From Lactococcus protaetiae (GTDB lineage Bacteria; Bacillota; Bacilli; Lactobacillales; Streptococcaceae), in contig NZ_CP041356.1 of the NCBI RefSeq assembly GCF_006965445.1, forward strand, positions 806,001 through 870,000: 64,000 bases of DNA, read 5' to 3'. Below, in pieces: positions 1 to 64,000 of this stretch (positions are counted from its first letter, which is position 1; every line of letters starts with the position of its first letter). The notes beneath the pieces are model-generated. The model was not told the origin of the DNA and made no database searches. It saw only the letters and a program-made list of their open reading frames with translations. Made by a program: the position numbers and the translations under genes.

Positions 1-557
1 TACTGTTTTCAGGAACCGTGCGCTCAAACCTGTATTTTGGCAAGCCCAATGCAACAGAACCAGAAATGTGGCAAGCTCTTGAAATTGCACAGGCTGCCGA
101 TTTTGTGCGCGAACAGGGCGGTCTTGATATGACAGTTGAGCAAAATGGTGCAAACTTTAGTGGAGGTCAACGTCAACGTTTGTCTATCGCTAGAAGTTTA
201 ATCAAGGATGCAGAAGTTTATCTATTTGATGATTCTTTTTCAGCGCTGGATTTTGCGACAGATAGCAAGTTACGACAAGCCATTAATCATTCTGAACGAC
301 ATAAAAATAAAATTAAAATCATTGTTGCACAGCGGATTGCGACGGTAATGAATGCGGAGCAAATTTTAGTTTTGGAAAACGGGCGTGCTGTAGGATTGGG
401 GACACATGAAAGCCTGTCAAAAAATTGTTCACAATATCAGGAAATTATGCGCTCTCAATTATCTGACCAAGACCTCGAAAAAATGGGTATCCAATCGAAA
501 GGCTGGGGGCAACAAGAGACGTCTATTGGAACAGTGAAAGGAGGGAATAGCCTATGA
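1..557 (+). CDS. ABC exporter subunit with degenerate nucleotide-binding site (5' truncated)
   Basis: The C-terminal part of an ABC exporter half-transporter; the frame is open from base 3, so the gene begins left of the window. Visible are the ABC signature FSGGQRQRLSIARSL and the Walker B region YLFDDSFSALD. The usual catalytic Glu after the Walker B Asp is Asp here, the hallmark of the degenerate subunit of heterodimeric exporters such as LmrC, BmrC and TM287. The stop overlaps the start of the next gene (ATGA), as expected for a co-translated pair that exports drugs or lipid-like compounds. The substrate cannot be read from the sequence. Confidence 0.85.
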   Translation, partial: LFSGTVRSNLYFGKPNATEPEMWQALEIAQAADFVREQGGLDMTVEQNGANFSGGQRQRLSIARSLIKDAEVYLFDDSFSALDFATDSKLRQAINHSERHKNKIKIIVAQRIATVMNAEQILVLENGRAVGLGTHESLSKNCSQYQEIMRSQLSDQDLEKMGIQSKGWGQQETSIGTVKGGNSL

Positions 558-2400
558 TGCGTGGAAATTATATGAATCGTGGCGGAGGTGGAGCAGAGCG
601 GTTCAAAAAAGTAAGACGAGCTGAAAATTTCTGGCCGACAATCGTCCGTTTGTTCAAATATATGCGTCGTGATATGTGGGGCGTGATTTTCTCCATGGTG
701 ATTGCTGCCATCTCTGTGATTTTGTCTGTTCAGGCGCCAAAAATTCTTGGGAATGCGACAACTGTTATCTTTAACGGAGTGACAACGAGTTTAAAGCTCA
801 ATCCATCCATCCATATTGATATGGCAAAGGTTGAGTCTATCTTGCTTTATGTTGCCGTGATTTATGTGATTAGTTTTATTTCGGGTGTTTTGCAACAGAG
901 CATCATGACACGGATTTCTCAACGGACGGTTTATGCGCTCAGACGTGAGTTTAAGGAAAAGATGAGAAAATTGCCAGTGAGTTATTATGATACGCATAAT
1001 AATGGTGATATCATGAGTCGGATGATTAATGATATGGACAATATCTCAGGCACTTTAAATCAGACATTGATTCAGCTTGTGACTTCAGTTTTACAATTTA
1101 TCGGGACGATTTATTTTATGCTGACCATTTCTTGGCAGTTGGCTTTGGTTGCTTTCATTACGGTTCCACTGGCAATGATTACTGTAAGAATTGTCGCCCC
1201 AATGTCACAAAAATATTTTGCCCAACAACAAAAAAATCTTGGACTTTTGAACGACCAAATCGAAGAAAATTATGCTGGACATACAGTAGTCAAAACTTTT
1301 AATCATGAAGAAGAAACTTTGGCGCGTTTTGCTAAACAAAATGATGATTTTTATCAAACGGCTTGGCGAGCACAATTTGTTTCGACTTTGATTTATCCAA
1401 CGATGAGATTTATTAATAACTTGGACTATTTGGCGATGGCCGTCATTGGTGGAGTTAAGGTGGTCTCAGGTACGGTAAATTTGGGGATGTCCAAGCCATG
1501 CTTCAATACACCAATCAATTTTCACAGCCCATCACAAATATTTCAAATATGCTCAATACGATTCAGGCAACAGTAGCTTCTGCCGAGCGTATTTTTGAAG
1601 TTTTGGACGAAGAAGAACTGACAGAAAGCGTAGATTCTCCTGTAAGTCGGCTTTCAGAGTCAGAAAATGCTGACAGTTTCATCAGTTTTGACAAAGTGGC
1701 ATTTTCTTACAATGAAAATCAACCTTTGATGACCAATGTCAATATTGAAGTAAAAAATGGTGAAATAGTGGCTATCGTTGGACCTACGGGTGCGGGTAAA
1801 ACTACAATGATTAATTTACTTGAGCGTTTTTATGATACGACATCTGGGGAAATATTGCTTGAAGGTAGAAATATCCGTGAGATGAAGCGAGAAAATCTAA
1901 GACGACGTATGGCGATGGTACTTCAGGAAACTTGGTTATTCAATGGGACAATCATGGATAATCTGCGCTATGGCAGGCTTGATGCGACTGACGAAGAAGT
2001 GATTGCTGCTTCCAAGATGGCTTATGCAGACGAATTTATTACTACTCTTCCTCAAGGCTATCAGACTGTTTTAAACGAAGAAGCGACAAATATTTCGCAA
2101 GGTCAACGGCAACTTTTGACGATTGCACGTGCATTTCTGGCTAATCCTGAAATCTTGATTCTTGATGAGGCGACGAGTTCAGTTGATACGCGGACAGAAC
2201 GCTTGATTCAAAACGCAATGAATCGTCTGCTCAAAGGGCGTACGAGCTTTGTTGTTGCTCACCGTTTATCAACCATTCGAGATAGCGACCAAATTTTAGT
2301 CATGAATCATGGAAATATCGTAGAAAAGGGCAATCATGAGCAGCTTCTTAACCAAGGAGGAATGTATGCTGACTTATATAACTCACAATTTGCTCAATAA
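554..2400 (+). pseudogene. ABC exporter subunit, canonical ATPase half (frameshifted; LmrD-like)
   Basis: The partner of the preceding subunit. It starts at ATG 554, 8 bases after a GGAGGG site, and has an ABC membrane domain of about six helices followed by an NBD with Walker A GPTGAGKTT, signature ISQGQRQLLTIARAFL and Walker B ILILDEATSSVD with the catalytic Glu. About 615 aa if repaired. The frame breaks at the GGGG run 1483-1486: one extra G restores NLGDVQAMLQYTNQF. As written, frame one ends at 1576 and the NBD continues from 1498. The stop codon is followed at once by a family A repeat. It is either a sequencing dropout or a real inactivation. Confidence 0.85.
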
Positions 2401-2607
2401 TGAAGTCAAGACTTATTCAGGGGAAGTTTTAACTTCCCCTGAATTTAAGGTACAACCTCACATCTTAGATATGAGGTCACCTTGTCCAAGAAACCTAGGC
2501 GCTAAAAGCGCCAACGTCCTATGGCAGTCGGACGAAACTCGAAGCTTTAGTGCTGCTTCATCCCCTACCTGCAAGGGAGGGAGGTTAGCACGCACTTGCT
2601 TTGATGA
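2400..2607 (+). repeat. Family A modular palindromic element (copy A1)
   Basis: Starts ATGAAGTCAAGACTTATTCA directly at the exporter stop codon and ends in CTTGCTTTGATGAAA. It contains a GGGGAAGTT/AACTTCCCC stem and a CCTCACATC...GATATGAGG stem. It lies between the exporter gene and its terminator. Confidence 0.85.
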
Positions 2608-2685
2608 AAAATGAAAAGTCTGTCAGTTCAATGCGCCCAAGGGAAGCATTGAATCGGCGAATAAAAGACTTATCAGCAGAGCTGA

Positions 2686-2717
2686 AAAGTCTGTCAGTAT
2701 ACTGACAGACTTTTTTA
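2686..2717 (+). terminator. Terminator built on the CTGTCAG palindrome
   Basis: Perfect stem AAGTCTGTCAGTA/TACTGACAGACTT followed by TTTTTT. It ends the exporter operon, about 285 bases after its stop codon because copy A1 lies between. Confidence 0.85.
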
Positions 2718-2832
2718 TATGATTTCTTTCCAAAAGTAAAACATAGTATAATATAATTATGAGATTTATATTAAAACAAAATTAAGAACTCATCATTATA
2801 TGAGTTCAACTCTTGAATGAAAGGAGAAACGA

Positions 2833-3339
2833 ATGTTTGCAGGTTCTTACAAAATTATTGACGGAAAAACTCAGCTGACAAGACTTGGTATTTTTGGTTC
2901 AATCGTTAGTTTTATGATGTTGAGTTTGATGATTCAGTGGCCTTTACTGCAGGCAGAAAGTCAATTCTCAGCCTTTAGCCAATTTATGCTTTGGACAGCA
3001 CCAGTGTTGGTCCCATTGCTTTTGTCAGGCATTTACTTTGCAATTGCAAAATGGCGCTCAACTCATAATAAAACGAGCTATAGTTACGGTGTAGCTTATC
3101 ATTGGACATTAGCCAGTCTTTTACCTGTCGCTGCACTTGTCTCGCTCGCAGAATATTTTGCAATTGAAGCCCTTCCTACAGCGGTCGTTCATGCCACTGG
3201 ACTCATCGTTGCCTTAACCGTTTATGGAATGTTGCTTTTGAGTCGTAGAGCAATGATGAAGCACAGTCGAGTATTGCTTTTCACCTATGGTTTCTATGCC
3301 CTAGCCGCAGCACTACAAGTTGTACTATTTGTGGCTTAA
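2833..3339 (+). CDS. Four-helix membrane protein, unknown function
   Basis: 168 aa, ATG preceded by AAAGGAG at ideal spacing. Four hydrophobic segments at about residues 20-40, 55-73, 92-110 and 115-165 (the last may be two) point to a small integral membrane protein. No catalytic or binding motif is recognised. It is flanked on both sides by terminators built on the CTGTCAG-type palindrome and is probably monocistronic. Confidence 0.75.
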   Translation: MFAGSYKIIDGKTQLTRLGIFGSIVSFMMLSLMIQWPLLQAESQFSAFSQFMLWTAPVLVPLLLSGIYFAIAKWRSTHNKTSYSYGVAYHWTLASLLPVAALVSLAEYFAIEALPTAVVHATGLIVALTVYGMLLLSRRAMMKHSRVLLFTYGFYALAAALQVVLFVA

Positions 3340-3349
3340 AAATTGTCAT

Positions 3350-3383
3350 AAAAACTGTGTCAGTATGCTGACACAGTTTTTAT
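3350..3383. terminator. Bidirectional terminator
   Basis: AAAAACTGTGTCAG/CTGACACAGTTTTT stem with T or A runs on both sides. It serves the converging membrane-protein gene (+) and the ChW/NlpC gene (-). Confidence 0.85.
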
Positions 3384-3412
3384 TTTGCCGACAAAGGTTA
3401 ATAATTTTTTAT

Positions 3413-5368
3413 CTATGAAACAGTACGAATCACGGTGCCAGAATAATTAAATACTTGTTTCCAACTCATTTTGAAACCGGGATGGTAATCACTTAAACGA
3501 TTAATACCAACCCCACCAGTGGGAGATGAGGGAGAATCATGTAGAAAGAATCCATCACCCAAATAAATCACAACGTGACTATCATCTGGGCGGAAAAGAA
3601 TAATTAAATCGCCACGTTTAATCTTTGCCCAAGTATTCGAATATCCTTTAGTAGCAAGAGACCAAGTGTTCGTCCAGGCTTGATTATCAATTGTTTTTCC
3701 TCCAAGATGATACATCCAGGAAGCGAAACTAGAGCAGTCAAAATGATTTCCAGCAATAGAGGTTGCGGTTCTTCCACCACCCCAACAATAAGGGCTTTTT
3801 CCTATCAAAGAAATTCCATGTAAAATTGTAGACTCAATGACCCGATGTGTTCCTTTTAATTTTTGAGAATAGTTATTTATATAATCAAAATAGGCAGTTG
3901 AAGCATCAGTATTGGTAAGATATGCTTTTGTGGTTTTTCCAGGAGCAGCACTTCCTTTTCGAACGAGTTGAATCTTAATAGATTCCATACGTGCAGAAAT
4001 TGCTGAGGTCCCAGCATTTCCACCATTGTGCGTCCAGTCCAGCCAACCAAAAGATTGAATTTGTGTTTGATAATAAACATCAAAATATTTGGATATATCT
4101 CCTGTCAAAGAAATAGAAATAGCCTCAATCCGTAACGCTTTCCCAGTTGTTCCAGCAATAGCACCATTTGAAACCATGCTTTGCCAACCGATACTTTGTA
4201 CGTGTGCTTTATATTGAATGCTTCCAGATAATCCTTGAGGAACGTTAGAAAGAGAAACCCTAATTCCTTCCATACGCAACGCTTTTCCCACAGTTCCAGA
4301 GACAGTTCCATTAGTTACAGAATTTTGCCAACCAATATTCTGTATATGTGCTTGGTAGTTTACTGAAGGTTGGTATAAATAAGGAAAGTTAACTGCCTCT
4401 GAGTTAGAAGGTGCAGGAGCAGTATTTTTCATAAGTATTATCTCAATGGCCTCAATTCTTAAAGACATGCCAGTACTACCAGAGACGGCACCGTTTTTAG
4501 CCCATGCCATCCAGCCAATATTTTGGACATGAACACGATAGTAGACATCGTATTGCTCAGCGATAGTTCCAGTCAAATGCATTTTTATCGCTTCCATTCG
4601 TAGACTTTTGCCAGTAGTTCCAGATTGCTGCCCATTACTTATTTCATTTTGCCAACCGGAGTTTTGGACATAGGCGTTGTATGAGATTCCTCCTTGAAGT
4701 CCTGTATTAGTTGTACTCAGTGTAGCCTTCAAAGCTTCAGCACGAAGGGCGCGACCAGTTGTTCCAGCAAGAATGCCATTTGATACGGGAGATTGTCAGC
4801 CGATACTTTGTATTTGAACTTGATAATTGATATTTGGAGCTAGAGCAATCACTGTAATTGTAGCTGTTTTGATTAGATTACCATTGGTTACTGTTAAAGT
4901 ATAAATTCCTGGATTAGAAGTATCAATGTTTCCTGAATACTGTACTTGGTCAGCTGAAAGAACGTTTCCTGAAGCATCTGTAGCTGATATAAATACTTGC
5001 TCAGGTGAGAAAGTACTTCCTGCATTGCAACTAACATCTTGGACTACTAGACTTGTTTCGTCTTGTGGTTGAGGAGTCGCTGTGCTTTCATCCGATGATG
5101 ATGAACTATTAGTTGACGAAGGTGTTGTAACTCCACTATCTGCAGCACTTGAACTTTCTTTGGCTGGAGAGTTTTGTGTGGATGCTAGACTACTAGAAGG
5201 GTTTGTTGAGTCAGGAGTGGCGTTTGCACCTATGTTTGTTACTGAAGTAATTGCATCCGCACTATTGTTTGATATAGAATTTGTTGTTATAGTGTCTGCA
5301 AACGTTTGGAATGGAATTATTAAAAGTACTATTAACATAAAAAATAAAAATATTTTTCTTTGACTCAT
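3413..5368 (-). pseudogene. Secreted ChW-repeat NlpC/P60 cell-wall hydrolase, interrupted by a nonsense codon
   Basis: Read through, about 651 aa: signal peptide (hydrophobic FLFFMLIVLLIIPF), a Ser/Thr-rich linker, a bacterial Ig-like segment, six ChW repeats (pattern VQ-IGW-NG-GT-GK-LR-EA), and a C-terminal NlpC/P60 domain with catalytic Cys in DCSSF and His in SHVVIYLG. In the first ChW repeat the signature Trp is TGA (4796-4798, minus strand), giving QSIG-stop-QSPVSNG. The frame is open on both sides, so one TGG-to-TGA change splits the gene. The 5' piece (4796-5368) could make a 190-aa secreted stub. The 3' piece (3413-4732) has an internal ATG but no export signal. Such proteins are secreted peptidoglycan endopeptidases. 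Confidence 0.85.
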
Positions 5369-5443
5369 TGAGAACCCTCTCTATTAAGTTTTGATTAAGT
5401 TTATATATACGATTTTATCATACTTTCTTTAATAGCACATATA

Positions 5444-5479
5444 AAAAGAAGCAATTCACTTGAAATTACTTCTTTTTGT
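5444..5479. terminator. Terminator between oxidoreductase and ChW gene
   Basis: AAAAAGAAG...CTTCTTTTT hairpin with an AATT/AATT inner pair. It follows the minus-strand oxidoreductase stop by about 15 bases. Confidence 0.7.
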
Positions 5480-5493
5480 ATTAATATTTTTGT

Positions 5494-6540
5494 TTATTTT
5501 TTAAACCCATTTTCCAATGTAGCGATAACTGACAAGATTTGTTCATCGGTGACTAATTTATCAGCACCATTGATAATGCTCTCATAAGCAGTATCGTAAA
5601 CACGTCCATAATCACCAGTAACAGTTGGAATATGTTTTACAATGCGATCACCATTAGCGTTATAATAAGTCAGTAATCCAAAATCGGCTGGAGTATCACA
5701 ACCAAAACCGTCAGCTCCTGGCATTATACCGACCTTAAGGTCATTTTCTTGTTGGTCAACATCATTTTTAACAAAAGTTCCGCGTGTGCCGTAAACAATC
5801 CATTTTGGATGTGAGAGAGCAGCAACTTCGGTTGCAGCAACAGTTGCACGAAGCTTAGGGTACATAAGATTGACAGAAAAATAATCATCTACACTGTCGT
5901 AATCTCTGGTTGCTCTAATGTCGTATTGCACAGACTCAGGAGTGCCAAAAAGTGAAATCATTTGGTCAACCATGTGAACACCATGACCGTACCAAGCACC
6001 ATCAAAATTTGCACCTTCACTAAAATCATTAGGACGGTAATGGTCCATATTGACCGTGATATCTACTAAATCACCCAAGTAACCTGTTTCTATTACTTTT
6101 TTAACTGTCAAAAAATCACTATCGAAACGGCGATTTTGAAAAGGCATGAAGAAAAGATTCTTCTCATTAGCAATATTAATCAGTTCCTTGGCTTCTTCAA
6201 CTGTTTCTACCAAAGGTTTATCACATAATACATTTTTTCCACCAAGCAAAAGTTGTTTTACTGTATCATAATGTGCAAAAGCAGGCGTTACAACAACAGC
6301 GAGGTCGATAGAATCGTCATTGATAATATCATTGATATCTGTGCTAAAGATAGTTCCAGTGGCTTCTAGCTCAGCTTGTTCAGACCGTTTTCCGAGTGTT
6401 CGATTGACGACACGAGTGATTGTCATGTTATCACGCGTTTTTACATAAGGAATATGATAGCGATTTGTTGACTTCCCAAAGCCAACATAGGCAATATTAA
6501 TTTTTTTTTCCATAATAAGATGTGAGATGGGCTTGTTCAT
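5494..6540 (-). CDS. Gfo/Idh/MocA family NAD(P)-dependent oxidoreductase
   Basis: 348 aa as drawn from ATG 6540, or 339 aa from the internal ATG before EKKINIAYVGFGKS (about 6513), which is the usual N-terminus of the family. The Rossmann motif is VGFGKSTNRYHIPY, and CDKPLVETVEEA contains the family Lys-Pro. The C-terminal half is the mixed alpha/beta domain. Related proteins are YvaA-like scyllo-inositol or sugar dehydrogenases; the substrate is unknown. A repeat mosaic abuts the start, and a family C-like CTCACATCTTATTATG sequence overlaps the second ATG, so the gene may be transcribed from a repeat-derived promoter. Confidence 0.85.
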   Translation of the reverse strand: MNKPISHLIMEKKINIAYVGFGKSTNRYHIPYVKTRDNMTITRVVNRTLGKRSEQAELEATGTIFSTDINDIINDDSIDLAVVVTPAFAHYDTVKQLLLGGKNVLCDKPLVETVEEAKELINIANEKNLFFMPFQNRRFDSDFLTVKKVIETGYLGDLVDITVNMDHYRPNDFSEGANFDGAWYGHGVHMVDQMISLFGTPESVQYDIRATRDYDSVDDYFSVNLMYPKLRATVAATEVAALSHPKWIVYGTRGTFVKNDVDQQENDLKVGIMPGADGFGCDTPADFGLLTYYNANGDRIVKHIPTVTGDYGRVYDTAYESIINGADKLVTDEQILSVIATLENGFKK

Positions 6541-6956
6541 ACTAGTTCAGCTTCAATTCTACTTAGTAGAATTGTTAGATGGCTCCGCTGTCCGTTTGAT
6601 TGCCATTTGGCGTTGCTTCTATTCTTGTCACTTTAGTGACTTAGAGATATCATCGGCACTTTATAGGATAGCCGTTTGTGCTTTAGCACTTACGGATATG
6701 CTAGTTGTTTCACCTAGTGCCTTACAGCCAATGCCTTTTGCTCTTGGGGCTTTAGCCCCTAAGCAAACGGACAAATGTCCTATGGTCATGCGAAGCTAAC
6801 TGCTAAAGCAGTAAGAGCAAAAGGCAAAGTGGCAAGGCGAAATGGTAAGTGCAAGAGATGGTTTGCATCTTACGTAAACTTTAACAGTACTAGAAGTCAC
6901 TGAAGTTAGTAGAACGAAAGCAACACTATGCTTCGAATTTAGTCTTGACTTCATTT
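6541..6956 (-). repeat. Family A mosaic element (copy A2), heavily rearranged
   Basis: About 415 bases without a credible gene. It carries a family A end (GTCTTGACTTCAT, 6942-6954) and many small hairpins such as GGGGCTTTAGCCCC, GTGCTTTAGCAC and CAATTCTAC-TTA-GTAGAATTG, with the TAAGCAAACGGAC module found in other copies. Confidence 0.7.
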
Positions 6957-6979
6957 TTATGATTTCTAACCCCTCAAAC

Positions 6980-7141
6980 TCAGTTCCTTTCTTTCTTTGA
7001 TTCTATTTTTTTACGTAATGCTTCGATTTTTGCTTGAGTGGCGTTTTGAGTATTAATCCCTTTTCCACCCTCTGTCGAGTATTTTTCATGAAACTTTCCG
7101 ACAGCCTTTTGACCTTTATAGTCAAGTTGATATTTTCCCAT
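6980..7141 (-). CDS. Small conserved-type protein (53 aa), unknown function
   Basis: A short frame reading MGKYQLDYKGQKAVGKFHEK and ending IESKKERN. Charged, soluble and Lys-rich, with no membrane segment. The ordered coding composition and start suggest a real small gene of the kind found downstream of luxS in relatives, but I know no function for it. It lies between repeat copies A2 and B6. Confidence 0.55.
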   Translation of the reverse strand: MGKYQLDYKGQKAVGKFHEKYSTEGGKGINTQNATQAKIEALRKKIESKKERN

Positions 7142-7326
7142 TTAATAAAAGTCCTCTCACTTCCAAAAACTTAATGAATGATTTTGTGACCAATTTTGCT
7201 GAATAACTTTCATTATAAATTGGACACTTGGAGTTGTATGCCACATCAAAGTTTACTGAAAGTTTTCTCTTGATTGCACGCCCGTAAGCCTTTTTCCCTA
7301 CAAAATGAAAACGATGGAGAGATGAT

Positions 7327-7371
7327 TTTAACTTAGCAAGGGCGGAGATAGCAGACACTTGCTTGGTTAAA
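7327..7371. repeat. Minimal family B-type palindrome (copy B6)
   Basis: Only the terminal sequence, arranged as an inverted repeat: TTTAACTTAGCAAG facing CTTGCTTGGTTAAA with about 17 bases between. It lies just downstream of luxS. Confidence 0.65.
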
Positions 7372-7383
7372 CTTCTTGATTGG

Positions 7384-7860
7384 TCAAATTACCTTACGCT
7401 CAAATGGATTTGTTGAAATTCCTTCAGCAAGGATTTTTTTTGCCCACTCTTGTGCGCCGAAAAGTGAATGATTTTTATAATTTCCACATTCTTTCTCAGC
7501 GACACCAGGCACATTTCTCCAGCCAAATTCAGGGCTTGCAAGCTCTTCAAGAGAAGACTTAATGACAACAGCGATTTCTTCTGTTGAATGTTCTCCCCAC
7601 ATAATCATGTGAAAACCAGTTTGACAACCAAAAGGTGAAAAGTCAATCATACCATCAATGCGGTCGCGAATTAAACTTGCCATACTATGCTCGATAGTGT
7701 GCAAAGCTGCCATACCAATGGCGTTGGCATTGGGTTGAACGAAACGGACATCAAAGTTAGTAATGATGTCGCCTTTAGGTCCTGTCTCGCTGCCGATAAG
7801 ACGTACGTAAGGTGCGAGTACTTTTGTGTGGTCAAGTTGGAAAGATTCTACTTCAGCCAT
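7384..7860 (-). CDS. luxS: S-ribosylhomocysteine lyase LuxS (autoinducer-2 synthase)
   Basis: 158 aa, full length. It cleaves S-ribosylhomocysteine to homocysteine and DPD, recycling the activated methyl cycle and producing AI-2. The metal site HTIEH and the downstream Cys in KECGNYKNH are present, as is the conserved FVQPNANAI. The strong ribosome-binding site (AAAGGAGG, minus strand 7946-7939) is about 78 bases from the ATG, separated by a segment closed by a perfect 9-bp inverted repeat. Without that segment the spacing would be about 11 bases. Confidence 0.97.
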
Positions 7861-7946
7861 AATATTTTAGATACTGAGGTCGCTTGAGGATTTTGAGTCT
7901 AAAAAACAAAAAGGCTCTGTCTCGGAATTCAGTATCTTCCTCCTTT
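7861..7946 (-). promoter_or_regulatory. luxS leader: hairpin between Shine-Dalgarno and start codon
   Basis: On the minus strand, AAAGGAGGAA is followed by AGATACTGA ... TCAGTATCT (7937-7929 and 7877-7869) and then AAAATATT before ATG. The closing stem would bring the Shine-Dalgarno next to the start codon. A structured translational control element is inferred. Confidence 0.55.
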
Positions 7947-8404
7947 AATGTGTGATATGAGTTTGCTCTGGTTTTTTAGTTTCAAGGAGGGCAAACCCAA
8001 TTTTTATATGTTTTATATTATTTTAACATTTTTTGGTCGAAATCTTTTTTTATTCTAATTAAAAAGTGCTAAAATAACAGTAGAACGTTTTCACTTCACC
8101 GAGTTCATCTTTTTATACAAAGAAAATCAGAGACCTTTTCAAAGTTGATATCTCTGATTCGACTGTTCCAAAAGGATTAACTCATCTCTTAATGTAACTG
8201 AGTTTGCTTTCCTAAAAATGAGTGAAGAGGATAAATTATCTCTCATTTTAGAGGAGTTAAGCTCGCATCTCAAAACTGGTTTCGGAAGATGAGAGGATTA
8301 GGAAAAAGATAAAATTTAGAAACTGTACTTAGTTCAGGGTCTAAAGATTGTTCTATTTTTCGTAATCTAAACCATTTTCCTCACATTTAATCAAGGAGAA
8401 TATT
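7947..8404. other. Intergenic region luxS / aldo-keto reductase
   Basis: About 460 bases without a gene. It holds a hairpin AATCAGAGA/TCTCTGATT (8124-8161), a stretch resembling a decayed family C hairpin (AAAATGAGTGAAGAGG ... CTCTCATTTT, about 8215-8255), and AT-rich sequence at 8010-8075 that could contain the divergent promoters. No clean promoter is assigned. Confidence 0.4.
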
Positions 8405-9250
8405 ATGACTTTAACAGACACTTATACGCTGAATAACGGTGTTAAAATTCCTGTGGTTGGCTTTGGCACGTGGCAATCAAAAGATGGTGAAGAAGCTTAT
8501 AACGCGGTAAAAATTGCACTTGATGCAGGTTACCGCCACATTGATACCGCAGCTGTTTATGGAAATGAAGAATCTGTTGGTAAAGCAATTGCTGATTCAG
8601 GGATTCCACGAGAAGAATTGTTTATTACAACTAAACTTTGGGGAGTTGGTACAACTGCTGATGCAGCAGCTGCATTAGATGAGTCATTGAAAAAATTAGG
8701 TTTGGATTATGTGGACTTGTATCTTATTCATTGGCCAAATCCTAAAGCCTTTCGTCCAGATTTTGAGACACGCAATGCTAATGTTTGGAAGGCAATGGAA
8801 GCAGGAGTGAAAGCTGGTAAAGCGCGGGCTATCGGCGTTTCAAACTTCCACCCTCGTCATTTGAAACCATTGCTTAAAGTCGCCGAAATTAAACCAGCGG
8901 TTAATCAAATCATGGTTAATCCAAGTGACCAACAAGAAGCAATTGTCAATTTCAATGTGGATCATAATATCTTGACTGAAGCTTATAGCCCGCTGGGAAC
9001 AGGGAAGATTTTTGAAGTTGCTGAGTTAAATAGTTTAGCCACAAAATATGGTAAAACAGTTGCTCAAATTGTACTTCGTTGGTCGCTTCATAAAGGATAT
9101 TTGCCATTGCCAAAATCAGTGACAGAATCAAGAATTCGCGAAAATGCTGACCTATTTGATTTCCATTTGAGCATCGAGGATATTGCTTTTATTGATGGAC
9201 TTCATGGTAAAGCAGGGCTTGCTAAGAGTCCTGACGAAGTTGACTTTTAA
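8405..9250 (+). CDS. Aldo/keto reductase (AKR family, 2,5-diketogluconate reductase-like)
   Basis: 281 aa NADPH-dependent reductase of carbonyls. It has the complete catalytic tetrad: Asp in YRHIDTAA, Tyr in AAVYGNE, Lys in TTKLW and His in LIHW. The C-terminal cofactor motif is LPKSVTESRIREN. AAGGAGAAT precedes ATG at good spacing. It resembles B. subtilis YvgN/YtbE; the physiological substrate cannot be told. The stop TAA is part of a TTTAACTTGGCAAGTG repeat end. Confidence 0.92.
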   Translation: MTLTDTYTLNNGVKIPVVGFGTWQSKDGEEAYNAVKIALDAGYRHIDTAAVYGNEESVGKAIADSGIPREELFITTKLWGVGTTADAAAALDESLKKLGLDYVDLYLIHWPNPKAFRPDFETRNANVWKAMEAGVKAGKARAIGVSNFHPRHLKPLLKVAEIKPAVNQIMVNPSDQQEAIVNFNVDHNILTEAYSPLGTGKIFEVAELNSLATKYGKTVAQIVLRWSLHKGYLPLPKSVTESRIRENADLFDFHLSIEDIAFIDGLHGKAGLAKSPDEVDF

Positions 9251-9475
9251 CTTGGCAAGTGTTGGCACTTTGTGGGCTACAGTGTTAAGTGCTTAACACG
9301 TCGTTCTGCGAACGCTCTATGCAACTTTTGCGCTTCACGCAATATGTCAAGGTGGCGGATAAGAAAAGCGATGCTTTTCCCAAGCGTACCAGTATGGTGG
9401 AAAACGATACAATGAGGGTGAAAGTGACGGAGAAAAGTCTGTCAGTATACTGACAAAAGTGTTGGTTATCTATTG
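9246..9475 (-). repeat. Degenerate family B mosaic (copy B7)
   Basis: Begins TTTAACTTGGCAAGTG at the reductase stop and continues with small hairpins (GTTAAGTGCTTAAC, CGTTCTGCGAACG). The far family B end is not recognisable. It ends in CTGTCAG palindromes. Confidence 0.5.
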
Positions 9476-9512
9476 AAAATCTGTCAGTAAAATTTTACTG
9501 ACAGGTTTTTGT
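9476..9512 (+). terminator. Terminator-like CTGTCAG palindrome
   Basis: CTGTCAGTAAAATTTTACTGACAG stem (positions 9481-9504) followed by GTTTTTGTT. It precedes the cysteine hydrolase. Confidence 0.65.
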
Positions 9513-9586
9513 TAAATATTGAATCTGTTCTGAAACTTATTTTTGGGAACAGATTTATTATATAAATATGAATAAAGGAGTAAGTC

Positions 9587-10099
9587 ATGAAGAAATTACT
9601 TGTTGTTGTTGATTTTCAAAATGATTTTATTGACGGAAGTTTGGGAACACCAGAGGCGCAGAATATTGTACCAGCAGTAATTAATAAATTAAAACAATAT
9701 CCAAAAGATGCCCGTGTGGCAACGATGGATACACACTTTGAAGATTATTTAACGACACAAGAGGGGAAAAATCTTCCAGTGATTCATTGTCTAAAAGGTA
9801 CAGAAGGCTGGCAAATTCGTAAAGAAGCACAAATGGGATTTAAAGAAATTTTTGAGAAATCAACTTTTGGGTCAACTTCACTTGCGGAATATGTGCGAGA
9901 TGGAAACTTTACTGAGGTTGAATTAATCGGAGTTTGCACAGATATTTGTGTGGTGTCTAATGCGCTTTTGATTAAGGCTTACGCACCAGAAACTAAACTC
10001 ATTGTGGATGCAGATTGCTGTGCAGGAGTGTCAAGAGAAAGTCATTTGGCAGCATTGGAAACAATGCAGTCCTGTCAGATTGAAGTGATTAATTACTGA
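9587..10099 (+). CDS. Nicotinamidase/isochorismatase-family cysteine hydrolase
   Basis: 170 aa. The family triad is visible: Asp in VVDFQNDFI, Lys in FEKSTFGS and the nucleophilic Cys in GVCTDICV. Metal ligands fit MDTHFEDY and PVIHC. Length and motifs match PncA-like nicotinamidases, which return nicotinamide to NAD synthesis. Isochorismatase-like hydrolases share the fold, so the substrate is inferred. AAAGGAG lies 7 bases before the ATG. It is a single gene with terminators on both sides. Confidence 0.85.
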   Translation: MKKLLVVVDFQNDFIDGSLGTPEAQNIVPAVINKLKQYPKDARVATMDTHFEDYLTTQEGKNLPVIHCLKGTEGWQIRKEAQMGFKEIFEKSTFGSTSLAEYVRDGNFTEVELIGVCTDICVVSNALLIKAYAPETKLIVDADCCAGVSRESHLAALETMQSCQIEVINY

Positions 10100-10127
10100 T
10101 AGAAAATCTGTCAGTATGCTGACGAAA

Positions 10128-10155
10128 AAAAACTGCGATATATCGCAGTTTTATC
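10128..10155. terminator. Bidirectional terminator of hydrolase gene and acmA
   Basis: AAAACTGCGATATATCGCAGTTTT hairpin with an A run before it and T residues after it. acmA ends 245 bases away because copy A3 lies between. Confidence 0.85.
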
Positions 10156-10403
10156 AAAGCGAGTGCTTGCCTTGAATTTCGTCCGACTGCCCTAGGGCGT
10201 TAGTGCTCTAGCACTTAGGCTTCTGGGACAGGGTGACCTCATATCGAAGATGTGAGGTTGTACCCTAAATTCAGTGGTAAGTTGCCCTTTTGTCAGTCGC
10301 TTTGCCTGCTAAGCAAACGAACAGCGTAGCGCAGCGAAGATAGCGACTAGAGAAAATGGACAAATGTTTTATGAAACTCTCATTGAATAAGTCTTGACTT
10401 CAT
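10150..10403 (-). repeat. Family A element (copy A3)
   Basis: Runs from TTTATCAAAGCGAGTGC to GTCTTGACTTCAT. The TGA stop of acmA (10400-10402) is formed by the element terminus. Its internal CAGTCGC...GCGACTAG stem carries an extra nested module (GCTAAGCAAACGAACAGCG). Confidence 0.9.
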
Positions 10404-11674
10404 TTGATTCGTAAATATTGACCAATCAGTATAGTGTCAGAAGATAAATGATTCCAAGCCTTGATTGAAGCAATTGGACTTCCTGATTTTTGAGAGAGTG
10501 CCCAAAGGGTGTCCCCTTTGACTACTTTGTGAATTGAAGATTGATTTGTGGGAGTGTTTTGTGCAGGTTTATTGTTGACAGGTGTTGTGCTTGTAGAGCT
10601 GCTACCAACAATTAAGTTTTGACCAATATAGATGGTGTCAGATGATAGACGATTCCAAGTTTTAAGTTGTGCTACACTTGTTTTGTAACGATTTGCCAAT
10701 GCCCAAAGTGTATCTCCAGATTTAACTTTGATTGTCGTGTTTGTGCCGTTTGGTTTAGCTGGAGTTACTGGTGTTGTGGGTGTAGTGGTACTTGGCTTTG
10801 AGCTAGTGTTATTATTTGAACTATTTCCACTTAGGACAAGTTTTTGTCCAATGTAGATAACATCACTCTTGAGCTTGTTTAGACTTTGGATTTGTGTGAC
10901 ACTGATGCCATATCTTTGTGAAATTCCCCAAAGTGTGTCTCCAGCTTTTACGGTGTAGGTTTGTGTAGGTGTATTTGTGGTAGGTGTAGTGGTATTTCCA
11001 GTAGTGTTAGAACCATTGGAAGTTCCTCCACCGTCAAAGCGAGTGAGGTTATATTGAGCGATGATGTTATTTAGGGAAGCACCATAACTAGGGTCAGTGG
11101 CATATTTTCCTGTTAAGGCGGCAGTGGCTTGTTGATAGGTTGAAGCGTTAGCGCGCCATGCCTTGATGTAATAAGGTCCGCTACCAAAGTTTGTTGTTTT
11201 TAGCACATAGGCATTATCTTGGAAACTTTCGTTGAATGAGGGGTAAACTCGGAAAGGCATATCTTTGGTTACCCATTTTCCATTAAGATATTCTTGTGTT
11301 TTAAAGACGACGCTTTTGCCTTGATAGCTTCCTTGGATGCCAAAGAGATTGTAGTAAGGGCTATTAGCGAGTTGACTTGTTCCCCAGTTACTCTCTAAGA
11401 TGGCTTGAGCAATCATGACGGATGGATAAAGTCCATTTGCATCTGCAATTGGTTTGGCGGATGATGCAATGTTTTCAATAAATGCTTCTTTTGAAGTTGT
11501 TGCGGCTTGGACGACAGACTCAGAATGTTGGATTAAAATGTCCTGAGTAGTCGTCAAAGTACCAGCAATAATGACAGCTCCTGCTATTTTTGAAGCAGGT
11601 TTATAGAGAATAATCGGTTTTTTGGGTTTCTTTTTAAGATGACGATTTTTAACTTTTATACGTGAAGCGGGCAT
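10400..11674 (-). CDS. acmA: Peptidoglycan hydrolase AcmA (GH73 with three LysM repeats)
   Basis: 424 aa major autolysin type. The long signal region (to about residue 57, ending VVQAA) is followed by a GH73 domain (about 60-210; catalytic Glu in [10 protein letters not shown]) and three LysM repeats beginning [26 protein letters not shown] and [13 protein letters not shown], joined by Ser/Thr/Asn-rich linkers. It cuts glycan strands, allows cell separation and binds peptidoglycan through LysM. Sequence and order closely resemble lactococcal AcmA. AAAGGA precedes the ATG. The last codons run straight into copy A3, which supplies the stop. Confidence 0.97.
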
Positions 11675-11912
11675 AGATGAGTCCTTTCGATTAAGAGTTG
11701 ATTTTACATAGGCAAGTCATGAGCTGATAGTGTTCAACCCATGCAAGTATTTTTTCTTTTAATGAATTTTATGCGAAAGCATTTCTGATACTATTCTAAC
11801 ATGATTAAGGTGTAAAACAATAACAATATTATAAAAACATTAGAATAAAATATGTCATTTGTGTGGCCTTTTGTGAAAGCCTTTTTCTGAATGTATCATT
11901 TGATTTCATCTG

Positions 11913-12318
11913 AGATTCTGTTATAATCGAGTGCGCAATACCAGAAGTTATGAGACTGGATGGTGGCACCTATGCTCTGTGAGCAAAACCGCATTTTTCT
12001 ATCTACGTGCTTTCAGTACATAAGCCAAGTGGCATTTCTCTCCGCTTCTTGACAGTATTGCTCACATCTTGTTATAATTGAGTTCGTACGATTAGAAATG
12101 AGTGAAAAAAGATAAATCTCTCCAAGAAACTTCGTTTCTCTCCGAGATTTTCTATTTTTCATCATTTCTTGCAAATCGTGCTCACATCTTGTTATAATTG
12201 AGTGCGGCTGCTTAGAACTCAGGAAAATAGATAAAAGTCTCCAATGAGCAAAGCTCATCTCCGTCTTTTCCTAATTTTCATGGGTTCTGGACAAACAGCC
12301 TCACATCTTGTTATAATT
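11913..12318 (+). promoter_or_regulatory. Tandem array of four promoters separated by long hairpins (family C units)
   Basis: Minus-10 TATAAT boxes lie at 11922, 12073, 12193 and 12312. Their -35 boxes are TTGATT (11900), TTGACA (12049), TTGCAA (12169) and TGGACA (12288), the last three with exactly 18-bp spacers. The sequence CTCACATCTTGTTATAATT recurs at each of the last three. Between promoters lie imperfect palindromes about 90 bases long (for example CGATTAGAAATGA ... TCATTTCTTGCAAATCG). All point toward the riboswitch and ATPase gene. Confidence 0.75.
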
Positions 12319-12326
12319 AAGAGGAA

Positions 12327-12426
12327 CTCAAGGGAGTAGCAGGAGCAAGTATTTATATTCCACGCTCTGGTAAGATCGACAGAACCGAAAGAAATTTCCG
12401 GTCTTATCAATCGCTCATGTCTTGTT
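12327..12426 (+). ncRNA. yybP-ykoY manganese riboswitch
   Basis: The leader between the last promoter and the P-type ATPase starts CTCAAGGGAGTAGC, continues with TAAGATCGACAGAACCG ... CCGGTCTTATCAATCGC and closes with TCTTG, matching the class's conserved GGGAGUAGC, the metal-binding loops and a short P1 helix. In Lactococcus this class senses Mn2+ upstream of the YoaB ATPase. A T-rich hairpin at about 12430-12460 may be the expression platform. Recognition is by eye; a covariance-model search would settle it. Confidence 0.8.
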
Positions 12427-12547
12427 ATCAAAAATGCTTGTGCTATTTTTTGATTCTGACTGGGTAAATTTGCAAGACTTGTGGCAGATTGCTACAGGTC
12501 TATTTTGTTATCTTGCACCTGTTTCTTAATTTTTTGGAGGAAGAATT

Positions 12548-15241
12548 TTGGCTGAAATTCAAGAGAAAAAAGTACAATCGCAGGCTCTTTTTCACCATTT
12601 GCCACTGACAGAGGTCTTTGATGAGCTGTCAGCAACTGACAAAGGTCTCACAGAGCAAGAGGCGAAAAAACGTCTCAACCAATATGGTGAAAATGAGTTA
12701 AATGTGAGTAAAAAGAAATCTTTACTGGTCAAATTTGCTGAACAGTTTAAGGATTTGATGATTATCATTTTGATTATTGCGGCGATTTTGTCTGTCATCA
12801 CGAGTGGTGGACATGATTTATCTGATGCGATTATCATTATGGCGGTCGTCATTATTAATGCGATTTTTGGAGTCTATCAGGAGGGAAAAGCTGAGGCTGC
12901 GATTGAAGCGCTCAAAGATATGAGCTCGCCAATGGCAAGAGTTAAGCGAGATGGACATATAAAAGAGGTTGATAGTAAAGAGTTGGTGCCAGGAGATGTT
13001 GTACTTTTGGAAGCTGGCGATGTTGTGCCCGCGGATATGCGACTTTTGGAGTCGGCAAGTCTGAAAATTGAAGAAGCGGCACTGACAGGGGAGTCTGTTC
13101 CTGTTGAGAAAGATGCCAGACATTCTGTCAGTGCTGACAGTGGTATTGGTGATCGGCTGAATATGGCTTATCAAAATGCTAATGTTACTTATGGTCGAGG
13201 GAGTGGACTTGTGACGAATACAGCGATGTTTACTGAGGTTGGTAAAATCGCAAGTATGATTGAATCTGCTGATGAAACTGAAACGCCGTTGAAACGCAAC
13301 TTAAACAAGCTCTCAAAAGTGCTGACATGGGCAATTTTAGCGATTGCAGCAGTGACTTTTCTGGTACATCTGCTGCGTGGTGGCGAAATTGTGCAAGGTT
13401 TGATGACCTCTGTGGCGCTTGCTGTAGCAGCGATTCCAGAGGGGTTACCTGCGATTGTCACGATTGTTTTGGCACTAGGAACGCAAGTGTTGGCAAAGAA
13501 AAATGCAATTGTCAGAAAGTTGCCTGCTGTGGAAACGTTGGGTTCAACTGAAATCATTGCCTCAGATAAGACGGGAACTCTGACAATGAATCAGATGACC
13601 GTGGAGAAAATTTTTACTGACGGCGTGCTTATTAATGCTGACGAAAAGCTATCAGTAGATGACATGACTTTGCGCGTGATGAATTTCGCCAATGACACGA
13701 AGATTTCGGCTGACGGAAGTTTGATTGGTGACCCTACGGAAACGGCATTAGTCAAGTTTGGGCGAACGAAAGATTTTGACGTTCGCACGGAACTGACAGA
13801 ATATCCGCGGGTGGCAGAGCTGCCTTTTGATAGTGACAGAAAGCTAATGTCCACCATTCATCAGCTTGCTGACGGAAAATATTTGGTAGCAGTCAAAGGG
13901 GCGCCTGACCAACTCCTCAAACGTGCAAATAAAAAACTGGTCAAAGATGAAGTCAGTCCTTTGTCAGCAACTGACAGAAAAGAAATATTGACGGTCAATC
14001 ATGAAATGGCTCATGAAGCCTTGCGTGTGCTGATGATGGCATTTAAATACATTGACAAAGTTCCATCAGTTCTGACAAGTGAGGATTTGGAGAATGACCT
14101 GATTTTCGCTGGACTTGTTGGGATGATTGATCCAGAGCGTGCCGAAGCCGCTGAGGCTGTGCGCATCGCCGTCGAGGCTGGCATTCGTCCGATTATGATT
14201 ACAGGTGATCATCAAGACACTGCTGAAGCTATTGCGAAGCGTCTGGGTATCATTAATGCTACTGACACAACAGACCATGTACTGACAGGTGCGGAGCTTA
14301 ATGACATGGACGATAAGACTTTTCAAAAAGTGGTTAAACAATATAGTGTTTATGCGCGAGTTAGTCCAGAGCACAAAGTTCGCATTGTCAAAGCTTGGCA
14401 AAACGAAGGTAAAGTCGTCGCTATGACTGGCGATGGTGTCAATGATGCACCAGCGCTTAAAACGGCGGACATTGGTATTGGTATGGGGATTACTGGTACG
14501 GAAGTGAGCAAGGGTGCTTCGGACATGGTGCTTGCCGATGATAATTTTGCTACAATTATCGTTGCTGTCGAAGAAGGACGGAAAGTCTTTGCCAATATCC
14601 AAAAAACAATTCAATATCTCCTTTCTGCTAACACAGCGGAGGTGCTGACTATTTTTCTTGCCACTATGTTTGGTTGGGATGTGCTGCTTCCTGTACATCT
14701 CCTTTGGATTAACCTTGTGACAGATACTTTCCCAGCAATTGCGCTAGGTGTAGAGCCAAATGAACCAGGCAGTATGCAACAAAAACCACGTGGTAAAAAA
14801 GCATCATTCTTTAGTGGTGGTGTGCTATCTGCGACGATTTATCAAGGACTTTTGCAAGCAGCGTTGACACTCGGAGTTTATGGACTTGCGCTTGCTTTTC
14901 CTGAACACGCAGGCAATCATACCATGATGCATCAAGATGCATTGACAATGGCCTTTGCGACACTAGGCTTGATTCAACTTTTCCATGCTTTTAATGTCAA
15001 GTCGATTCATCAGTCCATCTTTAAAGTTGGCGCATTCAAATCAAAGACATTTAATTGGTCCATCCTTGTCAGCTTTGCTCTACTTGCTTGTGTTATCCTC
15101 GTTCCAGGTCTTAATGGGATTTTCCACGTCAGTCACTTGGATTTATACCAATGGGGAATGGTACTGGGCATGAGTTTTGCTGTCATTATCATTGTTGAAA
15201 TTGTCAAATTCGTTCAAAGATTGATGATGAAAAAAGCATAA
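12548..15241 (+). CDS. yoaB: P-type cation-transporting ATPase (Ca2+/Mn2+ exporter, YoaB type)
   Basis: 897 aa, TTG start placed 7 bases after GGAGG. Motifs in order: actuator TGES, transmembrane helix 4 AAIPEGLPAIVTIVLALG, phosphorylation site DKTGTLT and hinge TGDGVNDAP, with about ten membrane helices. The PEGLP motif places it with SERCA/PMCA-type calcium or manganese pumps. The upstream manganese riboswitch and multiple promoters suggest efflux of excess Mn2+. Many CTGACAG motifs lie inside the gene. The gene name rests on similarity plus the riboswitch, not on synteny. Confidence 0.93.
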   Translation: MAEIQEKKVQSQALFHHLPLTEVFDELSATDKGLTEQEAKKRLNQYGENELNVSKKKSLLVKFAEQFKDLMIIILIIAAILSVITSGGHDLSDAIIIMAVVIINAIFGVYQEGKAEAAIEALKDMSSPMARVKRDGHIKEVDSKELVPGDVVLLEAGDVVPADMRLLESASLKIEEAALTGESVPVEKDARHSVSADSGIGDRLNMAYQNANVTYGRGSGLVTNTAMFTEVGKIASMIESADETETPLKRNLNKLSKVLTWAILAIAAVTFLVHLLRGGEIVQGLMTSVALAVAAIPEGLPAIVTIVLALGTQVLAKKNAIVRKLPAVETLGSTEIIASDKTGTLTMNQMTVEKIFTDGVLINADEKLSVDDMTLRVMNFANDTKISADGSLIGDPTETALVKFGRTKDFDVRTELTEYPRVAELPFDSDRKLMSTIHQLADGKYLVAVKGAPDQLLKRANKKLVKDEVSPLSATDRKEILTVNHEMAHEALRVLMMAFKYIDKVPSVLTSEDLENDLIFAGLVGMIDPERAEAAEAVRIAVEAGIRPIMITGDHQDTAEAIAKRLGIINATDTTDHVLTGAELNDMDDKTFQKVVKQYSVYARVSPEHKVRIVKAWQNEGKVVAMTGDGVNDAPALKTADIGIGMGITGTEVSKGASDMVLADDNFATIIVAVEEGRKVFANIQKTIQYLLSANTAEVLTIFLATMFGWDVLLPVHLLWINLVTDTFPAIALGVEPNEPGSMQQKPRGKKASFFSGGVLSATIYQGLLQAALTLGVYGLALAFPEHAGNHTMMHQDALTMAFATLGLIQLFHAFNVKSIHQSIFKVGAFKSKTFNWSILVSFALLACVILVPGLNGIFHVSHLDLYQWGMVLGMSFAVIIIVEIVKFVQRLMMKKA

Positions 15242-15270
15242 ACATCATTATCAAACGGTGATGAAAAAAT

Positions 15271-15302
15271 AAAATCTTGTCAGTATACTGACAAGATTTT
15301 TT
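15271..15302 (+). terminator. Terminator of the P-type ATPase
   Basis: AAAATCTTGTCAGTA/TACTGACAAGATTTT perfect stem with a T tail. Confidence 0.9.
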
Positions 15303-15381
15303 GAATTCAAAATATGACATTTTTTGAACAAAACAGATACATTTACACAGAAATTTTTAATAATTACCTGAAAACACAACG

Positions 15382-15428
15382 ACACAAGATATAGTATGGA
15401 TTTACATAATATACCACTAGATGTTGTG
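15382..15428 (+). promoter_or_regulatory. Two NrdR boxes upstream of nrdD
   Basis: ACACAAGATATAGTAT (15382-15397) and ACCACTAGATGTTGTG (15413-15428) both fit the NrdR palindrome ACACTATATCTTGTGT in one or other orientation. They are 31 bp apart, about three helical turns, the usual arrangement. The second overlaps a possible -35 (TTGTGC) that lies 17 bp from TAGAAT. NrdR would repress nrdD when dNTP levels are high. Confidence 0.75.
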
Positions 15429-15490
15429 CCTTGCGAGATAATTTGATAGAATAGAGAGTAAAGAAAATTAGATTTAAAGAGGATAGGTAG

Positions 15491-17734
15491 ATGAAAGTTG
15501 GAGTAGTAAGCCCTGATGCCGAAATTGATGTAATCAATGTTGTTAAACGTGATGGACGTTCTGTCAAATTTGACAGCCAAAAGATTTTTGATGCGCTAAC
15601 AAAAGCAGCTGAAAAAGTTGGAACGGTTGACCTGTCAGAACTGACAGAAATCACTGACAGAGTGGTCAGCGAGATTTTTAGTCGTTTTCATGAAGATGTA
15701 AAAATTTATGAGATTCAGAGCATTGTTGAGCAAGAATTAATTGAATCAGGCAACATAGAACTTGCTGAAGAATACATTAGTTATCGTGCTAATCGTGATT
15801 TGGCACGTACCAAAGCAACTGACATCAACTTCACTATCGAAAAACTCATCCAGCGCGATGCGACGGTTGTCAATGAAAATGCCAATAAAGACAGCAACGT
15901 TTTTAACACGCAACGTGACTTGACCGCAGGGGCCGTTTCAAAGGCGATTGGTCTGAAATTATTGCCACCACACGTCGCAAATGCGCACCAAAAAGGCGAT
16001 ATTCACTATCATGACCTTGATTATTCACCTTTTACTACCATGTCAAACTGTTGCTTGATTGACTTCAAAAATATGTTTGAAAATGGCTTTAAGCTAGGGA
16101 ACGCTCAAGTTGATTCGCCAAAATCAATCCAAACGGCAACAGCTCAGGCCAGCCAAATCATTGCCAATGTCGCAAGCTCTCAGTATGGCGGTTGCTCATT
16201 TGACCGTGCAGACGAAGTCCTTGCGCCTTATGCCAAACTCAATTATGCGAAGCACCTGAAAGATGCTGAAAAATGGATTGAAAATCCTGAAAAACGAGAA
16301 GCCTACGCCAAAGAAAAGACACAAAAAGACATCTACGATGCCATGCAATCTTTGGAATATGAAATTAATACACTCTTTACCAGCAATGGTCAAACGCCAT
16401 TTGTCACAGTTGGTTTTGGACTGGGTACGGATTGGTACGCACGCGAAATCCAAAAAGCAATCCTTAAAGTCCGAATTGGCGGACTTGGATCCGAACACCG
16501 CACGGCGATTTTCCCTAAGCTGATTTTCACACTCAAACGTGGACTCAATCTGGAAGTTGGCACGCCCAATTATGACATCAAACAACTTGCTCTCGAATGC
16601 TCAACCAAACGGATGTACCCAGATATTTTGAGCTATGACAAGATTGTTGAGTTGACAGGCTCATTTAAAGCCAGCATGGGTTGCCGGTCATTTCTTCAAG
16701 GTTGGAAAGATGCTGAGGGCAATGATGTCACGGCAGGTCGTAACAATCTCGGTGTGGTTACGGTCAATCTGCCTCGTATTGCACTCGAAGCTGCAGGCGA
16801 TAAAGCAAAATTCTGGGAAATCTTTAACGAACGCATTGAAATTGCGCATGATGCCCTTGCTTTTCGTGTAGAACGCGCCAAAGAAGCCCAACCCAAAAAT
16901 GCGCCTATTCTTTTCATGAATGGAGCCCTTGGAAGACTTGAAGCGGATGGCTCTGTCGATGAACTCTACAATAATGAACGCGCGACCGTCAGCCTTGGCT
17001 ATATTGGACTTTACGAAGTGGCGACCACTTTCTATGGTCCGACTTGGGAGTCTAATCCAGAAGCCAAAGCTTTCACGATTGAGATTGTCAAACGCATGCA
17101 CGAAGACTGCGAAGCTTGGTCTAAGGCATCTGGTTACCATTACTCAGTTTATAGCACACCATCTGAGAGCTTAACTGACCGTTTTTGTCGTATGGACAAG
17201 GAAAAATTTGGCAGTGTCCCTGACATCACGGACAAAGACTACTATACCAACTCTTTTCACTACGATATCAGGAAAAACCCCACACCATTTGAAAAATTAG
17301 AATTTGAAAAAGACTATCCCGTCTATGCCAACGGCGGCTTTATCCACTATTGCGAATATCCGATGATTCAACAAAATCCTAAAGCGCTTGAAGCTGTCTG
17401 GGATTTCGCTTACGACCGTATAGGCTATCTTGGAACAAATGCCCCTATCGACCACTGCTACGAATGTGGCTTTGAAGGCGATTTTGCGCCAACCGAACGT
17501 GGTTTCAAATGTCCACAATGTGGCAATGACGACCCTAAAACCTGTGACGTTGTCAAACGAACTTGTGGCTATCTCGGTAATCCCCAAGCACGCCCAATGG
17601 TACACGGTCGCCACAAAGAAATCTCTGCGCGCGTGAAGCATATGAACGGCTCTATAGGTGTATTGAACGACGGAAATCTGATTGATTCAGAAGTGGTTGA
17701 TGAAGCGAAGAGTAAGTATTTTGTGGAGAAATAA
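15491..17734 (+). CDS. nrdD: Anaerobic ribonucleoside-triphosphate reductase NrdD
   Basis: 747 aa. The N-terminal ATP-cone (about residues 14-105, VVKRDGRSVKFDSQKI) senses ATP/dATP. The large glycyl-radical barrel follows. The C-terminus has a zinc ribbon (CYECGF ... CPQCG) and the glycyl-radical site RTCGYLGNPQARP. It makes dNTPs without oxygen and needs NrdG for activation. AGAGGATAGG precedes ATG. Two NrdR boxes lie upstream. nrdG, normally adjacent, is about 2 kb downstream here. Confidence 0.97.
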   Translation: MKVGVVSPDAEIDVINVVKRDGRSVKFDSQKIFDALTKAAEKVGTVDLSELTEITDRVVSEIFSRFHEDVKIYEIQSIVEQELIESGNIELAEEYISYRANRDLARTKATDINFTIEKLIQRDATVVNENANKDSNVFNTQRDLTAGAVSKAIGLKLLPPHVANAHQKGDIHYHDLDYSPFTTMSNCCLIDFKNMFENGFKLGNAQVDSPKSIQTATAQASQIIANVASSQYGGCSFDRADEVLAPYAKLNYAKHLKDAEKWIENPEKREAYAKEKTQKDIYDAMQSLEYEINTLFTSNGQTPFVTVGFGLGTDWYAREIQKAILKVRIGGLGSEHRTAIFPKLIFTLKRGLNLEVGTPNYDIKQLALECSTKRMYPDILSYDKIVELTGSFKASMGCRSFLQGWKDAEGNDVTAGRNNLGVVTVNLPRIALEAAGDKAKFWEIFNERIEIAHDALAFRVERAKEAQPKNAPILFMNGALGRLEADGSVDELYNNERATVSLGYIGLYEVATTFYGPTWESNPEAKAFTIEIVKRMHEDCEAWSKASGYHYSVYSTPSESLTDRFCRMDKEKFGSVPDITDKDYYTNSFHYDIRKNPTPFEKLEFEKDYPVYANGGFIHYCEYPMIQQNPKALEAVWDFAYDRIGYLGTNAPIDHCYECGFEGDFAPTERGFKCPQCGNDDPKTCDVVKRTCGYLGNPQARPMVHGRHKEISARVKHMNGSIGVLNDGNLIDSEVVDEAKSKYFVEK

Positions 17735-17790
17735 AAAATGAACTACTTATATGCGGTAAACATATTTTGGGATAACACTGGAAATTTTCA

Positions 17791-18294
17791 ATGGGGAGTA
17801 TCGCAGCAATAATCAGTTTGTTCTCTGCCTGTCTAAGTGTCTGGGGTATTAAGCGGAATATAGATGCAAATCTTAGAGCTAAGGCTAGGATTGAGTGGAT
17901 TCAAGAAGTTAGGAAGCAGACTGCAACAGTTTATAAATCATACAGAGAGTTACGTTCTGCATATTTACAAAAAAGTGGGAGAGCGATTGCTTATACAAAA
18001 TATCAAACTGATTTGAGATTATTGAAATTGTATTTTGCAGATAATGACGACAACATTTCAGGCGAATCGAATAAGGCAGTAATTTTAAAAAATAGTAAGA
18101 ATAACAAAAGCAAAAATAAATATCTTATTAACGTAATTGACGGATTACAAGAAGTGAAAAGTAGACTAAATGAGAACGATATCTTAGCAGCAACAGGGGA
18201 TTTTAGTCAATACTATGTAGAACTTGATGAACTTATGGAATATATTAGTATTTATCTCAAAATTGAATGGGATAAGGCGAAAAAAGGTAAATAG
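17791..18294 (+). CDS. Membrane-anchored hypothetical protein, probably frameshifted near its N-terminus
   Basis: As open, 167 aa: one N-terminal membrane segment (IAAIISLFSACLSVWG) then a charged helical domain (RAKARIEWIQEVRKQTATVYKSYRELR), an architecture common in uncharacterised proteins with an N-terminal anchor and an ARIEWIQ motif. A better start is ATG 17738, which has a GGAG site inside the nrdD end and reads NYLYAVNIFWDNTGNFQW. Adding one G to the GGGG run at 17793-17796 joins this leader to GSIAAIIS. The function is unknown, and its position between nrdD and nrdG suggests later insertion. Confidence 0.65.
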   Translation: MGSIAAIISLFSACLSVWGIKRNIDANLRAKARIEWIQEVRKQTATVYKSYRELRSAYLQKSGRAIAYTKYQTDLRLLKLYFADNDDNISGESNKAVILKNSKNNKSKNKYLINVIDGLQEVKSRLNENDILAATGDFSQYYVELDELMEYISIYLKIEWDKAKKGK

Positions 18295-18397
18295 AAATCT
18301 AAATAAATTAAACTAAATTTTCAAAATAGATTTAGTAATTGACTAATTACTTTTATAATGAGATGATTTTACAAACGAAGAAGAGAGATTACAAAAT

Positions 18398-19375
18398 ATG
18401 CCCATAAAAACCCTAATACTGACCAACACATGGCTAACTCCGACCTTCGCCGCGGAACTTGAAATTCTATTTGCCAGTCAACCAAACTACGATGTGAAAT
18501 TCAAAGCTGAGGCAGACTTGACGACTGATGATTTTGCAGAAACAGAAGTGCTGATTGCCATCCCGTCACCACAACTTTTGCCGAAGTTCAAGAAGTTAAA
18601 ATGGCTTCAGCTCTTCTCGGCAGGCACTAACGGTTATACTGAGGGTGCGGATTTTCCTGAAGGTGTGGCGCTTACCAATGCTTCTGGCACTTACGGTGTG
18701 ACGATTTCTGAGCACCTACTGACAATGGCGCTTGTTTTGATGCGCCGCTTCAATGTTTATGCGAACCAGCAGAAGCAGGAAATCTGGCAAAACGCTGGTG
18801 ATTTGCAGTCGATTTATGGTTCAACGATTTTGGTACATGGTTTGGGCGATATTGGTGGGCATTTTGCGCGTATTGTACATAGTATGGGTGCGCACGTGAT
18901 TGCGGTCAAGCGGACGGTTTATGGCGATGAGCAGTTTGTTGATGAGGTTTATCCTGATCATGAGCTGGATAAAATCTTGCCAAGAGTGGACTTGATTGCA
19001 ACGAGCGTCCCTGGAACAAAAGAAACTTACAAACTTTTTGGCGCAGAGAAATTTGCCCTGATGAAGCCGACAGCGATTTTTCTCAATGTTGGACGTGGGA
19101 CAAATGTGGATTTGGAGGCGCTGTGTGATGCGTTATCTAGTCACAAATTAGGCGCTGCAGGTCTTGATGTTACTGACCCAGAACCATTGCCAAAAGGTCA
19201 TCGTGCTTGGCATACGTCAAATTTGCTGATCACACCGCACGCATCAGGCGGTTATACTATTCCTGAGAGCAGACACCGTTTTGCCCAGATTTTGCAGACG
19301 AATTTGCAGAATTATATAGAGGGTAAACCCTTACGCAATCTGGTTGATATGGAGACGGGATATAAGAAAAGATGA
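18398..19375 (+). CDS. D-isomer-specific 2-hydroxyacid dehydrogenase
   Basis: 325 aa. It has the NAD-binding motif VHGLGDIGG and the catalytic Arg (NVGRGTN), Glu (TDPEPLP) and His (TPHASGG) in the order typical of the family. It reduces a 2-keto acid to a D-2-hydroxy acid or the reverse; the substrate cannot be told. The class resembles the glyoxylate/hydroxypyruvate reductase-like branch. A start with AAGAGAG upstream and a short terminator (19384-19404) bound it as a single gene. It sits between nrdD and nrdG without an obvious functional link. Confidence 0.9.
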   Translation: MPIKTLILTNTWLTPTFAAELEILFASQPNYDVKFKAEADLTTDDFAETEVLIAIPSPQLLPKFKKLKWLQLFSAGTNGYTEGADFPEGVALTNASGTYGVTISEHLLTMALVLMRRFNVYANQQKQEIWQNAGDLQSIYGSTILVHGLGDIGGHFARIVHSMGAHVIAVKRTVYGDEQFVDEVYPDHELDKILPRVDLIATSVPGTKETYKLFGAEKFALMKPTAIFLNVGRGTNVDLEALCDALSSHKLGAAGLDVTDPEPLPKGHRAWHTSNLLITPHASGGYTIPESRHRFAQILQTNLQNYIEGKPLRNLVDMETGYKKR

Positions 19376-19383
19376 AATGAATT

Positions 19384-19404
19384 GGCAGATAAAATCTGCC
19401 TTTT
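19384..19404 (+). terminator. Short terminator after the 2-hydroxyacid dehydrogenase
   Basis: GGCAGAT-AAA-ATCTGCC followed by TTTT. Here the terminator precedes the repeat copy rather than following it. Confidence 0.75.
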
Positions 19405-19411
19405 GTACAGA

Positions 19412-19665
19412 ATGAAGTCAAGACTTATTCAGTGTGAGTTTTAACTCGCACTGAATTTAGTCGGACGAAATTCAAGGCTTGCCATTCCGACTAGGTGCTT
19501 CAGCACCGTAGCGAGGATGGACAGCGTAGCGCAGCGAAGATAGTGTTGCTTTATCCCCTACCTAAGAGGTAGGGATATTGCGATTGCGACTAGATGCTTT
19601 AGCATCGTAGCGAGCATCGACAGCGTAGCCGCAAGGCGGAGATAGCACGCACTTACTTTGATAAA
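19412..19665 (+). repeat. Family A element (copy A4)
   Basis: ATGAAGTCAAGACTTATTCA to ACTTACTTTGATAAA. It contains GTGTGAGTT/AACTCGCAC, GGTGCTTCAGCACC, CCCCTACCTAAGAGGTAGGG and GATGCTTTAGCATC stems. Its right end abuts the nrdG ribosome-binding site. Confidence 0.9.
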
Positions 19666-19681
19666 ATGGAGAGGAAATCTC

Positions 19682-20281
19682 ATGAATAATCCTAAACCAA
19701 AGGAGTGGAAGGCAGCAGATTTATCTCAAAATTATGTTGCTGATTATAAACCGTTCAATTTTGTGGACGGCGAGGGCGTACGTTGCTCACTTTATGTGAG
19801 CGGTTGTCTGTTTCATTGTGAAGGATGTTATAACCAAGCGACTTGGTCCTTTCGTTACGGGACGCCTTATACAAAAGCACTTGAAGAACGAATCATGGCA
19901 GATTTGGCGCAACCCTATGTGCAGGGATTGACCTTGCTTGGTGGCGAGCCATTTCTCAATACGACTTTTTTGATCCCTTTACTTAGGCGAATTCGGCAGG
20001 AGTTACCTGAAAAAGATATTTGGTCTTGGACAGGATATACTTGGGAAGAGCTGATGGTAGAAACGGGGGATAAACTTGAAATGTTAGAGTTGCTAGATAT
20101 TTTAGTTGACGGGCGTTTCGAGTTGTCAAAGAAAAACTTGATGTTACAATTTCGAGGGTCATCTAATCAACGTATTATTGATGTGAAGAAATCGAGAAGT
20201 AACGACAAAGTCATGATTTGGGATAAACTCAACGATGGTGATCAAGCATTTGAACAAATACACAAAGAAAAATTAATCTAA
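19682..20281 (+). CDS. nrdG: Anaerobic ribonucleotide reductase activating protein NrdG
   Basis: 199 aa from ATG 19682, chosen because GGAGAGG lies just upstream; a longer TTG-started frame has no such site. The radical-SAM CX3CX2C motif is CLFHCEGC, followed by the Gly-rich LLGGEP SAM-binding region. It uses S-adenosylmethionine and a 4Fe-4S cluster to install the glycyl radical on NrdD. Its ribosome-binding site begins directly after copy A4, so it probably no longer shares a transcript with nrdD. Confidence 0.95.
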   Translation: MNNPKPKEWKAADLSQNYVADYKPFNFVDGEGVRCSLYVSGCLFHCEGCYNQATWSFRYGTPYTKALEERIMADLAQPYVQGLTLLGGEPFLNTTFLIPLLRRIRQELPEKDIWSWTGYTWEELMVETGDKLEMLELLDILVDGRFELSKKNLMLQFRGSSNQRIIDVKKSRSNDKVMIWDKLNDGDQAFEQIHKEKLI

Positions 20282-20390
20282 TACTTTTAATTTCCAAAAT
20301 ACTCTTAGAAGTTCCTCTGTGCAACCTTGAAAGTTGTGAATGAGAGAAGTATTATTTTTCCCAATTGTCGCAAGACTAAATAGAAAAAAT

Positions 20391-20420
20391 AACCTCTGTC
20401 AGTATGCTGACAGAGGTTTT
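20391..20420 (+). terminator. Terminator after nrdG
   Basis: AACCTCTGTCAG/CTGACAGAGGTT stem with TTTT after it, using the CTGTCAG palindrome. Confidence 0.85.
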
Positions 20421-20478
20421 AGTCGTTGATTTTATGCTTATTTTGTTCGAATGAAACTGTCAGCATACTGATAGAAAT

Positions 20479-21064
20479 TTTATCAGAGGAAGTGCGTGCT
20501 ATCTTCGCCCTTCGGGCTGCGCTGTCCGTTTGATTGCTATTTGGCGTTGCCTCCATTCTTGTCTTTAGTGACCCAGAGATAGAGGACAAATGTTCATCGG
20601 CACTTTAGTGCCTTACAACCAATGCCTTTTGCTCTTGCTGCTTTAGCGGCTAAGCAAACGGGTCATGCGAAACTAGCTACTAAAACAGTAAGAGCAAAAG
20701 GCAAAGCACCTAGTCGGAATGACAAACCTTGAATTTCGTCCGACTACCCTAGGGAGTTAGTGCTTTGCGTCTCGACTTGTGGCTTTATCCACTTAGCGAG
20801 CATGGATACCTGCGGTGTAGACAACGTAGCAAAGCGGAGATAGAGCGAATGGGTAACGAAGCGAAGCGGAGGTGTGACCTCATATCTTTGATGTGAGGTT
20901 GTACCTTAAATTCAGTGGGGAATTGCCCTTTTATCAGTCGAATCGCCTTTTGCTCTTGCTGCTTTAGCAGCTAAGCAAACGGACAGCGTAGCGCAGCGAA
21001 GATAGCGACTAGAGAAAATGGACAAATGTTCTACGAAACTCCCACTGAATAAGTCTTGACTTTA
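20479..21064 (-). repeat. Large nested family A mosaic (copy A5)
   Basis: About 585 bases from TTTATCAGAGGAAGTGCG to AAGTCTTGACTTTAT, the longest family A copy here. It contains at least ten short-loop hairpins and repeated modules (AGCAAACGGACAGCG, GCGAAGATAGCGAC, CGAAGCGGAG). The last bases supply the TAA stop of the adjacent DUF2325 gene. Confidence 0.88.
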
Positions 21065-21565
21065 TTTGAATAGTTTACCAAAATCAATGTCATCATCATC
21101 AATTTTGACTTGTGCTAATACTTTTTTTAGTGGTAAATTTTTCTTTTTTGTTTTTAGATAGGGCTGTAGTACTTGACGTTTAATAGTTTCTTGAAGAATT
21201 TTTTGAGGTTCATTCTGAGTTTTTGGATATTTTTTAAGTGACTTATTTGGGGATTTTGGTAACATAAAATTTTCTGATGGAAATGTTTCGTTGAGCTTGT
21301 TGATAATGGTCTCAATGCCAAAGTTACTGCTAATCCAAAAAGGTGTGCCAGTCATTTTGCAAGCTTCTTTGGCAAATCGGACAGAATGATGTGCAACGTT
21401 GCGATTGCGCATGATGACAAAGTCAGCCTTTGCAACAAGTTGATTGATTTCTGAGCGATTTGGTGTTTTTTTGTCAAAACCTAGAAAAGTGACGCCTACT
21501 TTTGAAAGAAGCGTCTGTAAATCTCCCCAGTATTTTGCCTCCTCAATGACTAATAATGTTTTCAT
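21062..21565 (-). CDS. DUF2325 family protein
   Basis: 167 aa. The N-terminal half (LLVIEEAKYWGDLQTLLSKVG ... FVIMRNRNVAHHSVRFAKEACKMTGTPFWISSNFG) matches the pattern of DUF2325, small Rossmann-like proteins of unknown role. The C-terminal half is Lys-rich and possibly disordered. The stop codon TAA lies inside the terminus of copy A5. No function is known to me. Confidence 0.65.
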   Translation of the reverse strand: MKTLLVIEEAKYWGDLQTLLSKVGVTFLGFDKKTPNRSEINQLVAKADFVIMRNRNVAHHSVRFAKEACKMTGTPFWISSNFGIETIINKLNETFPSENFMLPKSPNKSLKKYPKTQNEPQKILQETIKRQVLQPYLKTKKKNLPLKKVLAQVKIDDDDIDFGKLFK

Positions 21566-21581
21566 TAACGCTCATTTCTAA

Positions 21582-21605
21582 CAAAAAACGAACCAATAGG
21601 TTCGT
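21582..21605 (-). terminator. Terminator of tRNA-Ser
   Basis: On the minus strand, CGAACC-TATT-GGTTCG followed by TTTTTTGT, directly after the tRNA. Confidence 0.85.
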
Positions 21606-21613
21606 ACGAATAA

Positions 21614-21699
21614 GGAGAGAAGGGGATTCGAACCCCGAAACGCTTTTGACGTTTACACACTTTCCAGGCGTGCTCCTTCGACCACTCGGACATCTCTCC
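21614..21699 (-). tRNA. tRNA-Ser(GGA)
   Basis: Minus strand: acceptor GGAGAGA/TCTCTCC, D-loop, anticodon loop CTGGAAA (anticodon GGA), long class-II variable arm (AAACGTCAAAAGCGTTT) and GGTTCGAATCC T-arm. CCA is not encoded. Confidence 0.95.
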
Positions 21700-21833
21700 A
21701 CGACTTTTCTATTATATCAAATTTACGTGAAAAGTTGCCAATGAAAAGCGCTGACAGAATTTTGTCAGTGAATTTTTTGACAAAAAATAGTACGAAATAT
21801 AAAAGGAAGTCACGCAAAGAAAGCAAAATTTGA

Positions 21834-21839
21834 TATAAT
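21834..21839 (+). promoter_or_regulatory. Minus-10 box directly before ecfA1 (possible leaderless mRNA)
   Basis: TATAAT ends only 7 bases before the ecfA1 ATG, so transcription would start at or next to the start codon. No Shine-Dalgarno is present. Confidence 0.5.
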
Positions 21840-21846
21840 AGGGGCT

Positions 21847-22683
21847 ATGAATAAAATTCTCGAAGTAGAAAATTTAGTTTTTAAATATGAAAAAGAAAGC
21901 GATGTGAATCAGCTTAATGGTGTGTCATTTTCAGTGGAGCGAGGAGAATGGTTGTCTATTATTGGACAAAATGGCTCTGGGAAATCGACAACTGCGCGCT
22001 TAATTGATGGTCTTTTTGAAGAATTTGAAGGAACAGTTAAGATTGACGGCGAGCTTTTGACGAAGGAAAATGTCTGGTCTCTGCGCAGAAAAATCGGAAT
22101 GGTTTTCCAAAATCCAGATAACCAATTTGTAGGAGCGACGGTTGAGGACGATGTGGCTTTTGGTATGGAAAATCAAGGGATTATCCGTAGTGAAATGTTG
22201 CGTCGTGTAGATGAGGCTTTGGCTGCGGTTAACATGTTAGACTTCAAAACGCGCGAGCCTGCACGTCTTTCTGGAGGTCAAAAACAGCGTGTGGCTGTAG
22301 CTGGAATCATTGCCTTACGTCCAGAGATTATCATCCTTGATGAAAGCACTTCAATGCTTGACCCAACAGGACGGGCAGAGATTATGCGCGTGATTCGTGA
22401 AATCAAAGATAAATATCACTTGACAGTTTTGTCTATCACGCATGACCTTGACGAAGCGGCAAGTTCTGACCGTATTTTAGTGATGCGTGCGGGGGAGATT
22501 ATCAAGGAAGCTGCACCATCGGAGCTTTTTGCGACAAGTGAGGATATGGTGGAGATAGGACTTGATGTCCCATTTTCATCAAATTTGATGAAAGATTTGC
22601 GTACGAAGGGTTTTGAGTTGCCAGAGAAGTATTTATCAGAAGATGAATTGGTTGAATTTTTAGCTAAGGAGTTTCAAAAATGA
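21847..22683 (+). CDS. ecfA1: ECF transporter ATPase EcfA1
   Basis: 278 aa. Walker A GQNGSGKST, Q-loop FQNPDNQFVGATVEDDVAFG (the ECF/CbiO-type signature), ABC signature LSGGQKQRVAVAGI and Walker B IIILDESTSMLDP. With EcfA2 and EcfT it energises exchangeable vitamin-binding S-components (riboflavin, folate, biotin and others encoded elsewhere). An intact GGGGG run occurs at 22491. Confidence 0.95.
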   Translation: MNKILEVENLVFKYEKESDVNQLNGVSFSVERGEWLSIIGQNGSGKSTTARLIDGLFEEFEGTVKIDGELLTKENVWSLRRKIGMVFQNPDNQFVGATVEDDVAFGMENQGIIRSEMLRRVDEALAAVNMLDFKTREPARLSGGQKQRVAVAGIIALRPEIIILDESTSMLDPTGRAEIMRVIREIKDKYHLTVLSITHDLDEAASSDRILVMRAGEIIKEAAPSELFATSEDMVEIGLDVPFSSNLMKDLRTKGFELPEKYLSEDELVEFLAKEFQK

Positions 22684-22835
22684 TAATTCGTGAAACTGTT
22701 GAAGAAGATTAGTCGGTTTTTAATGAATTTCGACTTTTGTACTATCCTATGGCTTTATCTTTGCCTTCTACTTAAATATTAAAGTTTATGTTATTCTTGA
22801 GCCACTTTTTAGAGCTGTTAAATGAAAAAACTTAA
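22680..22835 (+). pseudogene. Remnant resembling the start of a GNAT acetyltransferase
   Basis: The frame MIIRETVEED-stop-SVFNEFRLLYYPMALSLPST-stop overlaps the end of ecfA1. It looks like the N-terminus of a small acetyltransferase with a TAG where Trp would be expected, then another stop, with YVILEPLFRAVK in a shifted frame. The rest of the ecfA1-ecfA2 gap (to 22996) holds only a hairpin (CACAGGAGA/TCTCTGTG) and nothing else recognisable. Confidence 0.35.
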
Positions 22836-22996
22836 TCTTCGCAAGGCTGTAGTTCATCTGATAATTCTTCTTAGAAAAATATTAGACGAACGAGTATAAG
22901 CACAGGAGATTAGTGATCTCTGTGTTGATTTTACATTAATAGAGCTGATAAACACTGAACTAGCAATAATTTTCACAAAGAATTTTGAGATGAAAT

Positions 22997-23904
22997 ATGA
23001 GTATTAAATTTGAAAAAGTAAATTACACTTACCAACCTAATACACCTTTTGCAAGTCGAGCGCTTTTCGATATTGACTTGGAGGTTCAAAAAGGGAGTTA
23101 CACAGCAATTATTGGGCATACAGGTTCTGGTAAATCTACACTTTTGCAGCATTTGAATGGACTCTTGCAACCGACAGAAGGGACTGTTACTGTCGGAGAT
23201 ATTGTCGTTAAATCAACGAGCAAGCAAAAAGAAATCAAACCTGTCCGCAAAAAAGTAGGGGTTGTTTTCCAATTTCCAGAAGCGCAGCTTTTCGAGGAAA
23301 CCGTGCTAAAAGACGTAGCTTTTGGCCCTCAAAACTTTGGTGTATCAAAAGAAGCAGCTGAAAAAATTGCTGCTGATAAACTTCAACTTGTAGGACTTGC
23401 TGAAAAGTTTTGGGAGAAATCACCCTTTGAGCTTTCTGGGGACAAATGCGTCGCGTTGCGATAGCGGGTATTCTCGCTATGGAGCCAGAGGTATTGGTGC
23501 TTGACGAACCAACGGCAGGACTTGATCCTAAAGCCCGTATTGAGATGATGGAACTTTTTGAAAGTATTCATGAATCTGGTCAAACGGTCGTTTTGGTGAC
23601 ACATTTGATGGACGATGTTGCAAATTATGCGGATTATGTCTATCTTCTAGAGAAGGGACGTATTATTAGTTGCGGAACGCCAGAAGATGTTTTTCAAGAA
23701 GTTGATTTTTTAAAGTCACATGAGCTAGGAGTACCCAAAGCAACGGAATTTGCGAGTCAGTTGCAGAAAACTGGAGCTGTTAGTTTTGATAAACTTCCGA
23801 TTACACGAGATAATCTTGTCAGTATGCTGACAGAGGCAAAATTTGGTACTGACAGAAACTTGTCAGAGCTGACAGACAAAAAAGGAGGTGAACACCATCA
23901 ATAA
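22997..23904 (+). pseudogene. ecfA2: ECF transporter ATPase EcfA2 (frameshifted)
   Basis: About 302 aa if repaired. Walker [11 protein letters not shown]-loop [25 protein letters not shown], Walker [15 protein letters not shown]. The frame breaks within the ABC signature: ELSG is followed by DKCVALR. One extra G in the GGGG run 23438-23441 gives [15 protein letters not shown] and joins both parts. EcfA2 is essential for ECF transport and the neighbours look intact, so a sequencing error is likely. The stop overlaps the start of ecfT. Confidence 0.9.
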
Positions 23905-23905
23905 T

Positions 23906-24697
23906 ATGCTTATGGGACGCTATATCCCAGGGAATTCTATCATTCATAAAATGGACCCTCGCTCAAAACTATTGGTAATGATTGCTTTCGTGGTTGTCAT
24001 TTTCCTTGCACATGACTGGCTGGGCTATCTCCTTCTTTTGATTTATACTTTTGCAGGAGTTAGTTTGTCAAAGATTTCTATAAGTTATTTTCTAAAGGGC
24101 TTACGTCCAATGCTTGGATTAATTCTATTTACAGTGATTTTTCAGATGCTTTTCACCCCTGGTCAAACCGTCCTTTTTCATCTTTGGTTTATCAAAATAT
24201 CAACGGAATCATTGATTAATGCAGTATATATCTTTTTTAGATTTGTTTTAATTATTTTCATGTCAACCATCTTGACCTTGACAACACCTCCATTGACTTT
24301 AGCAGATGGGATAGAAAAAGGGCTTGCTCCGTTGAAAAAAATCAAAGTTCCAGTACATGAGCTAGGCTTGATGTTATCAATTTCACTTCGCTTTATCCCA
24401 ACTTTGATGGATGATACAACGATGATTATGAATGCTCAAAAAGCGCGTGGAATGGACTTTGGAGAAGGAAATTTGCTTCAAAAGATTAAGTCCGTCATTC
24501 CAATTCTCATTCCACTCTTTGTCAGCAGCTTTCGTCGTGCTGACGACTTGGCGATTGCGATGGAAAGCCGTGGTTATCAGGGAGGGGATGGAAGAACAAA
24601 ATATCGCCAGCTCAAATGGTCAATGCGTGATAACATTCTCGTCGTGAGCATTATTATCATAGCAGCTCTTCTGATTTTGTGGTCTAAATTTTCGTAA
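23906..24697 (+). CDS. ecfT: ECF transporter transmembrane component EcfT
   Basis: 263 aa from ATG 23906. An in-frame GTG at 23888 would overlap the AGGAGG site itself. Five or so membrane helices surround the coupling region; KARGMDFGEG and AMESRGYQGG are the ALA/ARG-type coupling-helix motifs that contact EcfA1 and EcfA2. N-terminal GRYIPGNSIIHKMDPRSK is typical of the family. It is the scaffold that couples ATPase movement to toppling of the S-component. Confidence 0.93.
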   Translation: MLMGRYIPGNSIIHKMDPRSKLLVMIAFVVVIFLAHDWLGYLLLLIYTFAGVSLSKISISYFLKGLRPMLGLILFTVIFQMLFTPGQTVLFHLWFIKISTESLINAVYIFFRFVLIIFMSTILTLTTPPLTLADGIEKGLAPLKKIKVPVHELGLMLSISLRFIPTLMDDTTMIMNAQKARGMDFGEGNLLQKIKSVIPILIPLFVSSFRRADDLAIAMESRGYQGGDGRTKYRQLKWSMRDNILVVSIIIIAALLILWSKFS

Positions 24698-24811
24698 AAT
24701 GATGCTGGCTTATCATTAAAATCCAACAGGATTTTATACCATCACGTCAATATGTTGTTGTTTTTCACAATGAATGAAATAGATTGAATTCATATCTTAA
24801 TAGGAGAAAAA

Positions 24812-25420
24812 ATGATTACCCTAAATGTAAATAGTCTTGAAAATGCAGAAATTTTTTGGAAAGAACTTGGCTTAGAAGATGAAATTGCACTGAATGAGGA
24901 CTTTAACCGCGTCCCTCAAATGCTAGCGATTTCGGTTGAATATATTGATGAAATCTATGATAAAGTTGTAGCGCTTGGATTGCAGGTAAGTCCAATAACA
25001 GCAAGCGTTAATGGTAAGCATATGTTCAGTTTTGTAGCACCGGAAGGGAATACATTTATCTTGATTGGTGAATGGGTTGAGGAACCTTACAATGGTGATA
25101 AACGCGCGCTTTATTTTGAAAATATATCAAATGTGACAGTGTCTGCACCAAGTGAATTGTCAGAGTTAACAGACGAAGCGATTCTCTTTTTTGGACGTGT
25201 CACTTGCCCTTGGTGTCGCCGACTTTCTCACCAAATCAAAAATGTTGACCGTCAGATTTTTTACATTGATACCGAAGATACAGATATTAACCCAGCGCTC
25301 AAAACATTGCGTGACAAGTACGACGTTGCCACGGTTCCAACAGTTATCAAACGCTATACTGATGGAACTTTCGTTAAATTTGATGCAAAAAGTCAAAGCT
25401 TGCAAGATTTTGTGAAATAA
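24812..25420 (+). CDS. Fusion of a glyoxalase-like (VOC) domain with a thioredoxin-like domain
   Basis: 202 aa. Residues 1-90 fold-match a VOC/bleomycin-resistance half (ENAEIFWKELGLEDE ... MFSFVAPEGNTFILIGEW). Residues 115-202 are a thioredoxin/glutaredoxin-type domain with active site TCPWC and a cis-Pro (ATVPTV). Such C-terminal domains resemble bacteriocin-accessory or glutaredoxin-like oxidoreductases. Good AGGAG site and a strong terminator after it. The combined role is unknown: a thiol-redox partner with a small-molecule binding module is inferred. Confidence 0.75.
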   Translation: MITLNVNSLENAEIFWKELGLEDEIALNEDFNRVPQMLAISVEYIDEIYDKVVALGLQVSPITASVNGKHMFSFVAPEGNTFILIGEWVEEPYNGDKRALYFENISNVTVSAPSELSELTDEAILFFGRVTCPWCRRLSHQIKNVDRQIFYIDTEDTDINPALKTLRDKYDVATVPTVIKRYTDGTFVKFDAKSQSLQDFVK

Positions 25421-25431
25421 TTTATTTTAAA

Positions 25432-25460
25432 TCCAGAACAAAAAAATTCTGGTTTTTTTA
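25432..25460 (+). terminator. Terminator of the VOC-thioredoxin gene
   Basis: CCAGAA-CAAAAAAA-TTCTGG followed by TTTTTTT. Confidence 0.85.
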
Positions 25461-25535
25461 CGCTCAAAAATCGCTGATACACTAGATGTATCAGCTTTTG
25501 ACAATCCTGTCAAAAGCAATACTAAGGAGCGATTG

Positions 25536-27031
25536 ATGAAAAGAAAAATTTTTCCGATTTTGATGATTGTTTTGACAACATTTTTGACCTATTTGCCTTA
25601 CTTTAAAAATACTTTTGGGATTGACACCAGTACGATGATGCTTGATTCGCATGAAATGCTGGAGGGCTATCTCTCGCAAGGGCGTTTTGGTATTGTTTGG
25701 ATTTTCAACCTTTTCATTCATCATTATGACAATGCCCTTGTGCCTTTTCTGGTCGTCCCGCTTTTGGCACTTGCAGCGGTCTATCTTTTCTATCTCATCA
25801 GGCACTTTGATGAAAAATCTCGCCCATTTTCTGCGATGATTTTTGCAATTTTCTTTGTGAACAATCCTGTTGTGTATGCGCAACTTTATTTCAAGCTTCA
25901 AGCATTGGAAATCACACTTGGTCTGCTTTTTGTTCTTAGTGCAAGTCACATTTGCTTGACTGAAAAAATTCGCAGACCAGTAAAAATAATGCTCAGTACA
26001 GCCTTTCTCAGCCTCTCAATTTTGATTTATCAAAGTTTTGCTTTCTTTATCTTCTCACTTTTTCTTTTTTGGCTACTCATTTTGCCAAGGAAAAGAAAAA
26101 TCATATTTCAAAACTTTTTGCCAAGCTTGATGATTGCGGGACTGATTTATCTGTTGACCTACCTCCTCTATGCCATGAAAATCAACTATTCAAGCTATGG
26201 CAGTCAAACTTATCTCATGTGGAATAAATTTGCAAGTCTAGGACATCTTCATCAAGCCCTCATGCTTGTCATGCTGTTTGGAGTCTTAATTTATCTTGGA
26301 TTTATCTTCATCACAATCCGACGTGCTAAGCACAATCAACCCCTTGAAATGTTACTCATCATTTTATTATTTTTGTCCTTGTTCAGTTTCAACGTTGCTT
26401 TTGGCACAAGTACTAAAACACCAAGAATTTATTTTGGCACATTTTCTGCGGTTGTTATTGGCTTGCTTTACTACTGGAACAAGCCGAAGTTTTTCGGGAT
26501 TCTGGCTATTGCTTCAATGATTTTTACTTTCTCGCTCAGTTTTCATGCAAATCAAGCTTATCAAAATGACCTAAAACTCACGAATGAAGTCGCAGACCAA
26601 ATTTCGCAACATCAGGCGAAAACGGTAGTTTTCATTGGAAACTTACAAGAAGAAAATCTCGTCAATGAAGTCAAGACTTATTCAAGGGGAGTTTCAACTC
26701 CCCTGAATTTAGTCGGACGAAATTCAAAGTTAGTGCTGCTTCATCCCCTGCTCAAGAGGTAGGGATGTTAGCTCGCACTTACTTCGATAAATTTCAAGAT
26801 ATTTTCATCACAGGTGCGACGCGCAGCTCATTTTTCCAATTCGATGATCCATTGACATCTGACAGACCTTATAATTTTATGACCTTACAAGGTCATGCTT
26901 ATCCAGTCCCAGAGCAAGCATTACGGACAAGTCTTGTGTCAAAATATGCAGCATTGCCTGACTATCCTAATCCAGAAAGTGTCAAATTTGACAGCAATAG
27001 TCAAATTCTTGTGTTCAAACTATCAAATTAG
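25536..27031 (+). pseudogene. GtrII-like glucosyltransferase membrane protein, interrupted by a family A element
   Basis: The first part (to 26664) encodes about 376 aa with roughly ten membrane helices and the short extracytoplasmic motif FGIDTSTMMLDSHEMLEGYLSQGRFG, as in GtrII-type glucosyltransferase-domain proteins that modify cell-surface glycans. At 26665 a 127-bp repeat copy enters. After it, at 26792, coding resumes in another frame as FQDIFITGATRSSFFQFDD ... VFKLSN to the stop at 27031. The start is ATG 25536 with AAGGAG. The gene is probably inactive or makes a C-terminally altered protein. Confidence 0.8.
26665..26791 (+). repeat. Minimal family A element inside a gene (copy A6)
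   Basis: 127 bases, ATGAAGTCAAGACTTATTCA to ACTTCGATAAA, with one main stem GGGGAGTT-TC-AACTCCCC and one weaker stem. It defines the minimal mobile unit. No clear target-site duplication is visible at the junctions. Confidence 0.92.
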
Positions 27032-27052
27032 CGCTCAACAGAGTGCTTTTTT
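27029..27052 (+). terminator. Terminator before dapD
   Basis: AGCGCTC-AACA-GAGTGCT followed by TTTTT. Confidence 0.75.
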
Positions 27053-27100
27053 GCTGAGCATGGTATAATATTCTAAAAGAGTTTTTTCAAGGAGAAGCAA

Positions 27101-27838
27101 ATGCAAGCACAAAAATTATCAGCTCAAGAAATCATCCAATTCATCGGAAATGCCGAAAAGAAAACGAACGTCAAAGTAACTTATTCTGGAAAATTAAATG
27201 GAAAAGTCCCAGAAAATGTCGTTCACCTAGAAGCACCAAATAAATATCAAAAGGCAACAACAGCAGACTTTGGTGTCTTGTTTGGTGACTGGAAAGACAT
27301 TGAACCGCTCTTGTCAGCACTGACAGAAAATAAAGATTACATTGTCGAATTTGACGGCAGAAACTCAGCTGTACCAATGCTTGATACACGCTACCTCAAC
27401 GCACGGATTGAGCCAGGAAGTATTATCCGTGACCAAGTGACGATCGGAGATGGTGCGGTGGTTATGATGGGCGCCATTATTAACATCGGTGCTGAAATCG
27501 GTGAGGGAACAATGATTGACATGGGCGCGGTGCTTGGTGGCAGAGCGACAGTCGGCAAACACGCTCATATTGGCGCAGGTGCGGTGCTCGCCGGTGTGAT
27601 TGAGCCAGCAAGCGCAGAACCTGTACGGATTGGCGATAATGTCCTTGTCGGTGCGAATGCGGTCGTCATCGAGGGTGTGCAAGTAGGTAGCGGTTCAGTA
27701 GTTGCAGCAGGTGCCATTGTCACTCAAGATGTCCCAGAAAATGTTGTCGTAGCAGGTGTCCCAGCTCGTATCATCAAGCAAATTGATGAAAAAACACAAC
27801 AAAAAACAGCGCTTGAAGATGCGCTGCGGAATTTGTAA
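27101..27838 (+). CDS. dapD: 2,3,4,5-tetrahydropyridine-2,6-dicarboxylate N-acetyltransferase
   Basis: 245 aa. It acetylates tetrahydrodipicolinate in the acetylase branch of diaminopimelate/lysine synthesis, feeding peptidoglycan and lysine. The N-terminal domain is followed by a left-handed beta-helix of hexapeptide repeats ([23 protein letters not shown] ... [19 protein letters not shown]). Strong AAGGAG site. The pathway's deacetylase lies two genes downstream, with one unrelated gene between. Also called dapH. Confidence 0.95.
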
Positions 27839-27841
27839 ATT

Positions 27842-28603
27842 ATGATTGAAACAATTAAAAAGGAATTAAACCGAATTGAACAGCAGGAGAAAATAGAGAT
27901 TCTCTATGCTTGTGAGAGTGGGAGTAGAGCTTGGGGATATTCTTCTGCAGATAGTGATTACGATGTTCGATTTATCTATAAACGTAGTAAGGATTGGTAT
28001 CTGAAGCTAGAAAAAACAAGAGATAATCTTGATTTTCCTGTGAATGATGAACTCGATTTATCAGGTTGGGATTTGGATAAAACATTATTACTTTTGAAAA
28101 AATCAAATCCATCTTTGATGGAATGGTTTAATTCCCCCATTATTTATTATAAAAATGAACAATTTTTTGAAGAAATCAAGCAACTGACTGACCAATATGT
28201 CAGTGCTGAGCATCAACTTCATCACTATTATCATCTTGCTCAAAGTACCTTTGAAGACTATCTAAAAACACCAAAAGTGAAAGTTAAAAAATATATTTAT
28301 GCCATTCGTCCATTGTTAGCTTGTATGTGGATTGAACAAAAACATGAAATTCCTCCTGTATCATTGGATGAACTGATAAAAGTCAAAATTTCCGATTTAT
28401 CCGCGTTTTCTGAAATTCAAAAGTTACTTGGGCGCAAAAAGTCAGGTGGAGAATTCGATGTGGAAGTGCAAAATGTGAGTTTGCAAGCTTTCATTGAAGA
28501 GCAGCTTGAACACTATGAGAATTATATCCGCAAACTTCCACAGATTCCAAAAATGGCATATAGTGATTTAGACCAATTCTTTCTCAAATGGATAGGAGAA
28601 TAA
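27842..28603 (+). CDS. Predicted nucleotidyltransferase of the YcgL/RlaP family
   Basis: 253 aa. The N-terminal minimal nucleotidyltransferase motif is CESGSRAWGYSSADSDYDVRFIY, with the Asp pair that binds metal, then a helical C-terminal domain. It is part of the DNA polymerase beta superfamily, and some members are associated with RNA repair operons. It sits 3 bases after dapD and its stop abuts the deacetylase start, so it is co-transcribed with the dap genes. The substrate is unknown. Confidence 0.85.
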   Translation: MIETIKKELNRIEQQEKIEILYACESGSRAWGYSSADSDYDVRFIYKRSKDWYLKLEKTRDNLDFPVNDELDLSGWDLDKTLLLLKKSNPSLMEWFNSPIIYYKNEQFFEEIKQLTDQYVSAEHQLHHYYHLAQSTFEDYLKTPKVKVKKYIYAIRPLLACMWIEQKHEIPPVSLDELIKVKISDLSAFSEIQKLLGRKKSGGEFDVEVQNVSLQAFIEEQLEHYENYIRKLPQIPKMAYSDLDQFFLKWIGE

Positions 28604-29731
28604 ATGCTAGACCTCATAAAAATCCGCCGACATCTCCACAGTACCCCAGAAATCGGCTTACAAGAACATGAAACACAAAAATATCTGCTCGAAATCATCA
28701 ATTCTGTCATTGCTGACAAAGCTTTCGCAGAGTTAAAAACTTGGCGAACAGGGATTTTAGTCATGCTTCATGGTAGTCAAGCCACGAAAACGATCGGTTG
28801 GCGGACGGATATTGATGGCTTGCCAGTCGAAGAGCAGACAGGATTGCCTTTTGCCAGCAAAAATGGTAGAATGCACGCTTGCGGACACGACATTCACATG
28901 ACGACAGCGCTAGGTTTGCTCGAAAAACTCTCCGAGACCCAGCCACGCGAAAATCTGCTCTTTCTTTTTCAACCTGCTGAGGAAAATGAAGCAGGTGGCA
29001 AGCTCATGTATGATGAAAATGCCTTCGGCGATTGGATTCCTGACGAATTTTACGGCTTGCACGTTCGCCCAGAGCTGAAAGTTGGAGACATTGCGACCAA
29101 CACGCATACGCTCTTTGCAGGAACTTGCGAGGTTGAGCTGACCTTTAAAGGTAAAGGCGGACACGCCGCTTTTCCTCATGAAGCCGATGACGCGCTCGTT
29201 GCTGCGGCCTATTTTGTCACACAAGTGCAGACCATTGTCAGTCGTAACGTTGACCCGCTCGGCTCTGCCGTTGTTACTTTTGGCAAAATGGAAGCAGGAA
29301 CAACCAATAATATCATCGCAGAAACCGCCTTTCTTCACGGGACAATCCGAACCTTGACTCAAGAAATGAACACGTTGACACAAAAACGGTTGACGGAGAT
29401 TGCCCAAGGCATCGCGCAATCATTTGGTATGGAGCTTGACCTTAAACTCAAACAAGGCGGCTATCTTCCTGTCGAAAATAATCCTCAACTTGCTTCAGAA
29501 CTCATGACTTTTTTTGAAAATGAGCCTGCGGTCAATTTGATTGACATTGAGCCTGCCATGACAGGTGAGGATTTTGGCTACCTGCTCTCAAAAATCCCTG
29601 GTGTGATGTTCTGGCTTGGTGTTGATAGCTCTGCACCCCTTCATTCAAATAAGATGACACCAAGTGAAACAGTGCTTGATTTTGCAGTGGAAAATATCGC
29701 AAAGTTTTTGGAAATGAAAGCAAAGCGTTAA
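28604..29731 (+). CDS. N-acetyldiaminopimelate deacetylase (M20 family)
   Basis: 375 aa metallopeptidase-like enzyme, YkuR-type, that removes acetate from N-acetyl-LL-diaminopimelate. Metal-binding features: [10 protein letters not shown], the bridging Glu in PAEENEAGG and HVRPEL; C-terminal [15 protein letters not shown]. The dimerisation domain [17 protein letters not shown] is typical. The operon with dapD supports the assignment over other M20 amidohydrolases. The preceding gene ends at the base before the ATG. Confidence 0.93.
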
Positions 29732-29755
29732 ATACTTATTTTAGATAGAAGAACA

Positions 29756-30151
29756 ATGAATTCAAGAATATATTTACAACCTGATGCAGTACCAACACAA
29801 GATGATATTCGTACAGCAAATCGTATTTTTCGTCATTTTGGCAAAGAAGTTACTTTTTTACAACGACAAGATGTGGACTTTCCAGATATTACAATGAACC
29901 GATTACGTTGGGCGATTTCCAACTTTACAAATGGAGAGGAAGAAACGGTATTAAGCAAGGAGATAGCAAAATCACCCAATGTTATTATTGATTTTTCTAA
30001 CTTTGACGGTGACGAGGGCGATTCAGTAAGGCTTTTCCAAGAGCTGTTTGAGGCAAATGAAGAAATTGCAAATCTTGTCCTTGTAAAAAAATCAGAGCAA
30101 GTGGAAGAATTTGCGAAGAAAAATCAAAATAAAGCTAAACGTAAAAAATAG
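29756..30151 (+). CDS. Hypothetical protein, 131 aa
   Basis: Soluble, acidic in the middle (NFDGDEGDSVRLFQELFEANEE) with a Lys-rich tail. No family recognised. It follows the deacetylase by 24 bases and may be the last gene of that operon. There is no strong Shine-Dalgarno before ATG 29756. Confidence 0.6.
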   Translation: MNSRIYLQPDAVPTQDDIRTANRIFRHFGKEVTFLQRQDVDFPDITMNRLRWAISNFTNGEEETVLSKEIAKSPNVIIDFSNFDGDEGDSVRLFQELFEANEEIANLVLVKKSEQVEEFAKKNQNKAKRKK

Positions 30152-30330
30152 AAGTGGCTTTTGGATGGATATAGAGGTGTAAGTCAGTTTAGAGTGTAGA
30201 ATAGAGCTGAACTGGCTAGTCACTTATCGGAGAACTAAAGATTATTATCTAAAATTTTTTCAGATAAATGAGTTTATTCTTGACAGTCAAGAGTAAAATT
30301 GATATACTGATATAGTCGTTTGAGAGAAAC

Positions 30331-30404
30331 GCAGGCGTGGCTCAACTGGATAGAGTACCTGACTACGAATCAGGCGGTTGTAGGTTCGAATCCTACCGCT
30401 TGCA
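30331..30404 (+). tRNA. tRNA-Arg(ACG)
   Basis: Acceptor GCAGGCG/CGCTTGC, anticodon loop CTACGAA (ACG, read as ICG), T-arm GTAGGTTCGAATCCTAC. A terminator follows. Confidence 0.95.
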
Positions 30405-30412
30405 TAAACAAG

Positions 30413-30434
30413 ATGTGACGAAAGTCACTTTTTT
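30413..30434 (+). terminator. Terminator of tRNA-Arg
   Basis: GTGAC-GAAA-GTCAC followed by TTTTTT. Confidence 0.85.
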
Positions 30435-30464
30435 GTTGAAATAGCTAATTCAATGTTTGCCACA

Positions 30465-30555
30465 GGAAGTAGCTCAGCTTGGTAGAGTTCGAAACACTGT
30501 TTCGAAGTTGCGGATGAAAATTTGCGTAGCAAATTTACCTTGCAAGTACTCTAAT
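30465..30555 (+). pseudogene. Broken tRNA-Pro copy split by small hairpins
   Basis: 24 bases (30465-30488) are identical to the 5' half of the intact tRNA-Pro downstream. The D-arm is then interrupted by TTCGAAAC-ACT-GTTTCGAA and AAATTTGC-GTA-GCAAATTT hairpins, ending in AAGTACTCTA, the inverted form of the tRNA-Pro D-arm region. No anticodon arm or 3' half follows. Confidence 0.7.
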
Positions 30556-30607
30556 GAAGTCGTAATTGGCTGGATAGAGTAGTGCTAAAACAATTAAATA
30601 AAAGCTA

Positions 30608-30681
30608 CGGGAAGTAGCTCAGCTTGGTAGAGTACTTGGTTTGGGACCAAGGTGTCGCAGGTTCGAATCCTGTCTTCCCGA
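30608..30681 (+). tRNA. tRNA-Pro(TGG)
   Basis: Acceptor CGGGAAG/CTTCCCG, anticodon loop TTTGGGA (TGG), T-arm GCAGGTTCGAATCCTGT. The only intact tRNA-Pro in the window. Confidence 0.96.
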
Positions 30682-30696
30682 TTACCGACTAACCCT

Positions 30697-30724
30697 AACT
30701 CATCTTTCGTGGATGAGTTTTTTT
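30697..30724 (+). terminator. Terminator of tRNA-Pro
   Basis: AACTCATC-TTTCGTG-GATGAGTT followed by TTTTT. Confidence 0.88.
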
Positions 30725-30877
30725 GATGTTAAAAACAATATAAACCAATTAACATTGAAAATTATGAACGTCGAATGTGAAGAATCGCAAAGCTGTCCTA
30801 AGCAACATTATATGACATGAGATACATGTGCAGATTATTATCATGAGTTTATCAGAATGAGGTTGTACTAAAGTTTC

Positions 30878-31046
30878 TTGACAATCTTCTAAATTTTGGT
30901 ATAATGAAAAGGTTGAATATAGCAGTCAGCTAGAAAGTCGTCAACATTTCGGCGGTTCCAAGTAAGTAACCGAAGCTATCAGGCGAAGTCGAAATGCACG
31001 AATTCGAGGCTGATTATCTCTGTATTCCTCATAAAAATAGAGGAGG
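30878..31046 (+). promoter_or_regulatory. rpsD promoter and structured leader
   Basis: TTGACA (30878) - 16 bp - TATAAT (30900), followed by a leader of about 145 bases with pairing segments (for example GGCGGTTCC...GTAACCG around 30952-30974). In Firmicutes the S4 mRNA leader binds S4 for autoregulation; the position and length fit, but the fold was not verified. Confidence 0.65.
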
Positions 31047-31056
31047 GCATTATAAA

Positions 31057-31668
31057 ATGTCACGTTACACTGGTCCATCATGGAAACAATCACGCCGTTA
31101 CGGTATCTCACTTACAGGTTCTGGTAAAGAACTTGCACGTCGTAACTATGTACCTGGACAACATGGTCCAAACAATCGTTCAAAACTTTCTGAATACGGT
31201 CTTCAGTTGGCTGAAAAACAAAAACTTCGTTTCTCTTATGGTGTTTCTGAACGTCAATTCCGTAACTTGTACGTTGCAGCAACTAAAATCAAAGAAGGAA
31301 CTGTTGGTTTCAACTTTATGACTTTGCTTGAACAACGTCTTGATAACGTTGTTTACCGTCTTGGTTTGGCTACAACTCGTCGTCAAGCACGTCAATTCGT
31401 TAACCACGGTCATATCCTTGTTGACGGAAAACGTGTAGATATTCCTTCATATCGCGTACAACCTGGTCAAGTGATTTCAGTTCGTGAAAAATCTATGAAA
31501 GTTCCTGCAATCCTTGAAGCTGTTGAAGCAACTAAAGGTCGTGCTAACTTTGTATCATTTGATGCTGATAAACTTGAAGGAACACTTATTCGTCTTCCAG
31601 AACGCGACGAAATTAACCCAGAAATCAACGAAGCACTTATCGTCGAATTCTACAACAAAATGATGTAA
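31057..31668 (+). CDS. rpsD: 30S ribosomal protein S4
   Basis: 203 aa from ATG 31057 with GAGGAGGG upstream (an upstream in-frame start lacks this). It begins [20 protein letters not shown] and has the S4 RNA-binding domain ([38 protein letters not shown]). A primary 16S rRNA-binding protein that nucleates 30S assembly. Codon use is strongly optimised compared with neighbours. A terminator follows at once. Confidence 0.98.
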
Positions 31669-31690
31669 TCGAGTATCACTCGAAAATGGA

Positions 31691-31715
31691 GAAGCCCTTC
31701 GAGGCTTCTTTTTTT
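31691..31715 (+). terminator. rpsD terminator
   Basis: GAAGCC-CTTCGA-GGCTTC followed by TTTTTTT. Confidence 0.93.
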
Positions 31716-31779
31716 AATGATGTTCGTATCTCTATCAATTTTGGAGTAAAGTTTATTTCAAAATTTACTATTATAGCTA

Positions 31780-32209
31780 AGCCACTCTAAAATCCAACCA
31801 AGATTGCTTCACAATTAATTGAGTTCGGTGCGCTAGAAGCTAGGAAAATAGATGCTCCGCTGTCCATTCGCTCTACGCGAGTTAAACTCGCTAGGCGAAA
31901 TGGCAACTTGGAACCTGTCCTTGCGAACAGAACCTCAATTTCCTATCTACGCAGCAAGCTGCTCCGTTGTCCACACCGCAGGTATCCATGCTCGCTACGG
32001 CACTAAAATGCCTAGTCGCACTGGTTCTCGCTAAGCGACTGAAGTCGCAAGTCGAGTGGCAATTTTCTACGCTTCTGAACGAACGTACCTCACATCTTAT
32101 TTTCGACAGACTGAGGTGAAAGAACGCAGATCTTGCTGGCGCAAGTCAAGGACGACAACGAAAGACTGGCGGAAAATTTGAGGAAGATTTGGGGGATTTT
32201 AGAGTGGTT
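31780..32209. repeat. Large palindromic mosaic with terminal inverted repeats (family C-related)
   Basis: CCACTCTAAAATCC (31782-31795) and GGATTTTAGAGTGG (32194-32207) are perfect inverted repeats at the ends of a 430-base block. Inside lie a family C-like arm pair (AGAAGCTAGGAAAATAGA ... ATTTTCTACGCTTCT), CCTCACATCTTATTTTCG, and nested short-loop hairpins with modules shared with families A and B. No gene. Confidence 0.7.
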
Positions 32210-32334
32210 TGGTTATATTACCATGTGATTGAACAAAGGTTGATTTTTATAAAGGGTTAACTAGAGTATCAATTTGTATGAGTTAGTCTTGAAGTGTATA
32301 TTTTGAAGGTTAAGAGTAATAAGAGTAATTAGAA

Positions 32335-34479
32335 ATGGTTCAAATGGAAAATAGTAAAAAAATCGCTGAACAGCTTAATATTAAAGTTTCTCAAGTTGAA
32401 AAAGTACTGGAGTTGACTGCCGAAGGGAATACAGTTCCTTTCATTGCACGTTATCGTAAGGAAGCGACAGGTTCACTTGATGAGGTAGAAATTAAGCGAA
32501 TTATTGATGAAAATGACCTGCTGACAAAGCTGTCAGAGCGCAAGTTGTCAGTGCTGACAAAGATTGAGGAACAGGGCAAGCTGACGGACAGACTGAAACA
32601 GCAAATTGAGGCTGCTGAAAAATTGTCAGAAGTTGAGGATTTGTATCTCCCTTATAAAGAAAAACGCCGGACAAAGGCAACGATTGCTAAAGAAAATGGT
32701 CTTTTTCCATTAGCGCAATTGATTGTCAGAAATGTGGCTGATATAGAGGAGCAAGCGAAAAACTTTGTCAATGAACTTTTTGTCAGTGCTGACAAGACTT
32801 TGCAAGGGGCAATTGATATTCTGTCAGAAGCGATTTCTGAGGATGCAACTTTGCGTGGCTGGTTGCTTCGAGAAATTAAGTCCAATAGTTTACTGACAAG
32901 TAGCCTTAAAACTGACAGTAGCGATGATAAGCAGGTTTTTCAGATGTATTATGATTTCTCAGAAAAAGTTTCTGATTTACCCAATTATCGTGTATTAGCA
33001 CTTAATCGGGGAGAAAAATTGGGGATTTTATCGGTCAAGTTTGATAATAATGAAGATAAGATTTTGCGTTATTTCGCCGCTCGTTTTACCGCTCAGACAA
33101 ATAAATATATGCTAGTTGCGATTAAAGATGCGGTCAAGAAAAAGTTGATTCCAGCAATGGAACGTAGTGTTAGAACTGAACTGACAGAAAAGGCAGAGAT
33201 TGCTGCGATTGAAGTATTTGGCGAAAATTTAAAAAATCTGTTACTTGTTGCACCTCTTAAGGGGCGTGTAGTCATGGGATTTGACCCTGCTTATCGGACA
33301 GGGGCAAAGCTTGCAATCGTTGATGCTACTGGTAAGTTGTTAATGACAACAGTTATCTATCCAGTTAAGCCAGCATCAGCTAGCCAAATTGCACAGGCGA
33401 AGAAGGATTTGGCACAATTGATTCGTGAATTTGGCGTAGACATGATTGCGATTGGAAATGGTACAGCGAGCCGGGAATCAGAGTCTTTTGTCGCTGAAGT
33501 ATTAAAAGAAAATGAATTTTCTAATGTTTACTATGTGATTGTCAGTGAATCAGGCGCATCAGTTTATTCTGCAAGTGAACTTGCAAGAGAAGAATTCCCA
33601 GAATTGACTGTTGAAAAGCGCTCTGCAATCTCTATTGCTAGACGTCTTCAAGACCCTCTTGCTGAGCTGGTCAAGATTGAACCAAAAGCCATTGGCGTGG
33701 GGCAATATCAGCACGATGTTTCTGAGAAAAAACTCACGGAAAACTTAGATTTTGTGGTTGAAACGGTGGTCAACCAAGTTGGTGTAAATGTGAATACTGC
33801 AAGTCCAGCACTTTTGTCACACGTTGCGGGTCTTAATAAAACACTTGCACAAAATATCGTAGCTTACCGCGAAGAAAATGGCGCGCTGGGTACGCGTTCT
33901 GAGCTGAAAAAAGTGCCACGATTGGGGGCAAAAGCCTTTGAACAAGCCGCAGGATTTTTGCGAATCCCTGAAGGAAAGAATTTACTTGATAATACGGGTG
34001 TCCATCCAGAATCTTACTCTGTTGCTGAGCAAATATTACGTGAAACAGGTGCTGATAAGAATCCATCAGTACTGACAGAAATCTCGTCAGCAAAAATTAT
34101 TGAGTTGTCAGAGAAATTTGGTGTTGGTCGTGAAACTTTGACAGACATTATTGCGGATTTACAAAAGCCAGGTCGTGATTTGCGAGAGACCTTTGATGCT
34201 CCGATACTTCGTCAGGATGTCCTTTCTGCCAGTGATTTGCAGGTAGGGCAACAGCTTGAAGGAGTAGTACGTAACGTTGTTGATTTCGGTGCTTTTATTG
34301 ATATCGGAATCAAAAATGATGGATTAGCACACGTATCGGACCTCAGCAAAAATTTTGTAAAAAATCCAAGTGATGTTGTAGCGGTTGGACAAATCGTTAC
34401 AGTCTGGGTCAAATCGATAGATTTACAACGTGGAAAAATCAATCTGACACTTGTTAATCCGCGGGAAAAAGAGAAGTAA
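32335..34479 (+). CDS. tex: Tex family RNA-binding protein
   Basis: 714 aa. N-terminal helical Tex domain, a YqgF/RNase H-like core (KGRVVMGFDPAYRTGAKLAIVD ... IGNGTASRESE), tandem helix-hairpin-helix (NTASPALLSHVAGLNKTLAQNIVAYREENG) and a C-terminal S1 domain (VGQQLEGVVRNVVDFGAFIDIGIKNDGLAHVSDLS). It binds nucleic acid and influences transcription or RNA turnover. Start at 32335 or 32344 (MENSKK); neither has a strong Shine-Dalgarno. Five exact CTGTCAG/CTGACAG motifs lie within it. Confidence 0.95.
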   Translation: MVQMENSKKIAEQLNIKVSQVEKVLELTAEGNTVPFIARYRKEATGSLDEVEIKRIIDENDLLTKLSERKLSVLTKIEEQGKLTDRLKQQIEAAEKLSEVEDLYLPYKEKRRTKATIAKENGLFPLAQLIVRNVADIEEQAKNFVNELFVSADKTLQGAIDILSEAISEDATLRGWLLREIKSNSLLTSSLKTDSSDDKQVFQMYYDFSEKVSDLPNYRVLALNRGEKLGILSVKFDNNEDKILRYFAARFTAQTNKYMLVAIKDAVKKKLIPAMERSVRTELTEKAEIAAIEVFGENLKNLLLVAPLKGRVVMGFDPAYRTGAKLAIVDATGKLLMTTVIYPVKPASASQIAQAKKDLAQLIREFGVDMIAIGNGTASRESESFVAEVLKENEFSNVYYVIVSESGASVYSASELAREEFPELTVEKRSAISIARRLQDPLAELVKIEPKAIGVGQYQHDVSEKKLTENLDFVVETVVNQVGVNVNTASPALLSHVAGLNKTLAQNIVAYREENGALGTRSELKKVPRLGAKAFEQAAGFLRIPEGKNLLDNTGVHPESYSVAEQILRETGADKNPSVLTEISSAKIIELSEKFGVGRETLTDIIADLQKPGRDLRETFDAPILRQDVLSASDLQVGQQLEGVVRNVVDFGAFIDIGIKNDGLAHVSDLSKNFVKNPSDVVAVGQIVTVWVKSIDLQRGKINLTLVNPREKEK

Positions 34480-34684
34480 ATTTATCTTGTCATTTACTTG
34501 TAGGAAAGCAACAGATAGCTCTGACAGAAGTATCAATCATTGACAGAATTCTGTCAGTAAGTACGAAGTTGAAGGCATAAGTAAACAGCCCGCTGTGCAG
34601 CCCGCAGCGTTATTGAAGTCTGCTCATTGCTGACAGCGTCCCTAGATTTTCTGTCAGTATACTGACAAAATGAGAGGAGAGAAA

Positions 34685-35127
34685 ATGTTAACTAACCAAG
34701 AACTGACAGATAAAATCCGCAAGATTTCTCTCTCAAAATTCTCGCTTTCTTTTGAACACCAAGCTTATTGGAACAATAGACTACGTACAACTGGGGAAGA
34801 TTTTTCCCAAAAGATTTACATTTGGATTTTAATCCTAAGATGGCCGAACATCCCGAGTTTGATCGTATCATTCTACACGAACTAACGCATTATCATCTCT
34901 ATCGTGCGAAACGAGGTTATAAGCACAAAGATACAGATTTTAAACGACTGCTTGCTCAAGTTAACGGTTTAAGATACGCTCCAACTGTGGAACATAAGAA
35001 ATATAAGTATCAGTATACTTGCTCGCAATGTGGTCAGACATACATAAGACAGCGAAAAATTAATGTGCAAAAATATCGTTGTGGAAATTGTTACGGAAAA
35101 CTAAAAATCACAAAAAATATCCGTTAA
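34685..35127 (+). pseudogene. SprT-like zinc metalloprotease-family protein (frameshifted)
   Basis: About 148 aa if repaired. ATG 34685 follows GAGGAG. Metal motif HELTHYHLYR (HEXXH), then a C-terminal zinc ribbon CSQCG ... CGNC. One extra G in the GGGG run 34793-34796 turns TGEDFSQKIYIW into TGGRFFPKDLHLDFNPKMAEHPEFDRI and joins the halves. The family resembles the protease domain of Spartan, which acts on DNA-protein crosslinks; the bacterial role is unclear. Confidence 0.85.
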
Positions 35128-35139
35128 GGATATTTTTTA
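35112..35139 (+). terminator. Terminator of the SprT-like gene
   Basis: AAAAATATCC-GTTA-GGATATTTTTT. Its T tail overlaps the TTTATC terminus of copy A7. Confidence 0.8.
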
Positions 35140-35309
35140 TCAAAACAAGTGCGTGCTACCTCCGCCTTACGGCTACGCTGTCGATGCTCACTAAGGCGCT
35201 GAAGCGCCTAGTCGCAATCGCAATACTCCGACCTCTTGGGTCGGAGATAAAGCAGCCGACTAAATTCAGTGGTGAGTTGAAACTCCCACTGAATAAGTCT
35301 TGACTTCAT
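35136..35309 (-). repeat. Family A element (copy A7)
   Basis: TTTATCAAAACAAGTGCG to GTCTTGACTTCAT. It contains CTCCGACC-TCTT-GGGTCGGAG, where copies A4 and A8 have CCCCTACCT/AGGTAGGGG: both arms changed together. Confidence 0.9.
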
Positions 35310-35315
35310 TAGATG

Positions 35316-35433
35316 AATGGATAACTTATTCACAATTTATCCTGAATTTGTCCTCAATCTGTTAATAACTTGATAAAAAATGTGTATAAATTGACCAAAA
35401 AAGGATGTAAATGCAAACTTTCATTTATCCACT
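35316..35433. promoter_or_regulatory. Cluster of DnaA-box-like sequences upstream of add
   Basis: TTATTCACA (35326-35334, +) and TTATACACA (35381-35389, -) fit TTATNCACA exactly. TTATCCACT (35425-35433, +) and a minus-strand TTATCCATT at 35316 are one or two bases off. AT-rich surroundings. No replication gene is nearby, so this is a regulatory or titration site at most. Confidence 0.4.
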
Positions 35434-35553
35434 ACTAAGCGACAGGTTCTATAGCAAATACAGAACAGTGTAGTTCATTTTTTGCTTTTTATCTCAAAAA
35501 GTCGTAAAATAGTAAAAATATATTTGCTATCTTGATACAAAAAGGAGAAAATC

Positions 35554-36585
35554 GTGCTTAGACCAGAAACCATCGCTCAAATGCCCAAAGTTGAACTTCA
35601 TTGTCATCTTGATGGCTCGCTCAGCCTTTCTTGCATCAAAACACTTGCAAAAAATGCAAAAATTAATCTAAATCTAACAGATGAAGAAATTTTAGAAAAG
35701 GCACAGGCGCCAGAAAATACACGTAATTTACTGGAATATCTTGCACGTTTTGATTTTGTTCTCCCACTTTTGCAAAGTTACACCAACCTCGAACTAGCAG
35801 CTTATGATGTGGCGCGTCAGGCAGCCTTGGATAATATACGATATATTGAAATTCGTTTCGCCCCAGAGCAGCATCTTCTGCAAAATCTAACTCTTGAAGA
35901 AGCGGTGGAAGCTGTGGTTGCAGGTTTGTCACGTGCAGAAGAAGATTTTGATATTATTGCTAACGCACTCATTTGCGGTCTTCGTCAAAGCACATTAGAG
36001 AAATTAGAAAAATTGCCTCCTATTTTTGATCATATCAATGATTCTCACCTTGTCGGTTTTGATTTAGCAGGTGATGAATTAAATTATCCACAACAGAAAT
36101 TTTCTGGCTTGTTAGCTCAAGTGAATACTAGAAATGTTCATATCACACTCCACGCTGGTGAATGTCCACATTGTGAACAAAATATTGTTGACTCAGTCAA
36201 TATGGGGGCAACGCGTATTGGACATGGCATCATGAGTAAAAATATACCTGATTATCAGGAAATATTGATTTCCAAAAAGATTGTGTTAGAGATGGCACCA
36301 AGTAGTAACTTTCAGACAAAATCGGTCACACGTATTGAGGACTATCCTTTCAAACAACTCTATGATAAGGGCGTACACGTCACTTTAAATACTGATAATC
36401 GAACGGTGAGTAATACCACGCTGCAAAAAGAATATGGAAAAATTTCAACTTGGTATCCTGATTTTGGGATAGAGGATTTTGAGCAGATTAATCATTACGC
36501 GATTGACGGCGCTTTTATTGATGCAGTGGAGAAGGAAGCATTACATTTTAAATTTAATGATGAATATAAAAAAATCTCTGATTAA
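35554..36585 (+). CDS. add: Adenosine deaminase
   Basis: 343 aa, GTG start after AAAGGAG. Zinc and catalytic residues: HCHLDGS (HXH), TLHAGEC (His, Glu), RIGHGI and LNTDNRTVS (Asp pair). It converts adenosine or deoxyadenosine to inosine for purine salvage. Monocistronic, with a possible DnaA-box cluster in its upstream region and a bidirectional terminator after it. Confidence 0.95.
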   Translation: MLRPETIAQMPKVELHCHLDGSLSLSCIKTLAKNAKINLNLTDEEILEKAQAPENTRNLLEYLARFDFVLPLLQSYTNLELAAYDVARQAALDNIRYIEIRFAPEQHLLQNLTLEEAVEAVVAGLSRAEEDFDIIANALICGLRQSTLEKLEKLPPIFDHINDSHLVGFDLAGDELNYPQQKFSGLLAQVNTRNVHITLHAGECPHCEQNIVDSVNMGATRIGHGIMSKNIPDYQEILISKKIVLEMAPSSNFQTKSVTRIEDYPFKQLYDKGVHVTLNTDNRTVSNTTLQKEYGKISTWYPDFGIEDFEQINHYAIDGAFIDAVEKEALHFKFNDEYKKISD

Positions 36586-36600
36586 ATCAGGGATTTTTTG
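36568..36600. terminator. Bidirectional terminator add / NTF2-like gene
   Basis: AAAAAATCTCTGATT-AA-ATCAGGGATTTTTT, overlapping the add stop codon. Confidence 0.85.
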
Positions 36601-37038
36601 TTATTTTAATACTCGGTTTTCAATGACATCTGCATAGAGCGCACGGTGTTTGAATTTCCAAGTATTATTAGTTTTAATCAAAGTATCTTTGTATCGGAGG
36701 TAGGCAATCATCAGGGATTTTGAGCCATCTTCTGCGACGATAACGTGATGCGCAATGGTGTAGACATAGGCAGTGGCTGTTGTTGCTTGCTCATCTTCTA
36801 AGTCAATGGAGACCTGACCAATGAAATGAAAGGTTGTTTCATACTGTTTGAGCGCTAAAAAAGTATCAAGAAGTTGTTCAGAAGTTGTTATTTCCTCAGC
36901 AACTCCATTATTCCATGGGTAGTAGACGCTCATTCCTCCGTTTGTGTCAAAAAGTTCAAATTGTGCCTGAGTTTCCCTAGAATCTGCAAAGGTTGCATAG
37001 TCATAAATCAGTTGTTGAATTTGTTCTTTGTTGTTCAT
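36601..37038 (-). CDS. NTF2-like (SnoaL-type) domain protein
   Basis: 145 aa from ATG 37038 (a GTG 15 bases upstream is possible). The pattern IQQLIYDYATFADSRETQAQFELFDTNG ... TAYVYTIAHHVIVAEDG ... IAYLRYKDTLIKTNNTWKFKHR is that of SnoaL/NTF2-like single-domain proteins, either small-molecule enzymes or binding folds. Overlaps the regulator gene upstream, so it is the probable target or partner of that MerR protein. Confidence 0.75.
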   Translation of the reverse strand: MNNKEQIQQLIYDYATFADSRETQAQFELFDTNGGMSVYYPWNNGVAEEITTSEQLLDTFLALKQYETTFHFIGQVSIDLEDEQATTATAYVYTIAHHVIVAEDGSKSLMIAYLRYKDTLIKTNNTWKFKHRALYADVIENRVLK

Positions 37039-37399
37039 TTTTGAATTTCTCACTTTCTTGTTGAGCTAGTTTTTCATGAAGAGCTATTTTATTAGTCAAA
37101 AATTCCCGTGTTTTCTGGAGTTCCAAAATTTTTTCATCGAGTTCCAATGCTGTTTTACGAAGTAACTTGACAGAAAGCTGATGGTTCTCATAGCTATCAA
37201 AGATTTCATGAATATCTTGTAAAGAGACACCAGCGGTACGATAATGTAAGACAAGTTCAAGTCTTGTTAGACTTTCTTCGTCAAACACTCGATTGCCATT
37301 ATTGTCTCGAGGGATTTTGAGAAATCCTTTTCGTTCGTAAAAACGGATACTTGAAGCAGGAACATTAAACTGTTTTGAAACGTCTTGAATAGTGGACAT
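37001..37399 (-). CDS. MerR family transcriptional regulator
   Basis: 132 aa. N-terminal winged HTH (TIQDVSKQFNVPASSIRFYERKGFLKIPRDNNGNRVF) and a coiled-coil dimerisation helix (ALELDEKILELQKTREFLTNKIALHEKL). No metal-binding Cys, so it probably senses an organic or redox signal. Its own promoter has the MerR-type long spacer with a dyad, suggesting autoregulation. Confidence 0.92.
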   Translation of the reverse strand: MSTIQDVSKQFNVPASSIRFYERKGFLKIPRDNNGNRVFDEESLTRLELVLHYRTAGVSLQDIHEIFDSYENHQLSVKLLRKTALELDEKILELQKTREFLTNKIALHEKLAQQESEKFKNEQQRTNSTTDL

Positions 37400-37427
37400 T
37401 TGTTCTCCTTTTGCTCTTCATGGATAA

Positions 37428-37458
37428 AGTATAGCACCTTAAACTTGGTTTAAGTCAA
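37428..37458 (-). promoter_or_regulatory. MerR-type promoter with 19-bp spacer and operator dyad
   Basis: Minus strand TTGACT (37458-37453), 19-bp spacer, TATACT (37433-37428). The spacer contains CTTAAAC-CAA-GTTTAAG. An over-long spacer with a central dyad is the classic MerR activation geometry. Confidence 0.85.
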
Positions 37459-37671
37459 GGGATTAGTTTAAAGGAAGTGTAAATTTTTATGCGGTAGATG
37501 AGGATGAGTAGAAATTTAGTTCAGTAATACCGTTGTCTATTGGGTTTGTGGGATTTTTCTATTAGTACGACGATTGATTATACTCTCTTAAAGTATAGCA
37601 ATGGACAGCTCTAGTGTGACGAAGAGGGCGGAGGAAAAAGTGAAAATATCTTGCGAGATAAATACTTCATC

Positions 37672-37697
37672 AAAAAAGTCCTCTTATTCGAGGACTC
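37672..37697 (-). terminator. rnjA terminator
   Basis: On the minus strand AGTCCTC-GAATAA-GAGGACT followed by TTTTTT. It lies 256 bases beyond the rnjA stop, with copy A8 between. Confidence 0.8.
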
Positions 37698-37711
37698 ATT
37701 AGATATGAACT

Positions 37712-37956
37712 TTTATCGAAGTAAGTGCGTGCTATCTCCGCCCTTTGGGCTACGCTGTCGATGCTCGCTAAGGCGCTGAAGCGCCTAGTCGCAATCGCAA
37801 CACCCCTACCTCTTAGGCAGGGGATGAAGCAGCACTAACTTTGAATTTCGTCCGACTAAATTCAGTGGCGAGTTGCCCTTTTATCAGTCGCTTTAGCGAC
37901 TAGAGAAAATGGACAAATGTTTTACGAAACTCCCACTGAATAAGTCTTGACTTCAT
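37712..37956 (-). repeat. Family A element (copy A8)
   Basis: TTTATCGAAGTAAGTGCG to GTCTTGACTTCAT. The rnjA stop TGA (37955-37953) is made by the element end. The loop of the GTGGGAGTT/AACTCGCCAC stem contains a second hairpin module with CAGTCGCTTTAGCGACTAG. Confidence 0.92.
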
Positions 37957-39638
37957 TTTTCATCGGGTGTCATAATCATTGGTACAACCAATGGTTCACG
38001 TTCTGTTTGTTTGTAAAGGAAGGGGCTAAGTGCTTCACGCATTGCTCTGGCAACAGAAGCTTCATTTGCATTTTCTTCGTTCATTGCTTCTCGAATGGCG
38101 TTGAATAAAACGCGTTGACCACTACGAATCAAATCACCAGATTCACGCATATAAATGAAACCACGTGAAAGCATATCTGGTCCAGCAAGGACGGTTTTAT
38201 TTTCGAAGTCAACGGTTGCAACAGCAAGGACAATTCCGTCTTCTGAAAGCTCATGGCGATCGTGAAGTACAGCATTTCCGACATCGCCAATACCAGAGCC
38301 ATCAACATAAGTATCGCTAGCTGGGAAATGGTCAGCATAGCGCGCGCTATCTGCAGTCAGAGCTAACACATCTCCGTTTTCAAAAATAAAGCAATTTTCT
38401 TTTGGAACACCAGTATCTTGAGCAAGACCAGCATGAATTTTTAACATACGATATTCACCATGAACGGGCATGAAGTATTTTGGTTTAATCAAGCGAAGCA
38501 TAAGTTTTTGCTCTTGTTGTCCACCATGACCTGAGGTGTGAATATTATTCATTTTGCCATAAATTACTTCTACACCAGCTTCAGCGATTTTGTTAATGAG
38601 TTGGTTAACTCCGTGGGTGTTACCAGGGATTGCATTAGATGAGAAAACCACTGTGTCGCCCATTTGTAGAGTGATGTGGCGGTGCATTCCGTTTGCAATA
38701 CGACTAAGTGCTGCCATTGGTTCACCTTGTGAACCAGTACACATGATAACGAGTTCATGTGAGGGGTATTGATTGACCTCATTTGGCTCAATAAATGTTC
38801 CTTTTGGTGCTTTAATATAGCCGAGCTCTAGTCCATTGACAATGGCTTTTTCCATTGAACGTCCAAAAACGACAATCTTACGACCAGTTTTTACTGCGCC
38901 ATCAACAGCTTGTTGTAGACGGAAAATATTTGATGCGAATGAAGCAAAGATAATACGACCCTCAATACGTTCAAAAATTTTCATGATACTAGCACCAACT
39001 ACTTTCTCAGAGTGAGAAAAAGTAGGGATTTCAGCATTTGTTGAGTCTGAAAGAAGCAGTAAGACACCTTCTGTACCCAGTGCTGCCATACGGTGAAGGT
39101 CAGCTGGAACGCCAACAGGTGTAAAGTCAAATTTGAAGTCACCAGTGGCAACGATTTTGCCTTGAGGTGTATCAACAACAACAGCAATAGGCTCTGGAAT
39201 AGAGTGAGTGGTACTAAAGAAACTCAAGCTCAAATGATTAAATTTGATTTCACTATCAGGATGGATTTCATAGAGTTTGGCATCGCGTAAAAGCCCATGT
39301 TCTTCAAGCTTTCCACGAATCAAGGCAAGAGATAGAGGTCCTGCGTAGATGGGGATATTTGCTTGTTTGAGAAGGAATGGAATCCCACCGATATGGTCCT
39401 CATGTCCATGAGTGATAAAGAGACCTTTAATACGGTCAATATTTTCCACGATATAGGTATAATCAGGAATGACGTAATCAACTCCAAGAAGTTCATCTTC
39501 TGGGAACTTGATACCGGCGTCAATGATGACAATCTCGTCTTTGTATTCGACACCGTAAGTGTTTTTACCGATTTCGCCGAGTCCACCGATAGCATAGACT
39601 GCGACTTCATCAGATTTTATTTTTAATTGTTTTGGCAT
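37953..39638 (-). CDS. rnjA: Ribonuclease J (RNase J1 type)
   Basis: 561 aa. Metallo-beta-lactamase motif [18 protein letters not shown], beta-CASP region ([32 protein letters not shown]), SGHGG and PVHGEYR. It degrades and matures RNA by 5'-exonuclease and endonuclease action. Assigned J1 rather than J2 because rpoY lies upstream, as in the conserved rpoY-rnjA pair. About 1 kb of repeats separates them. The coding end runs into copy A8. Confidence 0.93.
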
Positions 39639-39659
39639 ATTTCTCCTGTTCTAAGACTG

Positions 39660-40165
39660 TTTAAAGGTTAAAGTTTGTATTATGTTAGATCTCTATTTAT
39701 ACTAGCGCGATTGATGATTATACTTAGCACGTTTTTTATCAGTTTTGTCTGTTAGATACGTGGTTGTTGGATGTAAATGGGCAAAGCTCATGATGAACAT
39801 TTGTCCTCTATCTCTAAGTCACTAAAGTGACAAGAATAGAAGCAACGCCAGATGGCGACAAAAGGACAGCGGAGCAACGGAGTTTTGTTGCCATTCGCAG
39901 AAAGGCACATAGAGTTCACGCCATGAAGTTAGACTGGAACGTCAATCCATTGTTGATTTTTATAATCGTTTAGCTATAGTATTTGTTTTGCATTGTGACA
40001 TTGTAAAAATGAGAAATTAGCTTTAGAAATTAAACAGTATTAAATATATTCTTGCATAGTTTATATTGTTTGGTTTATTTAGCTTGTGAAAACTCTGTCT
40101 TTTCTTCAAACTGGGTAATGATGCTTATGACTTTTTTGTATCGAAAGCTATTAAATTTATTTATA
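39660..40165. repeat. Degenerate repeat mosaic between rpoY and rnjA
   Basis: About 500 bases without a gene. It includes AAGTCACTAAAGTGACAAG, ACAGCGGAGCAACGGAG and a GTCAATCCATTGTTGATTTTTA segment shared with 43470-43500 (family D). It may also hold the rnjA promoter, which I could not place with certainty. Confidence 0.55.
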
Positions 40166-40590
40166 TTTATCGAAGTAAGTGCGTGCTATCTCCGCCCTTC
40201 GGGCTACGCGATAAACATTTGTCCGTTTTATCTAGCCGCTGAAGCGTCTGATAAAACGGCTGTCGATGCTCGCTAAGGCGCTGAAGCGCCCAGTCGCAAT
40301 CGCAACACCCCTCTACCTACCTCTTAGGCAGGGGATGAAGCAGCGCTATCTCCGCTTCGCTACGCTGTCCATTCGCTCTAAATCGCTAAAGCGATAAGGC
40401 GAAGTAGCAACTTTGAATTTCGTCCGACTGCCATAGCGCCTAGGCTTCTTGGACAAGGTGACCTCATATCTTTGATGTGAGGTTGTACCTTAAATTCAGT
40501 GGCGAGTTGCCCTTTTATCAGTCGCTTCAGCGACTAGAGAAAATGGACAAATGTTTTACGAAATTCCCACTGAATAAGTCTTGACTTCAT
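40166..40590 (-). repeat. Nested family A element (copy A9)
   Basis: TTTATCGAAGTAAGTGCG to GTCTTGACTTCAT, 425 bases. The right half resembles copy A5 (GACCTCATATC-TTT-GATGTGAGG stem). An ACATTTGTCCGTTTTATC module is inserted near the left end. Confidence 0.9.
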
Positions 40591-40680
40591 TATATTATTT
40601 TTTGTACGACAAAATCACTTTAAACTACTATCATTTTTGACAATAATCTAAAGTGGCTTGGTTTTTCGATTAATTGAAAA

Positions 40681-40911
40681 TTAGAAGCTTGTGATTTCAA
40701 AAACGCCAGTTTCTTTTTCATATTCTACAGCTTCGTCTGAGAGTCCATCAATAAATTCGATGTGGTACTCAGTGTTCTTGGCGAGAAGTTCGCGCGCAAT
40801 GATAATGCCATCGGAGATGTTATCAACATCAATGTCAAGATATAGTGTTTCGGTTGTTTCGCGTCGTGGTGAGCGGCTTTTATCTTTTTGGTAGAAAACT
40901 TTAAAAATCAT
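40681..40911 (-). CDS. rpoY: RNA polymerase epsilon subunit RpoY
   Basis: 76 aa, beginning MIFKVFYQKDKSRSPRRETTETLYLDI, the typical start of the DUF1447/epsilon family, a small Firmicute RNA polymerase subunit. The AAGGA site (minus strand 40940-40936) is separated from ATG by a perfect hairpin and 8 bases; without the hairpin the spacing would be ideal. Confidence 0.95.
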   Translation of the reverse strand: MIFKVFYQKDKSRSPRRETTETLYLDIDVDNISDGIIIARELLAKNTEYHIEFIDGLSDEAVEYEKETGVFEITSF

Positions 40912-40940
40912 TCTATATTACGAGCAGGGGCTCGTTCCTT
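40912..40940 (-). promoter_or_regulatory. rpoY leader: Shine-Dalgarno, hairpin, 8 bases, start codon
   Basis: Minus strand AAGGA, then ACGAGC-CCCT-GCTCGT (40935-40920), then AATATAGA and ATG. If the stem forms in the mRNA, the Shine-Dalgarno sits 8 bases from the start. Confidence 0.6.
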
Positions 40941-41278
40941 TCATAGTGGTTCGTGTTTGCTGTTCTTTGCAATTACTATCATTTTAGCATAAATGCGTAA
41001 AAATGGAAAGTTGATGCTCATTCATCTTTGATTTTGTTATTATAAAGCGTTGTCATATTTTATAGGGGTGGAACTTGTGAGTGAAGCGTGGTAAAATATA
41101 GAGAAGTATATCTTAGAACTATATAAAAGTAAGGGATGTGGTTTTTATATTGTGTACTAGATTAACTTTAAAATGGTATATTTTATTAGTTAATCTGCAC
41201 GCGTAATTAATCAAAAACAGAACGTCTTTTGGCTAATTCGGTGTAGGTAAACATATTAAAACTAGATTGATAATAATA
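40941..41278. other. Divergent intergenic region rpoY / tsaB
   Basis: AT-rich, no gene. It contains the long stem AGATTAACT ... AGTTAATCT (about 41159-41193). Probable promoters for both directions, none clean enough to call. Confidence 0.4.
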
Positions 41279-42007
41279 ATGAAAATATTAGCATTAGATA
41301 GCTCTTCAATTGCATTGTCCGTGGCTCTCGTTGAGGATGGAAAGTTACTTGGGGAAGTTAATTTAAATTTAAAAAAGAATCATAGTACAACACTTATGAC
41401 GTCGATTGATTTTTTGATGGAACAGGCGAATCTTGAGGCAAAGGATATTGACAGAATCGCTGTGGCAAATGGCCCAGGTTCGTATACGGGACTGCGCTTA
41501 GCTGCAACTGTTGGGAAAACATTGGCTTATTCACTGAATAAAGAAATTGTTGGTGTGTCAAGTTTGTTGTCAATAGCCCTTAGGGTCAAAGGAGCAGAAT
41601 ATTTGGTTGTTCCTGTAATGGATGCAAGACGTGGCAATGCTTATACAGCGGTTTATCAGGATGGGAAATCTGTCATTACTGACCAACACTGTGTTTTTAG
41701 TGAATTTCTAAGTCGACTATCATCTGATTGTCCTGTCAGTACTGACAGAATTGTTTTTACGGGTGAAACAGAGCAGTTCCTTGAAGATATTGAGCGAGCT
41801 GGTTTTGACAGAGGTCAAGTGGTTACTGACAGCTTACAAAAATTGCCGTCAGCATATGAAATTGGGAAGATTGCGGAGCATCTCACTCCTGAAAATGTGC
41901 ACAGTTTTGTGCCAAACTACCTTAAAAAAGTAGAAGCTGAAGAGAAATGGTTGGAAACTCATGAAGAAGCTGAAAACGCTGCTGACAACTACGTTCAAAG
42001 GGTTTAA
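41279..42007 (+). CDS. tsaB: tRNA threonylcarbamoyladenosine biosynthesis protein TsaB
   Basis: 242 aa from ATG 41279 (a TTG 12 bases earlier is also in frame). N-terminal KILALDSSSIALSVALVEDG and VANGPGSYTGLRLAATVGKTLA mark the inactive ASKHA paralogue that forms the t6A complex with TsaD and TsaE for ANN-decoding tRNAs. Overlaps the next gene by 47 bases. The gene has no evident Shine-Dalgarno. Confidence 0.93.
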   Translation: MKILALDSSSIALSVALVEDGKLLGEVNLNLKKNHSTTLMTSIDFLMEQANLEAKDIDRIAVANGPGSYTGLRLAATVGKTLAYSLNKEIVGVSSLLSIALRVKGAEYLVVPVMDARRGNAYTAVYQDGKSVITDQHCVFSEFLSRLSSDCPVSTDRIVFTGETEQFLEDIERAGFDRGQVVTDSLQKLPSAYEIGKIAEHLTPENVHSFVPNYLKKVEAEEKWLETHEEAENAADNYVQRV

Positions 42008-42536
42008 GAGCAAAGGTTTTAATCCACGTCGTTATCTTGAAATGGTGGATGTCGAATTGGAACATGACAAGGATGGGGTGCATTATCGCTTGGCTGAGCG
42101 TTCGGATATTGTAGCGTTGCTTGCGATTGAGCGTGATGTCTATAATGGTGATATTCCGTGGACATTTTCACACTTTGAGCATGAAATTGTGAAAAATAAT
42201 GATGCCTTTTTTGTGATTGCTGAACTTTCTGGAAGTGTGGTAGGATTTGTCGGCACACGCATTAATCATCATGGTGCGGATGCTCATATTACAAATTTGG
42301 CAGTTTTTAAGGCATTTCAAGGACGACAAATTGCTTCAACGTTGATTGGTCAATTAGTTCAGCTGATGAGTTTGCTTGGCAAAAGCGAGATGACACTTGA
42401 GGTAAGGCGTGATAATACCAAGGCTCAAGGGCTTTACCGAAGGCAAGGTTTTGAAACGACTAAAATTCTTCCACAGTATTACGAAGATGGTGGCGATGCC
42501 ATTTGGATGGTCAAAAAGCTAAGACATGAAAATTAG
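41961..42536 (+). CDS. rimI: GNAT acetyltransferase, RimI-like (first of two)
   Basis: 191 aa. Basic N-terminal extension (KGFKSKGFNPRRYLE), then a GNAT fold with motif A NLAVFKAFQGRQIASTLIGQLV and the RimI-like EVRRDNTKAQGLYRRQGF. Position between tsaB and tsaD is the usual place of rimI, which acetylates ribosomal protein S18 in other bacteria. The GRQIAS acetyl-CoA loop departs from the usual Q-G-x-G/A. Confidence 0.8.
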   Translation: MKKLKTLLTTTFKGFKSKGFNPRRYLEMVDVELEHDKDGVHYRLAERSDIVALLAIERDVYNGDIPWTFSHFEHEIVKNNDAFFVIAELSGSVVGFVGTRINHHGADAHITNLAVFKAFQGRQIASTLIGQLVQLMSLLGKSEMTLEVRRDNTKAQGLYRRQGFETTKILPQYYEDGGDAIWMVKKLRHEN

Positions 42537-42981
42537 AAGATTGACGCACGAAGAACGTTGTGCTGACAAAAGCCTGTCAGTGCTGACAGAAAAGATTTTA
42601 GCGATTTTATTGGAAAATTATGAAGAAACACCGTGGTCAGCTCGCTACATTGCAGCAGATTTGGCTAATGTTCATTCACATTATTTTTTAGCAGAATTAA
42701 ATGAAAAAGTGATTGGGTTTTTAGCAATTTCTTCGTTTATGGATGAGATTGAAATTACAAATATTGCCGTTTTGCCTGAATTTCAAGGACATGGAGTGGC
42801 GAGTCAGTTACTGACAGAATTGTCAGTATTTACAGGAACAATATTTCTGGAAGTTCGCGAGTCAAATCATGTAGCGCAAAAATTGTATGAGAAATTTGAA
42901 TTCAAAACTTACCATATCAGAAAAAATTATTATGATAAACCGCGTGAAAATGCGTTGCTTATGAGAAGAGAACAGTTTTGA
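42526..42981 (+). CDS. GNAT acetyltransferase, RimI-like (second of two)
   Basis: 151 aa. Motif A NIAVLPEFQGHGVASQLLTEL and EVRESNHVAQKLYEKFEFKTYHIRKNYYDKPRENALLMRR are closer to canonical RimI than the preceding gene, with which it overlaps by 11 bases. Two adjacent RimI-like enzymes occur in the tsaB-tsaD cluster of lactic acid bacteria. Which one modifies S18 is not clear. Confidence 0.85.
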   Translation: MKIRRLTHEERCADKSLSVLTEKILAILLENYEETPWSARYIAADLANVHSHYFLAELNEKVIGFLAISSFMDEIEITNIAVLPEFQGHGVASQLLTELSVFTGTIFLEVRESNHVAQKLYEKFEFKTYHIRKNYYDKPRENALLMRREQF

Positions 42982-43103
42982 TGATAGTTTTGGCATTGTT
43001 CTGCATTGGCGAGTTCTGGTACGCTTTTTGTGCTAGGGCGGATACGAAGCACTGTAAATCATTGCTTTTTTACAATGATTTAGCTATGTACTAGTCCCGC
43101 TTT
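42982..43103. repeat. Family D-like hairpin segment
   Basis: GTAAATCATTG-CTTTTTTA-CAATGATTTAGC stem (about 43047-43082), similar in shape to the family D end at 43470. No gene. Confidence 0.4.
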
Positions 43104-43234
43104 GAAGTGATTACTTCATCAATGGGAGATTCTTTCTCTTCCACTGATGTTAGTAGAACGAAAGCAAAGCTTAGTGTTGCTTATCCCTCCACCTAAAAGA
43201 GGTGGGGGATTTAGCAGACACTTGCTTGGTTAAA
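43104..43234 (+). repeat. Family B element (copy B1)
   Basis: GAAGTGATTACTTCATCAAT to ACTTGCTTGGTTAAA, 131 bases. Main stem TGGGAGATTC-TTTCTC type, with TTAGTAGAACGAAAGC and CCACCT-AAAAG-AGGTGGGGG. A minimal family B unit. Confidence 0.88.
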
Positions 43235-43515
43235 ATCCAAAAGGATTTTACACCACGGGTGTCCAGTCATTCTAAGTTGCCATAGCATCAAGACGAAATG
43301 GCTTGCTACAGCACTAAGGTACTGAGTCAAAGTCGAAAACCGCTGTGTGCCTTTTGTTCTTGCTACTAAAAGGACAGTGGAGCACGGAGCTGTGTAGAAT
43401 GTTCGCAGAATAGCGCACGAAGTAGGGTGTCATGGTGCCGTATTTTACACCGTGAAGTTAGATCGCTATGTCAATCCGTTGTTGGTTTTTACAACGGATT
43501 AGTTCATAGTACAAA
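43235..43515. repeat. Degenerate mosaic ending in a family D palindrome
   Basis: Ends GTCAATCCGTTGTTGGTTTT ACAACGGATTAG, a stem-loop also present at about 39940. In between are ACAGTGGAGCACGGAGC and other modules shared with the large mosaics. It separates the GNAT genes from tsaD. Confidence 0.5.
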
Positions 43516-43533
43516 AATAAGAAGAAAAGATTG

Positions 43534-44553
43534 ATGAAAGATAACTATATATTAGCTTTTGAAACATCTTGTGATGAAACTTCTGTGGCTATTTTAAAAA
43601 ATGGTACAGAATTATTGTCTAATATCATTGCAAGTCAAATTAACAGTCACAAACGTTTTGGTGGTGTCGTGCCTGAAATTGCCAGTCGGCATCATGTGGA
43701 ACAGATTACAGTTTGTATTGAAGCGGCACTTGAAGAAGCAAAAATTAGCGCATCTGAGCTGACTGCTGTTGCGGTGACACAAGGACCAGGGCTAAATGGG
43801 GCATTGCTTGTAGGAATAATGGCTGCCAAAACTTTTGCTTGGGCAAATCATTTGCCCTTGATTCCTGTGAATCATATGGCAGGTCATTTGATGGCTGCCA
43901 GGCTCGTTGATGAGATTGAATATCCAGCGATGGCACTCTTGGTTTCGGGAGGACACAGTGAATTGGTTTATGTTGAGCGCGAAGGAAGCTATAAGAAAGT
44001 TGGGGAAACGCGTGATGATGCGGCTGGTGAGGCTTATGACAAAGTAGGGCGTGTCATGGGGTTGACTTATCCAAGTGGGAAAGTGATTGATGAACTTGCA
44101 CATAAAGGACAAGATACTTACCATTTTCCCCGTGCAATGATGACGACAAATGAAGTTGAATTTAGCTTTTCTGGTCTGAAATCAGCATTTATCAATCTCG
44201 TGCATAATGAAAATCAAAAGGGAAATGATGTGGTAAAAGATGATTTAGAAAATCTTGCAGCATCATTTCAGGCAGCGGTTATTGATGTTTTGGTCGCAAA
44301 AACTAAATTGGCCATTGAGAAATACCCAGTGAAAACTTTGATTATTGGTGGAGGTGTTTCAGCAAATCAGGGTCTGCGTGATAGATTGAATGATGAAATT
44401 GTTGAGCAAAAGCTGATTGTTCCCCCTCTTAGACTTTGTGGGGACAACGCTGGAATGATTGCAGCGGCAGCATATGTTGAGTGGGAAAAGGGAAGTCGTG
44501 GCAGTCTTGCGTTGAACGCTAAGCCAAGTCTTGTATTTGAAGACTTAGCTTGA
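43534..44553 (+). CDS. tsaD: tRNA N6-threonylcarbamoyltransferase TsaD
   Basis: 339 aa from ATG 43534 (an in-frame TTG lies 3 bases before). [16 protein letters not shown], the metal-binding [27 protein letters not shown] and [11 protein letters not shown] are all present. It transfers threonylcarbamoyl to A37 of tRNA in complex with TsaB and TsaE. Over 500 bases of repeats separate it from the genes before it, so it may have its own promoter. Confidence 0.96.
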
Positions 44554-44608
44554 TATTATAGCCAATTACAGTATGAAACAAGGATGAATGGACGAAGTTC
44601 TATCCGAT

Positions 44609-44760
44609 TTTAACTTAGCAAGTGCGCGAAGCGGAGGTGTGACCTCATATCTTTGATGTTAAGCAGACTGTTGCAGCTTTAGCTACGTACAGGTCACCTA
44701 GAGGTTGTGTCCTAACATTGATGGGGAGAAAGAATCCCCCACCAATGAAGTAATCACTTC
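44609..44760 (-). repeat. Family B element (copy B2)
   Basis: TTTAACTTAGCAAGTGCGCG to GAAGTAATCACTTC, 152 bases. It shares the GAGGTGTGACCTCATATC and AGCAGACTGTT segments with copy B5. Confidence 0.85.
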
Positions 44761-44799
44761 AAATTGGATAGATCTCTTCAGTTTTTGAAAGGAAAGTTA

Positions 44800-45003
44800 G
44801 TGCTAAAAATTAAAGGAAAAACATTGTCAGGTTTTATATTTGATGATGAGTTTGAAAGTGTTGCCGAGTTCATTCAGCTTCAATTGGAGGATTTTCCAGC
44901 AATGGATGATAGTGTTGAGATTCTAAATGTTGAAATTGATGAAGAAATTTATCATTTTATGGGTAACGCAGGCGAATTATATTATGAACTGACTAAAAAA
45001 TAA
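44800..45003 (+). CDS. Small acidic protein, unknown function
   Basis: 67 aa from GTG 44800, which has AAAGGA seven bases upstream. A longer TTG frame starts at 44764, inside sequence that abuts copy B2. Acidic (DDEFESVAEFIQLQLEDFPAMDDSVEILNVEIDEEIYHF), no membrane segment, no recognised family. Strong terminator after it. Confidence 0.6.
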   Translation: MLKIKGKTLSGFIFDDEFESVAEFIQLQLEDFPAMDDSVEILNVEIDEEIYHFMGNAGELYYELTKK

Positions 45004-45041
45004 AAATGCACTAACAGAAGCTTCTGTCGGTGCATTTTTAT
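45003..45041 (+). terminator. Terminator of the small acidic gene
   Basis: AAAATGCAC ... GTGCATTTTT with an inner ACAGAAG/CTTCTGT stem. Confidence 0.85.
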
Positions 45042-45114
45042 TTGTTTTGCATTTGAAATACTGAATAGTAGTCGCTCAGAACGGCTAAGTCAAGAACAGC
45101 TATCAATGTTTTGT

Positions 45115-45591
45115 CTATTTTTTTACGACAGGAACCCAGAATTCACCATAGGCAGTACCGTCTTCGTTAAGTTTACGGTAAGTCGCATTTGGACCGCCGA
45201 TATAGGCATAGTCGGTAATCTGGCTGAGTACTTCACCAAATGCGCGATAGGTCAGCTCGTCAAATAAAGTTTCAGGTGCTCCATTGCCTGAAACGACGAT
45301 ATATTCGCTTTCTGGAAATTCAATAATCCGAGTTGCATCAGCGATTGTTTTGCTTGTTTCTACTGCAAAGTAATTCCAGGGCTGACCTTGATAAACTTCA
45401 TTGACGGACCATTCAAGCTCATTTTTAGCTGAATTTTTGAGCTTTTCAAATCGTCCATCATACTTGAGAGATTGCCAAAATTCATTCTTTTCAGCAATGA
45501 GTGCTTGAGGATTTTGAAAATCTGCTTGGATGGTAAAGCCATAACCGACTAAACTAAAGGCGGTTTTGTGTTCTAAAGTATATTCTAACAT
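45115..45591 (-). CDS. GyrI-like effector-binding domain protein (paralogue 1)
   Basis: 158 aa from ATG 45591; a longer TTG frame begins next to the previous stop. A stand-alone AraC-type effector-binding/GyrI-like domain: SLVGYGFTIQ, EYIVVSGNGAPETLFDELTYRAFGEVL and C-terminal GEFWVPV. Such proteins bind small molecules or act as multidrug-binding or hydrolase folds. Clear paralogue of the gene at 46676-47122. Confidence 0.8.
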   Translation of the reverse strand: MLEYTLEHKTAFSLVGYGFTIQADFQNPQALIAEKNEFWQSLKYDGRFEKLKNSAKNELEWSVNEVYQGQPWNYFAVETSKTIADATRIIEFPESEYIVVSGNGAPETLFDELTYRAFGEVLSQITDYAYIGGPNATYRKLNEDGTAYGEFWVPVVKK

Positions 45592-45639
45592 CTTATGCTT
45601 TCTATATTTTGGATTGATGGGCAGATTTTTGCTCGTCAA

Positions 45640-46443
45640 TCATTTGGGACTGACAACGGTTAGTTCGTGAATAGACCGACCCTTGTCGTCAATAAAGAGT
45701 AGCCAACTGTTTGTGCCAGCAAAGTAGAGAAAATAGCTCACATCATTGACTGAGCGCAGAACAATATCTTCAGTTGTTACCCAGTTTTTGTTATCAAATT
45801 GTGCTTTATGCTCATCGCGCAATGTTTTTGTAAAAGTCCACGCCAGACCAAGAGAACCATCAGCACGCTTTGGACATTCACTGTCTGGTAACATTTTTGC
45901 ACCTTTTTTTATCCGCATTTCAGTGGATTTTTCCCAGATAATATCAGCCTTTGCACCTTGATAGTCCACATGAAAGACAATGTCTGAAATGGCTTTTTTC
46001 CAGCGATGTTGGGCTTTGGGAGAAACAAATTTTTTCTTTTCTAGCTTGATACCAAAAGCCAAAAGAGCTAATAGAAACTCATCAGCGGCTTTCGCGCAGG
46101 CGTTATAGATATTTGGGGGTAATTTGACCGGTTCAGGTTTTGCAGCTAATTTCAGACCTGTACTTTCTGCTGTTTCCACTAAGTATTGTGTGAGATGTAG
46201 CGTTTCCAAGTCATAGCCAGAGGGATTCAAGATAATGACTTGCTCAAACTCCAGTTTTGGAATAAGGATTTGATTGGCTGCTATCATTTTGATTTGCTTT
46301 TTATTTAGCAAGAAGAAAATCTCATTTTCATTAAGTTTAAACCTGTTATTATTACAATCTAATAGTTGTAAATGGCTTCCAGAAGGTAAATTAATCAAAG
46401 TCTTTTGTCCGTCAAAAGTCACGCTAAATGTTATTTTTTTCAT
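45640..46443 (-). CDS. Hypothetical protein, 267 aa, with repeat-borne promoter
   Basis: No family recognised. The N-terminal third is beta-rich (KKITFSVTFDGQKTLINLPSG). The centre is basic (KKFVSPKAQHRWKKAISD, EMRIKKGAKMLPDSECPKR). The C-terminus has DVSYFLYFAGTNSWLLFID. The stop is followed directly by the frame of the effector-binding gene, so the two form an operon. Its ATG lies 6 bases after a TATAAT box, predicting a leaderless transcript. Confidence 0.7.
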   Translation of the reverse strand: MKKITFSVTFDGQKTLINLPSGSHLQLLDCNNNRFKLNENEIFFLLNKKQIKMIAANQILIPKLEFEQVIILNPSGYDLETLHLTQYLVETAESTGLKLAAKPEPVKLPPNIYNACAKAADEFLLALLAFGIKLEKKKFVSPKAQHRWKKAISDIVFHVDYQGAKADIIWEKSTEMRIKKGAKMLPDSECPKRADGSLGLAWTFTKTLRDEHKAQFDNKNWVTTEDIVLRSVNDVSYFLYFAGTNSWLLFIDDKGRSIHELTVVSPK

Positions 46444-46449
46444 AGATTT

Positions 46450-46599
46450 ATTATATCAAGATGTGAGTACGATTGGCAAGAAATGATGAAAAATAGAAAA
46501 TCTCGGAGAGAAACGGAGTTTCTTGGAGAGATTTATCTTTTTTCACTCATTTCTAATTGTACGAACTCAATTATTACAAGATGTGAGTACGATTGGCAA
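46450..46599 (-). promoter_or_regulatory. Two tandem family C promoter-hairpin units
   Basis: Minus strand: TTGCCA (46479-46474) - 18 bp - TATAAT (46455-46450), and TTGCCA (46599-46594) - 18 bp - AATAAT (46575-46570). The hairpin between them (GATTGGCAAGAAATGATG ... CATTTCTAATTG) is nearly identical to the 12080-12175 unit in opposite genome orientation. Confidence 0.75.
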
Positions 46600-46675
46600 G
46601 AAATGATGAAAATAGATAAATTTCTAACCGTGCGGACCAGGTAGTATCACTGACGAAATTACTGTCAGTGATTTT

Positions 46676-47122
46676 CTATATTTTTTCGGCGCGTAGCCAA
46701 AGTTCTCCGTGTCCGTCAGTACTGACAAAAGCATAATTTCCTGGACCTACATATTTGTAATCTGTAATCTCTTGTAAAAGTCCACCAAATACTTTTCCGG
46801 TCAGCATATCAGTAGTTTCATTCTCTCCTGAAACAACGATATAATCACCTGCGAGAAAGTTCAACACTTCGGAGCCTTCAATGTTAAAATCGCCCATTGC
46901 ACCGAAACCACGCCACGCCTTACCGTCTATGACATAATTGATTTGATATTCTTGACCATCAGCGAGTTCAAGTAATTCAGCAAGTTTTCCGTTTTCAGTA
47001 ATTTCTGCTTTTTTTGTGGTGGCTTTTGCAGCATTTCCCGCCCAATCATTAAAGTCATCAAAAGTTACGCCAAAGGCAGTCATTTTGTAGTCATTGTCTA
47101 TGTGTTTAATTGTATAAGTCAT
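46676..47122 (-). CDS. GyrI-like effector-binding domain protein (paralogue 2)
   Basis: 148 aa from ATG 47122 with AAAGAG upstream. KMTAFGVTFDDFNDW, DYIVVSGENETTDMLTGKVFGGLLQEITDYKYVG and GELWL align with paralogue 1 at the corresponding places. A stand-alone small-molecule-binding fold; ligand unknown. Confidence 0.8.
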   Translation of the reverse strand: MTYTIKHIDNDYKMTAFGVTFDDFNDWAGNAAKATTKKAEITENGKLAELLELADGQEYQINYVIDGKAWRGFGAMGDFNIEGSEVLNFLAGDYIVVSGENETTDMLTGKVFGGLLQEITDYKYVGPGNYAFVSTDGHGELWLRAEKI

Positions 47123-47208
47123 AGTTGTGCTCTTTTCTTTTTTTGATAAAATAAGTATAATCATTAAATGTATCAAAAAAAGATACTTTTTATAGAAATG
47201 AGATTAAC

Positions 47209-47319
47209 ATGAACAAAATGACTCACTTACTTATTTTTACCATCCTCTTAGCGAGCATAACGGCACTTTATCATTTTCATCAGTTTCAATCTATGCCTTT
47301 TTATCAAAACAAGTGCTGA
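47209..47319 (+). CDS. Small membrane peptide ending in a family A remnant
   Basis: 36 aa: MNKMTHLLIFTILLASITAL then YHFHQFQSMPFYQNKC. One hydrophobic helix. The last codons and the TGA come from TTTTTATCAAAACAAGTGC, the right end of a family A element without the rest. It may be the 5' remainder of a longer gene; weak ribosome-binding site. Confidence 0.35.
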   Translation: MNKMTHLLIFTILLASITALYHFHQFQSMPFYQNKC

Positions 47320-47405
47320 CAAGATAGAAATTACTTACAAATAATTTACTGACAAACTCCAAAAAATCCTGTCAGTATGCTGACAGAACTAGAAAGGTGA
47401 AATTT

Positions 47406-48374
47406 ATGAAAAAAACAGAACGAATTAACCTTATCATGCGCTATATCAATAATCGTGCGCATTTTACGATCGCAGAAATTCAACGTCAATTTAAAGTTTC
47501 AAGAGCGACTGCCATCCGCGACATCAATGAAATTCAAGAAATGGGTTTTCCTTTGACAACAGAGTTAGGACGAGGTGGTGGCTACTATGTACTACAAAAT
47601 CAGTATTTACCAGCTGTAAGATTTAATCCCGAAGAGCTTAAAGCGATATTTATTAGTTTTCTTGCTTCTAAAAATTCACAACTTCCCTATTTGCAAAATC
47701 GACGTTCAATTACTGAGAAGTTGATTGGGATTGCGAATCTCACTCAGCAAGATGAACTGATTGCGCTGGGCGATATTTTATTGTTTGAAAATACTAATCC
47801 AGCTAACCCTCATATTTTTGAATTAGATGACTATGCGCCTTTTGAGCTCAATCAACTCATTGACGTCGCGGTACGTGACCGTCATTTGCGCGTGACTTAT
47901 GAAGAAAACTCTGGTTGGCCACAATTGATGGATATTTGGCTTTTGCACATTTTTAATACGAATGGACAATGGTTAGTTGAATTATTTGATTTTGAAAGTG
48001 AGCATTTTATGTATTTGCCTGTAGATAAGTTGCGACATTCCGCGATTTCTGATGAAGAACTTTTGCTATCTGAGCAAGAAATTTTAGAGCGGAAATTAGA
48101 AGAAGCAAGAGCGGCAAATCTGGCTGTAAAACTTGATGGAATTGCGATACAGCGTTTTAAAAGAATGCATCCACCAGGAATCATCCTGTCTTTTACAGGA
48201 ATGTTCCAGTCGAGCGGGAGTTTTAATATACAACTTGATGTTGAGGATAAATCTCTTGTTGAATACTATGCAGACTGGCTTTTATTTCTAGGAAAGGGAG
48301 TTCAGTTTGACCGTATTCCAGAGGAACTGCGAAGTGTTTTGGAGCAACGGCTGAGAGATTTAAGGTTACCTTGA
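47406..48374 (+). CDS. HTH-WYL domain transcriptional regulator
   Basis: 322 aa from ATG 47406 (AGAAAGG upstream; a GTG 9 bases earlier is in frame). N-terminal winged helix (RINLIMRYINNRAHFTIAEIQRQFKVSRATAIRDINEI), then a WYL-like ligand domain (LRVTYEENSGWPQLMDIWLLHIFNTNGQWLVELFDFESEHFMYLPVDKLRH) and a C-terminal extension. YafY-like regulators respond to nucleic-acid or small-molecule ligands. The target may be the diverging effector-binding genes, which is inference. Confidence 0.87.
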   Translation: MKKTERINLIMRYINNRAHFTIAEIQRQFKVSRATAIRDINEIQEMGFPLTTELGRGGGYYVLQNQYLPAVRFNPEELKAIFISFLASKNSQLPYLQNRRSITEKLIGIANLTQQDELIALGDILLFENTNPANPHIFELDDYAPFELNQLIDVAVRDRHLRVTYEENSGWPQLMDIWLLHIFNTNGQWLVELFDFESEHFMYLPVDKLRHSAISDEELLLSEQEILERKLEEARAANLAVKLDGIAIQRFKRMHPPGIILSFTGMFQSSGSFNIQLDVEDKSLVEYYADWLLFLGKGVQFDRIPEELRSVLEQRLRDLRLP

Positions 48375-48446
48375 GTATGAGCTAAGTTTTCGTAAAGATT
48401 ATCTTGATATACTTTCTTCAAACGAAAAAGAAAGCAGGACAATCTT

Positions 48447-48566
48447 ATGAAAAAAACAATTATGATTAAAAATATTAGCTACGAATTTGTGAAATCCGAA
48501 GAATCAATGCTCCACCCATTTCAAGAATCAGACAATCAGTATAAAAAGCTAATCAATCCAGAATGA
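48447..48566 (+). CDS. Short open frame, 39 aa
   Basis: MKKTIMIKNISYEFVKSEES ... KKLINPE with a GCAGGA site about 8 bases upstream. Hydrophilic. It looks like the beginning of a longer protein or a small gene; no family recognised. Confidence 0.3.
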   Translation: MKKTIMIKNISYEFVKSEESMLHPFQESDNQYKKLINPE

Positions 48567-48617
48567 GAAAGAGTGTTTTTATGCTAAAATAATGTTGAGA
48601 AAGCGAGGAAACACAAA

Positions 48618-49100
48618 ATGGTACAAGAAATCACACTTCATGGAGAAAAAGTTGCAAAAATTAATCCTGTAACCACAGGAAAAGCTCCTGATTTTACGCT
48701 GACAGACTTGAATGGAAATAGTGTAACGCTGTCTCTACTTACAAAACCTGTATTAATCAGTATTTTTCCTGATATTAATACAAGAATTTGTTCATTGCAG
48801 ACGAAACATTTTAATGTTGAAGCGGCAAAACACACAGAGATAGATTTTTTAAGTATTTCTAACAACACAGCTGAGGAACAAAGAAATTGGTGTGCCGCAG
48901 AAGGTGTAGATATGACAATTTTGGCAGACAATGGCGAATTTGGACGTGCTTATGGACTGATTCTTGACGGTGGACCGCTTGAAGGACGTCTTGCTCGTTC
49001 GGTTTTTGTCATAAAAGATGGAGAAGTCATCTATAGCGAAATCTTAGAAGAATTGAGCGAAGAACCTAACTACGCAGCAGCTCTCGCAGCAACAAAATAA
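48618..49100 (+). CDS. tpx: Thiol peroxidase (atypical 2-Cys, Tpx)
   Basis: 160 aa. Peroxiredoxin fold: KAPDFTLTDLNGNSVTLS, peroxidatic Cys in TRICSLQTKHFN and resolving Cys in NWCAAEG, at the Tpx spacing of about 34 residues. It reduces hydrogen peroxide and organic peroxides with thioredoxin. Ser replaces the usual Thr after the peroxidatic Cys, a mild variant. Weak GAAAGCGAGG site upstream. Confidence 0.92.
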   Translation: MVQEITLHGEKVAKINPVTTGKAPDFTLTDLNGNSVTLSLLTKPVLISIFPDINTRICSLQTKHFNVEAAKHTEIDFLSISNNTAEEQRNWCAAEGVDMTILADNGEFGRAYGLILDGGPLEGRLARSVFVIKDGEVIYSEILEELSEEPNYAAALAATK

Positions 49101-49183
49101 TTCATCTTTATCAAAGCAGCTATTCTTTCAAAATGTGCCAATGCCTTATTGAGTGGTGCTAATAAGAATTTGTGTTAAGAATT

Positions 49184-49532
49184 GAAGTGATTACTTCATC
49201 AGTAGGAGATTCTTTCTCTCCTACTGACGTTAGTAGAACGAAAGCAAAGATTGCCATTTCGCCTTGTCGCTTTAGCGATTTAGAGCGAATGGACAGTGGA
49301 GCGAAGCGGAGATAGTGCTGCTTATCCCTCCACCTAAAGAGGTGGGGAGTTGCCACTCCGACTAGGTGCTTTGCCTTTTGCTCTTGCAAGCTTTGCTTGC
49401 TAAGCAAACGGACAGCGGAGCAACGAAGTTGCGTAGACTGTTCGCAGAACGGTGTGCGAAGCACGTAGCACCGTAGCGAGGATGGACAGCGCAGCCCAAA
49501 GGGCGAAGATAGCACGCACTTGCTTGGTTAAA
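49184..49532 (+). repeat. Nested family B element (copy B3)
   Basis: GAAGTGATTACTTCATCAGT to ACTTGCTTGGTTAAA, 349 bases. Contains CTTGCAAGCTTTGCTTGC, CGTTCGC-like and GGTGCTTTGCC hairpins. It fills most of the tpx-ABC gap. Confidence 0.88.
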
Positions 49533-49585
49533 GTAAATCAGTGTGATAGTGTGTTCTGTCAGTACTGACAAAAGTAGAAAATCAG

Positions 49586-49608
49586 ACAGGCAATTTGCCT
49601 GTTTTTTT
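49586..49608 (+). terminator. Terminator upstream of the ABC importer operon
   Basis: ACAGGC-AATTT-GCCTGT followed by TTTTTT. Confidence 0.8.
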
Positions 49609-49730
49609 ATATGCAAGTAAACCGAACAATTAGAAAAATCTCATATCAAAATTACAAAATATTTACACGCATTCTGCGGAAAAAGTAGTAGAATGGGAAT
49701 AGTGAATTAAGAATCAATTTAGGAGAAAAT

Positions 49731-50801
49731 ATGATTGACGTAATCGATTTGAAAAAGCAATTTGACAATGGTTTCACTGCACTGGAATCAGTCAGTTTTT
49801 CCATTGAAAAGGGAGATTTGGTTTGTCTTCTAGGCCCGTCAGGTTGTGGTAAATCAACGATATTGAATCTTGTAGCTGGTCTTTTGACCCCTTCGGCAGG
49901 CGATATTCAATTTAGTGGAAAGTCCGTGGTTCACACTGCACCCAAAGACAGAAATATTGGTTTCGTCTTTCAAAACTATGCGCTTTATCCGCACATGACT
50001 GTCCTTGAAAATATCATGTTTCCATTGACTGTTGGTAAAAATAAAATCAAAAAAGATGAAGCAAAAAAGATTGCTGAAGAATATATGGCACTAACAAATA
50101 TTGAAGATTTAAGTGCTAAAAAACCGGGAACACTTTCTGGTGGTCAACAGCAACGAGTAGCAATCACGCGCGCTCTGGTTCAAAAACCAGAAGTGCTTTT
50201 ACTTGATGAACCACTCTCCAACCTAGATGCTAGATTGCGTCTAAGAATCCGTGAGGAAATTCGCAAACTTGTTAAAGAAGTTGGGATTACAGCAATTTTT
50301 GTTACCCATGACCAAGAAGAAGCACTTTCTATCTCTGACAAAATTATCATCATGAATGAAGGTGTTGTTCAACAGTATGATGACCCACAAAATCTCTATC
50401 TTGAGCCAGCTAATTTGTTTGTTGCAAAATTTATCGGCTCACCTATTATCAATACTTTAGAAATTAGAATTTCCAATGGTCAAATTGATTTCGGTGCTTT
50501 TACAACACCTCTGTCAGTACTGACAGAAAGTCGTCAGAAGAAAAAATTGCTTGATGGTGTTTATACTTTTGCAATCAGACCAGAGGATGTCCAACCTGTT
50601 ACAGAACACGGTCTTGTCAGTATGCACGCTGCTGAAAATGAGGTGATTGGGCGTGACTCAATCATTCGCTTTGAAAAAAACGGAACGACCATCAAATCTA
50701 TTGTCAATCTCGAAAATACAGTTCGTGATGAAGAAAAATTGCTCCATTTTAATTTTAATAAAGCGTTTATTTTTGATGAAAGTGGGGCGCGTGTTTATTG
50801 A
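49731..50801 (+). CDS. ABC importer ATPase, UgpC/MsmK type
   Basis: 356 aa. Walker A GPSGCGKST, ABC signature LSGGQQQRVAITRAL, Walker B VLLLDEPLSNLDARLR and a C-terminal TOBE regulatory domain (about 240-350). Energises a carbohydrate- or organophosphate-type (CUT1) importer with the two permeases and the lipoprotein that follow. Good AGGAG site. The stop overlaps the next start (ATGA). Confidence 0.93.
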   Translation: MIDVIDLKKQFDNGFTALESVSFSIEKGDLVCLLGPSGCGKSTILNLVAGLLTPSAGDIQFSGKSVVHTAPKDRNIGFVFQNYALYPHMTVLENIMFPLTVGKNKIKKDEAKKIAEEYMALTNIEDLSAKKPGTLSGGQQQRVAITRALVQKPEVLLLDEPLSNLDARLRLRIREEIRKLVKEVGITAIFVTHDQEEALSISDKIIIMNEGVVQQYDDPQNLYLEPANLFVAKFIGSPIINTLEIRISNGQIDFGAFTTPLSVLTESRQKKKLLDGVYTFAIRPEDVQPVTEHGLVSMHAAENEVIGRDSIIRFEKNGTTIKSIVNLENTVRDEEKLLHFNFNKAFIFDESGARVY

Positions 50802-51682
50802 TGACAAAGAAAAAATATCGACCTGAAAATCAGAAAAAAGCATGGTGGTTTTTGCTTCCTTCTTTGCTCGTGATTGCAGTGTTCAGTATCTATCCACTAT
50901 TTCGGTCATTTTATATGAGCTTCCAGTCTGGGTTTTTGCTGAATCAACAATTTGCAGGTTTTAGTAATTATATTCAGATTTTCCATGACCCTGTTTTTAT
51001 TCAGGCACTTGAAAATACAGCAATTTTTGGGATAGTGGTTGTTCCATTGGCACTCGCTATTTCACTTTTAATTGCATGGATTATCTTTGAAAAAGTTAAA
51101 CATAAAGCCATTTTTGAAACGATTTTCTTTATGCCTTATGTCACATCAATGATTGCCGTTGGGATTATTTTTCAATATTTCTTCAATAAAGATTATGGGA
51201 TGGTCAACTTTTTACTAGGTCTTGTTGGAATTCCATCGGTCAATTGGCTAGATAATATTCATATGAGTATTCCCACACTCATTATCTTTGGGATTTGGAA
51301 TGGACTTGCTTTTAACATTATTATTCTATTATCAGGCTTTCGTAATATTAATCCTGAGTATTACACCATTGCAGAAATGTATGGGGCAACAGGCTGGGAA
51401 AAATTCAGCCGTATCACCTTTCCGCAACTTTTGCCTACGATTAGTTTTCTTTTAACAGTGAACTTTATCGGTGCTTTCAAAGTCTATACCGAAGTTTTCG
51501 CACTATTTGGCGGGCAAGCGGGGATTGCAAATTCGGCAGTCACGGCAGTCTTCTATATCTACAATAAGTTCTACTTGATGGGCAGACCAGGGGTGGCTAT
51601 GGCAGCATCAGTTGTACTTTTCTTGATTATTATTGTAATTACGATTGTTCAGAGAATGTTGACAAGGAGAAAAGATATATGA
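50801..51682 (+). CDS. ABC importer permease, UgpA type
   Basis: 293 aa from ATG 50801. Six membrane helices and the EAA coupling loop YYTIAEMYGATGWEKFSRITFPQLLPT. Pairs with the next gene. It overlaps both neighbours by 1-4 bases, so the operon is tightly coupled. Confidence 0.92.
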   Translation: MTKKKYRPENQKKAWWFLLPSLLVIAVFSIYPLFRSFYMSFQSGFLLNQQFAGFSNYIQIFHDPVFIQALENTAIFGIVVVPLALAISLLIAWIIFEKVKHKAIFETIFFMPYVTSMIAVGIIFQYFFNKDYGMVNFLLGLVGIPSVNWLDNIHMSIPTLIIFGIWNGLAFNIIILLSGFRNINPEYYTIAEMYGATGWEKFSRITFPQLLPTISFLLTVNFIGAFKVYTEVFALFGGQAGIANSAVTAVFYIYNKFYLMGRPGVAMAASVVLFLIIIVITIVQRMLTRRKDI

Positions 51683-52497
51683 GAAAAATAACTACGGGAC
51701 TTGCTTACGCTTTCTTATTGGTCATGTCGCTCATTACGTTATTTCCCTTTGTTTATATGATTTTGACAGGATTGATGACTCATCAAGAAACGGTGCAAAT
51801 GCCGCCTACATTGATTCCACATAGTTTACAATTTTCAAACTATGTAGAAGTTTTCAAAGAGATTCCGTTTTTACGTTATTTCGTCAATACACTCTTTGTG
51901 TCAGTGATAACGACCGTCGCGACACTGATTACTTGTACGCTCGCTGCATTTGCTCTGACGAGTTTACAGTTTAGGTTCAAAAAACTAATTTTTACCATCA
52001 TGGTTGGACTTTTGATGGTTCCTTATGAGTCTATTATTTTTACGAATTATAATACGATTGCCAATCTTGGACTACTTAATACTTATGCAGCATTGATTGT
52101 GCCGTTTTTGACGAGTATTTTCTATATTTACTTCCTCAATAACTATATGAAAGCCATGCCCGATAGCATTTACAAGGCAGCAAAAGTTGATGGTGCAAGT
52201 GATATGGAGTATATTTGGCGAGTGTTGGTGCCAATGGTGCGGCCAGCTTTAGTTACTGTGGGTATTCTGACTTTTATCATGAGTTGGAATTCATTCCTTT
52301 GGCCTCTCCTTGTCACGAACAACGACAATATGCGGCTCTTGAATAATGGATTGGCTGCTTTTGAAACAGAATCAGGAGCGCAAACGCAGCTGCAAATGGC
52401 AGCTGCAACGATGACTGTCGTGCCAGTGTTGATTATTTATTTTGTTTTCCGAAAGGAAATTATTAAAGGAGTATCAAATAATGGAACAAAAGGATAA
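51679..52497 (+). CDS. ABC importer permease, UgpE type
   Basis: 272 aa. Six helices and the EAA loop SIYKAAKVDGASDMEYIWRVLVPMVRPAL. Second membrane half of the importer. Overlaps the start of the RNase J-like gene. Confidence 0.92.
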   Translation: MRKITTGLAYAFLLVMSLITLFPFVYMILTGLMTHQETVQMPPTLIPHSLQFSNYVEVFKEIPFLRYFVNTLFVSVITTVATLITCTLAAFALTSLQFRFKKLIFTIMVGLLMVPYESIIFTNYNTIANLGLLNTYAALIVPFLTSIFYIYFLNNYMKAMPDSIYKAAKVDGASDMEYIWRVLVPMVRPALVTVGILTFIMSWNSFLWPLLVTNNDNMRLLNNGLAAFETESGAQTQLQMAAATMTVVPVLIIYFVFRKEIIKGVSNNGTKG

Positions 52498-53773
52498 AGT
52501 TGAAATTACTTTTCATGCTGGAGTCTTGACAATTGGTGGAACAGTTGTTGAAGTGGCTTACAAGGATGCGCATCTCTTTTTTGACTTTGGAACGGAGTTT
52601 CGTCCAGAGCTAGACTTGCCTGATGATAAGCTGGAAACACTTCTTTTACATCAGTTGATTCCTGATTTAGAGGGACTTTATGATGAACGTTTGAATCACG
52701 TTTATCAAGGAGAAAGCGTTCGTCAGTTCAAGCATACGGCAGTTTTTATATCACATGCGCACTTGGATCATACGCGTATGATTAATTATCTTGAACCCTC
52801 TATTCCTATGTATGCATTGGAGGCTACGGCATCAGTTGTTCCAGCACTTAATAAGAATGGTGATTTCTTAATCCCGTCTCCTTTTGAAGTTCAAAACTTT
52901 ACGAGAGAGATTACTGGTCTAAAACCTTATAGTAAGGTTCAGCTTGGTGAGATAGAAGTTGAGATTGCTCCTGTAGACCATGATGCTTACGGTGCGGCAG
53001 GATTGATTATTCGTGTAGCTGGGAAAAAAATTGCTTATACAGGTGATCTGAGACTTCATGGCTACGACCCACAAGATACCGTGGAATTTTGTAAACGTGC
53101 TTTTCATGCGGATGCATTGATTATGGAAGGGGTATCTATCAGCTTTCCTGAGCGAGACCATGACGCTGAAGCAGTAGAAATTCAATCTGAACAAGATTTG
53201 ATTACGCAAATGATAAAGCTTATCAATGAAAATCCAAAGCGTCAACTGACTTTTAATGGCTATCCAGCCAATCTGAAACGTTTTAGCCAAATTGTGAAAC
53301 AATCACCACGAGAAGTGGTGCTAAATAGCGAAATGGCAACACTTTTGCTCGAAGTTTTTGGGCAAAAAGTGCATTATTATACTGACGAAAATACGGTCAG
53401 TACTGACAAACTTGACCCTCAACTTGAAGTACCTTATCAGGAACTTCTTGATGATGATGAACATTATTTTTGGCAAGTTACCACTCATTTTGAGCGGTTA
53501 CAAAAAGGCGGATTATATATCCATTCGGATGCAACACCACTTGGGGATTTTGATCCTGCTTATGCCAAATTCCTTGCGCTACTTGCTGAGTTGGACATTA
53601 CTTTTGTTCGCTTGGCTTGCTCTGGTCATGCAATACCAGATGATTTAGATAAAATTATCAGTATGATAGAGCCCCAACTTTTGCTTCCTATCCATAGCTA
53701 TCATCCAGAAAAATTGGAAAATCCCTATGGTCGAAGAATCTTGCCTACTCGTGGGCAAACTGTCGCTTTGTGA
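52481..53773 (+). CDS. Metallo-beta-lactamase/beta-CASP hydrolase, RNase J-like
   Basis: 430 aa from ATG 52481 (AAAGGAG upstream). Zinc motif SHAHLDHTRM (HXHXDH), PVDHDAYGAAG, YTGDLRLHG and the C-terminal PIHSYHPE; an insert in the second half fits a beta-CASP domain. Shorter than RNase J and lacking its long C-terminal domain. Position inside an importer operon suggests hydrolysis of an imported phosphodiester or short RNA, which is inference. Confidence 0.85.
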   Translation: MEQKDKVEITFHAGVLTIGGTVVEVAYKDAHLFFDFGTEFRPELDLPDDKLETLLLHQLIPDLEGLYDERLNHVYQGESVRQFKHTAVFISHAHLDHTRMINYLEPSIPMYALEATASVVPALNKNGDFLIPSPFEVQNFTREITGLKPYSKVQLGEIEVEIAPVDHDAYGAAGLIIRVAGKKIAYTGDLRLHGYDPQDTVEFCKRAFHADALIMEGVSISFPERDHDAEAVEIQSEQDLITQMIKLINENPKRQLTFNGYPANLKRFSQIVKQSPREVVLNSEMATLLLEVFGQKVHYYTDENTVSTDKLDPQLEVPYQELLDDDEHYFWQVTTHFERLQKGGLYIHSDATPLGDFDPAYAKFLALLAELDITFVRLACSGHAIPDDLDKIISMIEPQLLLPIHSYHPEKLENPYGRRILPTRGQTVAL

Positions 53774-53972
53774 GCTTTGCTTACTTGTTGTATTTGTTTA
53801 TCTCTAATTCATGAAAAGTTAGGTGTTAAACAGTATTAGTAAAGATGTTTTAAAGTTCATTTGACTTTGTATGCCTGTTCAAATATCAGCTTTAAAACAT
53901 GACTCATTTTGTTGTGTTATCAGCTCTTTAGAGTTGATGACAAAAATATTTTTATTGGAGTTAGGAGACTCG

Positions 53973-55250
53973 ATGAAACTCAAAACCATTGGACTTGGTG
54001 TCCTTACACTTGCTGCTGTTACGACACTTGCTGCTTGCGGAAATAGTACTTCTGCATCAAAAGATGCTTCAAAAAAAATTGAAACTTCGGTTGACAAAAA
54101 GACGACCATTACTTTCTGGCATGCCATGACTGGAGCACAAGAAAAGGCACTCCAAAAATTGACTACCGATTTTGAAAAAGCAAATCCAAAAATCACGGTC
54201 AAATTACAAAGTCAATCTTCTTATCCAGATTTGCAAGCAAAATTGACTTCAACGATGCAATCACCAAAGAATTTGCCTACAATCACGCAAGCTTATCCAG
54301 GTTGGCTCTTAGATGCTTCTAAAAATAACCTGCTTGTTGATTTGAAACCTTATCTTTCAAACAGCAAGATTGGAATTTCTGGTAGCGAAGCGATTAAACC
54401 AGAGCTTTTGAAAGGGGCACAATTTAGCGGTGTGCAATATGGTATTCCATTCAACAAGTCAACGGAAGTATTATTTTATAATGCTGATTTACTCAAAAAA
54501 TATGATCTCAAAGTTCCAACAACAATGACAGAACTCAAAGATGAGTCTAAAACAATCTATGAAAAATCAAATCATCAAGTCGTAGGAGCTGGATTTGACG
54601 CTTTGAATAACTACTACTCAACAGCACTTAAGGATGCTGGTGAAAACTTTACATCAAAAACAGATTTTACAGGTCAAACTTCTAAAGATGCGATTGATTA
54701 TTATTTCCAAGGTGTAAAAGCAGGCTATTTCCGTATTGCTGGCTCTGATAAATACATGGATGGACCATTTGATAATCAAAAAGTAGCTTTCTATATTGGC
54801 TCATCTGCTGGTGAAAGCTTTGTTGCACAAGATGCGAAATTTAACTATGGTGTCGCTGCACGTCCTAGCAAATATGCGATTTCACAAGGGACAGACATCT
54901 ATATGTTTAGCCAAGCAAGTCAAGACCAACGTACAGCAGCTTATCTTTATGAAAAATTCTTGGCTAAGACAAGCTCAACGGTTTACTTTGCAAATCAAAC
55001 AGGCTATATTCCTGTAACCGAAGCTGGTATGAAAGATGCTGCTTATGTAGATAACAAGACTTCTAAAGTACCTGCGATTATCTCAGATGCAACAAAGAAT
55101 CTTTTCACAACACCATTAGAAACAAACTCTGATGCTGCTTATACGCAATTGACAGCAACAATGCAAGCCATCCTGTCTAACCCTAAAGGCAATGAAGATG
55201 ACTTGATTAAACAAGGGGCAGCCCAACTCAAAAATGCTTGGAATCAATAA
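53973..55250 (+). CDS. Extracellular solute-binding lipoprotein, UgpB type
   Basis: 425 aa. ATG 53973 follows TAGGAGA. Lipobox LAAC in GVLTLAAVTTLAACGNS; mature binding protein with ITFWHAMTGAQEKALQKLTTDFEKANP typical of the glycerol-3-phosphate/sugar cluster. Delivers substrate to the upstream permeases. The 200 bases before it may contain an internal promoter. Confidence 0.92.
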   Translation: MKLKTIGLGVLTLAAVTTLAACGNSTSASKDASKKIETSVDKKTTITFWHAMTGAQEKALQKLTTDFEKANPKITVKLQSQSSYPDLQAKLTSTMQSPKNLPTITQAYPGWLLDASKNNLLVDLKPYLSNSKIGISGSEAIKPELLKGAQFSGVQYGIPFNKSTEVLFYNADLLKKYDLKVPTTMTELKDESKTIYEKSNHQVVGAGFDALNNYYSTALKDAGENFTSKTDFTGQTSKDAIDYYFQGVKAGYFRIAGSDKYMDGPFDNQKVAFYIGSSAGESFVAQDAKFNYGVAARPSKYAISQGTDIYMFSQASQDQRTAAYLYEKFLAKTSSTVYFANQTGYIPVTEAGMKDAAYVDNKTSKVPAIISDATKNLFTTPLETNSDAAYTQLTATMQAILSNPKGNEDDLIKQGAAQLKNAWNQ

Positions 55251-55267
55251 TTCTAATCTCATTTTGA

Positions 55268-55301
55268 TAAAATAGTGGCTAGTTTGCTGCTATTTTATTT
55301 T
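55268..55301 (+). terminator. Weak terminator or attenuator after the lipoprotein gene
   Basis: AAAATAGTGGC-TAGTTT-GCTGCTATTTT followed by ATTTTG. A CTGACAG motif pair follows. Confidence 0.55.
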
Positions 55302-55354
55302 GTCAGCATACTGACAGATTTCTGTCAGTAAATTTTTGAGAAAGAAAAGATAAA

Positions 55355-56911
55355 ATGATGAAAATTACGATTTTAGAAACAAGCGATATGCATGGTTATA
55401 TTTTGCCGACGAATTATACAGCGCGTAACATGGATTTCCCTTTTTCGATGGCTAAGGCACAGACAAAGATGGAAGAACTTTCAGAAGTAGCGGATGGTCC
55501 TGTGATTAAGATTGAGAATGGCGATATTTTGCAAGGCTCAGCTCTGGCTTACTATCTAGCCAAACAACGTAAAAATGGGATTTCTGAGTTGACTGCTGTG
55601 ACTAATTCCTTTGGATATGATGTCGGTTTATTGGGAAATCATGAGTTTAACTATGGCATTGATTATTTGAAAAGTTATATTGATGGAGCAGATTATCCTA
55701 TTCTGACAGCAAATGTGTTTGACGAATCTGGAAATTTAGCATTTGGTCCCGCTTATAAAATTATTGAGAAAGACGGAATAAAAATTGCTGTGGTAGGACT
55801 TTTGACGCAGTTTATTCCACATTGGGAGCAACCTGAGATTATCAAAGGATTGACTTTTAAATCTATTGTCGAAGTGGCAAAAGAGTTACTTCCTAAACTT
55901 CGTGAACTCGCTGACATCACGATTGTTGCTTATCATGGCGGTTTTGAGCGCGATTTAGAGACGGGCTTACCATCAGAAGCGCTGACAGGCGAAAATGAAG
56001 GCTATCAGTTACTGACAGAATGTGGTCAGTGGATTGATGCATTTGTCAGCGGTCATCAGCACCGAAAAATTGCCCAAAATGTGCTTGGTGTACCTGTTGT
56101 GCAGCCGGCCTATCGTGGAGAAACTGTTGGAGAAATCACATTAGAATTTGATGAAAAAACAAAAAAAGTGACAGCTACAACAGCGCAGTTGCACGAAACA
56201 GGAACTTCAAAAATTAGCTCTAAAATACAACAATTAATTTCAGAAACTCATGAAGCAGCAGAAGATTGGCTTGACACTCCAATGGGAAAAATTTCAGGAG
56301 ATATGACGATTAGCCAGCCATCCGAAGCGCGAATTCATGAGCATCCTTACATCGAATTTGTCAATAAAGTACAAATGGAAGCAACAGGCTGCAAGATTTC
56401 TGGGACTTCCCTTTTCAATAATGAGGCTAAAGGTTTTGGGCAAATCGTGACGATGCGGGATATTTTGACCAATTACATTTATCCCAATACACTTGCTGTA
56501 CTGCGCGTGACGGGTCGTGATTTAAAGGCGGCGCTTGAACATACAGCAGAACATCTTGAGCGCTCCGCTTCAGGAGATATTATTTTTAGCCCACGTTTTA
56601 TTGAGCCTAAACCCCAGTATTACAATTATGATATGTATGAAGGAATTGATTATACGATTGATCTGAAAAAGCCTGTTGGTTCAAGAATTACACGACTTGA
56701 AATTGATGGTAAATCTGTCAGTGCTGACGAATTTTTAGATATTGTTGTCAATCAGTATCGCGCAGTTGGCGGAGGAAATTATGATATGTTTTCTGCTGAC
56801 AAAATTATCAAGGAAGTCACAGTAGACATGACAGAACTGATTGCCGAGTATCTCAAAGCACACCCAGTTGTTGAGGCGACAGCCAATCATAATTTTGAAG
56901 TATTGAAGTGA
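55355..56911 (+). CDS. 5'-nucleotidase / 2',3'-cyclic phosphodiesterase family metallophosphatase
   Basis: 518 aa. N-terminal calcineurin-like domain: LETSDMHGYI, GDILQGS, LLGNHEFNYG, VAYHGG and SGHQHR. C-terminal 5'-nucleotidase domain with TGRDLKAALEHTA and the NQYRAVGGGNYDMF signature. No signal peptide is visible, so it acts in the cytoplasm, unlike most UshA-like members. Together with the Ugp-like importer and the beta-CASP hydrolase it could process imported cyclic nucleotides or phosphoesters. The stop lies in copy B4. Confidence 0.9.
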   Translation: MMKITILETSDMHGYILPTNYTARNMDFPFSMAKAQTKMEELSEVADGPVIKIENGDILQGSALAYYLAKQRKNGISELTAVTNSFGYDVGLLGNHEFNYGIDYLKSYIDGADYPILTANVFDESGNLAFGPAYKIIEKDGIKIAVVGLLTQFIPHWEQPEIIKGLTFKSIVEVAKELLPKLRELADITIVAYHGGFERDLETGLPSEALTGENEGYQLLTECGQWIDAFVSGHQHRKIAQNVLGVPVVQPAYRGETVGEITLEFDEKTKKVTATTAQLHETGTSKISSKIQQLISETHEAAEDWLDTPMGKISGDMTISQPSEARIHEHPYIEFVNKVQMEATGCKISGTSLFNNEAKGFGQIVTMRDILTNYIYPNTLAVLRVTGRDLKAALEHTAEHLERSASGDIIFSPRFIEPKPQYYNYDMYEGIDYTIDLKKPVGSRITRLEIDGKSVSADEFLDIVVNQYRAVGGGNYDMFSADKIIKEVTVDMTELIAEYLKAHPVVEATANHNFEVLK

Positions 56912-57014
56912 TTACTTCATCAGTGGGAGATTTTTTCTCTCCCACTAGCTTAGTGCTGCTTATCCCTCCACTTTAAAAGAGGTGGGGGATTTGGCAGGCA
57001 CTCGCTTGGTTAAA
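56905..57014 (+). repeat. Minimal family B element (copy B4)
   Basis: GAAGTGATTACTTCATCAGT to ACTCGCTTGGTTAAA, 110 bases. The metallophosphatase stop TGA (56909-56911) is part of the GAAGTGATTACTTC terminus. GTGGGAGA-TTTTTT-TCTCCCAC stem. Confidence 0.92.
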
Positions 57015-57031
57015 AATCAAGCAGTATTAGA

Positions 57032-57115
57032 AATTTTCAAACAATTTTGTTATAATAAAGAAAATTGTTTTTTTAAAGGAGGGCAGTAAATTCTGTCAGT
57101 ATACTGACAGAATTT
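57032..57115 (+). promoter_or_regulatory. pepN control region: CodY-like box, -10, SD and 28-bp palindrome
   Basis: AATTTTCAAACAATT (57032-57046) differs at two positions from the CodY box AATTTTCWGAAAATT. TATAAT lies at 57051. The strong AAAGGAGGG (57075-57083) is separated from the ATG at 57129 by a perfect 28-bp palindrome centred on CTGTCAGTATACTGACAG (57088-57115). CodY control of pepN is known in L. lactis. Confidence 0.6.
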
Positions 57116-57128
57116 ATAAACAAAAAAT

Positions 57129-59668
57129 ATGGCAGTAAAGCGTTTAATTGAAACATTTATCCCAGAAAATTATAAAATCTTCTTGGATATTGACCGTAAA
57201 TCAAAAACATTCAAAGGGCAAGTTGCCATCAAAGGTGAAGCGCTAAGTGATGTAATTTATTTCCACACAAAAGATTTGAATATCAAATCCGTCAAAGCTT
57301 TCAGCGTAGAAACAAATTTTATCAATGATTACGACAATGAAGAAATCGTTGTACCTGTTGGAGCAAAGGGACCTGTTACAGTATCATTTGAATATGAAGC
57401 AAAATTAACAGACAATATGATGGGGATTTATCCTTCATATTATGAAGTAAATGGCGAAAAGAAAATGCTCATTGGTACACAGTTTGAAAGCCATTTTGCC
57501 CGTCAAGCTTTCCCATCTATTGATGAGCCAGAAGCAAAAGCTACGTTTGACCTCTCTGTCAAATTTGACGAAGAACCAGGCGATATCATCGTATCAAATA
57601 TGCCAGAATTGCTTAACATCGAAGGCATTCATGTCTTTGAACGTACAGTACGTATGAGTTCTTATCTACTTGCCTTTGTCTTTGGAGATATGCAATACAA
57701 AAAAGGCAAGACAAAATCTGGTGTTGAAGTTGGGGCATTTTCAACTAAAGCACACAGCGCGGCGGCATTGGATTTCCCACTTGATATTGCGATTCGCTCA
57801 ATTGAGTTTTACGAAGATTACTACAAAACACCATATCCATTGCCACATAGTTGGCACATTGCGCTCCCTGACTTCTCAGCAGGTGCGATGGAAAACTGGG
57901 ATGTATCACTTATCGTGAAGTTTGTATGCTTGTTGATCCAGAAAATGCCACAGTTCAAAGCAAGCAGTACGTGGCCACAGTTATTGCTCATGAATTAGCT
58001 CACCAATGGTTTGGTGACCTCGTTACAATGCAATGGTGGGATGACCTTTGGCTCAATGAATCCTTTGCTAATAATATGGAATACGTTGCAATTGATGCAC
58101 TTCAACCAGAATGGAACGTTTGGGAATCATTCTCAATTTCTGAAGCAAGTATGGCGTTGAACCGTGATGCGACTGATGGCGTTCAATCTGTGCACGTTGA
58201 TGTCAACCATCCAGACGAAATCGGAACCCTATTTGACCCAGCGATTGTCTATGCCAAAGGTTCAAGGTTGATGGTTATGCTTCGTAAGTGGCTTGGAGAC
58301 GAAGATTTTGCTGCCGGACTTCATCTTTACTTTGAATCTCACAAATATGGGAATACAGTTGGAGATGACCTGTGGAATGCTTTATCTGAAACATCAGGTA
58401 AAGATGTTGCAGGATTCATGCATAGCTGGATTAACCAACCAGGCTATCCAGTAGTCACAGCTGAAGTAGTTGATGACACGCTCGTTTTAACTCAAAAACA
58501 ATTCTTTGTTGGTGACGGAGTAGATGAAGGACGTTTGTGGAATGTTCCTTTGAACACAAACTGGACAGGACTTCCTGATTTACTTTCGACTGAAAAGGTT
58601 GAAATAGCAGGATTTGCAGCTCTGAAAGCTAAGAACTCTGGCAAAGCCCTGCTTTTAAATGATGCAAATATGGCGCATTATATCATTGACTACAAAGGTG
58701 AGCTTTTGGAAGCCCTGCTTGCAGACCTTTCAACTCTTGAAAATGTCACAAAATTCCAAATCATCCAAGATCGTAAACTTTTAGCTAAAGCAGGTGTGAT
58801 TTCATACGCGGATGTAGTAAATATCCTTCCAGCTTTTGCCAATGAAGAAAGCTACATCGTAAATACTGGACTTTCACAATTGATTAGCGAACTTGAACTC
58901 TTTGTTGATGAAGAAACTGATACAGAAAAATCTTTTAAAACATTGGTTGGCAAACTTTTTGCAAAAAATTATGCGCGACTTGGTTGGACAAAAGTAGATG
59001 GAGAATCAGCGGGAGATGAAACTCTCCGCGGAATTGTACTCGCTAAGACATTGTTTGCTGAAAATGAAGAAGCTGTTGCAAAAGCAAGTGAAATATTTAA
59101 GCAGCATGAAAATAATTTAGCAACAATCCCAGCAGATGTTCGTCCAATCGTTTTGAACAATGAAATAAAAACATCAAATGCACCAACTCGAGTTCATGAA
59201 TTTATGGATTTCTACGTAAAAACACCACTTCAAGAGCTTAAAAGAGAACTTGCAAATGCTGTCTCAAATATTAAAGATGAAGCTACAGTAGCTGAGCTTC
59301 TTGAAAACTTTAAAGATGCGGATATTGTAAAACCACAAGATATTGCTTTTTCTTGGTTCTATCTCTTAAACAAAGACTTTGCACAAGATGCAGCTTGGGG
59401 ATGGGCGAAAGAAAATTGGGAATTTATCACAGCAAAACTTGGCGGCGATATGAGTTTTGACAAGTTTGTTATTTATCCAGGAAATGTTTTCAAAACACCA
59501 GCAAAACTGGCAGAATACAAGGCATTCTTTGAACCAAAACTTGAAAATCCAGCATTGAAACGCTCAATCGAAATGGCAATCAAACAAATCGAAGCACGTG
59601 TTGCTTTGATTGAACAGCAGAAATCATCAGTAGAGTCAGCGATTGCAGATTGTGCTGAAAAAATCTAA
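57129..59668 (+). pseudogene. pepN: Aminopeptidase N (PepN), frameshifted
   Basis: About 846 aa if repaired, the full family length. M1 metallopeptidase: substrate motif GAMEN, zinc motif HELAHQWFGDLVTMQWWDDLWLNESFA, long helical C-terminal domain. The frame breaks just after GAMENW: one extra G at 57898-57900 restores WGCITYREVCMLVDPENA. PepN is a major general aminopeptidase of lactococci, so a sequencing error is likely unless the strain is a natural mutant. Confidence 0.95.
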
Positions 59669-59679
59669 TCCAAATATGA

Positions 59680-59717
59680 AAAACTTACTGATTGTTTTTA
59701 ATCAGTAAGTTTTTTTA
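59680..59717 (+). terminator. pepN terminator
   Basis: AAACTTACTGATT-GTTTTT-AATCAGTAAGTTTTTTT. Confidence 0.92.
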
Positions 59718-59936
59718 TTCACTAAGATGAAGAAAATATATTTTTAAATCAAAAACAATACGTAATATTCTATATAGTAGTTTATAGTAGTTTTGTAGCT
59801 ATCTCGAACAGAATTTTTATTTTCTATAAAATAAGTGCATCTCCCAAAATATACTTATTCACAAAGACACAAGACTACACGATCAATGATAGACAAAGAT
59901 TGACAAAATTAATCATTTTTTACACAACAAAGTCTG

Positions 59937-59963
59937 TATATTCTGAATATTTTGTGCTATAAT
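59937..59963 (+). promoter_or_regulatory. gdhA promoter with CodY-like box
   Basis: Extended -10 TGCTATAAT (TATAAT 59958-59963). TATATTCTGAATATT (59937-59951) differs at three positions from the CodY box and overlaps the spacer, so repression in rich medium is plausible. Confidence 0.5.
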
Positions 59964-59992
59964 AATAAAATGCAGAAAGGAAATACAGTACT

Positions 59993-61324
59993 ATGACATA
60001 TATTGACGAAATAAAAAATCTTGTTGTTCAGAAAAATCCTTCTGAACCCGAATTTCATCAGGCGGTACATGAAGTTTTGGATACCCTGCGACCTGTAATT
60101 GAAGAAAATGAAGCTCATTACCGACGTGATGCTATTTTAGAGCGATTAGTAGAGCCTGACCGATTGATTCAATTTCGTGTTGCTTGGGTGGACGACGCTG
60201 GTCAAGTACAAGTCAATACAGGATATCGAGTGCAGTTTAACAATGCAATCGGTCCTTACAAAGGAGGATTGCGACTGAGGGAAAATGTTTATAGTGGTAT
60301 TGTTAAATTTCTTGGCTTTGAACAAATATTTAAAAATGCATTAACTGGTTTGCCTATTGGTGGAGCAAAAGGTGGCTCTGATTTTGACCCAAAAGGTAAA
60401 TCGGACCGTGAAATCATGGCATTTTGTAAAGCCTTTATGAGTGAACTTTACAACTATATCGGTCCTGATATTGATGTTCCAGCAGGTGATATTGGTGTTG
60501 GAGGGCGTGAGATTGGTTATCTTTATGGTCAATATAAACGGCTCACACATAGATATGAAGGGGTATTGACAGGAAAGGGCTTGAGTTTTGGTGGTTCTTT
60601 AGCTAGGACAGAGGCAACAGGGTATGGTTTGCTGTATTTTGCTGATGCCATGTTAAGAGCTAATGGCTTGAGCTTTAAAAATCAACGTGTTGTTATCTCT
60701 GGTTCTGGAAATGTGGCGATTTATGCTGCTGAAAAGGCAGAACAACTTGGGGCGACGGTTGTAGCTTTGTCGGATTCTTCAGGCTATATTTATGATGAAG
60801 CAGGGATTGACCTTGCAGTAGTCAAAGAGATTAAAGAAAAACGCTATGGACGAATTGTGGAATATCTGGACATTCATCCTCAGGCACAATATAGTGCTGA
60901 TGATGGGATATGGAGTGTTCCTTGTGATGTGGCGCTTCCCTGTGCAACACAAAACGAATTAAACTTAGAAGATGCTAAAAAACTTGTTGCCAACGGCTGT
61001 AAAGCAGTAGCCGAAGGTGCAAATATGCCAACAAGTCGTGAAGCAACAGAATATTTACAAGAACAAAAAGTTTTATTTGCGCCAGGAAAAGCAGCAAACG
61101 CAGGAGGAGTAGCCGTTTCTGCTCTAGAAATGTCTCAAAACTCTGAACGCCAAGTTTGGACGTTTGATAAAGTAGATGATAAGTTAAAAACAATTATGGA
61201 AGATATTTTTGCAAAGTCTGACGAAGCGGCAAAACGTTTTGGTTTTTCAGGAAATTATGTCGTAGGTGCGAATATCGCCGGTTTTGAACGAGTTATCGCT
61301 GCCATGCAAGCTCAAGGTATTTAA
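59993..61324 (+). CDS. gdhA: NADP-specific glutamate dehydrogenase
   Basis: 443 aa. Catalytic Lys in PIGGAKGGSDFDPKGKSD, PAGDIGVGGREIGYLYGQYKRL, Rossmann VVISGSGNVAIYAAEKA and CATQNELN. The 440-450 aa hexameric class uses NADPH to make glutamate from 2-oxoglutarate and ammonia, and in lactococci it supplies 2-oxoglutarate for amino-acid transamination. AAAGGAA precedes ATG. The TAA stop is part of copy B5. Confidence 0.95.
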   Translation: MTYIDEIKNLVVQKNPSEPEFHQAVHEVLDTLRPVIEENEAHYRRDAILERLVEPDRLIQFRVAWVDDAGQVQVNTGYRVQFNNAIGPYKGGLRLRENVYSGIVKFLGFEQIFKNALTGLPIGGAKGGSDFDPKGKSDREIMAFCKAFMSELYNYIGPDIDVPAGDIGVGGREIGYLYGQYKRLTHRYEGVLTGKGLSFGGSLARTEATGYGLLYFADAMLRANGLSFKNQRVVISGSGNVAIYAAEKAEQLGATVVALSDSSGYIYDEAGIDLAVVKEIKEKRYGRIVEYLDIHPQAQYSADDGIWSVPCDVALPCATQNELNLEDAKKLVANGCKAVAEGANMPTSREATEYLQEQKVLFAPGKAANAGGVAVSALEMSQNSERQVWTFDKVDDKLKTIMEDIFAKSDEAAKRFGFSGNYVVGANIAGFERVIAAMQAQGI

Positions 61325-61934
61325 CTTAGCAAGTGCGTGCTAGTTCCCCCACCTCTTAAAGGTGGCGGGATAAGCAGCACTATCTCCGCTTCGCTACTCT
61401 GTCCATTTGCTCTATCTCCGTTTCACTGCGCTGTCGATTCTCGCTACGGCACGGACGTGCCTAGTCGAAGTCGCAAATCGCTACGTGCTTCGCCCGCCGT
61501 TCTACGAACGGTCTACGCAACTTCGTTGCTCCGCTGTCCGTTTGATTGCCATTTGGCGTTGTACAGCCAATGCCTTTTGCTCTTGGGGCTTTAACCCCTA
61601 AGCAAACGATAAGGCGAAATGGCAAACTCTGTTTTCGTTCTGCCCTAGGGTCTTAGCGCTTAGACTTCAGGGACAAGACCACTTCGCCTTGCGACTTTAG
61701 TCGATTGCGATTTGAACTTGCCACTTTAGTGGCTTAGTGAAATTGACAGCGCAGTGAAACGGAGATAGAGCCGAATGGATAACGAAGCGAAGCGGAGGTG
61801 TGACCTCATATCTTTGATGTTAAGCAGACTGTTTCAGCTTTAGCTGCGTACAGGTCGCTTAGTTGTTACACCTAGAGGTTGGGTCCTAACATTGATGGGA
61901 GAGAAAGAATCCCCATCAATGAAGTAATCACTTC
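61320..61934 (-). repeat. Largest nested family B element (copy B5)
   Basis: TTTAACTTAGCAAGTGCGTG to GAAGTAATCACTTC, 615 bases without a gene. It carries more than ten hairpins with TTTA, TTAG or GAAG-type loops (for example GGGGCTTTAACCCC, CTAAGCAAACG) and the GAGGTGTGACCTCATATC segment. It lies between gdhA and the terminator shared with the converging exporter gene. Confidence 0.9.
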
Positions 61935-61949
61935 AATCACGTAAATAAA

Positions 61950-61991
61950 GAAAAAGAATTTGACTCTAATTTTGTCAAATTCTTTTTTGTT
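61950..61991. terminator. Bidirectional terminator gdhA / CDF exporter
   Basis: AAAAGAATTTGAC-TCTAATTTT-GTCAAATTCTTTTTT. Confidence 0.85.
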
Positions 61992-62004
61992 TTCACGCTG
62001 AGAT

Positions 62005-63225
62005 TTAATTCTTTGTTTTTTGTGTAATTTGACGATAAATGCAGTACCAGTAATCATTACGACGCCAAATGCTTGTGACGATAAAGTCATTATTATTATC
62101 CCAATAATCATAGGTCAGGATAAAAGTTTTTTTACTGACTTGAGAGGTCTTATAGTGTTTTATAGCAAAATGTTGTGGTGCTGGCAATCCTGTCAGTAAA
62201 TTTTTTTTATCAGTAGCACTTACAGTTGTTCCATCAGCAGTAATTTCTTTAAAATTTTTGTCTAAAAGTTGTTCCAAACTTTCCAAGTTTAAAACTTGCT
62301 CTTCCTTTTCTAAAAGTTCAAGAGAGCGGCTGGCAAAATGCTCTTCTTCAGGTAGTTCAGCTGGTTCTACATGGACATCAACATCGTAAACACCAAAGTT
62401 ATCAATAAGCATTGCCTCAATAAATTCGGTAGCTTCGTGGCTTTCAAATACACTCAAATCACGAGACATTTCAACGACAACATCAAGAAAAACATTGCTA
62501 CCATAAGTTCGCCCACGCACCATTTTTACTCTTTTTACTTTTGGAACAAGGCTGATTGCTTCTTTATATTCTTCTACTAGGTTTTCGTCAAATCCGTCAG
62601 AAAGGCTAAAGACAGAATCATGGAAAATATCATAAGCTGTCTTTAAAATAAAGCCACAAATGATGACTGCCATGAGGGTATCAAGCCATTCCCAACCGAT
62701 AGAAGCAGCTACAATCGCAATCGCTGTTCCTACGGAAGTCACAGCATCTGACAAGTTATCCTTACTTGCAGCCATAAGTGCTTGAGAATTTGTCTTTTTT
62801 GCCAAATCACGAGTATAAAAGAAAACACCAATCATAATGGCTGCTGAAATCAGACCAATCACTGCACCCAAAGGGTCAATAGCATGGCTTTTCCCAGAAA
62901 TAATCGTCATCACTGTATCACGTAAGACTTCAAAACCAACAAAAAACATGATGAAACTAGAGATTAGACTAGCAATAGATTCAACTTTCCAGTGACCATA
63001 GACATGGTCATTATCAGCAGGAATACGAGCAATTCTGAGACCGATGAGAATGGCAATGTTTCCCAAGATGTCGGTCAAATTATTGAAACCATTGGCTTGA
63101 AGAGCGCTGGAGTGAACAATTGTCGCAAATGCAATCTGTCCAATAGACAAGATAATATACGCGAATATTGAAACCCAAACCCCTTTCTCAGCCAATTTTA
63201 AATTTTGTGTGCTTGAAGTTGACAT
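62005..63225 (-). CDS. Cation diffusion facilitator family exporter
   Basis: 406 aa. Six N-terminal helices with NGFNNLTDILGN (metal-site His/Asp pattern replaced by N/D), the DHVYGHWKVESIASL motif and KDNLSDAVTS, then a cytoplasmic ferredoxin-like domain and an extra C-terminal region of about 120 aa. The NxxxD/DxxxD pattern is typical of manganese-transporting CDFs such as MntE/MneS. It may act with the riboswitch-controlled P-type ATPase in Mn2+ efflux. CAGGAG precedes ATG. Confidence 0.9.
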   Translation of the reverse strand: MSTSSTQNLKLAEKGVWVSIFAYIILSIGQIAFATIVHSSALQANGFNNLTDILGNIAILIGLRIARIPADNDHVYGHWKVESIASLISSFIMFFVGFEVLRDTVMTIISGKSHAIDPLGAVIGLISAAIMIGVFFYTRDLAKKTNSQALMAASKDNLSDAVTSVGTAIAIVAASIGWEWLDTLMAVIICGFILKTAYDIFHDSVFSLSDGFDENLVEEYKEAISLVPKVKRVKMVRGRTYGSNVFLDVVVEMSRDLSVFESHEATEFIEAMLIDNFGVYDVDVHVEPAELPEEEHFASRSLELLEKEEQVLNLESLEQLLDKNFKEITADGTTVSATDKKNLLTGLPAPQHFAIKHYKTSQVSKKTFILTYDYWDNNNDFIVTSIWRRNDYWYCIYRQITQKTKN

Positions 63226-63381
63226 TTAATTTCTCCTGATAGATTCGAGTGGAACAATTCAATAAAAAACAATACTCAAAAATATGATTTTTTCATCTCT
63301 CAATTATAACATTTTTAGATAAGACGTGTTTTGAAACTCGGTTATCTCAGCTAAATAAATGGCTAATCTAAAGTAAAATTA

Positions 63382-63562
63382 ATGAAGTCAAGACTTATTC
63401 AGTGGGAGTTTCATAAAACATTTGTCCATTTTCTCTAGCCGCTGAAGCGACTGATAAAAGGGCAACTCCCCACTGAATTTAGTCGGACGAAATTCAAAGC
63501 TTAGTGCTGCTTTATCTCCGACCTAAGAGGTCGGAGTATTAGCACACACTTGTTTTGATAAA
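63382..63562 (+). repeat. Family A element (copy A10)
   Basis: ATGAAGTCAAGACTTATTCA to ACTTGTTTTGATAAA, 181 bases. CTCCGACCTAAGAGGTCGGAG stem, and the loop of the GTGGGAGTT/AACTCCCCAC stem is filled with the AGCCGCTGAAGCGACTG module. It lies upstream of lmrR. Confidence 0.92.
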
Positions 63563-63586
63563 AAATACTTTTTTTAATAAAGTACC

Positions 63587-63615
63587 TTGACTTACACAGT
63601 AATATGAAGTAAAAT
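63587..63615 (+). promoter_or_regulatory. Promoter of lmrR
   Basis: TTGACT (63587) - 17 bp - TAAAAT (63610). A PadR-type ATGT-N8-ACAT operator was looked for but is not clear. Confidence 0.6.
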
Positions 63616-63742
63616 GTACTATGTTAAAAATAAAAATGACCAAATATTTCACGAGAGCTAGTCGGAGTATAAAATAAGATTTTATTTCCAAACTCGTCAG
63701 ATTACTTCAAGTAATACTTACCCTTATATAGAAAGGAAAAAG

Positions 63743-64000
63743 ATGGCTGAAATACCAAGAGAAATGTTACGTGCGCAAGCAAATGTGATATTGCTGAATG
63801 TTCTCGAACAAGGAGATAACTATGTTTACGGCATTATCAAGCAAGTCAGAGAAGCATCAAATGGAGAGTTTGAACTGAATGAAGCTACCCTCTATACCAT
63901 TTTCAGACGGCTTGAAAAAGATGGAATAATTACATCCTACTGGGGAGATGAAACTCAAGGCGGACGTAGAAAATACTATCGTTTGACTGACATAGGGCGT
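63743..64000 (+). CDS. lmrR: PadR-family regulator, LmrR type (3' truncated)
   Basis: The first 86 codons lie in the window. MAEIPREMLRAQANVILLNVL followed by QGDNYVYGIIKQVREASNGEFELNEATLYTIFRRLEKDGIITSYWGDETQGGRRKYYRLTDIGR is the winged-helix of lactococcal LmrR, the multidrug-binding repressor of the lmrCD exporter and of itself. AAAGGAA precedes ATG. The exporter fragment at the left edge of the window is 60 kb away; whether lmrCD follows immediately to the right is not visible. Confidence 0.9.
   Translation, partial: MAEIPREMLRAQANVILLNVLEQGDNYVYGIIKQVREASNGEFELNEATLYTIFRRLEKDGIITSYWGDETQGGRRKYYRLTDIGR

Follow-up and report, generated by a model that had tools for sequence, protein, structure and literature searches.

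A hairpin-rich mosaic element of family A adjoins nrdG (88% identity to the nrdG of Lactococcus taiwanensis) at positions 20479-21065 of the window, the 64,000-nucleotide stretch of the Lactococcus protaetiae chromosome that was analysed here. Read on the minus strand, it runs from the target AT through a left-end hairpin, hairpin 1 and further modules to a right end in ...ACTTCCTCTGAT, which is followed by AAA. The tip of hairpin 1 is opened by a Z module, whose own tip is opened by a 59-nt module. In another genome (G001), the same locus is an empty site, ATAAA, and the element is absent. Its parts, with the evidence used to delimit them in brackets, are as follows.

20479-21065, minus strand: family-A mosaic element, with the target AT...AAA on both sides, an insert of about 20482-21063 and ends that fit the family
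21051-21062, minus strand: left-end hairpin AAGTC-AA-GACTT (sequence; in every A copy used)
21038-21051, minus strand: hairpin 1, 5' arm, its tip being the Z module entry point (sequence; pairs of short and long copies)
21004-21036, minus strand: Z module, 5' half (ACATTTGTCCATTTTCTCTAGTCGCT)
20945-21003, minus strand: 59-nt module (ATCTTCGC...GAGCAAAAGGC) in the Z module tip (entry-point pairs)
20926-20944, minus strand: Z module, 3' half, limits approximate
20908-20925, minus strand: hairpin 1, 3' arm, limits approximate (sequence)
20875-20908, minus strand: Y module hairpin (GGTACAACCTCACATC...GATATGAGGTCAC) (entry-point pairs)

Further elements of this kind, built on the family-A or the family-B backbone, are found throughout the window.

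2400-2608, plus strand: A element; empty site ATGAA in G001
10150-10403, minus strand: A element whose Z tip holds a shorter module, of 38 nt
19412-19665, plus strand: A element; empty site ATAAA in G001
26665-26791, plus strand: unmodified A backbone, short form, GGGGAGTT-TC-AACTCCCC with a two-base tip; one of seven copies with such an architecture
35136-35309, minus strand: A element with plain hairpin 1
37712-37956, minus strand: A backbone with Z module and a right-hand T-class module; carries the ACATTTGTCCATTTTCTC module
40166-40590, minus strand: A element with Z, Y and several T-class modules; carries the ACATTTGTCCATTTTCTC module
43102-43234, plus strand: family-B backbone
44609-44762, minus strand: family-B element
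49182-49532, plus strand: family-B element; empty site TTAAA in G001
56903-57014, plus strand: family-B element
61320-61936, minus strand: long family-B mosaic; empty site TTAAA in G001
63382-63562, plus strand: A backbone with Z module (the ACATTTGTCCATTTTCTC module); eight copies with such an architecture

The original prediction had described a series of growing forms, and each of its steps is present: a two-base loop (the TC tip at 26665-26791), a module in the loop of hairpin 1 (37712-37956, 40166-40590 and 63382-63562) and a third module in the tip of the second hairpin (10150-10403 and 20479-21065). In the three elements of the middle step, the inner hairpin of the ACATTTGTCCATTTTCTC module is AGTCGCT-AA-AGCGACT or its GA variant, the AA tip reading TTTA on the opposite strand. 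A separate palindrome, TGTCAGTATRCTGACA, is intergenic and often adjoins the mosaic elements while forming no part of them; it lies in the window at about 2694, 3360, 9442, 15280, 20399, 23819, 34654, 47372 and 57096. The window also contains a 99-nt hairpin-containing repeat in two diverged copies (12104-12202 and 12223-12321, 72%), each ending in a promoter-like TTGTTATAAT. At 22997-23904, an energy-coupling-factor ATPase-like gene is broken into the overlapping frames 22997-23464 and 23446-23904, the break, in the Walker-B/signature region, being due to a frameshift or to a sequencing error.

The 2.70-Mb genome to which the window belongs (G000) harbors about 400 such mosaic elements on its two backbones, as counted by left ends: roughly 221 of family A and 186 of family B (TTGAAGTGATTACTTC), a total of about 407. 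There are 37 A and 47 B left ends in G001, about 107 of family B in G015, whose element copies show the same organisation when inspected by eye, and 0-3 in the other Lactococcus genomes searched. At a sampled mean of 286 bp per element, the 407 left ends would amount to roughly 4% of the chromosome. Family B has a different backbone, yet its inner modules are the same as those of family A. The elements were studied in 41 stretches of G000 (658 kb), namely the window and 40 others picked around element matches, mostly forward-strand ones, and in 400 kb of G001, which is 89-94% identical to G000 at the window's locus. All but one of 149 complete elements lie outside long open reading frames, confirming that they are abundant short intergenic palindromes. 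Diversity is high, with 115 distinct architectures among the 146 complete elements compared, of which 108 occur once; among those that recur are bare A (127-130 nt, seven copies), bare B (130-134 nt, 11 copies) and A with Z (eight copies). In another Lactococcus species (G006), a unit of about 166 nt with a K module forms three head-to-tail repeats at about 1380-1880 of stretch L011.

Comparison of empty with filled sites places the entry of both backbones at WT^AAA with a duplication of at most 2 bp. Of the elements, 41 have both flanks mapped to one place in G001, and about two-thirds of these show a precise empty site there; with standard spacing, family-A empty sites read ATAAA in 12 of 13 cases and ATGAA in the other, and family-B sites read TTAAA in three of four. 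The corresponding filled sites are AT[GAAGTC...CTTTGAT]AAA for A and TT[GAAGTG...AAGTT]AAA for B. From the flanks alone, no target duplication above chance was found, and the element ends are weakly alike, with no clear terminal inverted repeats. A preference of whole backbones for palindromic genomic sites was considered and rejected, as strongly complementary flank pairs number 7 against 5.7 +/- 2.1 after shuffling; the mean flank energy of whole elements is slightly below the shuffled value and no more. Just one element in the sampled DNA is filled in G000 and G001 alike. As a separate observation, A elements sit exactly at the stop codon of an upstream frame of at least 80 codons in 15 of 84 cases, compared with one of 168 control frames; examples are the left ends at 21062, 10400 and 37953 of the window, among others. 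Because an A element begins with GA, the stop is regenerated, TAA becoming TGA.

The growth of the elements themselves was followed by aligning all pairs of the same family and calling an insertion clean when its 16-nt flanks matched at 85% or better. Across the 149 complete elements of the window and the 40 other stretches, 2719 pairs of short and long copies give clean insertions, and the nested series is real. The pairs merge to 138 contexts, 32 of them recurrent (at least three short copies). Placement is ambiguous by a modal 0-2 nt at 31 of these 32 points, so the insertions are attributable neither to chance nor to alignment slack. Modules are mostly 40-65 nt long. In the element at 20479-21065, hairpin 1 is entered at GAGTTT^CAACTC (40 long copies), the Z tip at AGTCGCT^RAAGCGACT (24 short and 15 long) and the Y module point is GAATTT^AGTCGG (29 short and 33 long). 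Two other heavily used points, ACCTC^ACATC (26 long copies) and GGTCAC^CTTGTCC (17), lie in a stem or between hairpins. The tip stems of K modules switch complementarily, as units, which shows that hairpin shape is kept, either by selection or by copying between arms. For the G-T versus A-C asymmetry that separates RNA from DNA folding, just five stems are informative.

Where modules enter was compared with chance by giving each junction, in 1000 rounds, a random position in its own short copies, for the 32 recurrent points, with loops and stems taken from single-sequence energy predictions. In these predicted structures, hairpin loops carry 26% of site weight against 13.6% expected, about a two-fold excess, and interior loops 30% against 23%, while stems are depleted, at 37% against 51.5%; none of 1000 permutations reached the hairpin-loop or the stem value. 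Judged by predicted folds, it is right that loops are favoured and stems avoided, yet more than a third of site weight still falls in stems. The original prediction, that the insertion machinery prefers the loops of palindromes, therefore holds in part. Module boundaries do not fall at random within stems, and insertions at tips are seen again on another backbone in a second species; the backbones, however, target WT^AAA rather than palindromes, and new modules do not always enter at the unpaired tip, since points in interior loops, between hairpins and in some stems are equally clear. A sequence preference accompanies that for loops. The motif T^TAG (CTA^A on the opposite strand) occurs at 12 of the 32 points, compared with 3.2% of random junctions, and loop position and motif are largely confounded. 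Rerunning these entry statistics on the small samples of 14 and 16 elements extracted from G001 and G015 yielded no recurrent sites.

A replicate of the system in another Lactococcus species (G013) helps to separate the two factors. Families A and B are essentially absent from this genome, and a third backbone (CTGCAAATATACTGCC...GTTAAACAGTAT) is present, with four unfilled copies, three of 106 nt and one of 111 nt as extracted. In other copies, modules of the K or Z type fill the tip CTTGCGC-TA-GCGCAAG and the tip GGTTTGCG^TAAAACGCAAAC, or a T-class module lies between two hairpins. Nesting recurs here as well: one Z module sits in a second one's tip (L192), and the interior loop of K that is filled in G000 holds a module here too (L196). 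Because both of the backbone tips lack T^TAG, structure appears to play a separate part. This third backbone (CTGCAGATATACTGCCTT...AAACAGTAT) also occurs in G000 (L099, L102, L108, L112, L123 and others), some copies being filled with the same modules.

The reading preferred here, to which about an even chance is given, is that of two-tier non-autonomous mobile DNA. In the first tier, the A and B backbones enter intergenic DNA precisely at WT^AAA and duplicate no more than 2 bp, which the empty sites show. In the second, small hairpin modules form clean insertions, probably gained in most cases, at a limited number of points in the backbones and in each other, with hairpin and interior loops favoured and T^TAG the most frequent site; a trans-acting enzyme may integrate them into folded DNA, whether single-stranded or cruciform. 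The target would then be the unpaired part of a hairpin, often with T^TAG, rather than the hairpin tip as such. Because many modules supply new GCTT^TAGC loops, nesting can feed itself.

A rather unlikely alternative that nonetheless accounts for much of the pattern is sequence-specific insertion into duplex DNA, at T^TAG for modules and at WT^AAA for backbones, with the loop bias as a side effect: the sequence at tips is GCTTTAGC by coincidence, and insertions into stems disappear as they spoil the element. The sharing of T^TAG by 12 of 32 points agrees with it, as does the equal use of T^TAG contexts in interior loops (8 of 11) and tips (7 of 13). The same rule would, however, send modules to ordinary intergenic T^TAG, of which the sampled DNA has 2114, 1355 outside elements and 759 inside. 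Placement by these counts predicts that about 152 of 237 module clusters lie outside elements, an indicative ratio that is biased by the picking of stretches around element matches. Instead, 174 clusters are inside paired elements, 54 have an element end no more than 400 bp away, and at most 9 lie away from any, nearly all of these 9 visibly in degenerate mosaics. Tip entry points without T^TAG also exist, namely hairpin 1 and the two G013 tips. Modules are nearly confined to hairpin arrays, and the T^TAG sequence is unlikely to account for entry by itself.

Mobility might instead be limited to the backbones, the mosaics arising by homologous recombination, gene conversion or replication template switching between the hairpins of different copies. 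Template switching at quasi-palindromes is an established process, mosaics have blocks in common, and K-module tip stems, which switch complementarily and as whole units, fit such copying. The proposal is nevertheless judged improbable, as the same module occurs at non-homologous points (Z in hairpin 1, at GACA^GCGTAG and in a G013 tip) whose joins share no sequence beyond 0-2 nt, and the same modules occupy the unrelated backbone of another species. Least credible by far is that the long forms are ancestral and the series records precise module loss: some single-copy short forms are plainly deletions, but many entry points are filled in 1-6 copies and empty in 7-16, the rarity of filled states pointing to gain at most points, the base forms are the commonest architectures and are present in G013 too, and the sequence common to the joins is too short for slippage.

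If modules are integrated in trans, as the two-tier reading has it, the enzyme apparently belongs to a class other than the obvious ones. On the points that define IS200/IS605-derived elements (absence of a target duplication, hairpins at the ends and a fixed target), the present elements have a WT^AAA target, a duplication of at most 2 bp and a hairpin beside the left end. Searches for the Y1 (RAYT/IS200) transposase, PF01797, gave no match in the G000, G001, G013 and G015 assemblies, with positive controls. Reverse transcriptase (PF00078) had no match in G000, which speaks against a retroelement. Mobilisation by IS110 was likewise rejected for want of a genuine transposase match in this genome, the one sub-cut-off hit to the DEDD enzyme lying in an ATPase-type dehydratase activator-like protein and being spurious. 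No autonomous copy was found in the sampled DNA, where the open reading frames in the ten longest inter-end spans examined resemble ordinary housekeeping genes by their sequence starts, and plasmids, phages, viral contigs and Rfam gave no matches to the elements. From these results a more specific proposal can be put forward tentatively, as possible though doubtful: that in this bacterial system, one not described before, gene-free hairpin modules enter the unpaired loops of other hairpins, mainly at T^TAG, by means of an enzyme that is neither an HUH transposase, a reverse transcriptase nor IS110 but of some other class, so that nested palindromes amplify themselves, like those of Volvox organelles.

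Among known repeats, the streptococcal BOX and RUP are MITE-like short non-coding intergenic sequences, BOX being modular. The present elements differ from them in having no clear terminal inverted repeats, a duplication of at most 2 bp and no parent insertion sequence in the examined DNA; a MITE of a DDE transposase, which should have both such repeats and a target duplication of the usual length, was rejected. REP, BIME and REPIN sequences with their RAYT (e.g. PMC2817692, PMC3116915) are similar in numbering hundreds of gene-free intergenic palindromes in mosaic arrangement. Membership of the REP/RAYT family fails on the transposase, the carriers having no Y1 match in four genomes, and growth is by nested insertion rather than through REPs in tandem or in pairs. 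Among bacteria, the mobile DNA that comes closest in its choice of palindromes is that of the insertion sequences targeting REPs, IS1397 and ISKpn1 (IS3) and IS621 (IS110) (Tobes and Pareja 2006, PMC1525189), although there gene-carrying insertion sequences enter hairpins and here gene-free hairpins do.

The closest analogue comes from an alga. Mitochondrial and plastid DNA of Volvox carteri contains intergenic hairpin repeats with a mean of 50 nt and loops of TTTA/TAAA (Smith and Lee 2009, PMC2670323), which are nested in one another into elements of several hundred nucleotides by a mechanism that is unknown (PMC2670323). The GCTTTAGC tips and nested insertions of Lactococcus match this description, a likeness of organisation for which no common descent is claimed. 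In place of organelle DNA, the host here is a bacterial chromosome, with two backbones that have WT^AAA targets and empty sites, and with constant-ended modules. No report of such elements in Lactococcus was found in open-licence papers. Nested palindromic mobile DNA is already known; the bacterial host, the two tiers and the exact entry rules are new here. The elements offer a bacterial, experimentally tractable case of palindromes growing inside palindromes, which was found described solely from organelle DNA and without a mechanism. Whether the folded loop is the target becomes directly testable in Lactococcus, given the empty sites, the exact rules of entry and the recurrence of the system in a second species.
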